Source of the DNA: Catonella massiliensis
GTDB taxonomy: Bacteria; Bacillota; Clostridia; Lachnospirales; Lachnospiraceae
Direction of reading: 5' to 3'
Assembly (NCBI RefSeq): GCF_016651435.1
Contig: NZ_JAEPRJ010000001.1
Location: 992,001 to 1,056,000, forward strand
DNA length: 64,000 bases
Shown in pieces: positions 1 to 64,000 of this stretch. A program made the translations under genes and the position numbers. Position 1 is the first letter of the stretch. Each line of letters starts with the position of its first letter. The notes beneath the pieces were generated by a model that saw nothing but the letters and a program-made list of their open reading frames with translations, had not been told where the DNA came from and ran no database searches.

Positions 1-1
1 T

Positions 2-907
2 ATGGTTACAGTAATAGGAGTTAGATTTAAAAGGGCAGGAAAGATATACTTTTTTGACCCTGAAAATCTTGATATAAAGGCAGGAATGCATGTAATTGTT
101 GAGACTGCAAGAGGCATAGAATACGGACTTGTTGCTCTTGGAAGAAAAGAGATAGAGGAGGACAAAATAGTTCAGCCTCTTAAGGAAGTAATCAGAATAG
201 CTACGCCTGAAGATGAAGAGATAGACAGAAAAAACAAGGATAAAGAGAAGGAAGCCTTTGATATCTGCCTTGAAAAGATAAAAAAACATGAGCTTGCAAT
301 GAAGCTAATAGCCTGCGAATATACCTTTGATAATAACAAAGTTATGTTTTATTTTACTGCTGATGGAAGAATAGACTTCAGAGAGCTGGTAAAGGACCTG
401 GCATATGTATTTAAGACCAGGATAGAGCTTAGACAGATTGGTGTAAGAGATGAAGCCAAGATGAAGGGTGGAATAGGTATATGTGGCAGACCTCTTTGCT
501 GCAGTACCTTCCTATCTGAGTTCATACCTGTATCTATAAAGATGGCAAAGGACCAGAACTTCTCACTCAATCCAAGCAAAATATCAGGAGTCTGTGGAAG
601 GCTTATGTGCTGTCTTAAAAATGAAGAAGCAGCCTATGAATATCTTAACTCCACTCTTCCTGATGTAGGAGACATTGTGACTACTGCGGAAGGAATTAAG
701 GGTGAGGTTAGCTCCGTAAGTGCGCTTAAGCAGCTTGTGAAGCTTATAGTTGAAAATGAAAACGGAGACAAGGAAATAAGAGAATATAAGGCTAGCGAGC
801 TTACATTTAAGCCTAAAAAGAGAAAACGTGACAAAGAAGTCGAATCCTCTGAGATAAAGGCTCTTGAAGCACTGGAAAGGGCTGAAAGTAAGACACGTTT
901 GGACTAA
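2..907 (+). CDS. PSP1 domain protein (YaaT/RicT family)
   Basis: 301 residues. The N-terminus (MVTVIGVRFKRAGKIYFFDP) matches the usual start of YaaT-type PSP1 proteins, so the gene is probably complete even though the window begins just before it. Two Cys clusters are visible: C161, C166, C167 (CGRPLCC) and C198, C203, C204 (CGRLMCC). In B. subtilis the equivalent cysteines of RicT help bind an Fe-S cluster in the RicA-RicF-RicT complex, which affects RNase Y-dependent mRNA maturation and phosphorelay. The order yaaT, trmN6, rsmI is conserved in many Firmicutes. The C-terminus is Lys/Glu-rich. Family assignment is firm; the exact role in this organism is inferred. Confidence 0.9.
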   Translation: MVTVIGVRFKRAGKIYFFDPENLDIKAGMHVIVETARGIEYGLVALGRKEIEEDKIVQPLKEVIRIATPEDEEIDRKNKDKEKEAFDICLEKIKKHELAMKLIACEYTFDNNKVMFYFTADGRIDFRELVKDLAYVFKTRIELRQIGVRDEAKMKGGIGICGRPLCCSTFLSEFIPVSIKMAKDQNFSLNPSKISGVCGRLMCCLKNEEAAYEYLNSTLPDVGDIVTTAEGIKGEVSSVSALKQLVKLIVENENGDKEIREYKASELTFKPKKRKRDKEVESSEIKALEALERAESKTRLD

Positions 908-919
908 GAAGGATGAATA

Positions 920-1654
920 ATGGAATTTGAACTTAAGGACAGAGAAAGACTGGATGACCTTGAGATAAGCGGACTTCATATTATACAATCGCCTGATAAG
1001 TTCTGCTTTGGTATGGATGCAGTACTTTTATCAGGCTTTGCTTATGCCAAAAAGGGAAGTAGGGTTATAGATCTGGGTACAGGTACAGCCATCCTCCCTC
1101 TTCTTCTGTGGGCAAAGACAGAGGGAGAGCACTTTACAGGCCTTGAGATACAGGCAGAAAGTGCAGATATGGCAAGGCGGAGCGTAAAAGGTAATGAGAT
1201 TAGCAATATAGACATAGTGGAAGGCGATATCAAGGCTGTAGAGGACTTATTTAAGAGGAATAGCTTTGATGTGGTTACCTCAAACCCGCCCTACGTGATA
1301 AGTGAGCACGGAATAGCCAACCCTGATGCGCCTAAGCAGATTGCAAGACACGAGATTCTATGCAACTTAGAAGATGTGGTTAAGGCTGCTTCCTATTTGC
1401 TTAAGGCTAACGGAAGATTTTTCATGGTGCATAGGCCTTTTAGACTGCCTGAAATATTTGAAAATCTTAGAAAGTACAGGCTTGAACCAAAGAGGATGAG
1501 GCTTGTACATCCGCAGATTGACAAAGAGCCCAATATGGTACTTATAGAGGCTGTAAAATACGGCAATCCAAGACTTACAATAGAGAAGCCACTTATTGTA
1601 TATGATGAAAATAAGAAATATACCGAAGAAATGATGAGGGATTACAGGTACTAG
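920..1654 (+). CDS. tRNA1(Val) A37 N6-methyltransferase family (TrmN6/YabB)
   Basis: 244 residues, a class I SAM-dependent methyltransferase. The glycine-rich SAM loop is DLGTGTAILP at residues 51-60, and the adenine-N6 catalytic motif NPPY is at 122-125. Proteins with this arrangement next to yaaT and rsmI are YabB/TrmN6-like and methylate adenine 37 of a valine tRNA. It begins 12 bp after the PSP1 gene and ends 11 bp before the rsmI start, so the three genes are probably cotranscribed. The family is clear; the exact tRNA substrate is inferred from homologs. Confidence 0.88.
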   Translation: MEFELKDRERLDDLEISGLHIIQSPDKFCFGMDAVLLSGFAYAKKGSRVIDLGTGTAILPLLLWAKTEGEHFTGLEIQAESADMARRSVKGNEISNIDIVEGDIKAVEDLFKRNSFDVVTSNPPYVISEHGIANPDAPKQIARHEILCNLEDVVKAASYLLKANGRFFMVHRPFRLPEIFENLRKYRLEPKRMRLVHPQIDKEPNMVLIEAVKYGNPRLTIEKPLIVYDENKKYTEEMMRDYRY

Positions 1655-1665
1655 AAAGGATGAAC

Positions 1666-2511
1666 ATGGCCGGAAAGTTATATCTATGTGCCACACCGAT
1701 TGGCAATCTTGAAGATATTACATTTAGGGTTATAAGAACCTTGAAGGAGGCAGATGTGATAGCTGCCGAGGATACGAGGAATTCTATCAAGCTTCTTAAT
1801 CATTTTGAGATAAAGACTCCTCTTACCAGCTACCACGAGTTCAACAAGTACGACAAGGCTAAAGTCCTTGTAAATAGGATGTTAGAAGGGGAAAACGTAG
1901 CCCTTATAACAGATGCGGGTACTCCCGGTATATCAGACCCGGGAGAGGAGCTAGTCAAACAGTGCTACGAGGCAGGAATAGAGGTTACGTCCCTGCCCGG
2001 TGCCGCTGCCTGTATAACTGCCCTTACTCTTTCCGGGCTTTCTACAAGGCGCTTTGCTTTTGAAGCCTTTTTGCCAAACGATAAAAAGGAAAAGGCAGCT
2101 ATCTTAGAGGAACTAAAGACAGAGACCAGGACTATCATCATCTATGAGGCTCCTCATAGACTTAAAAAGACTATAGCTGAGCTTTTTTCTGCTCTTGGCA
2201 ACAGAAGGATGACTGCTGTAAAGGAACTTACTAAACTTCACGAAAATGTATTTTTAACAAACTTTGAAGATGCTCTGAATTTTTATGAGGAAAATGAGCC
2301 TCGTGGTGAATTTGTGTTAGTTATAGAGGGAAAGAAAATAGAGGAGATAAGGAAGGAAAAAGAGGCCTCCTACAAAGAAATGGACATAAACGAGCATATG
2401 AAGCTTTATATGGACAAGGGAATGGATAAAAAAGATGCCATGAAGGCAGTGGCAGTCGATAGGGGGATGCCTAAGAGAGAAGTGTATAAAATGTTGTTGA
2501 CACACGTATAG
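1666..2511 (+). CDS. rsmI: 16S rRNA 2'-O-ribose C1402 methyltransferase
   Basis: Member of the tetrapyrrole-methylase fold family. Signature motifs include LYLCATPIGNLEDIT near the N-terminus, TDAGTPGISDPG, and SLPGAAACITAL. RsmI methylates the ribose of C1402 in the 16S rRNA decoding centre. An ATG also exists at 1660, but the AAAGG ribosome site at 1655-1659 abuts it. The ATG at 1666 has proper spacing and gives MAGKLYLC, the usual family start. It is the last gene of the yaaT-trmN6-rsmI cluster. About 281 residues, as expected. Confidence 0.92.
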   Translation: MAGKLYLCATPIGNLEDITFRVIRTLKEADVIAAEDTRNSIKLLNHFEIKTPLTSYHEFNKYDKAKVLVNRMLEGENVALITDAGTPGISDPGEELVKQCYEAGIEVTSLPGAAACITALTLSGLSTRRFAFEAFLPNDKKEKAAILEELKTETRTIIIYEAPHRLKKTIAELFSALGNRRMTAVKELTKLHENVFLTNFEDALNFYEENEPRGEFVLVIEGKKIEEIRKEKEASYKEMDINEHMKLYMDKGMDKKDAMKAVAVDRGMPKREVYKMLLTHV

Positions 2512-2561
2512 ACACGTAGTATGAATACTAAAAGATGCAGGTTTATATGGGAGGTTGTGAT

Positions 2562-2969
2562 ATGGCTGATAAAAATCTAAATATGGCTTTTCCATTTATA
2601 TTTCATAAGGAAGAAGATGGTGGTTATTTCATAGAATGTCCTGATATAGACGGAGTTTATACAGGCATTGATGAAGATGATATTGCCTACGGAATTAGTA
2701 TGGCAGAAGAAGTACTTGGAATGACACTTGCTGATATGCTTGAAAAAGGTGAAACCATTCCTAAACCAAGTGGCATCAAAGAACTAAGCTGCGATGATGG
2801 ATTTGTTACGCTGGTAATGGTAGATGTCGAAAAGTACATAAGAGATACGACTCTTGTTAAAAAGACCTTAAATATTCCTAAATGGGCCAATGATTTGGGA
2901 GTAAGGCTTGGTGTTAATTTTTCAAAAGCCCTGACTGACACCATCTCGGCAATGGCTGTAACCAAGTAA
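2562..2969 (+). CDS. HicB-family antitoxin-like protein, no adjacent HicA
   Basis: 135 residues. The first half has the HicB partial RNase-H-like fold pattern (FPFIFHKEEDGGYFIECPDI, then a GIDEDDIAYGISMAEEVL helix). The C-terminal part (LNIPKWANDLGVRLGVNFSKALTDTI) looks like a small DNA-binding helix segment of HicB proteins. The start is the ATG at 2562 with GGGAGG at 2549-2554; a longer reading from 2535 lacks a ribosome site. No HicA-sized partner (about 60 residues, double-stranded-RNA-binding-like) is visible on either side: upstream is rsmI and downstream is a terminator. It may be an orphan antitoxin reused as a regulator. Confidence 0.75.
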   Translation: MADKNLNMAFPFIFHKEEDGGYFIECPDIDGVYTGIDEDDIAYGISMAEEVLGMTLADMLEKGETIPKPSGIKELSCDDGFVTLVMVDVEKYIRDTTLVKKTLNIPKWANDLGVRLGVNFSKALTDTISAMAVTK

Positions 2970-3003
2970 ATACCGGAAGTCTGTTTAGAAGAACAACTTA
3001 CTT

Positions 3004-3033
3004 AAAGAGAATCCTTATACGGGGTTCTCTTTT
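3004..3033 (+). terminator. Rho-independent terminator after the hicB-like gene
   Basis: Imperfect hairpin AAAGAGAA-CC / GG-TTCTCTTT with a short loop and the stem's 3' arm ending in a T run. It separates the rsmI/hicB transcripts from the suf promoter. Confidence 0.7.
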
Positions 3034-3096
3034 GCATGTAATTACAAACAAAATTAAAAAACTTAAAAAATGCACATATTAGTCGTTTCTAACTTA

Positions 3097-3125
3097 TTGA
3101 AACTTTATCCAACAACGGTTATAAT
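3097..3125 (+). promoter_or_regulatory. sigma-A promoter for the suf operon
   Basis: TTGAAA at 3097-3102, 17-bp spacer, TATAAT at 3120-3125. It lies 65 bp before the sufC start. No operator matching a known IscR or SufR site was recognised by eye. Confidence 0.8.
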
Positions 3126-3190
3126 ATAAAAATCGAATTCGTACTAAAATGGTAGGAATTAAAATCGTTGATTATATATTAGGAGGCATT

Positions 3191-3940
3191 ATGTCAGAAT
3201 TATTAAAAGTTAACAATTTATCTGTAGCTATAGATGATACGGAAATCCTTAAGAATATCGACTTTACTATAGGAAAAGGTGAAACCCATGTACTTATGGG
3301 ACCTAACGGAGCAGGAAAGTCAACCCTTGGTTTCACCCTTATGGGCAACCCTGCATACGAGATAAAGAGCGGAGATATAGAGCTTGAAGGAGAGAGCATC
3401 ATAGAAGATGGAACCGACGTTAGGGCAAAGAAGGGACTCTTCCTTTCATTTCAGAGCCCTTATGAGGTAGCAGGCATCTCTCTTGAGAGCTTTCTTAGAA
3501 ATGCAATCAGACAGATTACAGGCAAACCGCTCAAGATTATGCAGTTTAAGAAGGACTTAAAAGAAGCTATGGAAATCTTACAGATGGATGAGTCCTACCT
3601 TACAAGGGATCTTAATGTAGGTTTCTCAGGTGGTGAGAAGAAAAAATCTGAGATTTTGCAGATGCTTATGCTTCGTCCTAAGCTTGCCATCCTTGATGAG
3701 ACAGACTCAGGACTTGATGTGGATGCGGTTAGGACAGTTAGCCGTGGTATTGAGGCTTATCAGAAGAACAGAGACGGTGCTCTTTTAATCATTACTCACA
3801 GCACCAGAATCTTAGAAGCCTTAAAGGTAGATTATACACATATACTTGTAAAGGGCAAGCTTGTGGAAACAGGCGATGCTGCCCTTGTAGAAGAGATAAA
3901 CAATAACGGCTTTGCCCGCTTTGAGAAATTAGGGGAGTAA
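3191..3940 (+). CDS. sufC: Fe-S cluster assembly ATPase SufC
   Basis: 249 residues, an ABC-type ATPase. Walker A GPNGAGKST is at residues 37-45, the signature loop is GFSGGEKKKSE, Walker B is LAILDETDSGLD (the SufC-specific form), and the switch histidine is in THSTR. SufC powers the SufBCD scaffold in the cytoplasm. The start is the ATG at 3191 with AGGAGG at 3181-3186; an in-frame ATG at 3149 lies too close to the promoter and lacks a ribosome site. First gene of a tightly packed sufC-B-D-S-U operon. Confidence 0.96.
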   Translation: MSELLKVNNLSVAIDDTEILKNIDFTIGKGETHVLMGPNGAGKSTLGFTLMGNPAYEIKSGDIELEGESIIEDGTDVRAKKGLFLSFQSPYEVAGISLESFLRNAIRQITGKPLKIMQFKKDLKEAMEILQMDESYLTRDLNVGFSGGEKKKSEILQMLMLRPKLAILDETDSGLDVDAVRTVSRGIEAYQKNRDGALLIITHSTRILEALKVDYTHILVKGKLVETGDAALVEEINNNGFARFEKLGE

Positions 3941-3942
3941 AA

Positions 3943-5367
3943 ATGGCTGAATTAGATAAGAATGAAAAAACTGTAATAGATGATATAGATAGTTCGTTTT
4001 ACGACTTTAGATATGACGAAAATGAAGAGGACTTCTTAAAACTTGACAAGGGTTTAACAAAGGACATCGTACTTCAGATATCAAAAGAAAAGAATGATCC
4101 TGAGTGGATGCGTGATTTCAGGCTCAAGTCCTTAGACATATACAATACCCTCACGACTCCTGCTTGGGGGCCTTCAATTGAGGGACTTGATATGGATACA
4201 ATTATGACCTATGTACGCCATAAGGGAGATATGAAGGGAAAATGGGAAGAAGTACCTGAGGATATCAAGGATACCTTTGAAAAGCTCGGCATACCTGAGG
4301 CAGAGAGGCTTTCACTTGCAGGAGTAGGTGCTCAGTATGACTCTGAGCTTGTATACCACAATGTTCGTGAAGAAGTGGCAGCCCTCGGTGTTATATACAC
4401 GGACCTTGAATCAGCCATGCATGGCGAATACGGCGACATGATACACGAGTATTTTATGAAGCTTGTACCACCTTCAGACCACAAGTTTGCGGCCCTTCAC
4501 GGTGCAGTTTGGTCAGGAGGCTCCTTTGTATATGTACCAAAGGGAGTTAAGGTGGACATACCTTTACAGTCTTACTTCAGGCTTAATGCCGCAGGAGCAG
4601 GACAGTTTGAGCATACTTTAATCATAGTTGATGAGGGAGCAGACCTTCATTTCATAGAGGGATGTTCTGCCCCTAAGTACAATGTAGCGAACCTCCACGC
4701 AGGCTGTGTAGAGCTCTTTGTCAAGAAAAATGCAAGACTTAGATATTCTACCATAGAGAACTGGTCAAAGAACATGTACAACCTCAATACAAAACGTGCC
4801 ATAGTTGAAGAAAACGGCGTGATTGAGTGGGTTTCAGGTTCATTTGGCTCACACGTGTCCTACCTCTATCCTATGAGCATCTTAAAGGGAAATGGCTCAA
4901 GAAGTGAGTTTACAGGAATAACCTTCTCAGGCAAGGGACAGAACCTTGATACAGGCGCGAAGATGGTACACATAGGAGAGGATACCTCTTCCATTATCAA
5001 TACAAAGTCAGTATCTAAGGGAGGCGGAACCAACACCTACAGAAGTATGGTTACAGTTCGTGAAAGTGCAAAGCGCAGCAAGGCTTTTGTATCCTGTCAG
5101 TCGCTTATGCTTGACAGTGACAGCCGTTCCGATACTATACCAGCTATGGATATAAGAACCGACGATGCAGACATCGGACACGAGGCTAAGATAGGAAGAA
5201 TCAGTGATGATGCAGTATTTTACCTTATGTCAAGGGGAATAAGCGAGGAAGAGGCAAGAGCTATGATAGTTAGTGGCTTTGCCAATCCTGTATCCAAGGA
5301 GCTTCCGCTTGAATATGCAGTTGAAATGAATAACCTCATTCAGCTTGAAATGAAGGGAGGTATGTAA
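3943..5367 (+). CDS. sufB: Fe-S cluster assembly scaffold SufB
   Basis: 474 residues, full length for SufB. The core beta-helix region carries the family pattern (GSFVYVPKGVKVDIPLQSYF) and the conserved cysteine in KAFVSCQSLML near the C-terminal third, followed by GHEAKIGRISDDAVFYLMSRG. SufB forms the scaffold with SufC and SufD on which the cluster is built. It starts 2 bp after the sufC stop, and its TAA overlaps the sufD ATG (TAATG). Confidence 0.96.
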   Translation: MAELDKNEKTVIDDIDSSFYDFRYDENEEDFLKLDKGLTKDIVLQISKEKNDPEWMRDFRLKSLDIYNTLTTPAWGPSIEGLDMDTIMTYVRHKGDMKGKWEEVPEDIKDTFEKLGIPEAERLSLAGVGAQYDSELVYHNVREEVAALGVIYTDLESAMHGEYGDMIHEYFMKLVPPSDHKFAALHGAVWSGGSFVYVPKGVKVDIPLQSYFRLNAAGAGQFEHTLIIVDEGADLHFIEGCSAPKYNVANLHAGCVELFVKKNARLRYSTIENWSKNMYNLNTKRAIVEENGVIEWVSGSFGSHVSYLYPMSILKGNGSRSEFTGITFSGKGQNLDTGAKMVHIGEDTSSIINTKSVSKGGGTNTYRSMVTVRESAKRSKAFVSCQSLMLDSDSRSDTIPAMDIRTDDADIGHEAKIGRISDDAVFYLMSRGISEEEARAMIVSGFANPVSKELPLEYAVEMNNLIQLEMKGGM

Positions 5368-6545
5368 TGAAGTTTGAATTAAAGGGAGCTGTAAACTATC
5401 TTCCTGCCATAACCTATGGCAAGATGAAGAACAGCTATGCGGATATAGATTTTAACTATGAGATAAATAAGAACAATGATATAGACCTTAGACTTCAGGA
5501 TGGAGTAGACATACTTGAAAGCGGTGCTCTTTTTGAAGAGATAGTAGCTAAGGCAGACTTTGTAAAGACGGGTATGGAGGCTCTTAACCTTGATTCAAAG
5601 GCAGGAGGAGACAGCCTTGAAGATGAGAATAGAAGAGACAGGGAAGTAAAGGATGCGCCATCTACAGATATAGTAAGAAATGCTATCAAAGCGGCGGGCA
5701 TCCCTCTTAAAGTGATTACCACCAAAAAGGGAGTAAAGGTAGATAAACCTGTTAAGATAACCTACAGGGCAGGAGAGGAGAACTCCTTAAACAGCCATAT
5801 TATCTATGTTAGTGAAGGCTCAGAGCTTACACTTATTGAAGTATTTGAATCTGAAAATAAAGAGAATCTTCTTGGACTTCAGACCAGAGTTTATGTCTGC
5901 GAAAATGCAAGTATTAAGCTTGTAAGGGTGAACCTCCTCTCAGAGAGTACGGACCATTTTGATGATTTGGGCTTTCACCTTGAAAATGATGCAAAGGCTG
6001 AACTCGTACAGCTTGAGCTTGGAGGAAAGCGCTCATACGTGGGAGTTAGAACGGAGCTTGTGGGAAGAAAGAGTGAGTATAGGAGTGCAACTGGCTATCT
6101 TTGTAAAGGAGACAGCCTCCTTGACATGAACTTTGTCACCAACGAATGGGGAAAAAAGGTCTCCTCAAACATGGATGCAAGCGGTGTGCTTCTTGACAAT
6201 TCCACCAAGGTGTATCGTGGAACCATTGATTTTAAGGAAGGAGCAAAGGGTGCAAGTGGCTTTGAAAAAGAAGATACCCTCCTCTTTAGCCCAAGTATTA
6301 TCAATAAGTCAGTTCCTCTTATCCTCTGTCACGAGGAAGATGTAGAAGGTGACCATGGTGCTACCATAGGCAGAATAGATGAGAAGCTATTATTTTACAT
6401 AAAGAGCAGAGGCATAGACGAAAAGGCTGCAAAACAGCTTATGACTGAGGCTTATATTAATGCAGTTACCGAGCAAATCGGTGATGACGAAACTGAGGGC
6501 AAAGTTATAAAGTATGTAAGTGAGGTTTTTAACGATGAGCAGTGA
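5367..6545 (+). CDS. sufD: Fe-S cluster assembly protein SufD
   Basis: 392 residues, a SufB paralogue with the same C-terminal pattern (GDHGATIGRIDEKLLFYIKSRG). SufD partners SufB in the SufBC2D complex and is linked to iron entry. The N-terminal third is divergent and Asp/Glu/Lys-rich, as is usual in Firmicutes SufD. The start ATG shares one base with the sufB stop, indicating translational coupling. Confidence 0.94.
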   Translation: MKFELKGAVNYLPAITYGKMKNSYADIDFNYEINKNNDIDLRLQDGVDILESGALFEEIVAKADFVKTGMEALNLDSKAGGDSLEDENRRDREVKDAPSTDIVRNAIKAAGIPLKVITTKKGVKVDKPVKITYRAGEENSLNSHIIYVSEGSELTLIEVFESENKENLLGLQTRVYVCENASIKLVRVNLLSESTDHFDDLGFHLENDAKAELVQLELGGKRSYVGVRTELVGRKSEYRSATGYLCKGDSLLDMNFVTNEWGKKVSSNMDASGVLLDNSTKVYRGTIDFKEGAKGASGFEKEDTLLFSPSIINKSVPLILCHEEDVEGDHGATIGRIDEKLLFYIKSRGIDEKAAKQLMTEAYINAVTEQIGDDETEGKVIKYVSEVFNDEQ

Positions 6546-7752
6546 TTTTAGGAAGGACTTTAAGTTTTTCAGGGAATATCCTGATTTAGTTTATTTTGAC
6601 AATGCTGCTACAACCCAAAAGCCGGATATGGTACTAGAAAGAATGGTAAGATACTATGAGAGTGAGAATGCCAATCCTCTCCGTGGTGTATATGACCTTT
6701 CTGTCAAGGCTACGACAGTTTATGAGAATGCAAGGGAAAGAACCGCTCGGTTTATTGGTGCATCATCTTCTTCTGAAATTGTATTTACAAGAAATGCAAC
6801 CGAAAGCCTTAATCTTATAGCAAGAAGCTACGGAGAAGCCTTTATAAAAGAAGGAGAAGATATTGTGCTCACTGTTATGGAGCATCATAGCAACCTCCTT
6901 CCTTGGCAGGAGACGGCAAGAAGGACAGGTGCTAACCTGGTTTTTCTAACTCCGGATGAGACGGGCTTTATATCAGATGAAGAAATAGCGGCAAAGATTA
7001 CGCCAAAGACTGCACTGGTAAGCCTTGCACATATTTCAAATGTGCTTGGAAGAAAGAATCCTGTGGAAAAGGTAATAAAGGCAGCCCACGAAGTAGGAGC
7101 GGTTGTGGTTTTAGACGGAGCACAGGCAGTTCCTCATACAAGGGTGAATGTAAGAGAGCTTGATGCAGACTTTTATGTATTTTCAGGCCACAAGATGCTT
7201 GCACCTATGGGAATTGGTGTACTTTATGGCAAGAAGAAGCTGCTTAACAAGATGCCTCCATTCCTTACAGGAGGAGAGATGATAGAGTACGTGGAGCTCG
7301 ACTCAGCCACCTACGCAGAAGTTCCACATAAGTTTGAGGCAGGTACAGTGAATGTAGGCGGGGCAGCAGGACTTCACGCTGCTATGGATTATCTTGACAA
7401 GGTAGGTTTTGACTGTATAGAAGAGACAGAGCTTAGGCTTACAAAGAGGCTTATTGAAGCGATGAGGGCTCTTCCTTATATCAATATTGCAGGCTCAGAC
7501 AAAGCGGATGAGCACCACGGAATTGTCACCTTTACAATCGATGATGTACATCCACACGACACTGCTTCTATATTAAATGAAGCAGGTATCTGTGTGAGGG
7601 CAGGACACCATTGTGCCCAGCCTCTGATGAAGTTCTTAGGCTTTAATTCGACCCTAAGGGCAAGCCTGTATTTTTACAACACAGAGGAAGAGGTTGACAG
7701 ATTTTTAGATAGTTTGACAAAGGTAAGGGGGTGGCTTGGTTATGGAGCTTAG
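6535..7752 (+). CDS. sufS: Cysteine desulfurase SufS
   Basis: 405 residues, a class V PLP aminotransferase fold. The PLP lysine is K220 in FSGHKM and the persulfide-forming cysteine is C360 in RAGHHCAQP, the group II (SufS) form. It removes sulfur from L-cysteine and passes it to SufU. The ATG at 6535 lies within the last codons of sufD and is preceded by GTGAGG at 6520-6525; that GTG is an alternative in-frame start but serves better as the ribosome site. Confidence 0.95.
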   Translation: MSSDFRKDFKFFREYPDLVYFDNAATTQKPDMVLERMVRYYESENANPLRGVYDLSVKATTVYENARERTARFIGASSSSEIVFTRNATESLNLIARSYGEAFIKEGEDIVLTVMEHHSNLLPWQETARRTGANLVFLTPDETGFISDEEIAAKITPKTALVSLAHISNVLGRKNPVEKVIKAAHEVGAVVVLDGAQAVPHTRVNVRELDADFYVFSGHKMLAPMGIGVLYGKKKLLNKMPPFLTGGEMIEYVELDSATYAEVPHKFEAGTVNVGGAAGLHAAMDYLDKVGFDCIEETELRLTKRLIEAMRALPYINIAGSDKADEHHGIVTFTIDDVHPHDTASILNEAGICVRAGHHCAQPLMKFLGFNSTLRASLYFYNTEEEVDRFLDSLTKVRGWLGYGA

Positions 7753-8176
7753 AAGCATATATAACGAAATACTTACGGAGCATAATATGCATCCAAACAA
7801 TAAGCACGAGATAGAGCATCCAACCATTGAGCTTAGAGGCGTGAACCCTAGCTGTGGTGATGATATTACACTTAAGCTTCAGCTTGATGGAGATGTAGTA
7901 GTTGACGGAGGCTACACAGGTACAGGCTGTGCCATATCACAGGCATCAGCGGACATGATGCTTGATCTTATCATAGGTAAGGATAAGGAAGAGGCACTAA
8001 GACTTGGTGAGCTTTTTATGGGCATGATAAAGGGCGAAGTTAAAGAGGATGAAGTCCTTGAAGAGCTTGATGAAGCCATAGCACTTAGGGATATATCCCA
8101 CATGCCTGCAAGAGTTAAGTGTGCAGTGCTGGGTTGGAGAACACTTTCTCAGATGCTTGATAAGGAAGAAGAGTAG
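7742..8176 (+). CDS. sufU: Fe-S assembly sulfurtransferase SufU
   Basis: 144 residues, a SUF-type IscU-fold protein. The Zn/sulfur-accepting residues are visible: C38 and D40 in NPSCGDD, C63 in GTGCAISQ, and C127 in RVKCAVLGW. In Firmicutes SufU is the Zn-dependent sulfur acceptor for SufS. The ATG at 7742 overlaps the sufS end by 11 bp and has AAGGGGG just upstream. Last gene of the suf operon; a hairpin without a good U tract follows at 8191-8215. Confidence 0.93.
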   Translation: MELRSIYNEILTEHNMHPNNKHEIEHPTIELRGVNPSCGDDITLKLQLDGDVVVDGGYTGTGCAISQASADMMLDLIIGKDKEEALRLGELFMGMIKGEVKEDEVLEELDEAIALRDISHMPARVKCAVLGWRTLSQMLDKEEE

Positions 8177-8190
8177 GTTTATTTTGGTAC

Positions 8191-8215
8191 TGGTAAAATC
8201 AGGATATTTTTACCA
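8191..8215 (+). terminator. Weak hairpin after sufU
   Basis: TGGTAAAA pairs perfectly with TTTTACCA around a 9-base loop. The sequence after it is not T-rich, so termination would depend on the T-rich 3' arm. Low confidence as a terminator. Confidence 0.35.
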
Positions 8216-8270
8216 ATTAACTTGTACGACTTTCACAAAAATCAAAAATGAATTTCAACAAAGTTACATA

Positions 8271-8299
8271 TTGCAATAATTGTGACAAACGTATATACT
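8271..8299 (+). promoter_or_regulatory. sigma-A promoter before the small acidic ORF and Tad locus
   Basis: TTGCAA at 8271-8276, 17-bp spacer, TATACT at 8294-8299. It lies 34 bp before the 8333 start. It may also feed the tad operon, because no clear terminator lies between. Confidence 0.65.
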
Positions 8300-8332
8300 A
8301 ATTGCATAAAGAAAAAGGAGGAGAGAATTCAT

Positions 8333-8491
8333 ATGGATAACTTTTTCAGTGCAGAAGACTTAGCGTTATTAAATGAAGAGCTTGAAGAGATGGAACATTC
8401 AGCAGTGGAAAAAGAACCGGAAGATACTGAAATGAATGCTTCAGCCAGAAGATATCAGGAAATAATAAAGAAACATAAGGGTGACTGTTAA
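8333..8491 (+). CDS. Small acidic protein of unknown function
   Basis: 52 residues, strongly acidic in the first two thirds (FSAEDLALLNEELEEMEHSA), with a basic helix at the end (SARRYQEIIKKHKG). The ATG at 8333 has an excellent ribosome site (AAAAAGGAGGAGAG at 8314-8324) and a good promoter upstream. A longer in-frame reading from 8282 has no ribosome site. I do not recognise a family. It has no signal peptide or membrane segment. Its place between suf and tad, about 200 bp before tadZ, suggests it may be cotranscribed with tad, but this is only inference. The following 195 bp (8492-8686) hold no further gene. Confidence 0.6.
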   Translation: MDNFFSAEDLALLNEELEEMEHSAVEKEPEDTEMNASARRYQEIIKKHKGDC

Positions 8492-8686
8492 CTCAGTCCC
8501 CTTAGGGTTAACATATATTATCTAGAGTAATAGATTAAGAAGTTGTTAGGTGTTTCTAAAGCAATATATGAATTATTTTATTCAAAAAATAACCAAACGG
8601 TGAAACTTAATAGCATTTAATCATTCTATTGTAAAATAGGTTCTTTTAGTGTACCCAAAAATCAGTTAAAGCGAGGTGATGTTTTA

Positions 8687-9589
8687 TTGCAAGGGGGAAT
8701 TCTTACTATTTATGATAAGGAAGAAGCTTATGTAGAGGCGCTTTCAGACTATCTCAACAAAAATATGGAGCTTGGGCTTGTGACTGTTGCCTTTTCAGAT
8801 GCGGATAAGTTTGTTAAGCATATAGAAAGTGCAGAACCGGGTTTTGTTGTAGTTTGTGAAGGCTTTGACGTACATAGGATAGAAGGGAAGGTAGATAAAG
8901 ACCGGATAATCAGCCTGGTTACTACTAGAGAAGACGACAAAAACGGACCTTGGATATTTAAGTATCAGTCAGCAAAAGCAATAGTAGGTGAACTTAGCTC
9001 AATAATTATGAGTGAAGATGAAGCATTGCTTGATGACAATAATATACGCATTGTATTTTCGACGAAAAGCAGTATTGAGCGGGGAGAATATGCTAACCTC
9101 CTATTAAATGACCTTAAAAACAAAGGTTCAGTACTTTACATAGATATGGAGCCGTTTAATGGCAGCAATGCCGGTAGAATGGGAGCAGGCAGAGGACTAT
9201 CAGAGCTGATTTACTTTCTTAAGCAGGGTGGAGACAAGCTAAAGTGGAAGTTCAAATCACTGGTGGAAAGAGAGGATATATCAGGCAGGATACTTCCGGT
9301 ATCAAGCCCCTTTGACCTGGCAGAACTAACAAGAGAGGATGCAAAGGAGCTGTTAAATCTTCTTAATAAGCTAAATGAATATGACTTCATTCTTATAAAT
9401 CTTGGAATCATCTCACTTGCGTCATTTGAACTTATGAAGGCGGCAAGTCTTATGGAAATAGTTGTAACTACTAAAGGAGGAGACAGAGAAAGTGCGGAGA
9501 ATTTCATATCAAAGCTAAGGCTTATGGGTATGAAGGATGTAGAAAGAAGGGTTGAAATAGTAGAATTTGGAACAGACACTTGGATATAG
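8687..9589 (+). CDS. TadZ/CpaE-like protein of the Tad pilus
   Basis: 300 residues. The N-terminal 110 or so residues resemble an atypical receiver domain (YDKEEAYVEALSDYLNK, FVVVCEGFD). The C-terminal part is a ParA/MinD-like ATPase fold (RIVFSTKSSIERGEYANLLL, VLYIDMEP) whose P-loop lacks the usual GKT. That arrangement matches TadZ, which positions the Tad machine at the pole or membrane. The start is TTG at 8687 with AGGTGAT at 8674-8680; no ATG precedes the conserved region. It overlaps the next gene (tadA) by 23 bp. Confidence 0.82.
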   Translation: MQGGILTIYDKEEAYVEALSDYLNKNMELGLVTVAFSDADKFVKHIESAEPGFVVVCEGFDVHRIEGKVDKDRIISLVTTREDDKNGPWIFKYQSAKAIVGELSSIIMSEDEALLDDNNIRIVFSTKSSIERGEYANLLLNDLKNKGSVLYIDMEPFNGSNAGRMGAGRGLSELIYFLKQGGDKLKWKFKSLVEREDISGRILPVSSPFDLAELTREDAKELLNLLNKLNEYDFILINLGIISLASFELMKAASLMEIVVTTKGGDRESAENFISKLRLMGMKDVERRVEIVEFGTDTWI

Positions 9590-10775
9590 AATAAAAGAAG
9601 AATTGCTTGAAAGACTGGATTTCTCAAGGGAACTAACCGATGAAGAGGTCTTAAATGAAATTGAAGAAAGAGTATTAAATCTAAGTACAGAAGAATATCT
9701 AAGCATTACTGAAAAGAAGAATCTATGTATAGAGATATTTAATTCTGTTAGAAGACTGGGGGTACTTCAGCAGCTGATAGATGATGAGAGTATATCTGAA
9801 ATTATGGTAAATGGGCCTGATAATATATTTATTGAAAGAGACGGACATATTCAAAAATTCGATGGAAAGATAGCTTCTGAAGAAGAACTTGAGGATATAA
9901 TACAGCAGATAGTAGCAAAGGTAAACCGTACTGTAAATGAGGCTGAACCTATAGTGGATGCAAGGCTTCAAGATGGTTCAAGGGTAAACGTGGTGTTGCC
10001 ACCTGTTGCACTTGGTGGGGCAGTAGTTACCATAAGAAAATTCCCTAAGGTGCCTATGACGATGAAAAGGCTGCTTGAATACGAGACCTTATCAAAAGAG
10101 GCTGCTGACTTCATTAGAATACTTGTGGAAACAGGCTGTAACATCATAGTTAGCGGTGGCACTTCCTCAGGCAAGACCTCCTTTCTTAATGCACTGGCGG
10201 ATTATATTCCGAGGGAGGAAAGAGTAATCATAATAGAAGACTCTGCAGAGCTTCAGCTCTTTGGCATACCTAACCTGGTGCAGATGGAAACCAGAAATGC
10301 CAATGTCGAGGGAAGGGGAGAAATAGGGATAGGAGACCTTATCAAGTCCTCGCTTAGAATGAGACCTGATAGAATCCTTGTAGGAGAGGTAAGAGACGGA
10401 AAGGCCGCAATTATGCTGCTTAATGCCTTTAACACAGGGCACTACGGAGAGTCAACCATACATGCAAACTCAGCAGAGGATACCATCTCCAGGCTTGAAA
10501 CACTTGTACTTACAGGAGCCAACATCCCATTAGACGCAGCAAAGAGACAGATAGTCTCTGCCATAGACTACATAGTCTACCTTGGAAGGCTCAAAGACGG
10601 CAGGCGTAAAGTCCTTGAAATAAGCGAAATATATAAAGATGACAAAGGGGATATTGCACTTAATCAGATATTTGAATACGAAGCTGATAAGGGGCTTATA
10701 AGGTGTGGTTCTCCAAAAAGAATGTCTAAGTTTGAAATGGCAGGGTTTAACAAAGATGAATTATTTGGTATATAA
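9567..10775 (+). CDS. tadA: Tad pilus assembly ATPase TadA/CpaF
   Basis: 402 residues, secretion ATPase of the CpaF type. Walker A GGTSSGKT is at 197-204, Walker B is DRILVGEVRDGKA near 268-280, and an Asp box follows from EDSAELQ. It drives Flp pilin polymerisation in the cytoplasm. The only start upstream of the conserved N-terminus in this frame is TTG at 9567 (a TAG sits at 9561), which lies inside the tadZ end, so translation is probably coupled. Confidence 0.93.
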   Translation: MEQTLGYRIKEELLERLDFSRELTDEEVLNEIEERVLNLSTEEYLSITEKKNLCIEIFNSVRRLGVLQQLIDDESISEIMVNGPDNIFIERDGHIQKFDGKIASEEELEDIIQQIVAKVNRTVNEAEPIVDARLQDGSRVNVVLPPVALGGAVVTIRKFPKVPMTMKRLLEYETLSKEAADFIRILVETGCNIIVSGGTSSGKTSFLNALADYIPREERVIIIEDSAELQLFGIPNLVQMETRNANVEGRGEIGIGDLIKSSLRMRPDRILVGEVRDGKAAIMLLNAFNTGHYGESTIHANSAEDTISRLETLVLTGANIPLDAAKRQIVSAIDYIVYLGRLKDGRRKVLEISEIYKDDKGDIALNQIFEYEADKGLIRCGSPKRMSKFEMAGFNKDELFGI

Positions 10776-11493
10776 AAGGTCTAAGCTTGAATGGCTTAAG
10801 CTTATAGCCATCTGGCTTGCTGTTTCTGTAAGTTTCGGCTTGCTTTTTTACCAATCTATAATGGGTGCTTTAATCATTCTTCCCTTTGGGATAGTTTTTG
10901 AAAAAGTGAATAGAAAAAGGCTTATAGAAAAGAGAAAAAACGAATTGTCTTCTCAGTTTGTAGAATTCTTACAGGTAATAATGACATCGCTAAAGGCAGG
11001 CTCCTCTCTTGAAAGGGCGGTATTGTCAGCGAGGGAGAGACTATACAGTCTATATAACAGAGATTCTATGATAATAAAAGAACTGATATCTATGGAAAGC
11101 AGTCTCAAAATGAACATTCCCATAGAAGATATTTTATATGACTTTGGAAAAAGAAGTGGAATAGAAGATATCAATCAATTTGCCGAAGTCTGCAAGATTT
11201 CTAAAAGGGCAGGTGGCAATCTTATAAAGGTTATGGAGCATACCATTAGGTGTATAGTGGATAAAAATGAGATGGAAAGAGAGATAACTGCCTTAATAAG
11301 CGGTAAAAAGCTTGAAAGTAAGTTTATGACAGCAATACTTCCTGCTATTTTATTATATCTAAACTTCTCAATGTCTGACATGATGAAGAGCCTGTATGAT
11401 GGGGCGCTTGGAAGAATCATAATGAGTGTGGTGCTTGTGTGCTACGGCGCATGTTGCCTGTGGTTTGATAAAATAACTGATATTAAGGTGTGA
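10756..11493 (+). CDS. tadB: Tad inner-membrane platform protein TadB
   Basis: About 245 residues, with N-terminal hydrophobic segments (LKLIAIWLAVSVSFGLLFY and IMGALIILPFGIVF), a cytoplasmic type II secretion F domain (SSQFVEFLQVIMTSLKAGSSLERAV, GNLIKVMEHTIRCI), and C-terminal membrane segments. TadB and TadC together form the platform for Flp pilus assembly. The ATG at 10756 lies within the end of tadA (20-bp overlap); an upstream GTG at 10705 would overlap more without improving the match. Confidence 0.87.
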   Translation: MNYLVYKRSKLEWLKLIAIWLAVSVSFGLLFYQSIMGALIILPFGIVFEKVNRKRLIEKRKNELSSQFVEFLQVIMTSLKAGSSLERAVLSARERLYSLYNRDSMIIKELISMESSLKMNIPIEDILYDFGKRSGIEDINQFAEVCKISKRAGGNLIKVMEHTIRCIVDKNEMEREITALISGKKLESKFMTAILPAILLYLNFSMSDMMKSLYDGALGRIIMSVVLVCYGACCLWFDKITDIKV

Positions 11494-11494
11494 G

Positions 11495-12709
11495 ATGAGT
11501 ATATACAAATCATTTGATAAAAAACAAAGACTAATCATTATAATAGTGGCGGTAATATCCCTTCTTGGCATTATAGCAGGGATTGTCTATGACAGCGGGC
11601 TGACAAGAGTAGAACTCACCACTATCACCAGGCCAAAGCCGTATGAAGAAGCAGAAAACATAAGCTTTGGTGTTGAAGTAGATGGAATTAAACCTGATAA
11701 AGAGCTTACCTACGAGGGGCAGATAGGCGTTAAAAAGCTTGAAGAAGTAAAAATAGATGAATATCTACATAATACTTTGGACACTCTTGAAGCCAATATG
11801 TACAGAGAGGGAGAAGGAAAAGAGAGGGTGCTTACAGGATTAAACATCCCGGTGAGGCTTGCGAATAACCCTGTGGACATTAGTTTTAGTACGGACGAGG
11901 GAGGTATATTGCTTGATAACGGCGACCTAAACTTTGACCTGATTAAAGAAAAGCAGTCGGTAACTCTTAAGCTAACAGCAGCTTATGGGGAAAGGGAGAT
12001 AAGCAGAAGCCTTGTAATAACCGTATATCCAAGGACGCTTACAGAGGAGGAGAAGGTCAAGCTTGCAGTCAAAGAAAAGCTAGACTCTGCCTTTGCTGAC
12101 GGAGAAAATGAGACCATTACCCTGCCGGCAGAAGTGGAGGGAAAAAGAGTGAGGGCATATTTCCCTAAGGAAGAAATAACGGGAAATCTCGTAGGCTTTG
12201 CACTTGCAACTATCATTTGTCTTTTTGTAGTTTTTAACGAAAACAATAAAAGAAAGATTAAAGACAGAGAGGAGGAACTAAAAAATGGCTATACAGAGTT
12301 TGTGGGACGGTTTGTGATACTGCTTGGAGCAGGACTTAATATACCTGCTATATGGAGAAAGCTTGAAACAGGCTTTGCATCCAATAAAAGCCTGACAGAG
12401 GAGATAAGGCTTACACTTTGGGAAGTTGGAAACGGCAAGACTGAAAGAGAAGCCTATGAAAACTTTGGAAAAAGGATAGGCGGTACACAGTTCTCTAAGT
12501 TTGTATCTGTGATTAACCAAAGCCTAAAGCTAGGTCAAGGACAGCTTTTATCAAGACTTGAAGCAGAGTCCGAAGCAGCTATGTTTGAAAGAAGAAATAA
12601 AGCTAAGGTCATGGGAGAGGTGGCTGACACCAAGCTGCTTATGCCTATGATGCTTCAGCTTGTACTGATTATGTTGATTATTATGGTACCTGCCTTACTG
12701 GCAGTGTGA
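11495..12709 (+). CDS. TadC-like platform protein with a large exported insert
   Basis: 404 residues. TM1 lies near 12-33 (LIIIIVAVISLLGIIAGIVYD), a hydrophilic segment of about 190 residues follows, then TM2 near 226-245 (LVGFALATIICLFVVF), a type II secretion F domain, and a C-terminal TM (MMLQLVLIMLIIMVPALLAV). The F domain and its position after tadB identify TadC. The insert between TM1 and TM2 is predicted to face outside. Part of it (SVTLKLTAAYGEREISRSLVITVYPR) reads like a beta-sandwich, atrophied bacterial Ig type. I know of no such insert in classical TadC, so this is flagged as unusual. Confidence 0.8.
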   Translation: MSIYKSFDKKQRLIIIIVAVISLLGIIAGIVYDSGLTRVELTTITRPKPYEEAENISFGVEVDGIKPDKELTYEGQIGVKKLEEVKIDEYLHNTLDTLEANMYREGEGKERVLTGLNIPVRLANNPVDISFSTDEGGILLDNGDLNFDLIKEKQSVTLKLTAAYGEREISRSLVITVYPRTLTEEEKVKLAVKEKLDSAFADGENETITLPAEVEGKRVRAYFPKEEITGNLVGFALATIICLFVVFNENNKRKIKDREEELKNGYTEFVGRFVILLGAGLNIPAIWRKLETGFASNKSLTEEIRLTLWEVGNGKTEREAYENFGKRIGGTQFSKFVSVINQSLKLGQGQLLSRLEAESEAAMFERRNKAKVMGEVADTKLLMPMMLQLVLIMLIIMVPALLAV

Positions 12710-12720
12710 AAGGAGAAGAT

Positions 12721-12978
12721 ATGAAGATTATTGATATGATGAAGACAAAGGCAAATGACTTATTTTACAGCATGGAAGTAAAGAAAATGCTTGCAAAAGA
12801 GAGATGGGAAGAAGCGAAGGATGACAATAGAGGTATAGCTGTAATTGAGATTATCCTGATACTTGTTATTGTACTTGGACTCATAATTATATTCAGGAAG
12901 AACTTAAAAGAAATGATTGATGAAATCTTTCTGAAAATAAGGGGAAGCCAGAGGCAGATAACAGCACCATTACACTAA
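12721..12978 (+). CDS. Flp-type pilin-like protein
   Basis: 85 residues. A basic, charged N-terminal region of about 40 residues is followed by DNRGIAVIEIILILVIVLGL, a Flp/type IVb-like hydrophobic helix with a Glu near its start, then a short charged tail. The pattern matches Flp1-family pilins found in Clostridia Tad loci, with processing probably at G-IAVIE. The ATG at 12721 has AAGGAG at 12710-12715; an in-frame GTG at 12706 is part of the ribosome-site region. Likely the main pilus subunit of the Tad system. Confidence 0.8.
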   Translation: MKIIDMMKTKANDLFYSMEVKKMLAKERWEEAKDDNRGIAVIEIILILVIVLGLIIIFRKNLKEMIDEIFLKIRGSQRQITAPLH

Positions 12979-12994
12979 GACTTAGGAGGGGAGA

Positions 12995-14626
12995 ATGAAG
13001 GTTAAGGGAAGTATAACCATATTTTTATCTTTAGCTCTCCTTTTTGTGACAGCCTTAATAGGAAGCCTGCTTGAGTCTGCGAGGGTAACAGTGGCAGGCG
13101 AGATAGCCTTAGATAACTCTTACCTCGCTGAGCAGAATATCCTTGCTGAGTATCAAAGAGAGCTATGGAATGATTACCATATATTTTTTGTAGACGCCTC
13201 TTTACTTAATGGAGAGGAGGGGGCAGTTAAGCTTGCCAATTCTTATATGGATAAGATGATGCCCGGTGGAAAAGGAGATTATCTGGGGACTACAGCTAGT
13301 TTTACAAGCCTTAGCTTTAAGGAAAACATGACAGAGAATAACTGTTACTTTTTTGCAAAGCAGGCAGCAGCCTATATGAAGTATGGTGCTGCCGCAGGAG
13401 TAGATAAGAAGCTAATTAACAATGCAAATCTCATTAAAACGGCGGAAGACGGTACAGACACCCTAAGAAAAGGTCTCAAAATCAAAGTAGAAGCAGAGAA
13501 GAAGTTAATCGAGCTTGAAAGAGAGAAGAAAAAGCTTGAGGAGAAGGCAAATGATATTAAAAAAGGTGCAGAAAATATAAAGGAAATCATAGGCACAGAG
13601 GTACACGCTCAGTCTAAGTCAGGCTTACTTGGTGTAGAAGAGGCCAAAAGGTCAGAATCATCCAATCAGATACATACAAAGATGGTCGAAAAGCCTAAGG
13701 CTATGGCAAAGAAGATAGAAGTACAAAAGTCAGAAGTACAGGATGATACCCCAAAGTACACTGAAAAGGAAGTGGCAGACGCTAAGAAAAAGTACAAGGA
13801 AAGTCAGAAAAACCTGGATGATGCCACAGGAGATGGAAGTGCCAGGGGAACATTGAGCTTCTTTATATCAGGAGATAAGAAGATCTCAAAGAGAAAGATT
13901 AGCTCTACAGCTTGGGGTGAAGTACAGACCGAAAAAGAAGAAAAGACCGACTTGGTAGAAAAGGGGCTTTTGATTCTCTATGCTAAGGCACATTTTAAGA
14001 ACTTCCTATCAAAGGTAAAGGAAGAAGACAAAAAAGAGGCTCTTAGATATGGATTAGAGTACCTTATAGCAGGCAAAGAAAGCGATGAAGCCAATCTAAG
14101 CTCTGTAGCCAACAGAATATTTGGACTTAGGACTATAGTCTGGTATGGATATTTCCTTACAAGGAAGGATAAGATGGCGGAAGCAGAGGCTATTGCGGCT
14201 GCCATTGCAAGTGTGCTGGCGCTTCCTGCTGCCATAGAGATAATTAAGTACGGCATTGTCATGGGCTGGTCGATGGACGAGGCAAGAAAAGAGGTAAAAA
14301 GCCTGTTAAAGGGAGATGATATCCCTCTTTTGCCCGGTAAATCAGAAGGAGTAAAACTAAAATACCAAAGCTTCCTAGATTCATTTCTTGTAATTGCCTC
14401 AGGTAAACTCCCTATCAGAATGGTAAAGCTAATAGAGCAGAACATCAAGCTAAGATATTATCAAGGCTTCAGAGCTGACAGCATGTATGCCGGAGTGAAC
14501 GGTGAAGTGAGCGTAAAAACTATGCCAAGAATATTCAGGCTTGCCTTCCTCGATGGCATAGTTCAAAGAAAAACAGATAACTGGGAAGCAGGCTTACAGT
14601 TATCGCAAAGCCTTTGCAGAGAGTAA
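12995..14626 (+). CDS. DUF5702-type Tad-associated membrane-anchored protein
   Basis: 543 residues. The N-terminus (KGSITIFLSLALLFVTALIGSLLESARV) is a TadE/TadG-like single membrane anchor, followed by a Tyr-rich segment (YQRELWNDYHIFFVDAS) typical of DUF5702 proteins in Clostridia Tad loci. A Lys/Glu-rich coiled-coil stretch lies around 160-200, and a hydrophobic Ala-rich segment near 400-425. Probably a surface or pseudopilin-like component (TadG equivalent). Role inferred from context. Confidence 0.75.
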   Translation: MKVKGSITIFLSLALLFVTALIGSLLESARVTVAGEIALDNSYLAEQNILAEYQRELWNDYHIFFVDASLLNGEEGAVKLANSYMDKMMPGGKGDYLGTTASFTSLSFKENMTENNCYFFAKQAAAYMKYGAAAGVDKKLINNANLIKTAEDGTDTLRKGLKIKVEAEKKLIELEREKKKLEEKANDIKKGAENIKEIIGTEVHAQSKSGLLGVEEAKRSESSNQIHTKMVEKPKAMAKKIEVQKSEVQDDTPKYTEKEVADAKKKYKESQKNLDDATGDGSARGTLSFFISGDKKISKRKISSTAWGEVQTEKEEKTDLVEKGLLILYAKAHFKNFLSKVKEEDKKEALRYGLEYLIAGKESDEANLSSVANRIFGLRTIVWYGYFLTRKDKMAEAEAIAAAIASVLALPAAIEIIKYGIVMGWSMDEARKEVKSLLKGDDIPLLPGKSEGVKLKYQSFLDSFLVIASGKLPIRMVKLIEQNIKLRYYQGFRADSMYAGVNGEVSVKTMPRIFRLAFLDGIVQRKTDNWEAGLQLSQSLCRE

Positions 14627-14888
14627 AGGCTGCTGCAGAGTGCTCATATATAGTAATAAAGAAAGGAGCTGTTGTTGGTGGATCAGGAATAGTCGCCTAA
14701 ACCACATTAGAATATTTTGCTTTACCTTTTTTTGGTGAAACACATTATCTTTTTTTAAAATAAAATTTAAATCCCAATAAAAAGTAGAATCAAATAAACA
14801 AACAAACACCAGGTAAAATATTCGATTATATTGTATAAGTATATGAGCAGTCTGGAGCAGAAGAGATGAATTAAGATGAGGTAATAAT
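14627..14888. other. Intergenic gap in the tad operon with an imperfect inverted repeat
   Basis: 262 bp, AT-rich, with no convincing gene. GAATATTTT...ACCT...GGTG from 14711 is matched by CACCAGGTAAAATATTC at 14808-14824 with internal bulges, leaving a long AT-rich loop containing a T run. It could be a processing site or weak attenuator that lowers expression of the downstream TadE genes; this is inference. Confidence 0.35.
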
Positions 14889-15524
14889 GTGAAACAGTTA
14901 AAGGGAAGCCTCACTATAGAGGCAGCGCTTTCCATGCCGCTATTTGTACTTGCCATAAGCCTAATCATATTTTGGACAAGTTTCCTTCAGACTCAGGCAG
15001 AGTTAAGTGCAAGAGCGGCAGATAAAGCAAGAGAGATGGCAAAGCTTGCCTACGTAACCGAGGAAGAAGATGGCAATAGCCCTAAGCTTATAGAAATAGC
15101 AAAGGGAGAGCTGCTAAACGGAGCTTATTTTGAGAGGCTTGCTGTAGCAAGGCCCTTTACGGGGAGGTATTACAGTGAGGCAGAGGCAGATAATGCAGAA
15201 GATAATAGGATAGTATTTGTCACAAAGACAGGAGAGGTATATCATACAAGCAATATGTGCAGCCATATAAGTCTATCCATAAGGGAGGTAGATTATACCT
15301 TAGTAAAGAGCCTTAGAAACAAGGGTGGGGCAAAATACTACCCCTGTGAATACTGTGCAAAGGGGGACCTGACTGGGATAGTCTATATAACTGATGAAGG
15401 AAACAGGATACATAAGGATAAAAACTGTACCGGTATCAAAAGAAGTGTAAATACGATGAAGAAGGTAGATGCAGAGGCAGCAGGCTACAGGCCCTGCACA
15501 AGATGTGGGAGTGTACATGATTAA
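14889..15524 (+). CDS. TadE-like protein with two C-terminal Cys/His modules
   Basis: 211 residues. The N-terminus (KGSLTIEAALSMPLFVLAISLIIFW) is a TadE-like processed membrane anchor with the Glu of the pseudopilin motif. The C-terminal half carries two copies of a small Cys/His module. Copy 1 runs from VYHTSNMCSHI to YPCEYC (about 118-155); copy 2 from RIHKDKNCTGI to YRPCTRC (about 170-206). The H-x5-C...P-C-x2-C spacing suggests metal binding like the Ada-type Zn module. The start is GTG at 14889 with GATGAGG upstream. Its stop overlaps the peptidase gene start by 8 bp. Confidence 0.78.
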   Translation: MKQLKGSLTIEAALSMPLFVLAISLIIFWTSFLQTQAELSARAADKAREMAKLAYVTEEEDGNSPKLIEIAKGELLNGAYFERLAVARPFTGRYYSEAEADNAEDNRIVFVTKTGEVYHTSNMCSHISLSIREVDYTLVKSLRNKGGAKYYPCEYCAKGDLTGIVYITDEGNRIHKDKNCTGIKRSVNTMKKVDAEAAGYRPCTRCGSVHD

Positions 15525-15918
15525 TATAGTTTTACTAAGTTTACTTGGCGTCATAGATGCAGTGAAAAAAGAGATACATATTTTTATCATCCTGCCGATA
15601 ACGCTTATTTGGCTTGTTACCTCGGTATATAACAATGGAGTGGATATCACTGCCATAGCGGCTGCTGCTATACTAATAGGCTTAAGCCTGATAACAAAGC
15701 AGGCATTTGGTATGGCTGATGCCATAGTCTTATCACTTATTGCAATGGAAAGCGGAGTCATATACATGCTTATGGTATTTTTTCTGTCAGATTTATTATT
15801 TTTGGCATTTATCGTAGCAAGATATGGATTTAGGCAAAGGAATAGAAGCTTTCCACTCATCCCATTTATCTGCGTCATATATATCATAGCCAAGCTATTT
15901 CTAAAGGAGGCTGTATGA
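15517..15918 (+). CDS. Small A24 prepilin peptidase of the Tad system (TadV/CpaA-like)
   Basis: 133 residues, several membrane helices. The two catalytic aspartates of A24 peptidases appear as D in GVIDAVKKEI near the N-terminus and D in FGMADA mid-protein, where GMAD replaces the usual GxGD. It would cleave Flp and TadE prepilins at the membrane. The ATG at 15517 overlaps the TadE-like gene; a longer reading from 15469 is only its shadow. The next gene overlaps its stop by 4 bp. Confidence 0.8.
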   Translation: MINIVLLSLLGVIDAVKKEIHIFIILPITLIWLVTSVYNNGVDITAIAAAAILIGLSLITKQAFGMADAIVLSLIAMESGVIYMLMVFFLSDLLFLAFIVARYGFRQRNRSFPLIPFICVIYIIAKLFLKEAV

Positions 15919-16328
15919 AGCTTAAAGGAAGTCTGGTAATAGAGGCAGCAATTATATTTCCGACTGTCATTATAGCTATGTTTGCTATCATTTTTTTTGC
16001 ATATTACGAACACGACATAGTGGTTCTAAGAAGTGAAGTAAGAAGTGAGCTTATCAGGTATACAGCGGAAAATACAGAGGGAGAGTGGACTTTCTCTGAG
16101 AAAGGCAGGGAAACCTTGTTTTATTTAACTTATGAAGACCTGAAAAGCTATAAGTCCGGTGGAAAATGGCAGGTAAATGCAGATGTGGAGTTTAAGATAC
16201 TTCCGTTTGTGTCTGAATATCTGGACAGGGATTTAACAGATGGAAGCTTTAAGGAAGAGTATAAAGAATATGTACCCGGAGAGTTTGTTAGAAGAATTGG
16301 GGCACTGGAAAGCCTAAGTGATGAATAA
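15915..16328 (+). CDS. TadE-like pseudopilin
   Basis: 137 residues. KGSLVIEAAIIFPTVIIAMFAIIFFAYYEHD is an N-terminal TadE-like anchor (G-S-L-V-I-E pattern), followed by a soluble domain with no Cys. It overlaps the peptidase gene by 4 bp (ATGA), indicating coupling. Probably a minor pilin or assembly factor of the Tad pilus. Confidence 0.78.
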   Translation: MKLKGSLVIEAAIIFPTVIIAMFAIIFFAYYEHDIVVLRSEVRSELIRYTAENTEGEWTFSEKGRETLFYLTYEDLKSYKSGGKWQVNADVEFKILPFVSEYLDRDLTDGSFKEEYKEYVPGEFVRRIGALESLSDE

Positions 16329-16382
16329 TCAAGATATTGGTGTTTGCTTAATTATGGTATTTTATGGAGGTAGTTTGGTAAG

Positions 16383-17717
16383 ATGGAGAATTTTAGCTAT
16401 GTACAAGACGGGGGAAGGAATTATCTTAAGTCAGAGCCTGTTGGAGAAGTCGACTACATCGTAGGAATGTTTGCTCATAATGATATCCCTGCGTTTGTTC
16501 CGGTTAGCTTTAAGAGCCTGAACCTTGAGAATTATTTTTGTTACAATATGAATGGACTTATACCTATAAACCAGAGCTTTGAGATGAATAAGCTGACAGC
16601 AGACAGGATAGAAGCCTTTTTACGCTCTATTATAAAAGCTGCAAAGAGCCTGGAAGAATTCCTCCTGCCTTTTGACAGACTAATTACTGATGAAGCCTAC
16701 ATCTATGAGAGCTTTGGCAAAAAAGACGAATTCTACTGGATATATGGTATTGAGAGTGGGAACGCTACGTTCACAAGGCTGTTTGAGAGACTTCTTGACA
16801 GGGTTGACTATAAGGATGACAGTGCAGTAAAGATGATATACTCACTATATCAGGCTGCAAAAGAAAGTGAAGGTATGCAGGGCGTAAGTACAGGTGGAAG
16901 CCTCCAAAGGATAAGGGAAAAGGCTGAAGAGATACTCTCTGCCCCACATATGAGCCTTGATATGCGGGCCAGGGAGCTAATTAGGCTTGAAAATGAAAGA
17001 AACATTACCAAGAGCTTAAAGGGCTTTGAAGCGGGGACTGGAGATAAGTCTTGCAGGCAAGAGATAGAAGGTGCAGACAGTATGGCAAGAAGATACAGGG
17101 CAGAAGCAGAGAGTAAGAAGGCAAGAACACAGAAGGCAGACATAGAAGAGACACCTAAAGTAAAACCTTCGCTATTTAAGAAAAAACAGAAGGAAGAAAA
17201 ATCAGATAAGACATTGTTTGTCAAGTCAAAGCTTAAAAAGGTCTGGGATTATCTTAATGCCGATATAGGAAGTAAACCTGAAAAGCTTGTTGAACTACAG
17301 GCTGTGGGAGAAAATGAGCTCTCTTATAATGTGAGGGAGGTTAAACAGCCAAAGACAGAAGCATCAGATAATGTAGGTGAGGCTACCACCCTTCTTACCG
17401 GAGCTATGATAAGTAACGGCATATACTGTCTAAAGCCCGAAGATACAAACGAGGATAATATACTGCTTACAGAATTCCCATTCTTTATAGGAAAGTCAGG
17501 AGATAAAACCCACCATACTATAGAGGACAGTACAGTAAGCAGGTTTCATGCAAGGATAGACAGGGAAGAGGAAGAGCTGTGGCTTACGGATCTTAACTCC
17601 ACCAACGGCACCTTCTTAAACGGGATTAGGCTGATGCCTTTTGGAAGAATGAGGGTAAATAAAGGGGATTCCATAGTTATATCAAGAAAGAGATATGAAT
17701 TTAAATACCTTGTCTAG
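16383..17717 (+). CDS. DUF6382 and FHA domain protein of the Tad locus
   Basis: 444 residues. The first 170 or so residues form a conserved domain that starts SYVQDGGRNYLKSE, as in DUF6382 proteins of Clostridia. A charged linker follows (about 190-290), then a C-terminal FHA domain near 370-440 with the phosphopeptide-binding pattern (FFIGKSG, STVSRFHARI, LTDLNSTNGTFLNG). FHA domains bind phosphothreonine, so this may connect the pilus to a Ser/Thr kinase. It is cytoplasmic by composition. Last gene of the tad operon. Confidence 0.83.
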   Translation: MENFSYVQDGGRNYLKSEPVGEVDYIVGMFAHNDIPAFVPVSFKSLNLENYFCYNMNGLIPINQSFEMNKLTADRIEAFLRSIIKAAKSLEEFLLPFDRLITDEAYIYESFGKKDEFYWIYGIESGNATFTRLFERLLDRVDYKDDSAVKMIYSLYQAAKESEGMQGVSTGGSLQRIREKAEEILSAPHMSLDMRARELIRLENERNITKSLKGFEAGTGDKSCRQEIEGADSMARRYRAEAESKKARTQKADIEETPKVKPSLFKKKQKEEKSDKTLFVKSKLKKVWDYLNADIGSKPEKLVELQAVGENELSYNVREVKQPKTEASDNVGEATTLLTGAMISNGIYCLKPEDTNEDNILLTEFPFFIGKSGDKTHHTIEDSTVSRFHARIDREEEELWLTDLNSTNGTFLNGIRLMPFGRMRVNKGDSIVISRKRYEFKYLV

Positions 17718-17871
17718 CTTGTATTTTATACCTTAAAGCTATATACTTGATTCAAATAGTCAACCCAAAACAGTGATACAAGTAAAACATTGAAGCCCGG
17801 ATATGCAATTCTTAATATAGAGTTGAAAGCTGTTGTACGCAGATTATAGAATCAGGCTTTGGAGGTATGAG

Positions 17872-18942
17872 ATGAAGAAGATAGTACTTACAGGAGGGGG
17901 AACTGCCGGACACGTAACCCCCAATATAGCACTTATCCCGGCACTTAAAAAAGAAGGTTACGAGATACACTATATAGGCACCTATGACGGTATGGAAAGG
18001 TCTATGATTGAGAGCCTTGGCATCAACTACATAGGTATTTCCTCAGGGAAGCTAAGAAGATACAAAAGTGTCAAGAACCTTACGGACCCGTTAAGGGTGC
18101 TTAAAGGCTTTGGCGAATCCCTTAAGATACTAAAGAGGCTAAAGCCTGATGTGGTCTTTTCTAAAGGAGGCTTTGTCACCGTACCTGTGGTATTTGCAGC
18201 AAAGACCTGTAAGATACCTACTATCATCCACGAATCAGACATGTCACCGGGGCTTGCGAACAAACTATGCATACCTAAGGCAGACTATGTACTTGCGAAC
18301 TTCCCTGAAGCCTTAGAAAAGCTCCCTAAGAATAAAGGTATATTATCAGGTACTCCTATAAGAGAGGAGCTCTTTGAGGGAGACAGAGAAAAGGGACTAA
18401 GGTTTTGTGGCTTTAGCGGAGATAAGCCTGTACTCCTGGTAGTAGGTGGAAGCCTTGGCGCCTCTGCGGTAAATGAAGCAGTTAGGAATATCCTTCCTAA
18501 GCTCACCGAAAGATTTGATGTAGTTCACCTATGTGGCAAGGGTAAGGCTAAAGAGGAGTATAAGGATGTAAAGGGCTACGTGCAATTTGAATACGTAAGT
18601 GAAGAGATGAAGGATATATTTAAGATAACAGACATCGCACTTTCAAGAGCAGGAGCCAACGCTATCTGTGAGCTTTTAGCCCTGAGGATACCCAATGTAC
18701 TCATACCGCTGTCTGCTAAGGCAAGCAGGGGAGACCAGATACTTAATGCGGATTCCTTTAAGAAACAGGGCTTTTCAGAGGTCCTATATGAAGAGGATAT
18801 CACAGAGGAAGGACTGCTTGATATCATACTTAGAACCTATGAGAACAGACAGGAATACATAGATAATATGAAAAACAGCCCTCAAAAGGATGCGATAAAC
18901 ATCATAATGGAGCTTATCAAGAAACTGACTAAATCAGACTGA
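17872..18942 (+). CDS. murG: UDP-GlcNAc:undecaprenyl-pyrophosphoryl-MurNAc-pentapeptide transferase
   Basis: 356 residues, GT-B glycosyltransferase making lipid II on the cytoplasmic membrane face. Diagnostic motifs are the N-terminal GGGTAGHVTPN loop, the HESDMSPGLANK segment, the GGSLGA loop, and the UDP-GlcNAc-binding region (LSRAGANAICELLALRIPNVLIPL). The ATG at 17872 has GGAGGTATGAG just before it; an upstream in-frame start at 17833 lacks a ribosome site. It stands alone rather than in a dcw cluster. Its last codons are part of a short direct repeat that continues past the stop. Confidence 0.94.
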   Translation: MKKIVLTGGGTAGHVTPNIALIPALKKEGYEIHYIGTYDGMERSMIESLGINYIGISSGKLRRYKSVKNLTDPLRVLKGFGESLKILKRLKPDVVFSKGGFVTVPVVFAAKTCKIPTIIHESDMSPGLANKLCIPKADYVLANFPEALEKLPKNKGILSGTPIREELFEGDREKGLRFCGFSGDKPVLLVVGGSLGASAVNEAVRNILPKLTERFDVVHLCGKGKAKEEYKDVKGYVQFEYVSEEMKDIFKITDIALSRAGANAICELLALRIPNVLIPLSAKASRGDQILNADSFKKQGFSEVLYEEDITEEGLLDIILRTYENRQEYIDNMKNSPQKDAINIIMELIKKLTKSD

Positions 18943-19012
18943 TAATAAACTGACTAAATAAGCATAAAATAACTGAATGGTTAATCCTAAAAATAAACTG
19001 ACTAAATCAGAC
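18922..19012 (+). repeat. Three short direct repeats at the murG 3' end
   Basis: AAACTGACTAAATCAGAC occurs at 18922-18939 (inside the last murG codons) and again at 18995-19012; a partial copy AAACTGACTAAATA is at 18947-18960. This looks like local duplication of the gene end. Confidence 0.8.
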
Positions 19013-19046
19013 ATCAGATAAACCGCTATAAATACACTTCTACATG

Positions 19047-19110
19047 AAAAACAGTTGCTATGGAAAGCCTTGGAATATCTTATTCTAAGCACCATAGCAA
19101 CTGTTTTATT
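19047..19110. terminator. Strong bidirectional terminator between murG and the HIT gene
   Basis: AAAACAGTTGCTATGG pairs with CCATAGCAACTGTTTT across about 64 bp, and an inner stem (CTTGGAATA / TATTCTAAG with one G-T pair) extends it. It is flanked by A and T runs on the two sides, so it can stop transcription from both convergent genes. Confidence 0.9.
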
Positions 19111-19193
19111 ATAATCAAAGAAACTTGCATAAGCTGTAGTCATCAGTCTAACAGCAGTATGTCGAACTAATGCCATCTTGCTACAACTAACAG

Positions 19194-19610
19194 CTATAAT
19201 AATTCAGCAATCTTCTTAGCAACCTCTGATGCCTCACCGTCCTCGTAGGAAGTAGGTTTCCAAACTATAGTGCAATCATCATCCTTGAAGCGTGGTATTA
19301 CGTGTACGTGGAAGTGAAATACAGTCTGTCCTGCGGCTTCGCCATTATTTTGAAGGATATTCACACCGTCACAGCCTGTGAGCTTCTTAAGTGTCACAGC
19401 CAGTTTCTTTGCCAGTACAAAAGCCCTGCTTACATATTCGTCATTAAGCTCGCAGATATCCGCAGCGTGTGACTTAGGTAAGATAATGATATGCCCTTTG
19501 TTGGCAGGGGCAGCATCCATTATTGCCCTTAGATACTCATCCTCATATACAGTAGCAGTAGGTATGTCTCCGTTAGCAAGCTTACAAAAAATACAATTTT
19601 CATCCTTCAT
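19194..19610 (-). CDS. HIT family nucleotide hydrolase
   Basis: 138 residues. The histidine triad is HFHVHVIPR near residue 98-106, and the N-terminus has the CIFCKLANGDIP pattern with two Cys typical of bacterial Hint-like HIT proteins. The family hydrolyses nucleoside phosphoramidates or dinucleotides in the cytoplasm. It is last in a minus-strand group with the flavodoxin-SCP2 and rhomboid genes, with a 19-bp gap from the former. Confidence 0.92.
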   Translation of the reverse strand: MKDENCIFCKLANGDIPTATVYEDEYLRAIMDAAPANKGHIIILPKSHAADICELNDEYVSRAFVLAKKLAVTLKKLTGCDGVNILQNNGEAAGQTVFHFHVHVIPRFKDDDCTIVWKPTSYEDGEASEVAKKIAELL

Positions 19611-19629
19611 AGTATCACCCTTTCAATCC

Positions 19630-20628
19630 TTATTGTTCTTTCTGAAACTGGAATATAGTATCAAACATCCTAAGTGTCTTAAAATTACCCTTGGCAGCCA
19701 GGTCTCCGGACATAAATGCCCTCTGGAAGGTAATCTTTCCGGCTATTATATTGTCAAGGACTTCGGTGGTCGTCCTTGAAGAAACATCTGTATTGTCAAG
19801 CTCTCCATAGTAGCATTTTAGCTCGTTTGAGTTAACCTCCACTATTATAGAGCGTGACTGGTCAGACAGTTCTATCTTGTAGGTAGCCTTAAAGTCCTTC
19901 TGAGGCCTGAAGTGGTTTCTAAACTGCTTTATCTTGTCTCCCTGGTCAGTGCCTTCATTGCCAAGCATTTCCCTAAACATCTGAGAAAGCTCCTCTATGT
20001 CCTCCTTCTGCTTCTTCACATAGTTGTCATCCGATACATAGACAGAGAGCTGCTCACTCTCTTGAGGAGTGAGAGGAAGATTGCTTCCTACCACTGTGTT
20101 GCTCCTTATAGTTAACTCACTTGAAGGAAATACGGTTAGGTTTTGATTGATTGCCCTATAAAGGTCTTCAGCCAGCCTCTCTATCCTTCTTGTATACTGA
20201 CCGTTTAACTCAAACTCTGTATGGTCTTCCACGTAGGAGCTAATGCCCTGACAGGTCTTACCTCCAAGGATTTTCCAGGCTCTTATAAGGCTTAGATAAG
20301 ATTCGTCTTCTCCAAAAGCTGTGGAAGTGACCACAGGCATCATGTAAGTACCGGCTATCTTTGACTTGTCTGCGTAAAGCCAGCACGCATCAAGGAATTG
20401 CAGCATATAACCGCCTATTCCAAACCATTCAAGGCTTGAAGCAAGGATAATGCCATCTGCCTCCTTAAGAGTCTTTGGAAGCATGCTTATGCTGTTTTTC
20501 TCTTCATAGAGGTTATATCTCTTAACCTGTACCCTAAGCTCGTTAAGCACCTCAGTTATCTTGTCACATACGTAGATGGTCGGGTCTTCTATGAGTCCCC
20601 GCCCGCCATAATAAATGTTAATATTCAT
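19630..20628 (-). CDS. Flavodoxin-like NAD(P)H:FMN reductase fused to an SCP2-like domain
   Basis: 332 residues. The first 175 or so residues look like an NADPH-dependent FMN reductase fold (INIYYGGRG..., GIILASSLEWFGIGGYMLQFLDAC). After a linker the C-terminal 100 residues (FRPQKDFKATYKIELSD through FMSGDLAAKGNFKTLRMFD) match the SCP2 sterol-carrier-like pattern, including the final G-x-L-x-x-x-G-x...L motif. Function is unknown; it may bind a lipid or hydrophobic ligand with a flavin site. It overlaps the rhomboid gene by 11 bp. Confidence 0.75.
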   Translation of the reverse strand: MNINIYYGGRGLIEDPTIYVCDKITEVLNELRVQVKRYNLYEEKNSISMLPKTLKEADGIILASSLEWFGIGGYMLQFLDACWLYADKSKIAGTYMMPVVTSTAFGEDESYLSLIRAWKILGGKTCQGISSYVEDHTEFELNGQYTRRIERLAEDLYRAINQNLTVFPSSELTIRSNTVVGSNLPLTPQESEQLSVYVSDDNYVKKQKEDIEELSQMFREMLGNEGTDQGDKIKQFRNHFRPQKDFKATYKIELSDQSRSIIVEVNSNELKCYYGELDNTDVSSRTTTEVLDNIIAGKITFQRAFMSGDLAAKGNFKTLRMFDTIFQFQKEQ

Positions 20629-21205
20629 GCCAAATACCTTCCTGACTGTCTGATTGTCCTGTTATGAGAAGACCGATTAAAAAGCCTGCAACAAATCCAC
20701 CCAGATGGGCTATGTTGTCTGTGCTTGTACTTCTAAAGCCGGCATACAGAGAGAACAAAGCAAACAGTATCATTTGTCTTTTTGTTATCGTTTTAAGCTT
20801 ATCCCTGTATTTTACTACGGATGCTACAGAAGCCCCGATAAGGGCGAATATCGCACCTGAAGCCCCAAGGGAGACGATTTCATTTCCCATATACATATTA
20901 TAAGACAAAGAAGCTATGCTTGCAAGGATTCCGCCTAGAAAATACACCAAAGCAAAGCGGACCCTCCCCTCGCTGTCCTCATACCTTTTGCCTATTATGA
21001 AAAGTATAAACATGTTGTTTAGAAGATGGTCCAAATCAGCATGAAGAAACGTAGAAGTAAAGATCCTGTAGTATTCTCCGTGAAACTTAACGGCCATCCA
21101 GGAATTATCCAGGTGAGATATCACGTCTATTCCATTTTGAAGTAAAAACATATTAAGTACTATGTATATTACCACATTTAGCCCTATTACTATGAATGTT
21201 AACAA
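20618..21205 (-). CDS. Rhomboid family intramembrane serine protease
   Basis: 195 residues with six or so membrane helices. The catalytic serine is in GASGAIFA and the catalytic histidine in DNIAHLGGFVAGF; the conserved HADLDHLLNNM segment lies in the first third. The start is TTG (complement of 21203-21205) with AAGGAG six bases upstream on the minus strand. Substrates are unknown. First gene of the minus-strand rhomboid/flavodoxin-SCP2/HIT group, divergent from comEA. Confidence 0.9.
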   Translation of the reverse strand: MLTFIVIGLNVVIYIVLNMFLLQNGIDVISHLDNSWMAVKFHGEYYRIFTSTFLHADLDHLLNNMFILFIIGKRYEDSEGRVRFALVYFLGGILASIASLSYNMYMGNEIVSLGASGAIFALIGASVASVVKYRDKLKTITKRQMILFALFSLYAGFRSTSTDNIAHLGGFVAGFLIGLLITGQSDSQEGIWHEY

Positions 21206-21332
21206 TGTGTTCTCCTTTTAGCTTTAATCTCATTCAAATATACCAAAATACAAGATGGGTTGCAAGTGAAATAGTCCTGTAAAAGTAAGAAAATAATCTC
21301 ACAAAAAAATCTCGAAAAAGCAGGGAGGATAC

Positions 21333-21361
21333 TTGTATTTCAAAGTGATTTAAGGTACAAT
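21333..21361 (+). promoter_or_regulatory. sigma-A promoter for comEA
   Basis: TTGTAT at 21333-21338, 17-bp spacer, TACAAT at 21356-21361. The expected 5' leader is a little over 100 nt. Confidence 0.65.
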
Positions 21362-21419
21362 ATAGATGTTTGTTATTTGATTTTTGGGATTGCCTGAGAG
21401 GTAATCTTTACTTTTGTTG

Positions 21420-21488
21420 GGCAGAAACAGGGAATGGCTTTGTTTCTGCCTACTTTTGGCTAAAAAGGAGGAAGAATGAAAAGTAGGC
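21420..21488 (+). promoter_or_regulatory. comEA leader with two mutually exclusive hairpins around the ribosome site
   Basis: Hairpin 1 pairs GGCAGAAAC (21420-21428) with GTTTCTGCC (21442-21450). Hairpin 2 pairs GCCTACTTTT (21448-21457) with AAAAGTAGGC (21479-21488), a perfect 10-bp stem whose 21-nt loop contains AAAAAGGAGG and the ATG. The arms share 21448-21450, so the full forms cannot coexist. Possible translational switch; inference. Confidence 0.5.
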
Positions 21489-22237
21489 TGCAAGTACTTG
21501 TGGTTCTGCTTTTTATTGGGATAGCCGGGGCTGTTTTTGTGTTTTCCGGGAAAAATGAAGGGAAAGAGACAGGTCTTAAGGTAGTAGAAGACATATCGCA
21601 AGGCTCAGCAAACTACTCTGAGTCTGGTTATGATAAGACTGCGGACTTGACAGATGTAGATAATAAAAAAGAGGAGTTTGCTAAGAACGGCCAGGGTAAG
21701 AGCGTAGACATACAACCTACGGGTGAAGAAAGTCCAAATGTAGTGACTGGTAAAATCTTTGTCCACGTCTGTGGTGCCGTGAGAAGAGAAGGAGTCTACG
21801 AACTCTCACCTGATGCAAGGGTAGTAGATGCAATCAGGGCAGCAGGCGGATGCACGAAGAAGGCTGCAAGCTATGGCATCAATCAGGCAGAGGCACTAAA
21901 AGACGGAGTACAGGTCTATGTGCCAACAAAGGCAGAGCTAAAGAAAGAGACTAACGGTGCGGACAGAGTCCTCGCATCCATAGGAGTGGAAGGAGTGCGT
22001 ACAGGTCTTTCTTCACAGGGGGTGAACTTTGGTGAGGGAGGAGATGCACTTATCAATATCAACCTTGCCACCAAAGAAGAGCTTATGAAGCTAAATGGCG
22101 TGGGAGAAGCCAAGGCAGAGCTCATTATCACCTATAGGCAGGCAAAGGGCGGATTTAGGGACATTAAAGATATTATGAAGATTAAGGGCATTAAACAGAA
22201 GTTTTTTGATAAAATTAAAGATAAAATATGCATTTGA
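21476..22237 (+). CDS. comEA: Competence protein ComEA
   Basis: 253 residues. One N-terminal membrane anchor (LQVLVVLLFIGIAGAVFVF), a hydrophilic linker, an SLBB-type beta-grasp domain near 85-140 (KIFVHVCGAVRREGVYELSPDARVVDAIRAAGG split across the family consensus), and a C-terminal helix-hairpin-helix DNA-binding domain (ININLATKEELMKLNGVGEAKA...IKGIKQK). ComEA binds incoming double-stranded DNA outside the membrane. The ATG at 21476 has AAGGAGG. comEC lies further along the same strand after a two-component system. Confidence 0.93.
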   Translation: MKSRLQVLVVLLFIGIAGAVFVFSGKNEGKETGLKVVEDISQGSANYSESGYDKTADLTDVDNKKEEFAKNGQGKSVDIQPTGEESPNVVTGKIFVHVCGAVRREGVYELSPDARVVDAIRAAGGCTKKAASYGINQAEALKDGVQVYVPTKAELKKETNGADRVLASIGVEGVRTGLSSQGVNFGEGGDALININLATKEELMKLNGVGEAKAELIITYRQAKGGFRDIKDIMKIKGIKQKFFDKIKDKICI

Positions 22238-22347
22238 GTGACATCGTGGATGCTTATTAAACAAACATTAAAATACGTATTTAACCGGTATTTAAATTAT
22301 GCATTTAATTGGCATTTTAATTGGCATTATGGAAAGGATGGCAGTAT

Positions 22348-23037
22348 ATGGCAAGGAAGATTCTTGTTGTAGATGATGAAAAGCTTATTGTAAAGGGGAT
22401 TAGATTCGGCTTAGAGCAGGATGGTATGGAGGTAGATGCCGCCTATGATGGAGAAGAAGCCTTAGAGTACGTGAAGGCTAATTCTTATGATATGATACTC
22501 TTAGACCTTATGCTCCCCAAGATGAGCGGCTTTGAAGTATGCCAGCAGATAAGGGAGTTCTCAGATGTGCCTATCATTATGCTTACTGCCAAGGGAGATG
22601 ACATAGACAAGATAATGGGGCTTGAATACGGCGCTGATGACTATATGACCAAGCCGTTTAACATACTGGAGGTAAAAGCCAGAATCAAGGCAATCCTTAG
22701 AAGAAATGAAAAAAGTAAGGTAGTCAAGGAAGCATCAGGCAAGTCTGTATATGGGGATTTGTCCATAGACTTTGAAGGGCGGAGAGTCTATATCAAAGAT
22801 AACGAAATCAACCTTACAGCCAAGGAATTTGATCTCCTTGAACTTCTTGTAAAGGATGAAAACAAGGTCTACTCAAGAGAAAAGCTCCTTGACATCATCT
22901 GGGGTTCAGACTATCCGGGGGATGTAAGGACCGTTGATGTGCATATAAGGAGACTTCGTGAGAAGATAGAAGAGACACCGGGTGAGCCTAGATATATCCA
23001 TACAAAGTGGGGGGTGGGTTATTATTTCAAGAATTAA
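22348..23037 (+). CDS. OmpR/PhoB-family response regulator
   Basis: 229 residues. The receiver domain has acidic residues in VVDDEK, the phosphoacceptor Asp in MILLDLMLPKMSG, and the conserved Lys in DDYMTKPFN; a winged-helix DNA-binding domain follows (TVDVHIRRLREKIEE, GVGYYF). The ATG at 22348 has AAAGGATG upstream. The leader (22240-22330) has AT-rich direct repeats (GCATTTAATTG, GCATTTTAATTG) that could be autoregulatory sites. Paired with the histidine kinase that overlaps its end. Resembles WalR/PhoP-type regulators; targets unknown. Confidence 0.92.
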   Translation: MARKILVVDDEKLIVKGIRFGLEQDGMEVDAAYDGEEALEYVKANSYDMILLDLMLPKMSGFEVCQQIREFSDVPIIMLTAKGDDIDKIMGLEYGADDYMTKPFNILEVKARIKAILRRNEKSKVVKEASGKSVYGDLSIDFEGRRVYIKDNEINLTAKEFDLLELLVKDENKVYSREKLLDIIWGSDYPGDVRTVDVHIRRLREKIEETPGEPRYIHTKWGVGYYFKN

Positions 23038-24508
23038 ACCGCTTATCCAGTTTGTAAGGAGCTTAAAGTTTCAGGGCTTTATGGTAGTGTTTTTCGTTAC
23101 TCTGTGTTCTCTTATCATATACTCAAGGATACTTATGGCATCCTACGATAAGAATGCCTATGACTACAGAGTGTCAACTATAAGGGAGTACGGAACTACG
23201 ATTGCCAATAACCTAAGTGTACCGGGCTCTGTGACGAAGGACTCAATTACCGAGTATGAATCTGAAATCAAGTACTTTTCCAGTATGTATGATGGACGAA
23301 CTCTCGTTATAGACAAGAATCTGAGGGTGCTTTTTGACACCTTCGGTCTTGAAAAGGATAAAACACTTATATCAGAAGATGCGATTGCCAGTCTTGGCGG
23401 CAAGGAAAGCATATATCGAAACAGCGACAAAAACTATGTAGAGCTCATCCTCCCAATCACCAATACAAACGACAAATCTGTTATCGGCATACTGGTGTTT
23501 AGTTTCTCTCTTAAGGCACCTATGTCTATAGGAGATAAGCTGTCGTATACCGCAAGTACTATACTTGTGATTCTAGGTGCTATAGTAATGATAATTGCAT
23601 TTGGATATGCATTTAGTGTATCTAAGGCTCTAGGTAAGCTCTCCTCAGAAATAGACAAGATAACTGATGGCAACATAGAAGAGATTGATTCTGTATACAG
23701 CTACACAGAGCTTGAAGCTGTATCAAGCTCATTTAACAAGATGTTAATAAAGGCTAAAAAGCTTGAGGGAGGCAGACAGGAGTTTGTATCTAACGTATCC
23801 CATGAGCTTAAGACTCCTATGACATCTATGAAGGTGCTTGCAGACTCGCTGCTTAGCCAGCCGGATGCAAGTGTTGAGATGTACAGAGAATTTCTTACGG
23901 ATATCAACAATGAGATAGAGAGAGAAGACAAGATAATAAATGACCTTCTCTCCCTGGTCAAGTTTGACCGTAAAACAGGTACTATCAATGTGAAGCCTAC
24001 AGACCTTAACGAGCTTCTTGAGCAGATACTTAAGAGGCTTCGCCCCATCGCAGTTAAAAACCACGTGGAGCTGATATTTGAGAGCTTTAGAGCTGTAACA
24101 GCAGAGGTAGATGAGGTCAAGCTTTCACTTGCACTGTCTAACCTCATAGAAAATGCTATAAAATACAACAAAGAGGATGGATGGGTTAGGGTATCGCTAA
24201 ATGCTGACCACAAATTCTTCTTTGTAAAGGTGGTTGATTCAGGAATAGGCATACCTGAGGAGTTTCAGGATCAGATATTTGAGAGGTTTTACAGAGTCGA
24301 TAAGGCGAGAAGCAGGGGAACCGGCGGAACAGGCCTTGGTCTTTCCATAACTAAAAATGTAGTGATGATGCACCACGGAGAGATTCGCCTATATAGCAAG
24401 GAAGATGATGGAACTACATTTACCGTAAGAATCCCTCTAAGCTACATCCCTCCAAAGCCGCATACAGCCAAGAAGAAAGGTGGTGGATTTAGACTTGCCA
24501 GATTGTAA
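22982..24508 (+). CDS. HAMP sensor histidine kinase
   Basis: Up to 508 residues: TM1 (FMVVFFVTLCSLIIYSRILM), an extracytoplasmic sensor of about 130 residues, TM2 (STILVILGAIVMIIAFGYAF), a HAMP-like linker, the HisKA box (FVSNVSHELKTPMTSM), and HATPase N, G1 and G2 boxes (LSNLIENAIKYN, VVDSGIGIPEE, GTGGTGLGLSI). The start is uncertain. GTG at 22982 overlaps the regulator by 56 bp and gives a non-typical N-terminus; ATG at 23081 would begin at TM1 itself. The basic stretch before TM1 suggests true initiation lies between, perhaps at a non-standard codon after the G-rich segment near 23010-23020. Confidence 0.88.
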   Translation: MSLDISIQSGGWVIISRIKPLIQFVRSLKFQGFMVVFFVTLCSLIIYSRILMASYDKNAYDYRVSTIREYGTTIANNLSVPGSVTKDSITEYESEIKYFSSMYDGRTLVIDKNLRVLFDTFGLEKDKTLISEDAIASLGGKESIYRNSDKNYVELILPITNTNDKSVIGILVFSFSLKAPMSIGDKLSYTASTILVILGAIVMIIAFGYAFSVSKALGKLSSEIDKITDGNIEEIDSVYSYTELEAVSSSFNKMLIKAKKLEGGRQEFVSNVSHELKTPMTSMKVLADSLLSQPDASVEMYREFLTDINNEIEREDKIINDLLSLVKFDRKTGTINVKPTDLNELLEQILKRLRPIAVKNHVELIFESFRAVTAEVDEVKLSLALSNLIENAIKYNKEDGWVRVSLNADHKFFFVKVVDSGIGIPEEFQDQIFERFYRVDKARSRGTGGTGLGLSITKNVVMMHHGEIRLYSKEDDGTTFTVRIPLSYIPPKPHTAKKKGGGFRLARL

Positions 24509-25436
24509 GCCTTTTAAGCTCTTGTTCTGCCTTTTTTGCCTCTCGCTTGCACTTACAGGCTGTGGCAGCAGTGCAAATGACAATATTAAAGAAGCAGAAA
24601 ACTCATATAAGATATACTATGTCAGCAGTTCAGAAGACAAACTGGTATCAGAGGACTATGTGGCAAAGGAAGAAGAGACTAATAAGTTAATAGGCGAACT
24701 TTTAAAGCAGCTTAACAATGTCCCTGATGGAACTGCTCTTAAAAAACCGATACCGGATTCGGTAGACTTAAAGAGCAAAAGCCTTAAAGACGGCGTCCTT
24801 ACGCTTGATTTCTCAGAAAGCTATCACCAGCTTACAGGGATATCCGAGATACTAAGGCGTGCATCTGTAGTAAAGACTCTTTGCCAGATAAAGGAAGTCA
24901 AAAAGGTAGAGTACAGGGTAGAAAATCAGCCCCTTATGTACTCCGAGTTAAATCCTGTAGGCGCGATGTCTGCTGATGACTTTATAGACAATACAGGTGG
25001 TGAGACCACTTACTACCAGACAGTCCAGATAAGCCTTTATTATACCAATGCTGATGGAAAGAAGCTTTACCAGACCAGACACAACGTAGAATTTGACGGA
25101 ACTATCTCATTAGAAGAGCTTGTCATAAGACAGCTTATGGCAGGACCACTTGATAATGATAAGCTTGCACCTGTTATGCCACCCGGAACCAAGTTAAACA
25201 AGGTGACATTTAAGGATGGTATCTGCTACGTGGACTTTAGCAAGGAATTTCTTGAGGGCAGGGAAGGAGTATCTGATGAGGTCATAGTATATTCTGTAGT
25301 CAATTCACTCTCTGAAATAAGCTCTGTGACAAAGGTTCAGTTCTTTATAGATGGCAAGCCTGTCAGCTCTTATAGAGAGACCATCCCTATTGATTTACCT
25401 GTTGAAAGGAAGTTAGATATTATTGCTGAGAATTAA
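24480..25436 (+). CDS. GerMN-domain lipoprotein
   Basis: 318 residues. Signal peptide with lipobox LALTGC near residue 27, so probably membrane-anchored outside. Two repeated GerMN-type domains follow: one with VDLKSKSLKDGVLTLDFSES, the second with KLNKVTFKDGICYVDFSKEF. In Firmicutes such lipoproteins are often linked to a sensor kinase (compare LpqB/YycH-type partners). It overlaps the histidine kinase by 29 bp and starts at GTG 24480 or 24483. Likely a sensor partner or cell-wall factor of the adjacent two-component system; inferred. Confidence 0.82.
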   Translation: MVDLDLPDCKPFKLLFCLFCLSLALTGCGSSANDNIKEAENSYKIYYVSSSEDKLVSEDYVAKEEETNKLIGELLKQLNNVPDGTALKKPIPDSVDLKSKSLKDGVLTLDFSESYHQLTGISEILRRASVVKTLCQIKEVKKVEYRVENQPLMYSELNPVGAMSADDFIDNTGGETTYYQTVQISLYYTNADGKKLYQTRHNVEFDGTISLEELVIRQLMAGPLDNDKLAPVMPPGTKLNKVTFKDGICYVDFSKEFLEGREGVSDEVIVYSVVNSLSEISSVTKVQFFIDGKPVSSYRETIPIDLPVERKLDIIAEN

Positions 25437-27822
25437 AAGACCGCTTGTAGCTGCGGTACTATTTGTTATACTCCTGATAATGGCTTATGACAGCCTAAGT
25501 AAAGACGAGGGTTTTGCCTATATTGGCAAGACCCTAAGCCTGACCGGAAGGATAAAGGAGATAAAAAGCTACGATGTGCCCTTTGGTGAGCGAAGCTACA
25601 GGCTGAAGGTAAAAGCCGATTCTGATGAGATAAGCGCCTTCATCCTTAAAATAAAAGAAAGTGACCTGTTTGCGGGCTGTAACCTTTATAATGACGTGGA
25701 TATAGATTTATCCGAGCTTTCTAGGATTCTATATGGCAGGGAAATAAGCTGCACCGGAAGCTTTGAAGCTTTTGACGGAGAGCTAAACCCCGGACAGTTT
25801 GACGCTAACGCCTACTATAAAAATGAAGGCTATACCGGTATTCTGGATGCAAAAGATATAAGGATTGTGAAAGAAGAGGGGAGCTTTTCTCCTGATATAT
25901 ATCTACATAGATTAAATCTGGCAATTTCTGACAAATATAAGAAGATTCTTGGTGATAAAAATGCAGGAAGCCTTTCGGCTATGGTTTTAGGTGACAAAAG
26001 AGGTCTGGACGAAGAAATAAAAGAACTATATCAGGAAAATTCAATAAGCCATCTGCTTTCAATCTCAGGTCTGCATATTTCTCTATTAGGTGGTGCTGTT
26101 TTTCTCTTTCTAAGAAGGTTAAAGATCAGCTTTAGCTTCCCACTCATTGCATCAAGCATTATTTTGATTATATATGGAGCATTTACCGGGTTTTCAGTAT
26201 CTACCTCAAGAGCTATTGTTATGATGAGCGTACTGTTTATTTCTTTCGTCATAGGGAAAAGCTATGACTTGCCCAGTGGGCTTGCTCTTGCAGCTCTCAT
26301 ACTTATTGTAATGAATCATAGAGTCATATATCAAAGTGGTTTTTTACTTTCGTTCTTTGCGGTTATAGGAATATTCTATATAATGCCTGAATTGTTGTAT
26401 ATTTTTAAGGTCGATATCTACCATAAAAGAGGGATAATAAAAGGACTACACCTCCTTCTTGCCTCCATCATATCTTCCATAAGCATCCTGCTAGCTACAC
26501 TCCCCATCGTACTAAATAACTTTTATGAGGTTTCACTTACAGGAATCCTCCTAAACATTATAGTCATTCCTCTTATGTCGCTGGTTGTTATCACAGGGCT
26601 TTTAGGAGGCTTTGTGGCACTTGTATCTGAGATTTTGGGAAGCTTCATCCTTGGCATCACACATTATATCTTAAACTTATACACCCTCTTTTGCAGGCTG
26701 GGTGATAGGCTTACCTTCCTTAGACTAATCATAGGAAAGCCTGATAAATGGCAGATAGTACTTTACTACCTGATACTTGTGATAGTATTTTACCTTCTAG
26801 CACTAAAGCGAAGGGAAAATAAGCTTCGGTCACTAAAGAACAATCTGCCTGAAGGATATAATACATCCAAAAGAATAGTATTTACAGCGCTTATGACCTT
26901 TACCTCCTTTTTAATTATTGCATATAAACCAAGAGAATTCTCCATCAATATGCTTGATATAGGACAGGGTGACTGCTTTGTAGTAAATGATGGCAATAAC
27001 GATATTTACATATCGGACTGTGGTAGTACAACAGTACAAAACGTAGGTAAAACAAGGCTTTTACCCTTCTTAAAGTCGAAAGGCTGGGGGAAGGTAGATA
27101 CGATTTTTATCTCACACATGGATAAAGATCATGTAAATGGGGTAAATGATTTGCTTAAATGTGCCGAAATAACTATTGGTAGAATAATTATCTCCGCAAG
27201 CTACACATCAGATAAGCTTAACTGTGCAGAGCTTGAAGAGCTAAAGGAGCTGGCTAAAATGCGTGATATTAAGCTCTTTTACATGAAAAAAGGAGATGAA
27301 ATTGTAGGTAAAGATATTAGCTTTAGATGTATCTATCCGACAGGAGAAGAAGACATTAAAGATCAGAACGAAGCCTCCATTGTGATGAGGATGGATTATA
27401 AGGGATTGTCGATGCTCTTTACAGGAGATATAGCAGGCTCTACAGAGGAAAAGATAATTGACAGCACTGGAAAAGACATCCTTGACTGTGATATCTTGAA
27501 GGTTTGCCATCACGGAAGCAAGAATTCTTCCACAGATGACTTCCTAAAGAAAGTCAGTCCAAAGCTTTATCTTATAAGCTGTGGCCTTATGAACCGTTAT
27601 GGACATCCTCATAGAGATGCTCTATCCAGGATGACAGGAGAAGGCGGCAGGATACTAAGAACCGACCATATGGGAGGAACACAGATAAAGCTTGCGGATG
27701 GAAAGCTTATCATAACCAAGGCAGGAAAGAACCTTACAGGCAAACGCTTTTCTCCGGCAGTCGAATGTGACTGTGAAGACTGCGAAAGGATAAAAGTAAA
27801 TACTCACCTTGTTAAACCATAA
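25423..27822 (+). CDS. comEC: DNA uptake channel ComEC/Rec2
   Basis: 799 residues with all three expected parts: an N-terminal DUF4131-like segment, a polytopic competence domain (SHLLSISGLHISLLGG, typical of ComEC), and a C-terminal metallo-beta-lactamase domain (LDIGQGDCFVV, ISHMDKDHVNG, KVCHHGSKNSS). ComEC transports single-stranded DNA across the membrane. The start is TTG at 25423 with GAAAGGAAG upstream, inside the end of the lipoprotein gene. With ComEA and the type IV pilus it supports natural transformation. Confidence 0.93.
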   Translation: MLRIKRPLVAAVLFVILLIMAYDSLSKDEGFAYIGKTLSLTGRIKEIKSYDVPFGERSYRLKVKADSDEISAFILKIKESDLFAGCNLYNDVDIDLSELSRILYGREISCTGSFEAFDGELNPGQFDANAYYKNEGYTGILDAKDIRIVKEEGSFSPDIYLHRLNLAISDKYKKILGDKNAGSLSAMVLGDKRGLDEEIKELYQENSISHLLSISGLHISLLGGAVFLFLRRLKISFSFPLIASSIILIIYGAFTGFSVSTSRAIVMMSVLFISFVIGKSYDLPSGLALAALILIVMNHRVIYQSGFLLSFFAVIGIFYIMPELLYIFKVDIYHKRGIIKGLHLLLASIISSISILLATLPIVLNNFYEVSLTGILLNIIVIPLMSLVVITGLLGGFVALVSEILGSFILGITHYILNLYTLFCRLGDRLTFLRLIIGKPDKWQIVLYYLILVIVFYLLALKRRENKLRSLKNNLPEGYNTSKRIVFTALMTFTSFLIIAYKPREFSINMLDIGQGDCFVVNDGNNDIYISDCGSTTVQNVGKTRLLPFLKSKGWGKVDTIFISHMDKDHVNGVNDLLKCAEITIGRIIISASYTSDKLNCAELEELKELAKMRDIKLFYMKKGDEIVGKDISFRCIYPTGEEDIKDQNEASIVMRMDYKGLSMLFTGDIAGSTEEKIIDSTGKDILDCDILKVCHHGSKNSSTDDFLKKVSPKLYLISCGLMNRYGHPHRDALSRMTGEGGRILRTDHMGGTQIKLADGKLIITKAGKNLTGKRFSPAVECDCEDCERIKVNTHLVKP

Positions 27823-27843
27823 GAAAATTTGGATTAATTATCC

Positions 27844-27872
27844 TTGAAAAATCTAATTTTTTCGAGTATAAT
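27844..27872 (+). promoter_or_regulatory. sigma-A promoter of the structured RNA
   Basis: TTGAAA at 27844-27849, 17-bp spacer, TATAAT at 27867-27872. It begins 22 bp after the comEC stop. The expected start of transcription is about 27879-27880. Confidence 0.8.
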
Positions 27873-27879
27873 CAAAGTA

Positions 27880-28088
27880 ACAGGACAAGATGACTTTAGA
27901 TAAGCCTGGAATGTTCGATAATTTCTGATATTTTGAACCTACATGACTTAAAAAGGGATTCCTATATCCATATTTTGATGTCAGGCCTCATTTCGGTGGA
28001 AGGCAGATGAATATGTGCGGTTGCCCACCTAGTAAACGCTAGGAGTCAAAAACAGAAACCGGCATTTTGGGCTTATTTTTTATTTTAA
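27880..28088 (+). ncRNA. Stand-alone structured RNA of about 200 nt, class not identified
   Basis: Seen directly: pairing between 27902-27913 and 28063-28074 (12 pairs including G-T; extendable to about 16), 27922-27927 with 28053-28058, 27931-27936 with 28046-28051, and 27936-27944 with 28013-28022 (AACC/GGTT and ACAT/ATGT). Three local hairpins sit inside: 27945-27982, 27985-28004 and 28028-28043 (CCTAG/CTAGG). The closing stem is followed by a T-rich tract (28075-28086), so it doubles as a terminator. It has its own promoter, and the next gene has another, so it looks like an independent RNA. Candidate classes are the raiA motif or 6S RNA; I cannot confirm either by eye. A leader riboswitch is less likely. 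Confidence 0.7.
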
Positions 28089-28122
28089 AAAGCCAGATTT
28101 TAAAAATAATTTAAAAAAGTAC

Positions 28123-28151
28123 TTGCATTTGGTTTCAAAATGGTATATTAT
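28123..28151 (+). promoter_or_regulatory. sigma-A promoter of the transglutaminase-like gene
   Basis: TTGCAT at 28123-28128, 17-bp spacer, TATTAT at 28146-28151, 43 bp before the ATG at 28194. It lies after the RNA terminator, so the two transcripts can be separate. Confidence 0.7.
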
Positions 28152-28193
28152 ATTACAAACAAATCTTAAAACGTAACCAAAGGAGAAAAACGT

Positions 28194-29009
28194 ATGAACA
28201 GACTTTACAAATACTTGTTTGCGTTAAGCCTGTTGTTACTGGCTTTTCTGGCAAACCCCGATAAGGCACTCGCAGACAGCGCAACTATAGAGAACGCAAA
28301 CGATGGAACAGTTAAACTTGTCTACAACAACGACAATGATGCAAGGGTTAAGCTTCTTGTTCAGCTTACCGGAGGCACTCAGTACAAGTATGACATACCT
28401 AAGGGAAATGTAGACATCAATATCCCTCTTACACAGGGAAATGGTGAGTACAAGCTCATCCTATGTAGAAACATCTCAGGTACCAAATACGCAGTAGTGC
28501 AGACAGTAAGTGTTACCCAGAGACTTTCAAGTGACAATGATGCTTTCCTTTCATCTAACCTCATTATAGACTGGAATACTACCAATGAAGCCATCAAAAA
28601 GGCTCAGGAGTTAGCAAAGAAAGGTGGAAGCAAGAAGATTAAGTACATCTACGACTTTGTAGTTAAGAATTACTCTTATGACTATGACAAAGCCAACAAC
28701 ATCAACGAGATAGCAAAGTACTCACAGTACATTCCAAACATCAAGAAGATATATACAGATAAGAAAGGTATCTGCTACGATTATTCAGTGCTCTTAGCTT
28801 CGATGTTAAGAAGCGTGGGGGTTCCTACAAAGGTAGTTACAGGATATACCGTTAATGCCACAGTATATCACGCTTGGAACAATGTATATGACAACTCCAA
28901 GTGGAACGTAGTAGATGCAACCTACGATGCACAGATGTACAGAGCAAAGAGAAGCTACAGTATGTACAAGAGCTTCAGTGATTATAAGGACATCGTATAT
29001 ACCTACTAA
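28194..29009 (+). CDS. Secreted transglutaminase-like protein
   Basis: 271 residues. Signal peptide (KYLFALSLLLLAFLA...ALA, cleavage near residue 27), a beta-rich N-terminal domain, then a transglutaminase-like core: Cys194 in GICYDYSVLLASMLRS, His226 in VYHAWNNVY, Asp241 in WNVVDATYD. These three residues form the expected catalytic triad. Such secreted enzymes in Clostridia act on cell-surface proteins, as cross-linkers or cysteine proteases; the substrate is unknown. The start has AAAGGAG. A bidirectional terminator follows. Confidence 0.85.
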   Translation: MNRLYKYLFALSLLLLAFLANPDKALADSATIENANDGTVKLVYNNDNDARVKLLVQLTGGTQYKYDIPKGNVDINIPLTQGNGEYKLILCRNISGTKYAVVQTVSVTQRLSSDNDAFLSSNLIIDWNTTNEAIKKAQELAKKGGSKKIKYIYDFVVKNYSYDYDKANNINEIAKYSQYIPNIKKIYTDKKGICYDYSVLLASMLRSVGVPTKVVTGYTVNATVYHAWNNVYDNSKWNVVDATYDAQMYRAKRSYSMYKSFSDYKDIVYTY

Positions 29010-29055
29010 TCACCACATTAAATTGTTTGTTCTTCCTCAAAGAATAAAATAAACT

Positions 29056-29088
29056 AAAAATCCCCCGGCCCAAGGTCAGGGGATTTTT
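29056..29088. terminator. Bidirectional terminator between the transglutaminase gene and tyrS
   Basis: AAAAATCCCC pairs with GGGGATTTTT around a GC-rich loop. It is flanked by A and T runs and serves both convergent genes. Confidence 0.9.
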
Positions 29089-29106
29089 GCAGCTCAATCA
29101 CAAGTC

Positions 29107-30333
29107 CTACTCCAGTACCACCTTGCAGAACTTCTTCTTACCCTTTCTTACTATAAGTCCATCGCCCCTTAGCTCATCAGGAGTGAAGGTGGCGGCAAAG
29201 TCAGTTACCTTGTTGTCATTTACAACCACTCCTCCCTGTTCTACAGCACGTCTGCCCTCTGAGCGGGTAGCCACAAGGCCGGACTTGTGAAGCAGGGTAA
29301 TGATGTCAAATACACCGTCTCTTGCATCCTCCATAGAGATAGCAAAGGAAGGCATATTCTCAAGGCTTCCGCCACCTGCAAACAAGGCCTTCGCAGCAGA
29401 CTGAGCCTTCGCTGCCTCCACTTCTCCGTGCACAAGCTTAGTAAGCTCGTATGCAAGGATTTCCTTCGCTTCGTTTAACTTCGCACCCTCCCAGGACTCC
29501 ATAGCAAGGATATCCTCTATAGGAAGGAAGGTAAGGAGCTTAAGGCACTTAAGTACATCTGTGTCATCTACATTTCTCCAGTACTGGTAGAACTCATAAG
29601 GCGTAGTCTTCTCAGGGTCAAGCCACACAGCACCGCTTGCAGTCTTACCCATCTTCTTGCCCTCAGAATTAAGCAGGAGAGTGATAGTCATAGCGTGTGC
29701 ATCTTTACCAAGCTTTCTTCTTATAAGCTCAGTTCCTGCAAGCATATTGCTCCACTGGTCATCTCCGCCAAACTCCATATTACAGCCGTATTTCTGGTAT
29801 AACATATAGAAATCATAGCCCTGCATAAGCATGTAGTTAAACTCAAGGAAGCTAAGCCCCTTCTCCATACGCTGCTTGTAGCACTCCGCCGCAAGCATCC
29901 TGTTTACTGAGAAATGAGGGCCTATATCCCTAAGGAACTCAATATAGTTAAGGCCTAGGAGCCAGTCAGCGTTATTTACCATGATAGCCTTGCCCTCGCC
30001 AAAGTCTATAAAGCGCTCCATCTGCTTCTTAAAGCACTCACAGTTATGCTCTATGGTCTCCTTAGTCATCATGGTACGCATATCACTCCTGCCGGAAGGG
30101 TCGCCTATCATACCTGTACCGCCACCCATAAGGGCTATAGGCTTATTACCTGCCATCTGGAGGCGCTTCATCAGGCAGAGCGCCATAAAATGTCCCACAT
30201 GAAGGCTGTCGGCAGTAGGGTCAAAGCCTATATAGAACACAGCCTTTCCCTCATTTATCATCTTGCTGATTTCTTCCTCGTTAGTTACCTGGGCTATCAG
30301 CCCCCTTGCCTTAAGTTCCTCGTAAACAGTCAT
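29107..30333 (-). CDS. tyrS: Tyrosyl-tRNA synthetase
   Basis: 408 residues, class I synthetase. The HIGH motif appears as HVGH in [11 protein letters not shown] and the KMSKS motif as KKMGKT. A C-terminal S4 RNA-binding domain is present ([22 protein letters not shown]). It charges tRNA-Tyr. The ATG (complement of 30331-30333) has AGGAGGATAAT upstream. Expression is controlled by the tyrosine T-box leader at 30418-30677. Confidence 0.96.
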
Positions 30334-30417
30334 ATTATCCTCCTTTAACCATATAAAAGCTATTCATATCCAAGAAAGTTTTTGTTTTCTGAAAACCACA
30401 AAGATTTTCCCTTAAAC

Positions 30418-30677
30418 AAAAAAAGCTCCCATCCCCTAAAGGACGAGAGCGTAAGCTTCGTGTTACCACCTTAATTCACAGAATATATCTGCCTCAAACG
30501 GGTACAACAGTCTATACCCTGACTCTCTAACGGAAGTCTGCCGTCACAGCCTATTAAACAACGCTTTCAGTGTGAAACTCCGGGATGTATTCAACCAGAC
30601 TCTTTCTTTCGCCTCTCACCAACCGGCTAATCTCTGTAAGTGAACCTCTGATTTACTTCTTCCTTTCACAGTTTGTA
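30418..30677 (-). promoter_or_regulatory. Tyrosine T-box riboswitch leader of tyrS
   Basis: On the minus strand the leader carries a specifier region GAATACATC with the Tyr codon TAC (complement near 30588-30596), the T-box core AAGGTGGTAACACG (complement near 30457-30471), and a terminator GCTCtCGTCC...GGGGATGgGAGC followed by T7 (complement of 30418-30450). Uncharged tRNA-Tyr would stabilise the antiterminator. The T-box consensus GGTGGTACCGCG is modified to GGTGGTAACACG here. Confidence 0.9.
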
Positions 30678-30683
30678 ATGATG

Positions 30684-30712
30684 ATTAAAACATAAGAATA
30701 ACAATTTGTCAA
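30684..30712 (-). promoter_or_regulatory. sigma-A promoter of the tyrS leader
   Basis: On the minus strand: TTGACA (complement of 30707-30712), 17-bp spacer, TTTAAT (complement of 30684-30689). Confidence 0.8.
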
Positions 30713-31303
30713 GACCAAACACCTGCCTACACATAATAAGCAGGAATCAGCATGGCTATAACATATTATGAAATATCTGAAAATAAAGTCCATATAATTG
30801 TATAAGTTTCATAAAATACATAAATAAACATTAAATAACTAATTTGTAACCTCAATGTAACCGAAATATGCTATAAAGATACGTATACTTTAATTTGGTT
30901 GCAGTTACCCGGTATTATACTGATAATATGATACAAGTGTCAGAAGATAATATACACTCCCTCAAGCAGGGCCACGCCTGATTTTATACTTTTGGTGCTT
31001 ATATCATAATACTTATATATAACTTAAGGGTATATCAGCATATTCTTTTATTCAATATTGGTATACTTATAAATGTAGAAAAAGAGGCTTATATATAGAT
31101 TTCTATAAAGAAGCAGTTAATAGAAGACGAATAGATGCCGAACTACATATTAGGGTTATTCTGTCTGTGCCTTCCTTAAGGGGCTTGTCAAAATGACGTA
31201 TACGGATATGAAAAGGAAATGTACTATATAGAGGACCACAGGGAGAACCACAGGGAGGAAGAGATATTAGAATACGATAAAGTGATACTATAGGAGGGGC
31301 GTA
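30713..31303. other. Long AT-rich intergenic region before pilB
   Basis: 591 bp with no gene recognised. A possible promoter toward pilB is TTGCAG at 30899-30904, 17-bp spacer, GATAAT at 30922-30927, which would give a leader of about 370 nt. ACCACAGGGAG occurs twice in tandem at 31234-31244 and 31247-31257 shortly before the pilB ribosome site. No known riboswitch class was recognised; the region deserves a covariance-model scan. Confidence 0.4.
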
Positions 31304-33004
31304 ATGCTGGTACGTAAGGGAAAGAAGAGAATAGGCGATATTCTGGTAGAAGAGGGGATACTTACAGAAGAACAGCTTGAAGAAGCTCTTAAGGCTGCGA
31401 AAGCAGAGAATAAGAAGATAGGTGAGGCCATAACTGACTTAGGCTTTGCTACTGAGCAGGACATAGCTGAGGCTCTTTCTTCACAGTTAGGCTTTGAGTA
31501 TGTGAACCTATCGACAGTACATATCCCCGATAACGTACTAAGCCTCATAAATGAAAGCGTACTAAGGAAGCATCTGATGATACCTTATGCCTTCGTACCT
31601 AATACCATCAATCAGGTAAAGGTAGCCATGGTAGACCCCATGGATATGTCAGCCATAGATGACTTTAGTATAGTGACCAATCTCCTCGTAGTACCATCGG
31701 TAGCTACTACCCGTGACATTCTCATAGCCCTTGACAGATACTATGGAGATACAGAGACAATAAAGGCAGCCCAGGAATACGCTAGGGAAAGAGAGGACCT
31801 GGCGGCTAAGCTTGCAGAAGGTGATTTGTCAAGCCAGGACGTACAAAGCTCCCCTGTAGTACAGCTTGTAACCTCTATGGTAGAGCAGGCAGCCAGACAG
31901 AGAGCCAGCGATATACATATAGAAGCAAAAGAAGATTCTGTACGTGTACGCTTTCGTATAGACGGCTCGCTTTATGAGAAATTCACCTATTCCATCCACC
32001 TCCTTCCTGCCATTATGGCAAGACTTAAGATAATAGGCGGTATGGATATCGCAGAGAAGAGAAAGCCTCAGGATGGAAGATTCACCATCCTGGTAGACAA
32101 GAGGGAGTATGACATCCGAGTGTCTGTACTTCCTACAGTATACGGAGAAAAGTGTGTTATGCGACTTGCCCAGAAGAAGGCCCTTACCAGAAACAAGAGT
32201 GAACTGGGCTTCTCCCCTTCCGAGCTTCAGGCCTTTGACGACATACTTAAGAACCCTAACGGTATCCTCCTTGTTACAGGGCCTACGGGAAGCGGAAAGT
32301 CTACCACACTTTATACCGCACTTTCAGAGCTTAACAAAGAGGATGTAAACATAGTCACTGTAGAAGACCCTGTAGAGGCAAACATAGACGGCATCAATCA
32401 GGTACAGGTAAATGTAAAGGCAGAACTCACCTTTGCGAGTGCCCTCCGCTCTATCCTTCGACAGGACCCGGACATCATCATGATAGGAGAGATACGAGAC
32501 GGCGAGACAGCTCAGATAGCGGTGCAGGCCTCCATCACAGGACACCTCGTGGTAAGCACCCTGCATACAAACTCAGCCGCAGGAAGCATCAACCGTCTCA
32601 TCAATATGGGAGTGGAGGGCTACCTCCTTGCAGACTCCCTGGTAGGAATCATAGCACAGAGACTCGTAAGAAGGCTCTGCCCGTACTGTAAGAAGCCTCA
32701 CTTAATCACCGATACCGAAAGAAGGATAATGGGCATAAGGGCAGATGTAAATCCCGAGATATATGAGCCGGTTGGCTGTGAGAGGTGTGACAACACAGGA
32801 TACTCAGGGCGTATCGGTATATATGAGATAATGAAAATCACACCTCCTCTTAAGGAGCTGATATCAAAAAATGCCTCCGTAAGTGAGCTAAAGCAAATGG
32901 GAATGCGTGAGGGTATGCACACCTTAAGGCAGAGTGCAACTATGCTGGTAATAAAGGGCATAACCTCAGTCCACGAGATGATAAAAACTACCTTTGAGAA
33001 CTAA
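31304..33004 (+). CDS. pilB: Type IV pilus extension ATPase PilB
   Basis: 566 residues. The N-terminal GspE-N domain starts KKRIGDILVEEGILTEEQLEEA. The ATPase core has Walker A GPTGSGKST (326-334), an Asp box (VTVEDPVEANIDG), Walker B (DIIMIGEIRDGETA), a His box (GHLVVSTLHTN), and a four-Cys Zn site (CPYCKKPH, CERCDNTGY). It powers pilus extension at the inner membrane side. The ATG at 31304 has AGGAGGGG. First gene of a type IV pilus operon on the plus strand. Confidence 0.95.
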   Translation: MLVRKGKKRIGDILVEEGILTEEQLEEALKAAKAENKKIGEAITDLGFATEQDIAEALSSQLGFEYVNLSTVHIPDNVLSLINESVLRKHLMIPYAFVPNTINQVKVAMVDPMDMSAIDDFSIVTNLLVVPSVATTRDILIALDRYYGDTETIKAAQEYAREREDLAAKLAEGDLSSQDVQSSPVVQLVTSMVEQAARQRASDIHIEAKEDSVRVRFRIDGSLYEKFTYSIHLLPAIMARLKIIGGMDIAEKRKPQDGRFTILVDKREYDIRVSVLPTVYGEKCVMRLAQKKALTRNKSELGFSPSELQAFDDILKNPNGILLVTGPTGSGKSTTLYTALSELNKEDVNIVTVEDPVEANIDGINQVQVNVKAELTFASALRSILRQDPDIIMIGEIRDGETAQIAVQASITGHLVVSTLHTNSAAGSINRLINMGVEGYLLADSLVGIIAQRLVRRLCPYCKKPHLITDTERRIMGIRADVNPEIYEPVGCERCDNTGYSGRIGIYEIMKITPPLKELISKNASVSELKQMGMREGMHTLRQSATMLVIKGITSVHEMIKTTFEN

Positions 33005-33007
33005 CAC

Positions 33008-33131
33008 AGGACTTAGGTAACTAAGCCCTGAATACAGAAAAGATATGACAGCCTATGATATAGTACTTAGGAAATGAAGCTTTGTAATACACAGTAGATA
33101 TGACAGCCTATGATATAGGACTTAGGTAACC
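33008..33131 (+). repeat. Tandem repeat of about 55 bp between pilB and pilT
   Basis: The unit starting AGATATGACAGCCTATGATA and ending ACTTAGG-AA occurs at 33041-33073 and 33096-33131; a truncated third copy (ACTTAGGTAACTAAG) abuts the pilB end near 33010. The spacing is 54-56 bp. This fills most of the 162-bp pilB-pilT gap. Confidence 0.8.
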
Positions 33132-33166
33132 AAGTTGTATAATAAAAAAAGAAATGTGAGGGTAAT

Positions 33167-34225
33167 ATGACGATAGAAGAAATACTTAGACTTTCCCAGG
33201 AGAAAAGAGCATCAGACATACATCTCTCTCCGGGAAGTCCGCTTATGTTTAGAATAGACGGTGAGATGGTTCCACAGACTGACTACCACCTCACCCCTGA
33301 AGAGACCTGGGGAGCAATCTCCTACGTAATGAGCGAAGATGACATACGTAACCTAAAGGAGGCAGGAGAGCTTGACTTTGCCTTCTCCCTTCCGGGCCTT
33401 TTTAGAGTACGTGTAAATGTATTCAGCCAGAGAGGCACCTATGCGGCGGCGCTTAGAATACTTAGCTTTGAGACACCTACTCCTGAAAAGCTTGCCATAC
33501 CACACTCGGTAGTGAAGCTTACCCACAAGAAGAGGGGGCTAGTATTGGTTACAGGAGCTACAGGAAGTGGTAAGTCCACCACACTTGCAAGCCTTATAGG
33601 AGAGATATCGGGAAGGGATGCCAAGAACATCATCACACTTGAAGACCCTATCGAGTACCTACACCCACATAAGAGATGTATAGTAAGCCAGAGAGAGATA
33701 GGCTCAGATACCACCTCGTACGCAGCAGCACTGAAGGCTGCCCTTAGAGAAGACCCTGATGTCATCCTGGTAGGAGAGATGAGAGACCTGGAGACCATCG
33801 CCATCGCTATCACAGCGGCTGAGACCGGACACCTTGTATTCTCGACCCTTCATACCAACTCTGCGGCTGACTCCATAGAGCGTATGATAGACGTATTTCC
33901 TCCACACCAGCAGCAGCAGATAAGGGTTCAGCTTGCGGGAGTCCTTGAAGGAGTAGTCACACAGCAGCTTCTTCCAAGGATAGAAGGCAAGGGAAGGCTT
34001 GCTGCCTACGAGGTCATGATAGCCACCCACGCCATAAGGAACCTTATCAGAGAAGGAAAGACCTACCAGATACCTTCCCTCATCCAGACTGGAAAGAAAG
34101 ACGGTATGCAGTCCATGGATGATGCCATATACGAGCTGTATGTGAAAGGAAGAATAGACGAAGAGACTGCACTTAGACATGCTTTCAGCTTTGAGAGGAT
34201 GAAGCAGAGAATCGGAAGATTTTAG
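33167..34225 (+). CDS. pilT: Type IV pilus retraction ATPase PilT
   Basis: 352 residues. Walker A GATGSGKST is at 130-138, Walker B is DVILVGEMRDLET, and the His box is GHLVFSTLHTNSA. The PilT-specific AIRNLIREGK motif near 285 separates it from PilB. PilT disassembles the pilus and pulls it back, needed for twitching and DNA uptake. The start ATG has GTGAGGG upstream; the gap before it holds the tandem repeats. Confidence 0.95.
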   Translation: MTIEEILRLSQEKRASDIHLSPGSPLMFRIDGEMVPQTDYHLTPEETWGAISYVMSEDDIRNLKEAGELDFAFSLPGLFRVRVNVFSQRGTYAAALRILSFETPTPEKLAIPHSVVKLTHKKRGLVLVTGATGSGKSTTLASLIGEISGRDAKNIITLEDPIEYLHPHKRCIVSQREIGSDTTSYAAALKAALREDPDVILVGEMRDLETIAIAITAAETGHLVFSTLHTNSAADSIERMIDVFPPHQQQQIRVQLAGVLEGVVTQQLLPRIEGKGRLAAYEVMIATHAIRNLIREGKTYQIPSLIQTGKKDGMQSMDDAIYELYVKGRIDEETALRHAFSFERMKQRIGRF

Positions 34226-34236
34226 GAGGGTAAGAA

Positions 34237-35451
34237 GTGGCAGATTTTACATATCTTGCGATAGACAACAAAGGAAAAGAAAAGAAGGGTACCATACAGG
34301 CTGAAAACAAGGGTGATGCGGTCACTCAGATAAAGAAAAACGAGATGACGCTTATCCGCATTGAAGAGGCGAATATCCTTACCAAGGACATAGAGTTTAG
34401 CTTTGGAAGCGGTATTAAGATAAGAGACCTCAGTGTGTTCTGTAGGCAGTTCATCAGTATGATAAATGCAGGTGTAACCATCATAGATGCTTTAGAGATG
34501 TTGTCTGTGGCTACAGAGAATAAGACCATGGCAAAGACCATAGTAAAGGTAAGAGCCAATATCCAAAAGGGTGAGACCCTCTCGGAGTCTATGGCAAAGT
34601 ACCCTAAGATATTCCCTTCCATCATGATATCCATGGTGGCGGCAGGAGAGGCTTCAGGTAAGCTTGAGGTAGCCTTTGAGCGTATGGCGGAGAGATTCGA
34701 GAAGAAGGCTAAGTTAGATGCCATGCTTAAGAAGGCATCTGTATATCCTACCATAGTTATGATAGTATCTGTTATAGTCATCATAGTGATGCTGGTACAG
34801 ATTATACCTACCTACAAGTCGATGTTTGACCAGCTGGGAGCAGACCTTCCTATACAGACAGTGCTTGCAGTGAAGCTTAGTGACTTCATCATAGCCAGGT
34901 GGTACGTGCTTGTAGGCCTTCTCATTGCCTTCATTGTGGCTGTGAATGTATACAAGAAGACGATACCCGGTCAGATAACCTTCGGTACCATAGCCAGGAA
35001 GCTCCCTGTATTTGGTATCATCAATGTAAAGAATGCCTCGGCAAACTTTGCAAGAACACTGTCAACCCTGGTATATGCAGGACTTCCTATGGTGGAGGCA
35101 CTTGAGATTACCTCCAACACCATGGAAAACTACCTATATAAGGAATGTCTTAAGAAGGCAAAGGAAGAGGTAGTAAAGGGTGTGCCTATGTCAGAGCCTA
35201 TACAAAAGAGCGGGCTTTTCCCTCCTATGGTAGGCTATATGACAAGGATAGGAGAGGAAACAGGAGACATAGAGGGTATGCTAAGTAAGCTAGCCGACTA
35301 CTATGATGAAGAGGTAGAGATGGCTACACAGACACTGATGGCGGCACTTGAGCCTATGATAATGATGGTGCTTGCGGGCATCGTTATCCTCCTCATATCT
35401 GTTATCATGGGGCCTATGATATCCATGTACGGAGCACTTGACAATCTATAA
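34237..35451 (+). CDS. pilC: Type IV pilus platform protein PilC
   Basis: 404 residues, with two type II secretion F domains (FCRQFISMINAGVTIIDALEML and FARTLSTLVYAGLPMVEALEIT), each followed by membrane helices, and a C-terminal TM (MIMMVLAGIVILLISVIMGPM). It is the inner-membrane platform linking PilB/PilT to the pilin pool. The start is GTG at 34237 with GGAGGG at 34225-34230. Confidence 0.95.
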   Translation: MADFTYLAIDNKGKEKKGTIQAENKGDAVTQIKKNEMTLIRIEEANILTKDIEFSFGSGIKIRDLSVFCRQFISMINAGVTIIDALEMLSVATENKTMAKTIVKVRANIQKGETLSESMAKYPKIFPSIMISMVAAGEASGKLEVAFERMAERFEKKAKLDAMLKKASVYPTIVMIVSVIVIIVMLVQIIPTYKSMFDQLGADLPIQTVLAVKLSDFIIARWYVLVGLLIAFIVAVNVYKKTIPGQITFGTIARKLPVFGIINVKNASANFARTLSTLVYAGLPMVEALEITSNTMENYLYKECLKKAKEEVVKGVPMSEPIQKSGLFPPMVGYMTRIGEETGDIEGMLSKLADYYDEEVEMATQTLMAALEPMIMMVLAGIVILLISVIMGPMISMYGALDNL

Positions 35452-35799
35452 TTCGTATTTGTGTACAAACCTAAGAGATATGCGTAAGTGTGAATATATA
35501 TCGCTTTTTACGATAGGGTAGATATGAAATATGAGGAACTGCTACAGTATAGAAAATAACGATATATAGGCTATTTGCTTATGCTCTTGACTATATTTTG
35601 TACTTTGTACCTAAGCTGTGGCAAAAGAATTATTTTATATTTTACCTCTTTTACTGTTAAGAAGTTTGTGGATTTATCCGATATCTTTATTATAAGAAGG
35701 ATAGAACCCACGTTATAACAAATAAGTTGCTGATACGTGATATAAGATATCATAAAAAGCAAAATAATAACTAAACTTTGTAAAATATGGAATCAAGTA
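35452..35799. other. AT-rich intergenic region between pilC and pilA
   Basis: About 350 bp before the pilA promoter. No gene, RNA or terminator could be supported; small reading frames here have no ribosome site. Confidence 0.5.
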
Positions 35800-35828
35800 T
35801 TGAATTAGCAAAGTTGATATGTTATAAT
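35800..35828 (+). promoter_or_regulatory. sigma-A promoter of the major pilin gene
   Basis: TTGAAT at 35800-35805, 17-bp spacer, TATAAT at 35823-35828. A dedicated promoter would allow pilin to be made in excess over the assembly proteins. Confidence 0.75.
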
Positions 35829-35866
35829 ACAGCCATAGGGCGACAGCCTTCGCTTACTTTGAATTA

Positions 35867-35890
35867 AAAGCACTTATAGGGAGTGTTTTT
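35867..35890 (+). terminator. Attenuator-like hairpin in the pilin leader
   Basis: AAAAGCACT pairs with AGTGTTTTT (9 pairs, one G-T) around a 6-base loop; the 3' arm ends in T5. It sits between the pilin promoter and the ribosome site, so it could terminate early or protect the mRNA 5' region. Confidence 0.45.
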
Positions 35891-35927
35891 AAGATATAAT
35901 AATTTAATCAAAAAGGAGAAAGAAAAC

Positions 35928-36365
35928 ATGAACCAGAGAAAATTAAACAATAAGGGATTCTCCCTTGTAGAGCTTATCATCGTTATTGCTATTATGGCAG
36001 TACTTATCGGACTTCTTGCACCACAGTTCATTAAGTATGTACAGAGATCAAAGTACTCAACAGATGTTAAGAACGGACAGGAAATTGCAACTGTAATTCA
36101 GACTCTTATAGCTGATAACAAATTAAAAGAGAACAAATCAGATATTCCAGTTAGTGGTAGTGCTATAATGGACGAGGCAAAAAAGAGCAACTTATTAAGT
36201 GAAGTTCCAGTTAGTAAGGTATCTGACAAAAATCAGTTCTATGCTACTTATGACGTCAAGAGCGGTAAAGTTGTTGTTAAAATTGGTGAGGCAGCTAGCG
36301 GTTCTGCCGTTTCACAGCTTTATCCTGAGCTTACCGGTGAGTACAAGGACAAGATGACTGAGTAA
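35928..36365 (+). CDS. pilA: Type IV major pilin
   Basis: 145 residues. Prepilin signature NNKG-FSLVELIIVIAIMAVLIG: a short basic leader of 9 residues (cleavage after Gly9), Phe+1, Glu+5 and a hydrophobic helix. The globular domain has no Cys. The ATG at 35928 has AAAAAGGAG; a longer reading from 35883 lies inside the leader hairpin and is not used. The own promoter and leader suggest high expression, as expected of the main subunit. Followed by the peptidase PilD. Confidence 0.92.
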   Translation: MNQRKLNNKGFSLVELIIVIAIMAVLIGLLAPQFIKYVQRSKYSTDVKNGQEIATVIQTLIADNKLKENKSDIPVSGSAIMDEAKKSNLLSEVPVSKVSDKNQFYATYDVKSGKVVVKIGEAASGSAVSQLYPELTGEYKDKMTE

Positions 36366-36399
36366 TCAGAACTATACATTAACTACTGAAAGGAACATT

Positions 36400-37161
36400 A
36401 TGAGCTACGAAACTATGACCTACCTCATCTATGCACTTATCTTCCTCTTCGGTATCACCATAGGCAGCTTCTTAAATGTCTGCATCTATCGTATACCAAG
36501 GGGTGAGACAGTGGTGACTACACCTTCGCATTGTATGACCTGTGGTCATAAGCTAAGTTGGTTCGAGTTGCTTCCTTTGTTTTCCTACATCTTCCTGGGC
36601 GGAAGGTGTAGGAGTTGTAAAAGTCATATTTCACCTCAATACCCTATAATTGAGGGGCTAAATGGCTTCTTATACGTACTTGTATTTGCAGTAAACGGAT
36701 TGAACGTAATATCCATTATTTATGCATTATTTACGTCAGCACTTATAGTGCTTACGGTAATAGATTGGAGGACTTATGAGATTCCAATCAGTATTAATAT
36801 CTTCATATTGGTACTTGGATGTCTTAAGGTGGTCTTGGATTTTAACAACTTCCCTGACTACCTTATAGGCTTTTTTATAGTAAGTGGTTTTCTTCTTATT
36901 CTGTATATGATAACAAAGGGCAGAGCTATAGGAGGAGGAGACATTAAGCTTATGGCTGCAGCAGGGCTCTTGCTTGGCTGGCAGTTGATTGTACTGGCAT
37001 TTTTTATAGGCTGTATACTAGGCTCTATGCTTCACCTCATACGTATGAAGGTGCAAGGTGCAGAGAGGATGCTTGCGATGGGTCCCTACCTCTCGGCGGG
37101 ATTATTTATAGCTATGCTTTGGGGCAATGGTTTTATAGAATGGTATTTAAGCAGTTTTTGA
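36400..37161 (+). CDS. pilD: Type IV prepilin peptidase PilD
   Basis: 253 residues, A24A family. The N-terminal domain has the four-Cys Zn motif (CMTCGHKLSWFELLPLFSY, CRSCKSH) found in bifunctional leader peptidase/methyltransferases. The catalytic Asp pair is in VIDWRTYEIP and GGGDIKLM. Several membrane helices. It processes PilA and the minor pilins of this operon. The separate small peptidase at 15517 serves the Tad system. Confidence 0.94.
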   Translation: MSYETMTYLIYALIFLFGITIGSFLNVCIYRIPRGETVVTTPSHCMTCGHKLSWFELLPLFSYIFLGGRCRSCKSHISPQYPIIEGLNGFLYVLVFAVNGLNVISIIYALFTSALIVLTVIDWRTYEIPISINIFILVLGCLKVVLDFNNFPDYLIGFFIVSGFLLILYMITKGRAIGGGDIKLMAAAGLLLGWQLIVLAFFIGCILGSMLHLIRMKVQGAERMLAMGPYLSAGLFIAMLWGNGFIEWYLSSF

Positions 37162-37193
37162 TATAAACAATAAACTTTAATTTGGAGAATAAC

Positions 37194-39080
37194 ATGGAAA
37201 ACAGAGTACTAAGTATTGAATGCGGACGAAGCCTTGTTAGGGTTCTTGAGGTATCCTGCGGAGGAAGGGAAACAAAGATATACAACTCATTTTTGTTTTC
37301 TACGCCTAACAATATGTTCGAGCAGAATGACTCAGAAGAGTTTGCAAGCGTATTGCAGGCAGAATTGAAGAGAAGGAAGATAACCACCAAGAAGGTTGTC
37401 TTTGTCATCAATTCAAGCCGTATGGCTACCAGAGAGGTTATCATTCCTGCAGTAAAGGAGAGCAGGATAGATGACCTTATTTCAGCTAATGCCTCAGAAT
37501 ACTTTCCGGTAGACCTCTCCCAATATGTACTCGTACATGAGATTATAGAGAAATTCACAGAGGGGGAGACAAAGAAGTACAGGCTAAACGTCCTGGCTAT
37601 TCCCCGCGACATCATAGAGTTCTATGAGTGCCTGGCAAGGGACATAGGACTTAGCCTATACGGTATGGGCTATACCGGCAATGCCTCCAAGCTTCTTATG
37701 CAAGGTGAAAGTGCAGAAGGAATCAGGGCATTACTTAAAATAGACGGACGTTCCTCTATACTTACCATAATGGATGGTGATAGAATTGAACTCCAGCGTC
37801 ATATAAGCTACGGTGTATCTGAGGCTGTATCCATAGTGTGTGAGAATGGAATGTATGGCCGTCCTGACTTTGCCAGTGGACTTGAGGTGCTATATGATAA
37901 CAACCTCCTCTTTGATGAGGCAGTGGATGCAAACGGAGACGGCGTATATGAAGACTACGAGGTAATTGCTTCAAATGCTGAGTATAAGCTAAAGGAGGAT
38001 GTCACCGAAAGCCTTAGGATGCTATCAGGCAGTGTAGCCAGAATCCTCGACTATTATCTCTCAAGGATTCAGGGAATCAAGATAGAGAAGATAGATGTAA
38101 TCGGTATTGGTGCCGAGATAAAGGGCTTTATGGAGTTCCTTACTTCTGAGTTTGGCATTCATACTGAGAAGATGCCTCCGCTTAGGACCTTCCACATAGT
38201 GAAAAATGAAGAGGAGGTAGAAAAGCACCTTGCAGCATATTACTCCTGTATCGGTGTGACCCTTAAGGGAGGACTCCTTCCTGCTATCAATAAAAGAAGA
38301 CTTGAGGCCTCCTCTAAGTCAGGTGGGGGTGAAGCCACTACAAGCATAGGTGCATTGGTTATCCCTTCAGTTATCAGTGCTGTCTTTGTAATTGGAGCTG
38401 CGGCCTGGTTTATACTGGCATACTTTGATTACAATTCAGCAAAGGAGAAGAATGCTTCGCTTAATACACAGATAACAGCCTACTCTTACATAGAAGAGGT
38501 TGAAAAGGCTAACCTCATCGCCAAGGCTGACTACGACTGGATGAGCTCTGCGGTTAAGCTTACAGAGTCTAATAACAACGGCTTAAAGTCCCTTATAGAG
38601 GAGCTTGAGAGAAGGATGCCTTCAGAGATACGTGTGCTCTCCTTCAATGCTTTGCCTGACAGGATATCTCTTAATATAACCGTCAGCAACAAAGAAGCTG
38701 TAGCAGATATCATCAAGCGTATGAGAGAGATAAACAATGTAATTGTAACCAATGTATCTACGATTTCAGAGACAAAGGGCAAGGATGACAGGGTAGAGGT
38801 TAACTTCTCGCTGGATGTCATATATATAAATACAGACGCAGGAAAGGCTGCTGAAGACGCAGTTAAAGCAGAAGATGGCGAAGTTACCGGAGTAGAAAGC
38901 ACAGATAATGCTGCAAGCGAAGGTGCTGTAACAGGTACAGAAGGTAGTGATACTACTGCGAGTGAAGGCGCTGTAACAGAAGCAGAAGGTATGGATAACA
39001 CTGCCACAGACAAGAAGACTTCAGACACAGAGGCTTCCGGTGGCACTTCATCAGCTACAGAAAGTGGAAAGGGGGAATAA
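37194..39080 (+). CDS. PilM-PilN fusion protein of the type IV pilus
   Basis: 628 residues. Residues 1 to about 370 are an actin-like PilM domain (VLSIECGRSLVRVLEV, KKVVFVINSSRMATREVIIPAVKESRIDD, KIDVIGIGAEIKGF split across the family pattern). One TM follows (ALVIPSVISAVFVIGAAAWFILAY), then a PilN-like coiled-coil and ferredoxin-like domain (RMPSEIRVLSFNALPDRISLNITV). In most species these are separate proteins joined by the PilN N-terminus. The last 75 residues are an acidic Thr/Ser/Glu tail with repeats ASEGAVTGTEG and ASEGAVTEAEG. The ATG at 37194 follows TTTGGAGAATAAC; the TTG at 37182 is less likely. Confidence 0.85.
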   Translation: MENRVLSIECGRSLVRVLEVSCGGRETKIYNSFLFSTPNNMFEQNDSEEFASVLQAELKRRKITTKKVVFVINSSRMATREVIIPAVKESRIDDLISANASEYFPVDLSQYVLVHEIIEKFTEGETKKYRLNVLAIPRDIIEFYECLARDIGLSLYGMGYTGNASKLLMQGESAEGIRALLKIDGRSSILTIMDGDRIELQRHISYGVSEAVSIVCENGMYGRPDFASGLEVLYDNNLLFDEAVDANGDGVYEDYEVIASNAEYKLKEDVTESLRMLSGSVARILDYYLSRIQGIKIEKIDVIGIGAEIKGFMEFLTSEFGIHTEKMPPLRTFHIVKNEEEVEKHLAAYYSCIGVTLKGGLLPAINKRRLEASSKSGGGEATTSIGALVIPSVISAVFVIGAAAWFILAYFDYNSAKEKNASLNTQITAYSYIEEVEKANLIAKADYDWMSSAVKLTESNNNGLKSLIEELERRMPSEIRVLSFNALPDRISLNITVSNKEAVADIIKRMREINNVIVTNVSTISETKGKDDRVEVNFSLDVIYINTDAGKAAEDAVKAEDGEVTGVESTDNAASEGAVTGTEGSDTTASEGAVTEAEGMDNTATDKKTSDTEASGGTSSATESGKGE

Positions 39081-39083
39081 GAG

Positions 39084-39878
39084 ATGTCGATATCAGAAAG
39101 AGATAAGAAGATATTAATAGTATTTGTTGGCATTCTTATATTTGCCCTCGTGTATTATTTTCCTATAAGAAGTTATACGGAAGACGCAGAGAAGCTAAAT
39201 ACTGAGAATGTAGGCCTTACCGCAAAGCTTGCAGAGCTTGAGGCAAAGGTCGCAAGGGAGTCTGAGATAAAGGCTGAGACTACCAACTATGAAGCAGATA
39301 CCTTGGCTTTGGTAGCAAAGTTCCCATCCTTCTTACAGGTTGAGAATGAGATAATGGATATAGTAGGACTTGAGAAAGAGCTTAAGGTAGAGGTTCCGCT
39401 CATTACTGTCAATACCCCTGTAGAGATGAAGGGCTCCGATACGCCTGAAGCAGAGACCACGCAAGCTCCACCACAGGAAGTGGCTACAGAGGAAGCCCCT
39501 GAGGCAGCCCCTGAGGAAGCCTCTGCTACAGAAGCTCCTGCGGCTGATGAGACTGGGGTGGCACCTGCTGCGGCAAATAAGTATAAGCTCTATGATATGT
39601 CTACCAACATCAACTACAAGGGCGGATACGACAGCCTAAAGAAATTCCTTGACAAGATAGCTAAGTCTACCGACAAAAAGAGCATCAACTCGGTATCGCT
39701 TACCTTTGATAACAAGACAGGGAATCTGGACGGCAATATAGTATACGATTCATATTTCCTTGCAGGAAGCGACAGACCTTATGAAGAGATTATCACCAAG
39801 ACTATCAGGCACGGCACTAAGAACATATTCGGAACTGTAGACACATCTAAGGCAAATAGCGATGGAGCAGACGAATAA
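39084..39878 (+). CDS. PilO-like type IV pilus protein
   Basis: 264 residues. One N-terminal TM (ILIVFVGILIFALVYYFPI), a coiled coil (AEKLNTENVGLTAKLAELEAKV), and a C-terminal ferredoxin-like domain (YKGGYDSLKKFLDKI). A Pro/Ala/Glu-rich linker (about 115-160) is an unusual insert. The position after the PilM-PilN fusion and the topology support PilO, which aligns PilN and the platform. It starts 3 bp after the fusion gene's stop. No PilP or PilQ gene follows, as expected without an outer membrane. Confidence 0.78.
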   Translation: MSISERDKKILIVFVGILIFALVYYFPIRSYTEDAEKLNTENVGLTAKLAELEAKVARESEIKAETTNYEADTLALVAKFPSFLQVENEIMDIVGLEKELKVEVPLITVNTPVEMKGSDTPEAETTQAPPQEVATEEAPEAAPEEASATEAPAADETGVAPAAANKYKLYDMSTNINYKGGYDSLKKFLDKIAKSTDKKSINSVSLTFDNKTGNLDGNIVYDSYFLAGSDRPYEEIITKTIRHGTKNIFGTVDTSKANSDGADE

Positions 39879-39898
39879 AGCACTAAAACGAAATTGTC

Positions 39899-39937
39899 AG
39901 AGTTTGCGGTATGGCTATTAACATACGCAAACTCTGA
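39899..39937 (+). other. Inverted repeat between pilO and the first minor pilin gene
   Basis: CAGAGTTTGCG (39899-39909) pairs with CGCAAACTCTG (39927-39937); a further TATG/CATA extends it. No T tract follows, so it is not a clear terminator; it may stabilise mRNA ends or reduce read-through in the operon. Confidence 0.6.
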
Positions 39938-39967
39938 TTGGATATAACATACATAAAAGGAGAGGAA

Positions 39968-41176
39968 GTGAGGCTGCAGAATATGAAAAATCATAAAAAA
40001 ATATGCTCTGACAAAGGTTTTTCTCTTATAGAGATTATAATTGCAATCGCTATACTTGCAATTATTACTCTCCCTTTATTAAATGCATTCGTAACTTCTT
40101 CCAAGATGAATGCCCTCTCCAGGAACAAGCTCTTAGCTATAGAGACAGGCAAGAATATAATGGAGGAGCTAAAGGGCTACAATTTGGCGGATATTATTAA
40201 GTTAGGCTCGCCTAATATCACCTCTCCTACCATATTTGGCAATACAGGCTTTGAAGAGCTTGACTATAACCCTTCTACACACAAGTACGTAGTGGCGGCG
40301 CATAAAAGCCTAAGACAAAGCCACACAGGCAGGGATTATGATTTTTACCCTAAGGCAGGCGGTAAGTATTATTTTTACTTAAAGAACATTGAGGGAGAAG
40401 GCTTTACTACTAATGCTCTTATAACAGTATCAAAGCCTTCCATTACCGCAGATAATATAGACAAAATCACACCTGTAAGTACAGACAAGGATATACTGAT
40501 TGATGCTACACTTAGTGCGGGAGATGCTGCCACAAAGATGTTAAACGATCCCTTACTAAGCTCTAGTGTCAAGCATAATGTGAGTGCAAGCACCCTAAGA
40601 AGGGAAATACATATAACTGTTACAGGTACGGAAATTGTCACAGTTAAGACTGAATTTAATTATTATGTAAACGGGAGTGCTTCCCCTGTCACAGGACTTA
40701 GTGACTTAAGAACTGAAGAAAGTGACTCCCCTAAGGATGAGCTAAGAAGCATATATTTATTCTTAGCGCCTTGGAATAACTCGACAGGAGATGAGAAGAT
40801 AGTTATAGACAATCCATTAAATAAAAAGTTCAAGCTCTACATTGTAAAGCAGGATACAGGAAACTTAGGAAATAAGATGATAATCTTAGATGTAAGGGAT
40901 GGAAATATTAACTTTGCAGAAAAGAGCCCTGTTAAGGTATTTACCAATGTTGCAGACACTAACTTTAGATGCAGGTATTATCGTGGTTCCCAGCCTTATA
41001 CTACTGATAAAATTGATGTGAATATGTCTCTTGTTGAAAGCAAGTCTGCTGATGAGGTAAACAGCTTCGCAAGGTTATATGATATAGAGGTTAAGGTATT
41101 TAACTCCAATGTGGATGAAAATGGCATTGCAGGTGCAGAGCCACTAATGACATTGACAGGAGGTATGTCCAATTGA
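39968..41176 (+). CDS. Minor pilin with prepilin N-terminus
   Basis: 402 residues. Prepilin motif SDKG-FSLIEIIIAIAILAI with Glu+5. The large extracellular part is unrecognised and rich in Asn/Asp/Lys. The likely start is GTG at 39968 (AAAGGAG 5-8 bases before); ATG at 39983 is in frame but 18 bases from the ribosome site. Its stop TGA overlaps the next ATG (TGATG). Probably a pilus tip or priming component, from size and operon position. Confidence 0.8.
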   Translation: MRLQNMKNHKKICSDKGFSLIEIIIAIAILAIITLPLLNAFVTSSKMNALSRNKLLAIETGKNIMEELKGYNLADIIKLGSPNITSPTIFGNTGFEELDYNPSTHKYVVAAHKSLRQSHTGRDYDFYPKAGGKYYFYLKNIEGEGFTTNALITVSKPSITADNIDKITPVSTDKDILIDATLSAGDAATKMLNDPLLSSSVKHNVSASTLRREIHITVTGTEIVTVKTEFNYYVNGSASPVTGLSDLRTEESDSPKDELRSIYLFLAPWNNSTGDEKIVIDNPLNKKFKLYIVKQDTGNLGNKMIILDVRDGNINFAEKSPVKVFTNVADTNFRCRYYRGSQPYTTDKIDVNMSLVESKSADEVNSFARLYDIEVKVFNSNVDENGIAGAEPLMTLTGGMSN

Positions 41177-43398
41177 TGAAGAGAAACGACAATAGAGGTT
41201 CTTCTATACTTATGGTTATCCTGGTGGTAGCAGGGATAGGCGTGATGGCTGCCATTGCGCTCTGGGTATCACTGCGCAATGTCCAGATGAAGACCACTGA
41301 TGCCGAGATAAAGGAAAGCTTCTACTCCGCAGAGGGAGTGCTCGAGCAGGTAAAGGCGGGAGTAAAAGAAAAGGCGGAGGCTGCATACAAGGAAGCAGTG
41401 ACCAAGGACCTGGAGAACTTTGCCAAGTACAATAACAGCAGTCAGACGCCTGTGGGTGCGGTATCATCCACTGTATCTGAGAAGGCCCGCAGGGCAGAAG
41501 ACTTCAAGAGGAACTTTAAGGATACTTTTAAGAGAAGTATTGATAGAGGTACGGCAGGCGAGTATAATATTAAGTCTATTAGTAACCTCGTAGATCAGAG
41601 CCTCTTAAACAGCCCTACATATCCTTATGCTGTTGTATCCGCTATGAATGGAGGCTTCAGCAGGAATGAAGGTATAGTAAAGGATGAAGATGATAAGCTT
41701 GTACTTAAGGGTATTAAAGTAAGATATGTAAGTGAAGACGAACAGGTATCTGAGATAGTTACGGACATCACGGTAGCTGTACCAAAGCCTGATGTGGCCT
41801 ACGGCACTTCGGACCTGGATTTGTTTGAATACGCTATCATAGGCGATAAGGGAGTAGAGGTTATAGCAGGACATGTAGATATAAAAGGCAGTGTATATGC
41901 AGGCTTTAGTGATGCTCTTAACAAACAGGCTTTTGTAGCCAAGTCTTCTACCAATGTGGGACTTTATGACAAGACCCTTATAGCCAATGGAACGGTTTAT
42001 GTAGCTAATAATGCAAGTCTTAAAGCTTCTCCTAATCAGAAGATATGGGCAGGTGGTATTCTGCTAGACGGCGGCAGGGCAGAACTTACGGGTGCCTCAT
42101 ATGTAGCTGATGACCTTACTCTAAGCGGAGTGAGGTCCAGTGCGAAGATATCCGGCACATACAAGGGCTATGGCAATGATAAAAATGTGGCAGGCAGCTC
42201 GTCGGCCATTATCATAAACGGCAAAGACAGCTCTATAGACATGAGCGGTGCAAAGGAAGTTGCTCTTGCGGGCTACTCTTATATAGCTACAGGAAATGAA
42301 AAGCTTCGTGATCGTTACTCACAGGGGAATGCAAACAACAATGTGGATATCAAGATGGGTGAGTCCATTGCGGTAAAGGGCAATCAGATAGCCTACCTTA
42401 TGCCTGGCGAGTGGATAGGGACAGACTCAAATAAAGAGTCAAAGTTTGGCCACAATCCACTTAGCTATGATGAATACAAGAGGCTCCTAAATGAGAGGGA
42501 TTCAAGTGGCAAGAACTATGTTCTTGTAGATACCAAGGCAAGAGCATACAAGACAGGTAAGACATTTGAAGACTATGGTGTAACAAAGTCAGACCTTGAC
42601 GCTAATTACATCAAGATATTTGTACAGCCTATCACAGGCATATCAAGTGACGGCCTTGTATACTTCTATGTGAATCTTCCACAGGATAAGGCAGCCAGGT
42701 ACTTTAGTGACTTCTATGCGGCAGACAAAAACAGGGCAGAGGAGCTTAAGAAGCATACAGACTTCTATACAGGCACTATAAAGAGTGCCGCCGAAGCGAA
42801 TATCAAGACAGTGGGTAACTACACCTTGTATGACAATGACCTCGTAGTCTTGCCGGGTAAAACAAGTACAATAGATGGCACAGGCAAATTTATCAAGACC
42901 TTCAGGGCTCTGTGCACCAACCTTACTACAAAGGTAAAGGCAGGACAAAAGGAAAATGAAGTATTTAAGAACATAATCAATGAAGCTGTGCTTAGAGGCT
43001 ACTTGGCAGGAGTTGTAAAAAAAGAAGTATCGGTAAACGGCGTGAAGGCAGTGATTACGTCAGGTAATTATGATTACAACTCTTCCTCAGGTGATGTAAG
43101 GCTCATAGTGGCAAATGGTGATGTAACCGTAAAACGAAATTTTACAGGAACCATCATAGCAAACGGCAAGGTCAAAGTAAATTCTGCGGGAGAAATAAAG
43201 TCAGATGACAGCGGTATAATTAAAAACCTTATTAGTGAACCGCTTACCGCAGGCGGAAGTGATTATTTTTACAAGGTATTTAAGGACGGAGAAGCGTTTG
43301 CAGCTTCAGGAAGCACTGTGAGCGGCAATGACCTTTTTGCTGACGGAAGTGTTGATTTAAGTAAGCTTGTGTCCTACAGTAATTGGAAGAAAAAATAG
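41176..43398 (+). CDS. Large PilX-like pilus-associated protein
   Basis: 740 residues. The N-terminus (NRGSSILMVILVVAGIGVMAAIALWVSL) is PilX-like, with no prepilin Glu but with the hydrophobic helix and following coiled segment. The middle (about 220-330) has repeated Gly/Val/Ala-rich beta strands (AIIGDKGVEVIAGHVDIKGSVYAG and similar) suggestive of a beta-solenoid. The C-terminal part again has beta-strand repeats (LIVANGDVTVKRNFTGTII). PilX relatives are usually about 200 residues; here the body is greatly enlarged. A predicted tip adhesin-like subunit. The ATG overlaps the preceding stop. Confidence 0.72.
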   Translation: MKRNDNRGSSILMVILVVAGIGVMAAIALWVSLRNVQMKTTDAEIKESFYSAEGVLEQVKAGVKEKAEAAYKEAVTKDLENFAKYNNSSQTPVGAVSSTVSEKARRAEDFKRNFKDTFKRSIDRGTAGEYNIKSISNLVDQSLLNSPTYPYAVVSAMNGGFSRNEGIVKDEDDKLVLKGIKVRYVSEDEQVSEIVTDITVAVPKPDVAYGTSDLDLFEYAIIGDKGVEVIAGHVDIKGSVYAGFSDALNKQAFVAKSSTNVGLYDKTLIANGTVYVANNASLKASPNQKIWAGGILLDGGRAELTGASYVADDLTLSGVRSSAKISGTYKGYGNDKNVAGSSSAIIINGKDSSIDMSGAKEVALAGYSYIATGNEKLRDRYSQGNANNNVDIKMGESIAVKGNQIAYLMPGEWIGTDSNKESKFGHNPLSYDEYKRLLNERDSSGKNYVLVDTKARAYKTGKTFEDYGVTKSDLDANYIKIFVQPITGISSDGLVYFYVNLPQDKAARYFSDFYAADKNRAEELKKHTDFYTGTIKSAAEANIKTVGNYTLYDNDLVVLPGKTSTIDGTGKFIKTFRALCTNLTTKVKAGQKENEVFKNIINEAVLRGYLAGVVKKEVSVNGVKAVITSGNYDYNSSSGDVRLIVANGDVTVKRNFTGTIIANGKVKVNSAGEIKSDDSGIIKNLISEPLTAGGSDYFYKVFKDGEAFAASGSTVSGNDLFADGSVDLSKLVSYSNWKKK

Positions 43399-43415
43399 TT
43401 AAGGAGGAGACGATA

Positions 43416-43934
43416 TTGAATAACAAGGGATATTCTTTACTGGAAGCTATAGTGATTATTGCCATACTTGGAGTTCTTACAGGATTTATGGCTACTTCGT
43501 CAGGCTTGTTTGATGGCAGAAGAGTAAAGGCCTGTGCAGACAGCGTGTCCTCCTTATTAGACAAGGTGAGGCTTGCAAACCTTGGCAAAGACGAGGTTAC
43601 ACTCACCATATACAAGGATACTGACCAGGCGATAAAGGCAAAGATAGTGACCAAGATAGTGTCAAGAAATGACTCGATTACTGAGAAGATTACTGAGAAG
43701 ACATTTATTGAAGATGTAAGTGATGACAATGTAGAAATGTCTTATTCTACCGATATCTCAGGAAGTGCTGAGAACCCTGCGGGGGCTGCTGGCATGGTTT
43801 TTAATTTTAACAGAAACACAGGTGCCATCAAGGATACCAGCCCTAACGGTATCCAGTGCATAATACTTAGAAAAGGAAATGCAGAGAAAAAAATCAAGAT
43901 ATATGCTGCAACCGGAAAAATCATTGTTGAATAA
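43416..43934 (+). CDS. Minor pilin, GspH/FimT-like
   Basis: 172 residues. Prepilin motif NNKG-YSLLEAIVIIAILGVLTG with a very short leader (MNNKG). The start is TTG at 43416 with AAGGAGGAG at 43401-43409; an earlier in-frame TTG at 43383 lies in the previous gene end. The soluble domain is beta-rich. It is the third of four minor-pilin-like genes in a row. Confidence 0.8.
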   Translation: MNNKGYSLLEAIVIIAILGVLTGFMATSSGLFDGRRVKACADSVSSLLDKVRLANLGKDEVTLTIYKDTDQAIKAKIVTKIVSRNDSITEKITEKTFIEDVSDDNVEMSYSTDISGSAENPAGAAGMVFNFNRNTGAIKDTSPNGIQCIILRKGNAEKKIKIYAATGKIIVE

Positions 43935-43937
43935 AGA

Positions 43938-43965
43938 AAGCCTGATACTAAATGAATCAGGGCTT
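43938..43965 (+). other. Hairpin between minor pilin genes
   Basis: AAGCC-TGAT pairs with ATCA-GGGCTT, but no T tract follows; it lies 16 bases before the ribosome site of the next gene. Could be a processing or weak attenuation element. Confidence 0.45.
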
Positions 43966-43988
43966 GCATTTAGGAAGGAGATGTAGAT

Positions 43989-44495
43989 ATGAGAAAGCGC
44001 ATAAGTAACAAAGGATTTTCTCTGATAGAGGTTATCATTGCTCTTGCCATCATCATGGTGGTGAGCGGCTCTATCATATCTTTTCTCTTAGCTGGCAGCA
44101 GGTCTTATTCATCTGTTATAACTACTACTGACTTGCAAAAGGAAGCACAGCTTGTGATGAATCAGATATCTGATATAGTGATATCGGCAGAAAAGGAAGT
44201 GAGATACACAGACAGTACCCTTGAAGTAATCAATGAAAATGAAAAATATGAGATAAGCTATGTGCCTGCTGAGAAAAAAATCTATTATAAGAAAAGCGTA
44301 ATTGATACGATGAGCAGGAGCTTTGAGCTAAAGGAAAATGTCCTTATGGCTGAAAATGTAACTGCATTTAGTGCGGATGTCATAAAAGCCGAGGGCAAGA
44401 ATAAGATAAGGGTAAAGATGAAGCTGAAAAATAACTCCCAGTCCTACGTAAAGGAAGAGACAATAACTCCAAGAAATGAAAATGTAGTTAAATAG
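43989..44495 (+). CDS. Minor pilin, PilW/GspJ-like
   Basis: 168 residues. Prepilin motif SNKG-FSLIEVIIALAIIMVVSG with Glu+5 and a PilW-like helix followed by a soluble domain rich in Lys/Glu. The ATG at 43989 has AAGGAG upstream. Fourth minor-pilin-like gene before the giant protein. Confidence 0.82.
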   Translation: MRKRISNKGFSLIEVIIALAIIMVVSGSIISFLLAGSRSYSSVITTTDLQKEAQLVMNQISDIVISAEKEVRYTDSTLEVINENEKYEISYVPAEKKIYYKKSVIDTMSRSFELKENVLMAENVTAFSADVIKAEGKNKIRVKMKLKNNSQSYVKEETITPRNENVVK

Positions 44496-44550
44496 GACGG
44501 GGATTTGTCCGACATATATAGTAAAGGTATTGTTTTAAGAAAGGAGCTTT

Positions 44551-47500
44551 ATGAAGAAAAGGACTAAAGCTTTAATAGGTATATTAACGGCTACATCTTT
44601 AACGGTTGCAGCCGTTTCTATGATGTTTATACATAATCATGAAGCAGACGCAAAAAATGCGTCTTTTAATGGTATTGAGAATCTTATAAAAAGCTCTACA
44701 GAGGAGAATCCTTTTACTGTAGTGGAGCTTGTTCCGGATGAGAGGATGGCGAAGTTTGGTTATTTTGTAGAAGGAAGCGAGCCTGAAAACTGGCGTGACA
44801 ATCTCTCCAAGCTTCGTACTAAAAGAGAAAGAATTAACTATATGAATGGCCTTAAGAATAGGCTCAGCCTCATATCTTCAGGCGATGGAACCAAGCCGCT
44901 TACATATACTGAATATAAGGAGGCTTATTCTCTTGATGAGGTACCTGCGGCTGATGAAGCTAAGTATTCCACATTTGACCTGGCTACACCTATTGAGATT
45001 AAAAAAGGTACAGTGATTCCCTACAAGATGGTAGACGCCGCAGGCGGAAGCTTTAAGTTAGAGGCAACTTTCAAGGAGCATGCAGGCGGAGACTATGATG
45101 AGAATGTAGTAAGCTATGAATATACTCAGAACATAGACGGTAAATATGCCGTAAAATTTAAGAAGGCAGACCTGAGTAATCCTGACGGAAGCATAGTATA
45201 CAGAGCCTCTGAGATAAGAGAGTTTCACAATGCTGATGAGGTAAAGGTTCTGGGATTTACAAGGTATATATACAGAAAGGCTAAAGGTGCTACAGGCTCT
45301 AATGTAGTGTACGAGTATGCCCTATCGAATAAGGATGCAGATGGTTATAGTTTTGATTTTACTAACTATGACTATGTTTTGCTGTCCTTTGAAGGGGTGG
45401 ATGTATCCACTCTTACAGCGGCTGAGAGGACAAGTGGAGTATATTACTTGGTGGAAAGCGCAGAATATCTGGGAAGTGAAGCTGAGTATGACGGTGTGTT
45501 AAACAGTGTAGAGCGCTACAAAAAGGTTGCCTCAGGCAGGGGACATTTTGCAGTTGCATCCGAAGCTTCGTATGTATTTGTAGGAAAAGGTAAAGGAAGT
45601 AAGAAGCTTGTAGAAGTGGCAGGCGGCAAGCTTGACCATGATTTAGTTATAGACAAGGTATTCTACACGGGAGGCTTTAAGAATAACAACTGGTTTGAAA
45701 ACGGCGTGTTCTTAAAGAACTTCAGTGATAATGATAACAAGTACCTTCCTGCCACCGACCCTGACTACGATGACGCAAAGATGAAGATAAAGGTGGTTAC
45801 TTTGACGCCTGCTGGCATTAAAGCTGCTCTTGCTGCCAATCCTAATTATCTGTCAAATGTTGGGCTTTTCTATATATCTGGTTCAAGTTCGCTTGTAAAG
45901 GGAAGCGGGCTTAAAACGTATACAAGTGTAAATGATATAAGTCCAGATGTATTAAATGCAGTTAAAAATGGAGTAAATATAGACAATCTTGCTGCGCTTA
46001 TAGAGAATAATGGATATTCGTATGATAATGCTGCTAACTTAAGTAAATTGGTAAGAGAACTTGCAATTAATAGAGCAGGTGTTGATGGAAATCATGATAA
46101 TCATTTTGTAAATAAGAGTGTATATACCATAAACTTTGACTTCCCTGGTGAAGCACCATTTATTTTTAAGGGTTTTTCATCTGACTTAATCAATGAGAAG
46201 ACATCTGATTCAGCTTTTGTAAATAAAGCTAAGGGTGAAGGTTTTGGTGAAGTTGCTGAGAGCATAGTTGAAGAAAATAACATCTTAGACAAGGAAATAG
46301 AGGGTACTACAGACAATACTAAAAAGTTTAAACTCGAAATCTCAAAGGCAAGGGCTCTTGAGTACATCATCAGCTACAAGATGAGAAGAAAGAGAACTAC
46401 AGATGATGTAGTTAAGATCCTTGACATCGAGCCAGCGAAGGTGGTTGGGGAGAAGGATATAGATAGTGAGAGGATGAAGAAAAAGGTCAATAATTGGTTT
46501 GAAAGCAATAAGAAGACCGTTACTCAAACATCTATTACCATTACTCAAACATCTATTACCATGCCTACTACCGAGTTCATTGGAAGGAATGAAGAGCTGT
46601 TTGACTATGATCTTATTTATATAGGGCTTAATACGAGTAATTTTAATACCGTGGACGGAAAGATAAAAGTAACTAAAATAGTTCCCTCCAAGGTTGTGCC
46701 TCCTGAAAGGGTAGAAGGTGAATGGATAACTATTCAAAAGCCGGATATACCTGTACATGATAGTACTGTACCTGAAAAGGATGAAAAGATACCTGGAACT
46801 AATGAAAAGTACAAAATCCCAGGTTATACAATCCCGGGTTATATTATACCTAAAACCACGAGTAAAAAGCGTGAGAACAATAGGTATTATTATTGGAGAC
46901 CTGAGTATACTAAACCAGGCTACAGTATACCAGGTTATCATGTACCGGTAAGTCCATTTTTGAAAGATGTAAAAGATTATACTGTGTATAATGAACCAAA
47001 TATGAATGGCTTAATCTACAGTAATGTAGGTGATATTTTTCAGGATAAAGATGCGGGTGAATTGTATATGGGAGGACTTTTAGATACTGATTATAAGCAA
47101 ATTGATAATAAATATAATAATATTGAAGCATACGAAGATTCAGACCCTGATTCTAATGGTATAAAGTTCAATTTTAAAAAAGGATTGACGGAAACAGATT
47201 ATCATAATAATGGAGTATATGATAATAAAACAAATACAGATTTTGTTACTTTTCGTTTTCCGGGTAATGATATAACTGTGGAAAAACTTAGTAAACTCAA
47301 GGAGTATATTAAATTAGGATATCCAATTGTATTTGCAGATGGTTTTGTAAATAAGGAGGGAAGCAATATCACCGTTAATGCTGAGAAGATTGATAACAGT
47401 TCAAGGATGTACGAGCTTGCTGAATACGCAATTAAGTTCAGACAAGATAACCCTTCTAAGAAAAATGTTATATTTGAAGGGGCAGCTGAAAGCCTTGATG

Positions 47501-49782
47501 AAGTTGAGTTAAACTCCCTTATTACTAATATTAACCTCCCTAAGCCTGAGATTTTGCTGGAAGAACAGCATTACGAAAAGGATATTGATATACCGGAACG
47601 TATTACCGACTATACGAGGATTAACAACAGAACCTTGGAAATTAACTTTAAACTCTTAAATAAAGGTTTTGAAAGTGATAAGGCCAAATTTGAGCTAAGT
47701 CTTTACATTGATAGCAATTCTGATGGTAAGTTCTCTGGTACAAGAGAGATTGTTAAGAAAAGTTATTATAATTTATTTAAGGATAATAATTTATATAAGG
47801 ACAATCTGGTTGCGTCCAAGACTTCTTGGTACAAGGTTAAATATAAGATTCCCAAAACTTATATAGGTGTTTTACCTTGGAAATTGAAGATTGAACTTAT
47901 AAGTGAATCCGGTATTAAGAGGCAGACAAGTGTGTCTGGTATGGGATATGTTAAACGTGAAGGAATAAAACAAAAAATAACTGTACTACAGATTAAAAGT
48001 GGAGAATTTCTTCAAAATAAGTATAATCAGCATTACAATAACGATATAGAACACTATAAATACAATAATAATATATCTTTTCTCAGCAAACATGAACGTG
48101 ATAATTTTTTGTATAAACAAGGTGCGCCACGATGGTTCTATGAAAAAGGTTTGCGAGACAACTTTGATATGGCTACAGATCCTGAGTTTAAGAAATTGTT
48201 AAGTAAGGTAGAGGACTTTGAAATATCCGTGGTTTCAGTTGGTGCTTATGAATATATAGAGCAATATGATAAATGGCATCAAAAGAACAAAAATAAAAAA
48301 AGACCTGAAGAGTTTTTTGATGAGTACCCGTATGAGAAAGAGAAAGGAAATGGAGTCGAAATAAAACAAATTGATATGTTAGTCCTTGGCTTTTCGGACG
48401 CATATCAATTACCAAATGAAAAAGACTGTCTGGAACCTATTCAGGGGTATATAAATTCAGGCAAACCTGTGCTTTATACTCATGATTGCTCTTCTCTTGT
48501 AAACTATAGAGGGGCGAATCCGTGGAATTATGATTTTAACCGTATGATTAGAGGAGTGGTAGGTCTTGACAGATACGGAGTACTTAATAACTGGGCATTA
48601 AGAGTAGGTGTATGGACGGAGAAAGATAATACTGAAACAAAATTTAGTCGATATTACTATCCTACAATTGCGGAAAACAGGTATGAGAGTTCGTTGACGT
48701 CAGGACAGATATACAAATTAGCAAGAGACAATGCGGAAAATGACAAGAAGCATATAAAAGATATAGCTTATAGGCCAAGAAGTAATAAGACAAGAATTGA
48801 AAAAGAAGTTCAAGGTCTTACCTATGGAGCCTTAATGTTAAATTATTGGCAAAAATATAAAGATGATGCTGGTATGCTTTATTATCAAAAAAGAGTATTT
48901 AAGAATATGTCATTTTTTAAGTTTGCAGATAGTGCTGAACAAGTAAATACAGGTCAGATAACGACTTATCCATTTAAAATAAACAAAGTTCTTGATATTG
49001 CTGAAACACATTTTCAACCATATCAGTTAGACCTAAATGAAGATGAGGATGAGGATGGAGAAAATGACCTGACGGTATGGTACACACTAAAGAGTTGGAA
49101 GCAAGAAGCAAATAATCCTAATTATGGATTTCATCTTTCTCCTAGAGATGTAAGAAATAACTATTACATCTACACTAAGGGTAATATAACTTATTCAGGT
49201 GTTGGACATACAAAAATGACAAACAAAGAGGAGATGAAGCTTTACGTAAATACCCTTATAGCTGCCTACAAGGCTGCAATGGTTCCTCCTTCGATTGAAT
49301 TTAGGGAAACAGGCGATCCTGATGCAGCTGAAAAAACTGTATCTTACATATCTTATGATGTGTCTTCGGATGCAATTAACAAAGGGGTGGTAACAGGTGA
49401 CAAGGAGAAAGTCTACTTCACACCAGTTGACTACAACAGCTTTGTACAGGACACCGTTCCTTCAATGACAAGTGTGTTGGTTAAGCCTGTGGATACAAAA
49501 GGAGGCCTTTACAATGTATATAGGGCAGATGGAACAAAGGTGCTTACTGAATCAGATGATCAAATTGGTGAGTGCTATGCCTTAACGCCGGGAAAAAGTT
49601 ATTATTTTGAAGTTCCACTGTCTGAACTTGGTGGAAATAAGAACAAGATAGACATTAAGGTATCTGCAAGAACGAGGGTGACAAGGATATTTAGAGGTTC
49701 AAGCGTAACCCTGCCTAAGTACTCTCCTGAATCGGTATCAACCTACATTATTCAAAAACGAGGGTTATTTGACCTTGATTAA
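44551..49782 (+). CDS. Giant secreted DUF5057-type pilus-linked protein
   Basis: 1743 residues. Signal peptide (KKRTKALIGILTATSLTVAAVSM). No C-terminal membrane anchor or LPxTG sortase motif is seen. The N-terminal part (FTVVELVPDERMAKFGYFVEGSEPENW) resembles DUF5057 proteins of Clostridia type IV pilus loci. Around residues 743-805 lies a Pro/Gly/Tyr repeat zone (PGYTIPGYIIP, PGYSIPGYHVP). Two tandem 21-bp units are at 46520-46561 (TQTSITI, TQTSITM). The stretch from about 46500 to 49250 is more AT-rich than both ends. Probably a large pilus-tip or adhesin partner, comparable in role to PilY1; this is inference. Confidence 0.7.
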   Translation: MKKRTKALIGILTATSLTVAAVSMMFIHNHEADAKNASFNGIENLIKSSTEENPFTVVELVPDERMAKFGYFVEGSEPENWRDNLSKLRTKRERINYMNGLKNRLSLISSGDGTKPLTYTEYKEAYSLDEVPAADEAKYSTFDLATPIEIKKGTVIPYKMVDAAGGSFKLEATFKEHAGGDYDENVVSYEYTQNIDGKYAVKFKKADLSNPDGSIVYRASEIREFHNADEVKVLGFTRYIYRKAKGATGSNVVYEYALSNKDADGYSFDFTNYDYVLLSFEGVDVSTLTAAERTSGVYYLVESAEYLGSEAEYDGVLNSVERYKKVASGRGHFAVASEASYVFVGKGKGSKKLVEVAGGKLDHDLVIDKVFYTGGFKNNNWFENGVFLKNFSDNDNKYLPATDPDYDDAKMKIKVVTLTPAGIKAALAANPNYLSNVGLFYISGSSSLVKGSGLKTYTSVNDISPDVLNAVKNGVNIDNLAALIENNGYSYDNAANLSKLVRELAINRAGVDGNHDNHFVNKSVYTINFDFPGEAPFIFKGFSSDLINEKTSDSAFVNKAKGEGFGEVAESIVEENNILDKEIEGTTDNTKKFKLEISKARALEYIISYKMRRKRTTDDVVKILDIEPAKVVGEKDIDSERMKKKVNNWFESNKKTVTQTSITITQTSITMPTTEFIGRNEELFDYDLIYIGLNTSNFNTVDGKIKVTKIVPSKVVPPERVEGEWITIQKPDIPVHDSTVPEKDEKIPGTNEKYKIPGYTIPGYIIPKTTSKKRENNRYYYWRPEYTKPGYSIPGYHVPVSPFLKDVKDYTVYNEPNMNGLIYSNVGDIFQDKDAGELYMGGLLDTDYKQIDNKYNNIEAYEDSDPDSNGIKFNFKKGLTETDYHNNGVYDNKTNTDFVTFRFPGNDITVEKLSKLKEYIKLGYPIVFADGFVNKEGSNITVNAEKIDNSSRMYELAEYAIKFRQDNPSKKNVIFEGAAESLDEVELNSLITNINLPKPEILLEEQHYEKDIDIPERITDYTRINNRTLEINFKLLNKGFESDKAKFELSLYIDSNSDGKFSGTREIVKKSYYNLFKDNNLYKDNLVASKTSWYKVKYKIPKTYIGVLPWKLKIELISESGIKRQTSVSGMGYVKREGIKQKITVLQIKSGEFLQNKYNQHYNNDIEHYKYNNNISFLSKHERDNFLYKQGAPRWFYEKGLRDNFDMATDPEFKKLLSKVEDFEISVVSVGAYEYIEQYDKWHQKNKNKKRPEEFFDEYPYEKEKGNGVEIKQIDMLVLGFSDAYQLPNEKDCLEPIQGYINSGKPVLYTHDCSSLVNYRGANPWNYDFNRMIRGVVGLDRYGVLNNWALRVGVWTEKDNTETKFSRYYYPTIAENRYESSLTSGQIYKLARDNAENDKKHIKDIAYRPRSNKTRIEKEVQGLTYGALMLNYWQKYKDDAGMLYYQKRVFKNMSFFKFADSAEQVNTGQITTYPFKINKVLDIAETHFQPYQLDLNEDEDEDGENDLTVWYTLKSWKQEANNPNYGFHLSPRDVRNNYYIYTKGNITYSGVGHTKMTNKEEMKLYVNTLIAAYKAAMVPPSIEFRETGDPDAAEKTVSYISYDVSSDAINKGVVTGDKEKVYFTPVDYNSFVQDTVPSMTSVLVKPVDTKGGLYNVYRADGTKVLTESDDQIGECYALTPGKSYYFEVPLSELGGNKNKIDIKVSARTRVTRIFRGSSVTLPKYSPESVSTYIIQKRGLFDLD
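46520..46561 (+). repeat. Two tandem 21-bp repeats inside the DUF5057-type gene
   Basis: The unit TTACTCAAACATCTATTACC-A occurs at 46520-46540 and 46541-46561, in frame (7 residues each). Length change would keep the reading frame. Confidence 0.85.
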
Positions 49783-49842
49783 GCAAAGTAAAGGAGAGCT
49801 ATCTCTTCCAGGTATTTTTGGACTGCAATTTGATGATATGCT

Positions 49843-49883
49843 TCCCCCTTCAGAGGATAAAATCCGAGAAGGGGGATTTTTTT
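49843..49883 (+). terminator. Strong terminator of the pil operon
   Basis: TCCCCCTTC (49843-49851) pairs with GAAGGGGGA (49868-49876), followed by TTTTTTT. Confidence 0.92.
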
Positions 49884-50035
49884 GGTTATTTTGTATAGAA
49901 AGTCCGCAAAACTTTGTGTATTTTGCCGATTACAAAACCGAAAAAATGTTGTATACTTAGATAAGTAACAAAGATAAGACATTCGATTTCAGCTTGCCTG
50001 TAGTTTAATTTTAATCTTGGATACATGAATTATAA

Positions 50036-50096
50036 GTATCAAAGATAAGACATTAGATATCGGTCTGCTTGTATGATTATATATTATCTTTGATAC
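50036..50096. repeat. Palindromic element upstream of rpn A
   Basis: GTATCAAAGATAA (50036-50048) is exactly inverted at 50084-50096. A degenerate second copy of the palindrome lies just before it (from GTAACAAAGATAA near 49965). Cassette B has the same pair; cassette C has only one worn copy. Candidate MITE-like element, operator or RNA hairpin. Confidence 0.7.
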
Positions 50097-50231
50097 CTGC
50101 ATTATGTAATACTTCGTTAAGATTTTTTGGCGCCAATCTAAGATGTATTTATTAATTCAAAAAGAAATATTCAAGCTGTTAAATCCAAAGATTTGACTTA
50201 TTTTTCTGTTGTTTTTTAGAAAGGGGGACAA

Positions 50232-50366
50232 TTGGGAGAGAAGGATATTTTAGAGAAAAAGCTCTTTATGTTTAATGATGTATTCGCAGACTTTGAAGAT
50301 GGAATTAAATCTTATTTTTATTGTTTAATCAGAAAGGGGGACAATTGGGAGAGAAGGATATTTTAG
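50232..50366 (+). CDS. Short upstream ORF (44 codons) duplicated from the rpn 5' end
   Basis: Starts at TTG 50232 with the same ribosome site as rpn (AGAAAGGGGGACAA) and reads MGEKDILEKKLFMFNDVFAD, then diverges by a frame change at the duplication joint and ends KGDNWERRIF at TAG 50364-50366, 22 bases inside the real rpn ORF. It arose from a 113-bp tandem duplication. It could be a leader that controls rpn translation by reinitiation, or simply debris; all four copies in the array remain open. Confidence 0.4.
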   Translation: MGEKDILEKKLFMFNDVFADFEDGIKSYFYCLIRKGDNWERRIF

Positions 50367-51289
50367 AGAAGAAACTCTTGATGTTTAATGATGTATTTGC
50401 AGACTTTGTGAATGGAATTATGTTTGATGGGAAGGATGTAGTTAAAGAAGATGAACTTGTTGACCTTTCCGGCTGGAGCCACTATAAGGGGGATGACAGC
50501 AAACATAGGTTTCAGGACAGAGATGTCGTAAAACTATGGAAGAAAGAGAATGTAGTTATATCACTAATAGGAATTGAAAATCAGGATATACCTGATAAAA
50601 ACATGGTATTTAGAGTGCTTTCGTACGATGGGGCTTCTTATAGAACCCAGCTTGTGGAAGAGGAAAGTAGGAAACGAAAGAAAAATGTCGGTATTGATGG
50701 GGAACTTCAGGACATATTCCCTGTAATAACCTTTGTTATCTACTATGGCGAAGAAGAATGGAGGCATGAGACAACCCTGCACAAAAGGCTTAACCTGGCT
50801 TCTGAACTCAAACACTATGTAAGCGACTACAGTATCAATCTGATAGACTTGAAAAAGCTAAGTGAAGATGATATAAATAAGTTTAAGAAGGATTTTAAGC
50901 TAATAGCGGATTACATGGTAAAAGGAAGCAAACATAAGGCAGACCGTATAGACCTAAACCACCCTGAGGAAGTGAGTGAACTCATCCAAAGGCTAACAGG
51001 TGAGGAACTGCCTATCCCTATAGAAAGTGAAGAAGGAGGAAAGAACATGGAGAAATTTTTTGAACCGATGTTTGAGAGGGCAGAAGCAAGAGGAAGAGCA
51101 GAAGGAAGGGCAGAAGGAGAAGCAAGAGGAAGAGCAGAAGGAAGGGCAGAGGGTAAAACAGAAGGAGAAAGCTGCCTTGCCAAACTTATCAGCCTTTTGA
51201 TGTCCGAAGGTAAAAATGACAAAATCAAAGACGTAGTAGAGAATGAAGAGATAAGACACGGGATGTATAAGGAGTATGGTATTAGCTAG
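50345..51289 (+). CDS. Rpn family recombination-promoting nuclease, copy A
   Basis: 314 residues, PD-(D/E)XK nuclease family transposase type (Rpn/transposase_31). The nuclease core is in the N-terminal two thirds, with VVISLIGIENQ (ExQ variant of the ExK motif) and MVFRVLSYDGASYRTQL. The C-terminal part holds five tetrapeptide repeats (RAEG/EARG) before KTEGESCLAKL. The start is TTG at 50345 with AAAGGGGG. An internal AAGGAGG (51033-51039) and ATG 51047 in frame would give an 80-residue C-terminal protein, as in E. coli RpnL/RpnS, where the short form blocks the toxic nuclease. Product identity is firm; toxin-antitoxin role is inferred. Confidence 0.8.
   Translation: MGEKDILEKKLLMFNDVFADFVNGIMFDGKDVVKEDELVDLSGWSHYKGDDSKHRFQDRDVVKLWKKENVVISLIGIENQDIPDKNMVFRVLSYDGASYRTQLVEEESRKRKKNVGIDGELQDIFPVITFVIYYGEEEWRHETTLHKRLNLASELKHYVSDYSINLIDLKKLSEDDINKFKKDFKLIADYMVKGSKHKADRIDLNHPEEVSELIQRLTGEELPIPIESEEGGKNMEKFFEPMFERAEARGRAEGRAEGEARGRAEGRAEGKTEGESCLAKLISLLMSEGKNDKIKDVVENEEIRHGMYKEYGIS
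51047..51289 (+). CDS. Internal in-frame RpnS-like product within rpn A
   Basis: 80 residues starting MEKFFEPMFERAEAR. Ribosome site AAGGAGG at 51033-51039, seven bases before the ATG, far better than the site used by the full gene. The same arrangement is kept in copies B and C. In E. coli such intragenic products neutralise their own full-length Rpn nuclease. Confidence 0.55.
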   Translation: MEKFFEPMFERAEARGRAEGRAEGEARGRAEGRAEGKTEGESCLAKLISLLMSEGKNDKIKDVVENEEIRHGMYKEYGIS

Positions 51290-51386
51290 AGTGTCGCCTT
51301 CATTCAATAGGAGTTGTGAACTCATCCAAAGGCTAACAGGTGAGGAACTGCCTATCCCTATAGAAAGTGAAGAAGGAGGAAAGAAC

Positions 51387-51605
51387 ATGGAGAAATTTTT
51401 TGAACCGATGTTTGAGAGGGCAGAAGCGAGAGGAGAAGCGAGAGGAAGAGCAGAAGGAAGGGCAGAAGGTAAAACAGAAGGTGAAAGCTGCCTTGCCAAA
51501 CTTATCAGCCTTTTAATGTCCGAAGGTAAAAATGACAAAATCAAAGACGTAGTAGAGAATGAAGAGATAAGACACGGGCTGTATAAGGAGTATGGTATTA
51601 GTTAA
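51387..51605 (+). CDS. Free-standing C-terminal Rpn fragment (RpnS-like)
   Basis: 72 residues. A partial duplicate of the rpn 3' part begins near 51318 (GAACTCATCCAAAGG) and keeps the internal AAGGAGG and ATG at 51387. It reads MEKFFEPMFERAEARGEARG, with three tetrapeptide repeats, and ends YKEYGIS. A longer reading from ATG 51276 exists but its ribosome site overlaps the start. It could be a pseudogene remnant or a stand-alone antitoxin supply. Confidence 0.5.
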   Translation: MEKFFEPMFERAEARGEARGRAEGRAEGKTEGESCLAKLISLLMSEGKNDKIKDVVENEEIRHGLYKEYGIS

Positions 51606-52071
51606 AGCTGTGAATGTTTAAATGTAAATGCTGTAGACATTTGAGGGTTATAGTTTTTGTGTAGTAAATTTAGAGTAGCAATCCCAAGATTGAATACAGC
51701 ATTATTTAGATGATTTAAATTTGGCTATTTTGTATAGAAAGTCCGCAAAACATTGTGTATTTTGCAGATTACAATACTGAAAGAATGTTGTATACTTATA
51801 TAAGTAACAAAGATAAGACATTCGATATTAGCTTGCCTGTAGTTTAATTTTTACTCTTTGATACATGAATTATAAGTATCAAAGATAAGACATTAGATAT
51901 CGGTTTGCTTGTATGATTATATATTATCTTTGATACCTGCATTATGTAATACTTCGTTAAGATTTTTTGGCGCCAATCTAAGATGTATTTATTAATTCAA
52001 AAAGAAATATTTAAGCTGTTAAATCCAAAGATTTGACTTAATTTTCTGTTGTTTTTTAGAAAGGGGGATAA

Positions 52072-52319
52072 TTGGGAGAGAAGGATATTTTAGAGAAAAA
52101 GCTCCTTATGTTTAATGATGTATTCGTAGACTTTGAAGATGGAATTAAATCTTATTTTTATTGTTTAATCAGAAAGGGGGACAATTGGGAGAGAAGGATA
52201 TTTTAGAGAAGAAACTCTTGATGTTTAATGATGTGTTCGCAGACTTTGAAGATGGAATTAAATCTTATTTTTACTGTTTAATCAGAAAGGGGGACAATTG
52301 GGAGAGAAGGATATTTTAG
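52072..52319 (+). repeat. Two tandem 113-bp duplications with chained short ORFs
   Basis: TTG starts at 52072, 52185 and 52298 are exactly 113 bp apart. The first two open 44-codon ORFs (52072-52206 and 52185-52319) that each end 22 bases into the next start, forming a potentially coupled chain that leads into rpn B. They carry a few differences (for example V versus A before the DFED segment), so they are not from one very recent event. Confidence 0.7.
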
Positions 52320-53254
52320 AGAAAAAGCTCCTTATGTTTAATGATGTGTTCGCAGACTTTGTGAATGGAATTATGTTTGATGGGAAGGATGTAGTTAAAG
52401 AAGATGAACTTGTTGACCTTTCCGGCTGGAGCCACTATAAGGGTGACGACAGCAAACATAGGTTTCAGGACAGAGATGTCGTAAAACTATGGAAGAAGGA
52501 AAATGTAGTTATTTCACTAATAGGAATTGAAAATCAGGATATACCTGATAAAAACATGGTATTTAGAGTGCTTTCGTACGATGGGGCTTCTTATAGGACC
52601 CAACTTGTGGAAGAGGAAAGTAGAAAACGAAAGAAAAATTCCGGTATTGATGGGGAACTTCAGGACATATTCCCTGTAATAACCTTTGTTATCTACTATG
52701 GCGAAGAAGAATGGAGGCACGAGACAACCCTGCACAAAAGGCTTAACCTGGATTCTGAACTCAAACACTATGTAAGCGACTACAGTATCAATCTGATAGA
52801 CTTGAAAAAGCTAAGTGAAGATGATATAAATAAGTTTAAGAAGGATTTTAAGCTAATAGCAGATTACATGGTAAAAGGAAGCAAACATAAGGCAGACCGT
52901 ATAGACCTAAACCACCCTGAGGAAGTGAGTGAACTCATCCTGAGGTTAACAGGTGAGGAGCTGCCTATCCCTATAGAAAGTGAAGAAGGAGGAAAGAACA
53001 TGGAGAAATTTTTTGAACCGATGTTTGAGAGGGCAGAAGCGAGAGGAGAAGCGAGAGGAAGAGCAGAAGGAAGAGCAGAAGGAAGAGCGGAAGGAGAAGC
53101 AAGAGGAAGAGCAGAGGGTAAAACAGAAGGAGAAAGCTGCCTTGCCAAACTTATCAGCCTTTTGATGTCCGAAGGTAAAAATGACAAAATCAAAGACGTA
53201 GTAGAGAATGAAGAGATAAGACACGGGCTGTATAAGGAGTATGGTATTAGCTAA
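52298..53254 (+). CDS. Rpn family recombination-promoting nuclease, copy B
   Basis: 318 residues, almost identical to copy A (for example N-S-G-I in place of N-V-G-I). It has six RAEG/EARG tetrapeptides in the C-terminal region, which exactly accounts for its four extra residues. TTG start with AGAAAGGGGGACAA. The ExQ nuclease motif IENQ and the MVFRVLSYDG segment are intact. It contains the internal ribosome site and ATG at 53000 for an 84-residue product. Confidence 0.8.
   Translation: MGEKDILEKKLLMFNDVFADFVNGIMFDGKDVVKEDELVDLSGWSHYKGDDSKHRFQDRDVVKLWKKENVVISLIGIENQDIPDKNMVFRVLSYDGASYRTQLVEEESRKRKKNSGIDGELQDIFPVITFVIYYGEEEWRHETTLHKRLNLDSELKHYVSDYSINLIDLKKLSEDDINKFKKDFKLIADYMVKGSKHKADRIDLNHPEEVSELILRLTGEELPIPIESEEGGKNMEKFFEPMFERAEARGEARGRAEGRAEGRAEGEARGRAEGKTEGESCLAKLISLLMSEGKNDKIKDVVENEEIRHGLYKEYGIS
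53000..53254 (+). CDS. Internal in-frame RpnS-like product within rpn B
   Basis: 84 residues from ATG 53000, preceded by AAGGAGG with seven-base spacing. Same sequence context as in copy A. Confidence 0.55.
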   Translation: MEKFFEPMFERAEARGEARGRAEGRAEGRAEGEARGRAEGKTEGESCLAKLISLLMSEGKNDKIKDVVENEEIRHGLYKEYGIS

Positions 53255-53651
53255 AGCTGTGAATGTTTAAATGTAAATGCTGTAGACATTTGAGGCTTAT
53301 AGTTTTTGTGTAGTAAATTTAGAGTAGCAATCCCAAGATTGAATACAGCATTATTTAGATGATTCAAATTTGGCTATTTTGTATAGGAAATCCGCAAAAA
53401 CTTTGTGTATTTAGCTGATTACAAAACTAAAAAAATATTGTATACTTATATAAGTATCAAAGATAAGACATTCGATATCGGATTGCCTTTAAGATAAGTT
53501 TTTGTCTTTTGGTACATGCATTATGTAATACTTCGTTAAGATTTTTTGGCGCCAATCTAAGATGTATTTATTAATTCAAAAAGAAATATTCAAGCTGTTA
53601 AATCCAAAGATTTGACTTAATTTTCTGTTGTTTTTTTAGAAAGGGGGAAAA

Positions 53652-53786
53652 TTGAGAGACAAGGATATTTTAGAGGAAAAGCTCTTTATGTTTAATGATG
53701 TGTTTGTAGACTTTGAAGATGGAATTGAATCATGTTTTTATTGTTTAATCAGAAAGGGGGACAATTGGGAGAGAAGGATATTTTAG
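53652..53786 (+). CDS. Short upstream ORF (44 codons) before rpn C
   Basis: TTG start at 53652 (113 bp before the rpn C TTG). It reads through FNDVFVDFEDGIESC and ends KGDNWERRIF, overlapping the rpn start by 22 bases. It is the most divergent of the four short ORFs (R for G at residue 2, D for E at 3) yet still open. Confidence 0.4.
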   Translation: MRDKDILEEKLFMFNDVFVDFEDGIESCFYCLIRKGDNWERRIF

Positions 53787-54745
53787 AGAAGAAACTGCTC
53801 ATGTTTAACGACGTATTTGCAGACTTTGTGAATGGAATTATGTTTGATGGGAAGGATGTAGTTAAAGAGGATGAACTTGTTGATCTTTCCGGCTGGAGCC
53901 ACTATAAGGGTGACGACAGCAAACATAGGTTTCAGGACAGAGATGTCGTAAAATTATGGAAGAAGGAAAATGTAGTTATTTCACTAATAGGCATTGAAAA
54001 TCAGGATATACCTGATAAAAACATGGTATTTAGAGTGCTTTCGTACGATGGAGCTTCTTATAGAACCCAGCTTGTGGAAGAGGAAAGCAGGAAGCGAAAG
54101 AAAAATGCCAGTATTGATGGGGAGCTTCAGGACATATTCCCAGTAATAACCTTTGTTATCTACTATGGAGAAGAAGAATGGAGGCATGAGACAACCTTGC
54201 ATAAAAGACTTAACCTAGGCTCTGCACTCAAACACTATGTAAGCGACTACAGTATCAATTTGATAGACTTGAAAAAGCTAAGTGAAGATGATATAAATAA
54301 GTTTAAGAAGGATTTTAAGCTAATTGCGGATTACATGGTAAAAGGAAGCAAACATAAGGCAGACCGCATAGATCTAAACCATCCTGAGGAAGTGAGTGAA
54401 CTCATCCTAAGGCTAACAGGTGAGGAGCTGCCTTTCGAGGTAGAATGTGAAGAAGGAGGAAATAACATGGAGAAATTTTTTGAACCGATGTTTGAGAGGG
54501 CAGAAGCGAGAGGAAGAGCAGAAGGAGAAGCAAGAGGAAGAGCAGAAGGAGAAGCAAGAGGAAGAGCAGAAGGAGAAGCAAGAGGAAGAGCAGAAGGAAG
54601 AGCAGAGGGTAAAACAGAAGGTGAAAGCTGCCTTGCCAAACTTATCAGCCTTTTGATGTCCGAAGGTAAAAATGACAAAATCAAAGACGTAGTAGAGAAT
54701 GAAGAGATAAGACACGGGCTGTATAAGGAGTATGGTATACAGTAG
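53765..54745 (+). CDS. Rpn family recombination-promoting nuclease, copy C
   Basis: 326 residues, with eight RAEG/EARG tetrapeptides that explain its extra length over copies A and B. Differences from A and B cluster just before the internal start (ELPFEVECEEGGNN in place of ELPIPIESEEGGKN) and at the end (YGIQ). TTG start with AGAAAGGGGGACAA; nuclease motifs intact. The internal ATG at 54467 with AAGGAGG gives 92 residues. It lies directly upstream of recA. Confidence 0.8.
   Translation: MGEKDILEKKLLMFNDVFADFVNGIMFDGKDVVKEDELVDLSGWSHYKGDDSKHRFQDRDVVKLWKKENVVISLIGIENQDIPDKNMVFRVLSYDGASYRTQLVEEESRKRKKNASIDGELQDIFPVITFVIYYGEEEWRHETTLHKRLNLGSALKHYVSDYSINLIDLKKLSEDDINKFKKDFKLIADYMVKGSKHKADRIDLNHPEEVSELILRLTGEELPFEVECEEGGNNMEKFFEPMFERAEARGRAEGEARGRAEGEARGRAEGEARGRAEGRAEGKTEGESCLAKLISLLMSEGKNDKIKDVVENEEIRHGLYKEYGIQ
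54467..54745 (+). CDS. Internal in-frame RpnS-like product within rpn C
   Basis: 92 residues from ATG 54467, preceded by AAGGAGG with the usual spacing (one substitution, AAATAAC for AAAGAAC). Longest repeat tract of the set. Confidence 0.55.
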   Translation: MEKFFEPMFERAEARGRAEGEARGRAEGEARGRAEGEARGRAEGRAEGKTEGESCLAKLISLLMSEGKNDKIKDVVENEEIRHGLYKEYGIQ

Positions 54746-54804
54746 TCATGTTTTACGTGCTAAGGTATAAATTAAAAGAATAACGATAAAATAATTAAAA
54801 GCAG

Positions 54805-54833
54805 TTGACAATATCGAACAGATGTTTTATAAT
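54805..54833 (+). promoter_or_regulatory. sigma-A promoter of recA
   Basis: TTGACA at 54805-54810, 17-bp spacer, TATAAT at 54828-54833; a near-consensus promoter. Confidence 0.9.
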
Positions 54834-54854
54834 AACTACACGAACATTTGTTTG
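54815..54854 (+). promoter_or_regulatory. Two LexA (DinR) boxes at the recA promoter
   Basis: CGAACAGATGTTTT at 54815-54828 and CGAACATTTGTTTG at 54841-54854 match the Firmicutes SOS box CGAAC-N4-GTTYG closely. The first fills the promoter spacer and the second lies just past the start point, so LexA would block the polymerase. Confidence 0.85.
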
Positions 54855-54887
54855 AATAGGATTAAATATAATATATGTGAGGTTAAT

Positions 54888-55982
54888 ATGGCAAAAGATA
54901 CTAAGGAAAAGGTTGTAAATATTGACAGTGATAAAAAGAAGGCACTAGAGGCTGCAATTGCACAAATTGAGAAGGACTTTGGTAAGGGATCTATTATGAA
55001 GCTTGGTTCGGGAATGGACAAGATGAATGTAGAAGTGGTTCCTACCGGATGCTTAAGCCTTGATCTTGCGCTTGGTCTAGGGGGAATCCCAAAGGGGAGA
55101 ATTATTGAGGTGTATGGACCTGAATCAAGTGGTAAGACAACGGTTGCTCTTCATATGGTTGCAGAAGTACAAAAGGCAGGAGGTATAGCCGGATTTATAG
55201 ATGCTGAACATGCCCTTGATCCTGTATATGCTAAGGCTATTGGAGTGAATATCGATGAACTCTACATTTCCCAGCCTGATAGTGGTGAACAGGCACTTGA
55301 GATAACAGAAACCATGGTCAGAAGTGGTGCTGTTGATATAGTCATAGTTGACTCTGTTGCAGCTCTTGTTCCAAAAGCTGAAATCGATGGAGACATGGGA
55401 GATTCGCACGTTGGCTTACAGGCTCGTCTTATGAGCCAGGCACTTAGAAAGCTGACATCTGTTATTAGTAAGACTAATTGTATAGTGGTATTTATCAACC
55501 AGCTCCGTGAGAAGATTGGAGTTATGTTTGGCAACCCTGAAACAACAACAGGCGGTAGAGCCCTTAAGTTCTATGCGTCCATAAGGATGGATGTTAGAAA
55601 GGCAGATGTTATAAAGCAAGGTGGAGAAGTCATTGGTAACAGAACCAAGATTAAGGTAGTTAAAAATAAAATAGCACCTCCTTTTAAGGAAGCTCAGTTT
55701 GATATAATGTTTGGTCAAGGAATTAGCAGGACAGGCGATGTGCTTGATATTGCAGTGGATGATAACATAGTAGTAAAATCGGGTGCATGGTTCTCATATA
55801 ATGGCGAGAAGATTGGACAGGGCAGGGAGAATGTCAAGATATACCTCGATAGTAACCCTTCAGTGTTTGAAGAAATAGAGAAAAAAGTTAGAGAGTTACA
55901 TGCAAATAAAGCTGTTGAATCAAAAAGTGGAGAGCCAGATATAGAAGAAGCGGAAGAACAGGAAGTATATGATGAAGAGTAG
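54888..55982 (+). CDS. recA: DNA recombinase RecA
   Basis: 364 residues. Walker [10 protein letters not shown] and the conserved MAW-equivalent segment of strand exchange are intact ([38 protein letters not shown]). The acidic C-terminal tail is present ([12 protein letters not shown]). RecA drives strand exchange in repair, SOS response and integration of transformed DNA. The ATG at 54888 has GTGAGGT upstream; an in-frame extension to 54822 is untranslated leader. Controlled by two LexA boxes. Followed by recX. Confidence 0.97.
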
Positions 55983-56002
55983 TTCTTTGGAAAGCAATTG
56001 AT

Positions 56003-56605
56003 ATGTTCATTGAAAATGTTGAAAAAGTAAACAAGTATAAATTCCGTGTAACAGCTGATACGTTGGTATTTTACGTTTATCAGAGCGATATAAGAAGGTA
56101 TTGCATAAAAGAAGAAAACGAATTTCCTGATGAAAGGTATGAAGCACTTATAAAGGAAACCATTATACCAAGGGCCAGAAAGAAGGCGTTGGACATTCTT
56201 AGCCGTGCAGACTGTTCTGAAGCAGATTTAAAAAGAAAACTGTCTCTTAAAGATTTTCCTCCTGGTGTTATTGATGATGCACTAAATTATGTTAAAAAGT
56301 TTAATTATGTCAATGACGAAAGGTATGCTGAGAACTATATTAATTACAGAGGTAAGTCTAAAAGTAAACGCCAGTTAAAAATGGAGCTTGCAGCCAAAGG
56401 TATAGAAGGAACTATAATAGAAAATTTGATGGTTGATGACAGGAGTGATGAAGAAGCTTTATACAACTTACTTAGGAAGAAAATTAAAAATCCTAAGGAG
56501 GTAGATGAAGAAAAAAAGAGAAAAATATATGTTTATCTTTACAGGAAGGGTTTTAATACGGAATTGATTGCTTCAGTACTAAGCGATTACCTCTCTCGTA
56601 CTTGA
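56003..56605 (+). CDS. recX: Regulatory protein RecX
   Basis: 200 residues with the three-helix repeats of RecX (ILSRADCSEADLKRKL, VINYRGKSKSKRQLKMELAAKGI and a C-terminal repeat ending GFNTELIASVLSDY). RecX limits RecA filament growth. It starts 20 bp after recA and is probably cotranscribed and SOS-induced with it. Confidence 0.9.
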   Translation: MFIENVEKVNKYKFRVTADTLVFYVYQSDIRRYCIKEENEFPDERYEALIKETIIPRARKKALDILSRADCSEADLKRKLSLKDFPPGVIDDALNYVKKFNYVNDERYAENYINYRGKSKSKRQLKMELAAKGIEGTIIENLMVDDRSDEEALYNLLRKKIKNPKEVDEEKKRKIYVYLYRKGFNTELIASVLSDYLSRT

Positions 56606-56718
56606 CTTTTTTTATCAAACAGTATAAAATTTAACTGTTGTATGTATCAGTTGAATTATGGAATGATAATTTAGCATAGATTTATTGTACAATGAAAATT
56701 AAATAAGGAGGTGCTCCG

Positions 56719-58275
56719 GTGGAACCGATTGTTGTTACAGCTATTGCTGTATTCGTTACTGCTGCGGTTACTGCTCCTACTGTTTGGAAAATTGCAATTT
56801 CTAACCGTATTAAGAACTATGAGTCTAAGGTTGGAACTGCAGAAGAAAGAGCCAGGGAGATTATTGAGAAAGCTAATTTAGAAGCTGAGACTAAGAAACG
56901 TGAAGCCTTGCTCGAAGCCAAAGAGGAATCTCTGAAAGCTAAGAATGAGTTTGAGAGGGAAAGTAAGGAGAGAAGAACAGAATTACAGAAGTACGAAAAA
57001 AGGGTATTAACAAAGGAAGAAGCTACAGACAGAAAAAGTGAAGCACTTGAGAAACGTGAAATTAAGCTTAATGAACGTGAGGCGGAACTTGAAAAAGGGA
57101 AAAAGGATGTGGAGGAGCTTCATTCAAAACAGCTTGCTGAGCTTGAAAGAATATCAGGAATGACCTCCGATCAGGCAAAAGATTATATCCTTAAAACTGT
57201 CGAAGATGATGTTAAGCACGAAATGGCAGTTATGGTCAAAGATCTTGAAAACAGAGCAAAAGAAGACGCGGATAAAAAGGCTAAGGAAATTGTTATTTCT
57301 GCTATCCAGCGCTGTGCTGCTGACCATATCGCTGAGGCTACTATATCTGTGGTACAGCTTCCTAATGATGAGATGAAGGGTAGGATTATAGGTAGAGAGG
57401 GTCGTAACATCAGAACTCTTGAGACTCTTACCGGAGTTGACCTTATAATCGATGATACTCCAGAGGCGGTTGTTTTCTCAGGGGTTGATCCGGGTAGGAG
57501 AGAGGGTGCAAGGATTGCGCTTGAAAAACTCATCGTAGACGGAAGAATTCATCCTGCAAGGATTGAGGAAATGGTCGAAAAGGCACAAAAAGAGGTTGAG
57601 GTACAGATAAGAGAAGAAGGTGAAGCGGCTGCTCTTGAGTGTGGCATTCATGGAATTCACCCAGAGCTTATTAAGCTTCTTGGAAGAATGAAGTTTAGAA
57701 CCAGTTATGGTCAGAATGTACTCAGGCACTCAGTTGAAGTTGCCCAGCTGTCTGGTATCTTGGCTGCAGAGTGTGGTTGTGATGTTAAACTTGCTAAGAG
57801 GGCCGGACTTTTGCATGATATCGGAAAGTCTGTAGATAGAGAGCAGGAAGGCTCACACGTACAGATTGGTGTTGAGCTTTGCAAAAAGTATAAGGAATCA
57901 CCTACTGTCATCAATGCGGTTGAGTCTCATCATGGAGATGTAGAGCCTTCTACACTTATATCATGTCTTGTTCAGGCTGCAGATGCTATCTCTGCCGCAA
58001 GACCTGGTGCAAGAAGAGAAACCTTAGAGACCTATACTAACAGGCTCAAGGAGTTAGAAGACATAGCTAATGAGTTTGAAGGAGTTGACAAATCTTTTGC
58101 TATTCAGGCGGGCAGGGAAGTCAGAGTCGTTGTTTTTCCTGATCAGGTTGCCGATTCTGAGATGGTGCTTTTGGCACGTAATTTATCTAAGAAGATAGAA
58201 GCTTCTCTAGAGTATCCGGGCCAGATAAAAGTGAGCATTATTCGTGAGTCCAGAGCTGTTGATTATGCAAAATAA
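56719..58275 (+). CDS. rny: Ribonuclease Y
   Basis: 518 residues. N-terminal membrane helix ([16 protein letters not shown]), a long coiled coil (about 30-190), a KH domain ([21 protein letters not shown]), and an HD phosphohydrolase domain ([28 protein letters not shown]). It starts mRNA decay at the membrane. The start is GTG at 56719 with AAGGAGGTG. A strong terminator follows. The YaaT homologue at the window start is a known partner of RNase Y in B. subtilis. Confidence 0.96.
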
Positions 58276-58280
58276 AATTT

Positions 58281-58308
58281 AGTCCCTGTTTTTTCAGGGA
58301 CTTTTTTT
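58281..58308 (+). terminator. Terminator after rny
   Basis: AGTCCCTG pairs with CAGGGACT around a T-rich loop and is followed by TTTTTTT. Confidence 0.95.
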
Positions 58309-58377
58309 GTTGATTGAAGTATCAAATACTTTTGACACCCACATCATATTATTAAAACAGTAAAGAAGGGAAATAAA

Positions 58378-59130
58378 ATGAAGTATATATCTTGGAATGT
58401 TAATGGTCTAAGGGCCTGCCTTACAAAGGGTTTTATGGATTTTTTTAATGACATAGATGCAGATGCTTTCGGACTTCAGGAGATTAAGCTTTCAGAAGGT
58501 CAGTTGGAGCTTGATTTGCCTGGCTACTATCAGTACTGGAACTATGCTGAGAAAAAGGGTTACTCAGGCACTGCGTTGTTTACTAAGGTGAAACCAATTA
58601 ATGTAACATACGATATGGGAATAGACGAACACGACCACGAGGGAAGAGTAATTACAGCAGAATATGAAGACCATTTTTTTGTTGTATGTTACACACCTAA
58701 TGCAAAACAGGAGCTTGAAAGACTTGACTACAGAATGGTATGGGAGGATGACTTTAGAGCCTACCTTAACGGACTAAAGAAAACTAAACCTGTTATACTT
58801 TGCGGAGACTTGAATGTAGCACATAAGGAGATAGATCTTAAGAATCCAAAGACAAATCGTAGAAATGCAGGTTTTACAGATGAAGAAAGAGGAAAGATGA
58901 CGGAGCTTTTAGATGCCGGCTATATCGATACCTTTAGATATTTTTATCCTGAACTTGAAAATGTATATTCCTGGTGGTCTTACAGATTTAAGGCAAGAGA
59001 AAAGAATACAGGTTGGCGTATTGACTACTTTATTACCTCTGATGATTTCAAGGACAGACTTAGGGATGCTAAGATTCACTCTGAGATATTGGGAAGTGAC
59101 CACTGTCCGGTAGAGTTAGATTTTGAATAG
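58378..59130 (+). CDS. Exodeoxyribonuclease III (AP endonuclease)
   Basis: 250 residues of the ExoIII/APE1 family. Motifs include SWNVNGLRA at the N-terminus, [25 protein letters not shown], and the C-terminal WRIDYFITS and [12 protein letters not shown] with the catalytic Asp-His pair. It cuts abasic sites in DNA repair. The ATG at 58378 has AAGAAGGG upstream. It appears monocistronic, between the rny terminator and the adhE promoter. Confidence 0.95.
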
Positions 59131-59202
59131 TGCATTAAATATATAAATTATTGTTTTAATGCTGGAAAGTGTAAGAGTTTCGTGGTATATTAGAAAAAGA
59201 GA

Positions 59203-59250
59203 TTGACAGATTAAAGAAAGAATGATAAAATTTTAACAAGCTAGTTAAAA
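59203..59250 (+). promoter_or_regulatory. adhE promoter with an adjacent inverted repeat
   Basis: TTGACA at 59203-59208, 17-bp spacer, TAAAAT at 59226-59231. Immediately after lies TTTTAAC (59231-59237) inverted as GTTAAAA (59244-59250), placed where a repressor would block transcription. It is only loosely like the Rex operator (TTGTTAA-N4-TTAACAA). A second small repeat CCGGT-AA-ACCGG lies at 59286-59297 in the leader. Confidence 0.6.
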
Positions 59251-59318
59251 AAATAACAAGGCTGTTTTATCCTAAAAAATACACACCGGTAAACCGGCAG
59301 ATTGAAGGGAGAATTACG

Positions 59319-61940
59319 ATGGAAAAAAAGACTCGTGACATCATTGACAGTGTTGAATCGCTTGAGAAGGCTCTTAAGAAGCTTCGTGCAGCACAAGAAG
59401 AGTTTTCTACCTATTCACAGGAGCAGGTAGATAAGATTTTCTTTGCAGCCGCAACTGCTGCCAATCAGCAGAGACTTCCTCTTGCTAAAATGGCGGTCGA
59501 AGAGACAGGCATGGGTATCGTGGAAGACAAGGTTATCAAGAATAACTATGCCGCAGAGTATATTTATAACAAATATAAGAACTCTAAGACCTGTGGTGTT
59601 ATTGATGAAGATAAAGAGTATGGATTTGCCAGAGTTGCAGAGCCTCTTGGTATACTTGCGGCAGTTATTCCTACCACCAATCCTACTTCAACTGCTATAT
59701 TTAAGACACTTATAGCACTTAAGACCAGAAATGGTATTATCATAAGCCCGCATCCACGAGCAAAGAAATGTACTGCAGAAGCAGCAAGGGTAGTGCTTGA
59801 GGCTGCTGTAAAGGCAGGTGCTCCTGAAGGAATCATTGACTGGATAGATGTTCCTAGTCTGGAGATGACCAATCTGGTTATGAAAGAATGTGACTGTATC
59901 CTTGCTACAGGTGGTCCTGCAATGGTTAAGAGTGCTTATTCATCAGGAAAGCCTGCACTCGGTGTTGGTGCCGGTAATACCCCTGCTATTATTGATGAGT
60001 CAGCCGATATCCTTATGGCAGTCAACTCGATCATCCATTCAAAGACCTTTGATAATGGTATGATTTGTGCTTCTGAGCAGTCGGTGATTGTAGATGCAAA
60101 GATATATGATGCAGTTAAGGCTGAATTTAAGAGAAGAGGCTGCTACTTCCTTAAGAAGGATGAGATTGAAAAAGTTCGTAAGACGATAATTATAAATGGC
60201 GCTCTGAATGCTAAGATAGTTGGTCAGAAAGCTGCTACAATAGCTGAACTTGCAGGAGTTAAGGTAGACCCTGCAACCAAGATTCTTATAGGAGAGGTTA
60301 CAAGTGTTGAACTTAGCGAAGAGTTTGCACATGAGAAGCTTTCACCGGTACTTGCTATGTATAAGTCAAAAGATTTTGCAGATGCTCTAAGCAAAGCAGA
60401 AAGATTGATTGCAGATGGTGGTTACGGACATACTTCTTCTCTCTATGTTAACTCAGTTACCGAAAGAGAAAAGATAGCAGAGTTTGGTGAGCGCATGAAG
60501 ACCTGCCGTATCTTAGTCAATACACCTGCTTCACAGGGAGGTATCGGAGATATATATAACTTCATGCTCACTCCATCTCTTACACTTGGATGTGGTTCTT
60601 GGGGAGGCAACTCAGTTTCCGAAAATGTAGGAATCAAGCAGTTGTTAAATATCAAGAATGTAGCCGAGAGGAGAGAAAATATGCTTTGGTTTAGAGCACC
60701 TGAAAAGGTTTACTTCAAGAAGGGATGTCTCCCTGTAGCACTTGAAGAATTAAGGGATGTAATGAATAAAAAGAAGGTATTTATAGTAACAGATACTTTC
60801 CTTTTCCAGAATGGCTATACCAAGACTGTTTCAGATAAGTTAGACCAGTTAGGCATAGTACATCAGACTTTCTCAGACGTAGCTCCTGATCCTACACTGA
60901 ATTCAGCTAAAAAAGGTGCAGAACTTATGAGAAGCTTTGAGCCTGATTGTATCATAGCAATTGGTGGCGGTTCTGCTATGGATGCTGCTAAGATTATGTG
61001 GGTACTATATGAACATCCTGAAGTTGACTTCTATGATATGGCTATGCGTTTTATGGATATTAGAAAGAGGGTATATACCTTCCCTAAGATGGGTGAGAAG
61101 GCTTACTTTATTGCCGTACCTACTTCTGCCGGTACAGGCTCGGAGGTCACACCTTTTGCAGTTATTACTGATGAAGTAACCGGTAACAAGTATCCTCTTG
61201 CAGACTATGCATTACTTCCAAACATGGCTATAATAGATGCAGATATGATGATGAATGCTCCTAAGGGGCTTACCTCATCCTCAGGTATAGATGCTGTTTC
61301 ACATAACCTTGAGGCTCTTGTATCGGTTATGGCTACAGATTTCACAGATGGTTTAGCAAAACAGTCCCTGCAGATGATTTTTGAATATCTTCCAAGGGCT
61401 TATGATAACGGACCAAATGACCCTGAAGCAAGAGAGAAGGTAGGACATGCTGCTTGTATGGCAGGTATGGCATTTGCAAATGCATTCCTTGGTATAATGC
61501 ACTCAATGGCACATAAGCTTGGTGCATTCCATCATATACCACATGGTATTGCAAATGCACTTATGATGGAGCAGGTTATCCGCTTTAACGCCTCCGAAGT
61601 ACCTACCAAGATGGGAACTTTCCCTCAGTATCAATACCCTAAGACACAGAGAAAGTATGCAGAGGTTGCAGAGGCTTTGGGATTTAAGGGTAAAAACGAT
61701 GCTGACAGTGTAGAAAAGCTTATTGCGGGAATCAGAGAACTTCAGGATAAAATCGGCATTAAGAGAAGTATCAAGGATTATGGTATAAAAGAAGAAGATT
61801 TCCTTGCTACTCTTGATGATATGACAGAGAAAGCATTTGATGACCAGTGTACAGGCTGCAACCCAAGATATCCGCTTATTAGTGAAATGAGGCAGATGTA
61901 CCTCAATGCTTACTATGGCAACAATAACGAAGCAGTTTAA
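59319..61940 (+). CDS. adhE: Bifunctional acetaldehyde-CoA/alcohol dehydrogenase
   Basis: 873 residues. The N-terminal aldehyde dehydrogenase half has the catalytic Cys in NGMICASEQS. The C-terminal iron-dependent alcohol dehydrogenase half has GGGSAMDAAK and the metal site GIMHSMAHKLGAFHHIPHG. It reduces acetyl-CoA to ethanol and so regenerates NAD during fermentation; the protein normally forms spirosome filaments. Own promoter and possible operator upstream. Full length for the family. Confidence 0.97.
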   Translation: MEKKTRDIIDSVESLEKALKKLRAAQEEFSTYSQEQVDKIFFAAATAANQQRLPLAKMAVEETGMGIVEDKVIKNNYAAEYIYNKYKNSKTCGVIDEDKEYGFARVAEPLGILAAVIPTTNPTSTAIFKTLIALKTRNGIIISPHPRAKKCTAEAARVVLEAAVKAGAPEGIIDWIDVPSLEMTNLVMKECDCILATGGPAMVKSAYSSGKPALGVGAGNTPAIIDESADILMAVNSIIHSKTFDNGMICASEQSVIVDAKIYDAVKAEFKRRGCYFLKKDEIEKVRKTIIINGALNAKIVGQKAATIAELAGVKVDPATKILIGEVTSVELSEEFAHEKLSPVLAMYKSKDFADALSKAERLIADGGYGHTSSLYVNSVTEREKIAEFGERMKTCRILVNTPASQGGIGDIYNFMLTPSLTLGCGSWGGNSVSENVGIKQLLNIKNVAERRENMLWFRAPEKVYFKKGCLPVALEELRDVMNKKKVFIVTDTFLFQNGYTKTVSDKLDQLGIVHQTFSDVAPDPTLNSAKKGAELMRSFEPDCIIAIGGGSAMDAAKIMWVLYEHPEVDFYDMAMRFMDIRKRVYTFPKMGEKAYFIAVPTSAGTGSEVTPFAVITDEVTGNKYPLADYALLPNMAIIDADMMMNAPKGLTSSSGIDAVSHNLEALVSVMATDFTDGLAKQSLQMIFEYLPRAYDNGPNDPEAREKVGHAACMAGMAFANAFLGIMHSMAHKLGAFHHIPHGIANALMMEQVIRFNASEVPTKMGTFPQYQYPKTQRKYAEVAEALGFKGKNDADSVEKLIAGIRELQDKIGIKRSIKDYGIKEEDFLATLDDMTEKAFDDQCTGCNPRYPLISEMRQMYLNAYYGNNNEAV

Positions 61941-61962
61941 TGTAAATGGGGAGGTTTATATT

Positions 61963-62712
61963 ATGAAACTTGAGAATGTTCTTGTGAAGCGTCCGGGAAA
62001 AACAGTTTACAGAGATGGTAATAAGGTAATTAAGTTGTTTGATGCTCAGTACTCTATGGCTGATATCCTCAATGAGGCACTCAATCAGGCAAGGGTTATG
62101 GAGACAGGATTAAATATACCTAAATTACATGGAGTGACTGAGATTGATGGAAAGACAGCTATCGTGCTTGATTATATCGAGGGCAAGACTTTCGAGCAGC
62201 TTATGAATGAGCACCCTGAGAAGCAGGATGAATTTCTTGAAAGATTTATTGCTATTCAGGCGGATGTTCACTCAAGAAAGGCTCCAATGCTTAACAGGCA
62301 GTATGATAAGTTTTATAAGAAAATATCCGATTCAAGCTTTGACGCTACAACAAGGTATGATTTACATTCAAGGCTTGATGCAATGAAGCGTCACGACAAG
62401 CTATGCCACGGAGATTTCAACCCAAGCAATATCATTGTTACCGCAAATGATGATGTTTATATCATTGACTGGGCACATGCTACACAGGGCAATGCATCCG
62501 CTGATGTAGCAAGAACATACTTGCTGTTCTATCTTAACGGAAAAGAGGAATTTGCTGACAAGTACCTGAATCTCTTCTGCGAAAGAACAGACACAGCTAA
62601 GCAGTATGTACAGAAGTGGCTCCCTATCGTTGCCGCATCACAGTCAGTAAAGGGAAATAAGGAGGAAGTAGGACTCCTTAGCCGTTGGGTAAATGTAGTT
62701 GACTATATGTAA
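61963..62712 (+). CDS. TIGR02172-type phosphotransferase family protein
   Basis: 249 residues of the aminoglycoside phosphotransferase/choline kinase fold. The catalytic loop is CHGDFNPSNII, and the metal-binding Asp is in YIIDWAHATQGN. An N-terminal Lys pattern (GNKVIKLFD) is present. Substrate unknown; such proteins in Clostridia are often sugar or small-molecule kinases rather than resistance enzymes. It starts 22 bp after adhE with GGGGAGG and is likely cotranscribed. Confidence 0.85.
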   Translation: MKLENVLVKRPGKTVYRDGNKVIKLFDAQYSMADILNEALNQARVMETGLNIPKLHGVTEIDGKTAIVLDYIEGKTFEQLMNEHPEKQDEFLERFIAIQADVHSRKAPMLNRQYDKFYKKISDSSFDATTRYDLHSRLDAMKRHDKLCHGDFNPSNIIVTANDDVYIIDWAHATQGNASADVARTYLLFYLNGKEEFADKYLNLFCERTDTAKQYVQKWLPIVAASQSVKGNKEEVGLLSRWVNVVDYM

Positions 62713-62728
62713 ATAAAATTGTATTTCA

Positions 62729-62756
62729 GGCAGTACCTTTTGGTACTGCCTCTTTT
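62729..62756 (+). terminator. Terminator after the phosphotransferase gene
   Basis: GGCAGTACC pairs with GGTACTGCC around a TTTT loop and is followed by TCTTTT. Confidence 0.93.
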
Positions 62757-62818
62757 CTGTTTAAAGAAAAAATGTTATAATATGGAGATGTATGGATTAA
62801 ACTTATAGGAGAACCATT

Positions 62819-63430
62819 ATGGGAAAGATAACTAACATAAAAAAACAGACGGATAACAGGTTCTTAAATATTTATGAACTGGATAATATTCATAAATCAG
62901 GCAGAAAGGGTAAGTATTTTGTTGCCTCTAGGGCAAAGGATATAGACAGCTTAAAAATCACAACAGGAAAAAACAATCCTGATGGTGTTATTATATATGC
63001 GCTTTCGGGAGAAGATAAGGACAAAGTTGTGCTAATCAGACAGTATAGGTATCCTATTAATGATTATATTTATGAATTTCCTGCAGGACTGGTTGAGGAG
63101 GGAGAAGACTATTCTGAGGCGGCAGGAAGGGAGATATACGAAGAAACCGGTATGAGATTTACTCCTATTTCTGTACCTGATGGCTATAACAGACCGTTTT
63201 TCACAACCATTGGGATGACAGATGAATCCTGTGCTACAGTATTTGGATATTGTGATGGAGAACCTTCCCACGAACACCAGGAGGATAGCGAAGAAATTGA
63301 GATTATCTTAGCTGATAAGGATGAGGTTAGAAGAATACTAAAGGAAGAGAAAATTGCAATAATGACAGCGTACATGCTTATGCACTTTATAAAGGATGAA
63401 GAGCCTTTTGGCTTTCTGAAGGAGGATTGA
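62819..63430 (+). CDS. Nudix hydrolase, ADP-ribose pyrophosphatase-like
   Basis: 203 residues. Nudix box GLVEEGEDYSEAAGREIYEETG fits G-x5-E-x7-R-E-U-x-E-E-x-G with one shift near residues 92-113, after a KVVLIRQYRYPINDYIYEFPAG segment typical of ADP-ribose pyrophosphatases. Probably cleaves ADP-ribose or a related nucleotide. It starts at ATG 62819 behind GGAG. The sdaAB start lies 1 bp after its stop. Confidence 0.88.
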   Translation: MGKITNIKKQTDNRFLNIYELDNIHKSGRKGKYFVASRAKDIDSLKITTGKNNPDGVIIYALSGEDKDKVVLIRQYRYPINDYIYEFPAGLVEEGEDYSEAAGREIYEETGMRFTPISVPDGYNRPFFTTIGMTDESCATVFGYCDGEPSHEHQEDSEEIEIILADKDEVRRILKEEKIAIMTAYMLMHFIKDEEPFGFLKED

Positions 63431-63431
63431 A

Positions 63432-64000
63432 TTGAGCGTTTTTGAGATACTTGGACCTATTATGGTTGGTCCATCAAGCTCACATACAGCAGGAGCTTGT
63501 AGAATAGGGCTTATCACAGCCAAGCTGCTGGGTGAAAAGCCGGTAAAGGCAGAGATTATATTATCTGGTTCATTTGCAGCAACAGGCAAGGGACATGGAA
63601 CTGACAAAGCGTTGGTTGCGGGTCTTTTGGGTTTTGAACCGGATGATATGAGGATACCTGATAGCTTTGAAATGGCAAAAGAGATGGGGCTTGACTTTGA
63701 GTTTAAGAATAATGAGGTCAAGGATGCCCACCCCAATACAGCGATAATTACAGCTATAGGAGATAAAGGCAGGGAAGTCTGTGTACAGGCGGCTTCCATA
63801 GGTGGAGGCAGAATTAAGGTAAATAAGATAGATGGCATTGAGGTCAATTTCTCAGGGGTGCTTCCTACCCTTATAGTGAATAATATAGACGCTCCCGGTC
63901 ATGTGGCAGCAGTTACAGGGACTTTGTCAAGGAGTGGATTTAATATAGCCAATATGCAGCTCTACCGCAATAAAAGAGGCGGCACTGCAGTTATGATAGT
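63432..64000 (+). CDS. sdaAB: L-serine dehydratase, beta subunit (partial, runs off the end)
   Basis: At least 189 residues; the gene continues past the window. It starts at TTG 63432 with GGAGGA at 63421-63426. The N-terminal PIMVGPSSSHTAGACRIG motif is diagnostic for serine dehydratase beta domains, and the C-terminal part seen (NNIDAPGHVAAVTGTLS, then NIANMQLYRN) is an ACT domain. With an alpha subunit (expected downstream) it uses an Fe-S cluster to convert serine to pyruvate; the suf operon here would supply that cluster. Confidence 0.93.
   Translation, partial: MSVFEILGPIMVGPSSSHTAGACRIGLITAKLLGEKPVKAEIILSGSFAATGKGHGTDKALVAGLLGFEPDDMRIPDSFEMAKEMGLDFEFKNNEVKDAHPNTAIITAIGDKGREVCVQAASIGGGRIKVNKIDGIEVNFSGVLPTLIVNNIDAPGHVAAVTGTLSRSGFNIANMQLYRNKRGGTAVMI

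Follow-up and report, generated by a model that had tools for sequence, protein, structure and literature searches.

The gap between comEC and a transglutaminase-like gene in Catonella massiliensis appears to hold a structured RNA, and the question is whether this RNA belongs to a known kind or represents a new class. The region was studied within a stretch of 64,000 nucleotides, hereafter the window, in which comEC (25423-27822, + strand) and the transglutaminase-like ORF (28194-29009, + strand) are separated by 371 nt. Both gene names are taken from a preliminary description of the sequence, which had placed the RNA between these two genes, in agreement with the coordinates. It had also proposed a stand-alone structured RNA gene, which is borne out at approximately 27880-28081 (+ strand) by a promoter, a fold and a match to Rfam family RF00013. 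This match (6S/SsrS; 27900-28077, + strand; E = 1.8e-13) was obtained in a whole-window Rfam scan, a check that the preliminary description had itself suggested. It spans positions 1-187 of the 187 in the model, and its 77.1 bits exceed the gathering score (46.4) by 30.7. We therefore identify the structured RNA beside comEC as the 6S RNA (SsrS) gene of this genome, with a probability of about 0.97, the roles in binding and release being assigned by analogy. The locus is an ordinary copy of an RNA of an already known kind, not a new class.

6S RNA mimics an open promoter and holds RNA polymerase in slow-growing cells. Its presence in Clostridia is established, as excerpts of two studies describe the detection of Clostridium acetobutylicum 6S RNA by Northern blot (PMC3879012) and its listing from Rfam in Clostridium phytofermentans (PMC5171806), so the RNA is known and the locus can be regarded as one ordinary copy. 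At E <= 10, the genome of the window yielded a single 6S match, the locus itself, with no second copy, which differs from the two paralogues reported for Bacillus subtilis in the part of PMC8414754 available. The features expected of a 6S RNA are present, namely the closing stem, central bubble and apical arm, as seen by covariation, and a putative pRNA template on the 5' strand of that bubble, as read from the sequence. Likeness to RF00013 thus extends over the whole length, including the template region, the difference being that part of the Rfam consensus pairing is missing in Lachnospiraceae.

A permissive Rfam scan of 27600-28400 gave seven matches at E <= 10, of which the 6S RNA alone exceeded its own cut-off. 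A new class of stand-alone structured RNAs would account for the stable fold and the own promoter of the locus, but not for the full-length RF00013 match (77.1 bits versus 46.4), on which it was rejected, nor for the 6S pattern of covariation and conservation, and it is extremely unlikely. Since a standard Rfam scan finds a known regulator, a search for a new RNA class is unneeded here. The raiA motif RNA, also put forward in the preliminary description, has only its similar length in its favour. It produced no row at E <= 10 around the locus (27600-28400), and the sole match of RF03072 in the genome lies elsewhere and scores 13.4 bits, far below the cut-off of 101.3; raiA was rejected, and its probability is practically negligible. 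Among the class candidates raised at the outset, 6S RNA is the one that stands.

The position of the RNA also brings to mind a 5' leader that controls the transglutaminase-like gene behind it, or an element of the comEC 3' UTR, as it lies on the same strand as both neighbours and the transglutaminase gene is found downstream, at most 0.3 kb from the 6S start, in three of the five genomes of the genus (L001, L036, L052). However, the neighbours vary across the other loci while the RNA is retained, so the RNA is not tied to one neighbour. ComEC is encoded directly upstream of the 6S RNA in two of the five genomes (L001, L016), and in L050 a ComEC match (35%) ends 1.3 kb upstream. Outside the genus, tblastn with four proteins of the window (E <= 1e-6) gave a single further match (ComEC, 28%, L046), many loci having at most 1.5 kb of flanking sequence. 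This lack of conserved neighbours led us to reject a leader of the downstream gene, and together with the own promoter and the 6S match it makes the leader or 3' UTR explanation very unlikely. The free ncRNA favoured over a leader in the preliminary description agrees with the full-length RF00013 match. On the opposite strand of the window lies an ordinary T-box leader (RF00230, 30436-30678, - strand, 115.5 bits), just upstream of an ORF (29107-30333, - strand) that by eye resembles a tyrosyl-tRNA synthetase; this and the 6S RNA are the two Rfam matches above curated scores in the whole window.

The 6S RNA gene is preceded by a sigma-A-type promoter (Table 1) that the preliminary description had called near-perfect, and none of 100 mononucleotide shuffles of the upstream 100 nt equalled its score. 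The promoter scan listed four promoter-like sites, compared with 1.8 (sd 1.5) in shuffled sequences, the other three matching 9/12 positions. A separate promoter claimed for the following gene at 28123-28151 is absent from that list. When the 100 nt upstream were compared across 60 loci, that of the window among them, the highest-scoring promoter-like site averaged 9.98/12 versus 7.97 in mononucleotide shuffles, and reached at least 10/12 in 45 of the 60; the 15 loci below 10/12 include L050 and L052, of the same genus as the window. The -10 box ends 27 nt upstream of the Rfam start, and for this reason the primary transcript may have a 5' extension of approximately 20 nt beyond that start. 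Transcription from this promoter would give an RNA of roughly 200 nt. The segment 27880-28085 has a folding energy of -52 kcal/mol (z = -2.10), which 1 of 200 shuffled sequences equalled. Taken with the promoter, this stable fold bears out, in outline, the earlier description of a stand-alone structured RNA gene. The terminator was proposed to consist of the closing stem plus a T tract. The T-rich run is present (10 of 15 bases in 28075-28089), and a pattern scan of 27700-28300 listed no short-loop terminator, its loop limit of 8 being unable to see the closing stem. The proposed terminator is plausible.

Table 1. Coordinates of the 6S RNA gene and its elements in the window.
Feature	Position	Strand	Basis or remark
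Sigma-A-type promoter of the 6S RNA gene, TTGAAA-17-TATAAT	27844-27872	+	11/12 consensus positions
6S RNA (SsrS)	27900-28077	+	Full-length RF00013 match
Closing stem, 5' arm	27901-27918	+	Pairs with 28059-28075
Inner stem, 5' arm	27922-27927	+	Pairs with 28053-28058; two-sided changes in 6/6 pairs
P2 5' arm beside the central bubble	27931-27936	+	Pairs with 28046-28051; also predicted by RNAalifold
Putative pRNA template	27931-27942	+	Predicted pRNA 5'-GUAGGUUCAAAA, first base opposite C27942
Candidate central-bubble collapse helix	27944-27949	+	Would pair with 28043-28048 after P2 opening; 6 pairs, -6.9 kcal/mol
Apical arm of 6S RNA	27955-28026	+	Rfam match and covariation
3' central-bubble hairpin	28028-28043	+	Stem 28028-28033/28038-28043
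Closing stem, 3' arm	28059-28075	+	Pairs with 27901-27918
Sequence TTTTTTATTTT after the closing stem	28076-28086	+	With the closing stem, a possible intrinsic terminator

6S matches (E <= 0.001) were widespread, being found in 57 of 61 genomes (the own genome and 60 relatives), 54 of them over the cut-off. Of the 37 genomes of the window's family, four lack a match over the cut-off: two score below it (L055, L056), and the other two, which are 78% and 60% complete, gave no match. Three matches, L055 (G008), L056 (G034) and L057 (G045), scored 29.8-32.2 bits, below the gathering score, in genomes that are 86 to 100% complete, and are possibly divergent 6S RNAs. A genome of the same order carries tandem 6S matches 51 nt apart (L060; G056:C13:340673-340848 and 340900-341075), and two matches on separate contigs were observed in G028 (L014, L059) and in G041 (L002, L058).

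The structure was examined in an alignment of 33 sequences, one 6S RNA with a match over the cut-off per genome of the family Lachnospiraceae, onto which the base pairs of RF00013 were mapped. These represent 33 of the 60 match places, the omitted ones being L055 and L056 (below cut-off), L059 (the second copy of G028) and 24 outside the family. The pair counts and shuffle tests on the 33 sequences ignore relatedness; only the test of the collapse helix described below was repeated on thinned sets. In the 6S structure, 80.5% of cells were paired, compared with 74.5 in shuffles, two-sided changes occurred in 22 of 49 pairs versus 15.0 (0 of 500 shuffles as high, with kinship ignored), and the covariation score was 0.269 versus 0.156. 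None of the 500 shuffles matched the structure on any of five measures, and six slid versions were lower on each. The covariation in homologues by which the preliminary description had proposed to judge the RNA is found among these Lachnospiraceae for the 6S structure. Each of the Rfam pairs at columns 19/194, 39/175, 67/147 and 68/146 is missing from 30 to 32 of the 33 sequences; with several of its pairs not formed in Lachnospiraceae, the Rfam consensus fits imperfectly.

Four long-range helices had been proposed for this RNA, and they fared differently. The first (27902-27913/28063-28074) falls within the covarying closing stem of the 6S RNA, in which 82.1% of cells are paired and 8 of 17 pairs show two-sided changes, though its outer pairs are often broken (14 to 19 of the 33 sequences do not pair at columns 3-5); the innermost pair of this stem, 27918/28059, is A-C in the window. 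The second (27922-27927/28053-28058) covaries, with 84.0% of cells paired and two-sided changes in all six pairs, a count equalled in 30 of 500 shuffles, the covariation score being equalled in 0 of 500. The third (27931-27936/28046-28051) is 98.0% paired and hardly varies, and 37 of 500 shuffles score as high, so it is conserved rather than supported by covariation. The fourth (27936-27944/28013-28022) has a 5' side that overlaps the pRNA template in part; the sequence of the window allows nine standard pairs for it, with one bulged base. In this bulged register, the 33 sequences showed no two-sided change, shuffles were as high in 500 of 500 on four measures and 487 of 500 on the fifth, and two pairs are broken in 25 of 33 sequences. 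The unbulged register was at chance level in the same sequences, and helix 4 was rejected for absence of covariation in either register. One of three local hairpins described earlier, the 3' bubble hairpin (28028-28043), is conserved, with 198 of 198 cells paired and two-sided changes in three of its six pairs. In the apical arm, the helix at columns 74-80/137-144 has two-sided changes in 7/7 pairs, and pairing in the next helix down (columns 59-70/145-155) is as low as 64.1%.

In known 6S RNAs, the pRNA is copied from the 5' side of P2 and the central bubble. The most conserved stretch of 12 nt in the alignment, 27932-27943, lies on this side, with 10 of 12 columns invariant compared with 36 of 178 overall in the 33 sequences. 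For lactic acid bacteria, the available part of one study names as pRNA hallmarks GG at positions 5/6, or 4/5 in other cases, together with AA at 9/10 and an adenine immediately preceding the start (PMC8414754). A start opposite C27942, picked to fit these criteria, places GG at pRNA positions 4/5 and AA at 9/10, with A27943 preceding, and both columns, C27942 and A27943, are invariant in 33 of 33 sequences. By analogy with excerpts of PMC8414754 and PMC12005410, we infer a pRNA start at C27942, its synthesis being a prediction from sequence, and the short product templated by the 6S RNA of the window is predicted to begin 5'-GUAGGUUC. The 12 letters GUAGGUUCAAAA are given by 28 of the 33 sequences and the first 11 by 29, and TGAACCTACA is present in 52 of the 60 match places. 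According to the excerpt of PMC12005410, the 6S-1 RNA of B. subtilis yields the pRNA GUUCGGUCAAAACU, and in Aquifex aeolicus the pRNA starts with GUAGG. The predicted pRNA shares with the former an initial G and UCAAAA at positions 7-12, but has GG at 4/5 instead of 5/6; with the latter it shares the first five letters, GUAGG, which are followed by a C4 stretch in A. aeolicus and by UUCAAAA in the pRNA predicted here.

The likely function of this RNA, by analogy, is the sequestration of sigma-A RNA polymerase, with a release driven by pRNA. Work on E. coli and B. subtilis suggests the steps of binding, pRNA synthesis and release. The RNA would adopt a rod shape whose central bubble makes it look like an open promoter, and would bind the housekeeping RNA polymerase holoenzyme, a binding attributed to the window RNA by analogy, keeping it off promoters during slow growth. 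When nucleotides return, the polymerase would copy the 5' side of the bubble from C27942 into a short pRNA (5'-GUAGGUUCAAAA...), whose synthesis would open P2, so that a collapse helix (27944-27949/28043-28048) could form and the polymerase be released. In B. subtilis 6S-1, as described in an excerpt of PMC8876501, pRNA synthesis opens P2, pairing of the 5' bubble with the P2 3' strand in a collapse helix was proposed to aid release, and the small 3' hairpin is already formed in the free RNA. The RNA of the window shares with 6S-1 this small 3' bubble hairpin and may share the collapse helix; one was also proposed for A. aeolicus in the same excerpt. The 3' bubble hairpin and the last pair of the candidate helix, 27949/28043, would be competing structures.

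Across the 33 sequences, the mean energy of the collapse helix was -3.48 kcal/mol with the native partner versus -2.76 kcal/mol with swapped partners (0 of 5000 swaps as low; 1 of 5000 with a second seed). When the letters of the 5' strands were shuffled, the mean was -1.66 (0 of 300 reached the native value). The advantage of native partners held in sets thinned to as few as 13 sequences. In that set of 13, no two of which share at least 72% identity, 5 of 5000 swaps were as low as native. The helix is weak or absent in L014, L035, L040 and L042 (+0.8 to -0.7 kcal/mol), and in L019, L022, L031 and L043 the own partner is no better than those of others. The swap tests provide support, not proof, for this candidate, and we lean slightly towards the view that the 6S RNAs of Lachnospiraceae release polymerase via a collapse helix that joins the distal part of the 5' bubble to the P2 3' strand and has coevolved under selection, as proposed for B. 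subtilis 6S-1, in some sequences perhaps with a bulged base. A known regulator within reach of a standard Rfam scan accounts for the RNA beside comEC, and the alignment of its family speaks, to a modest degree, for release by a collapse helix in bacteria other than Bacillus.
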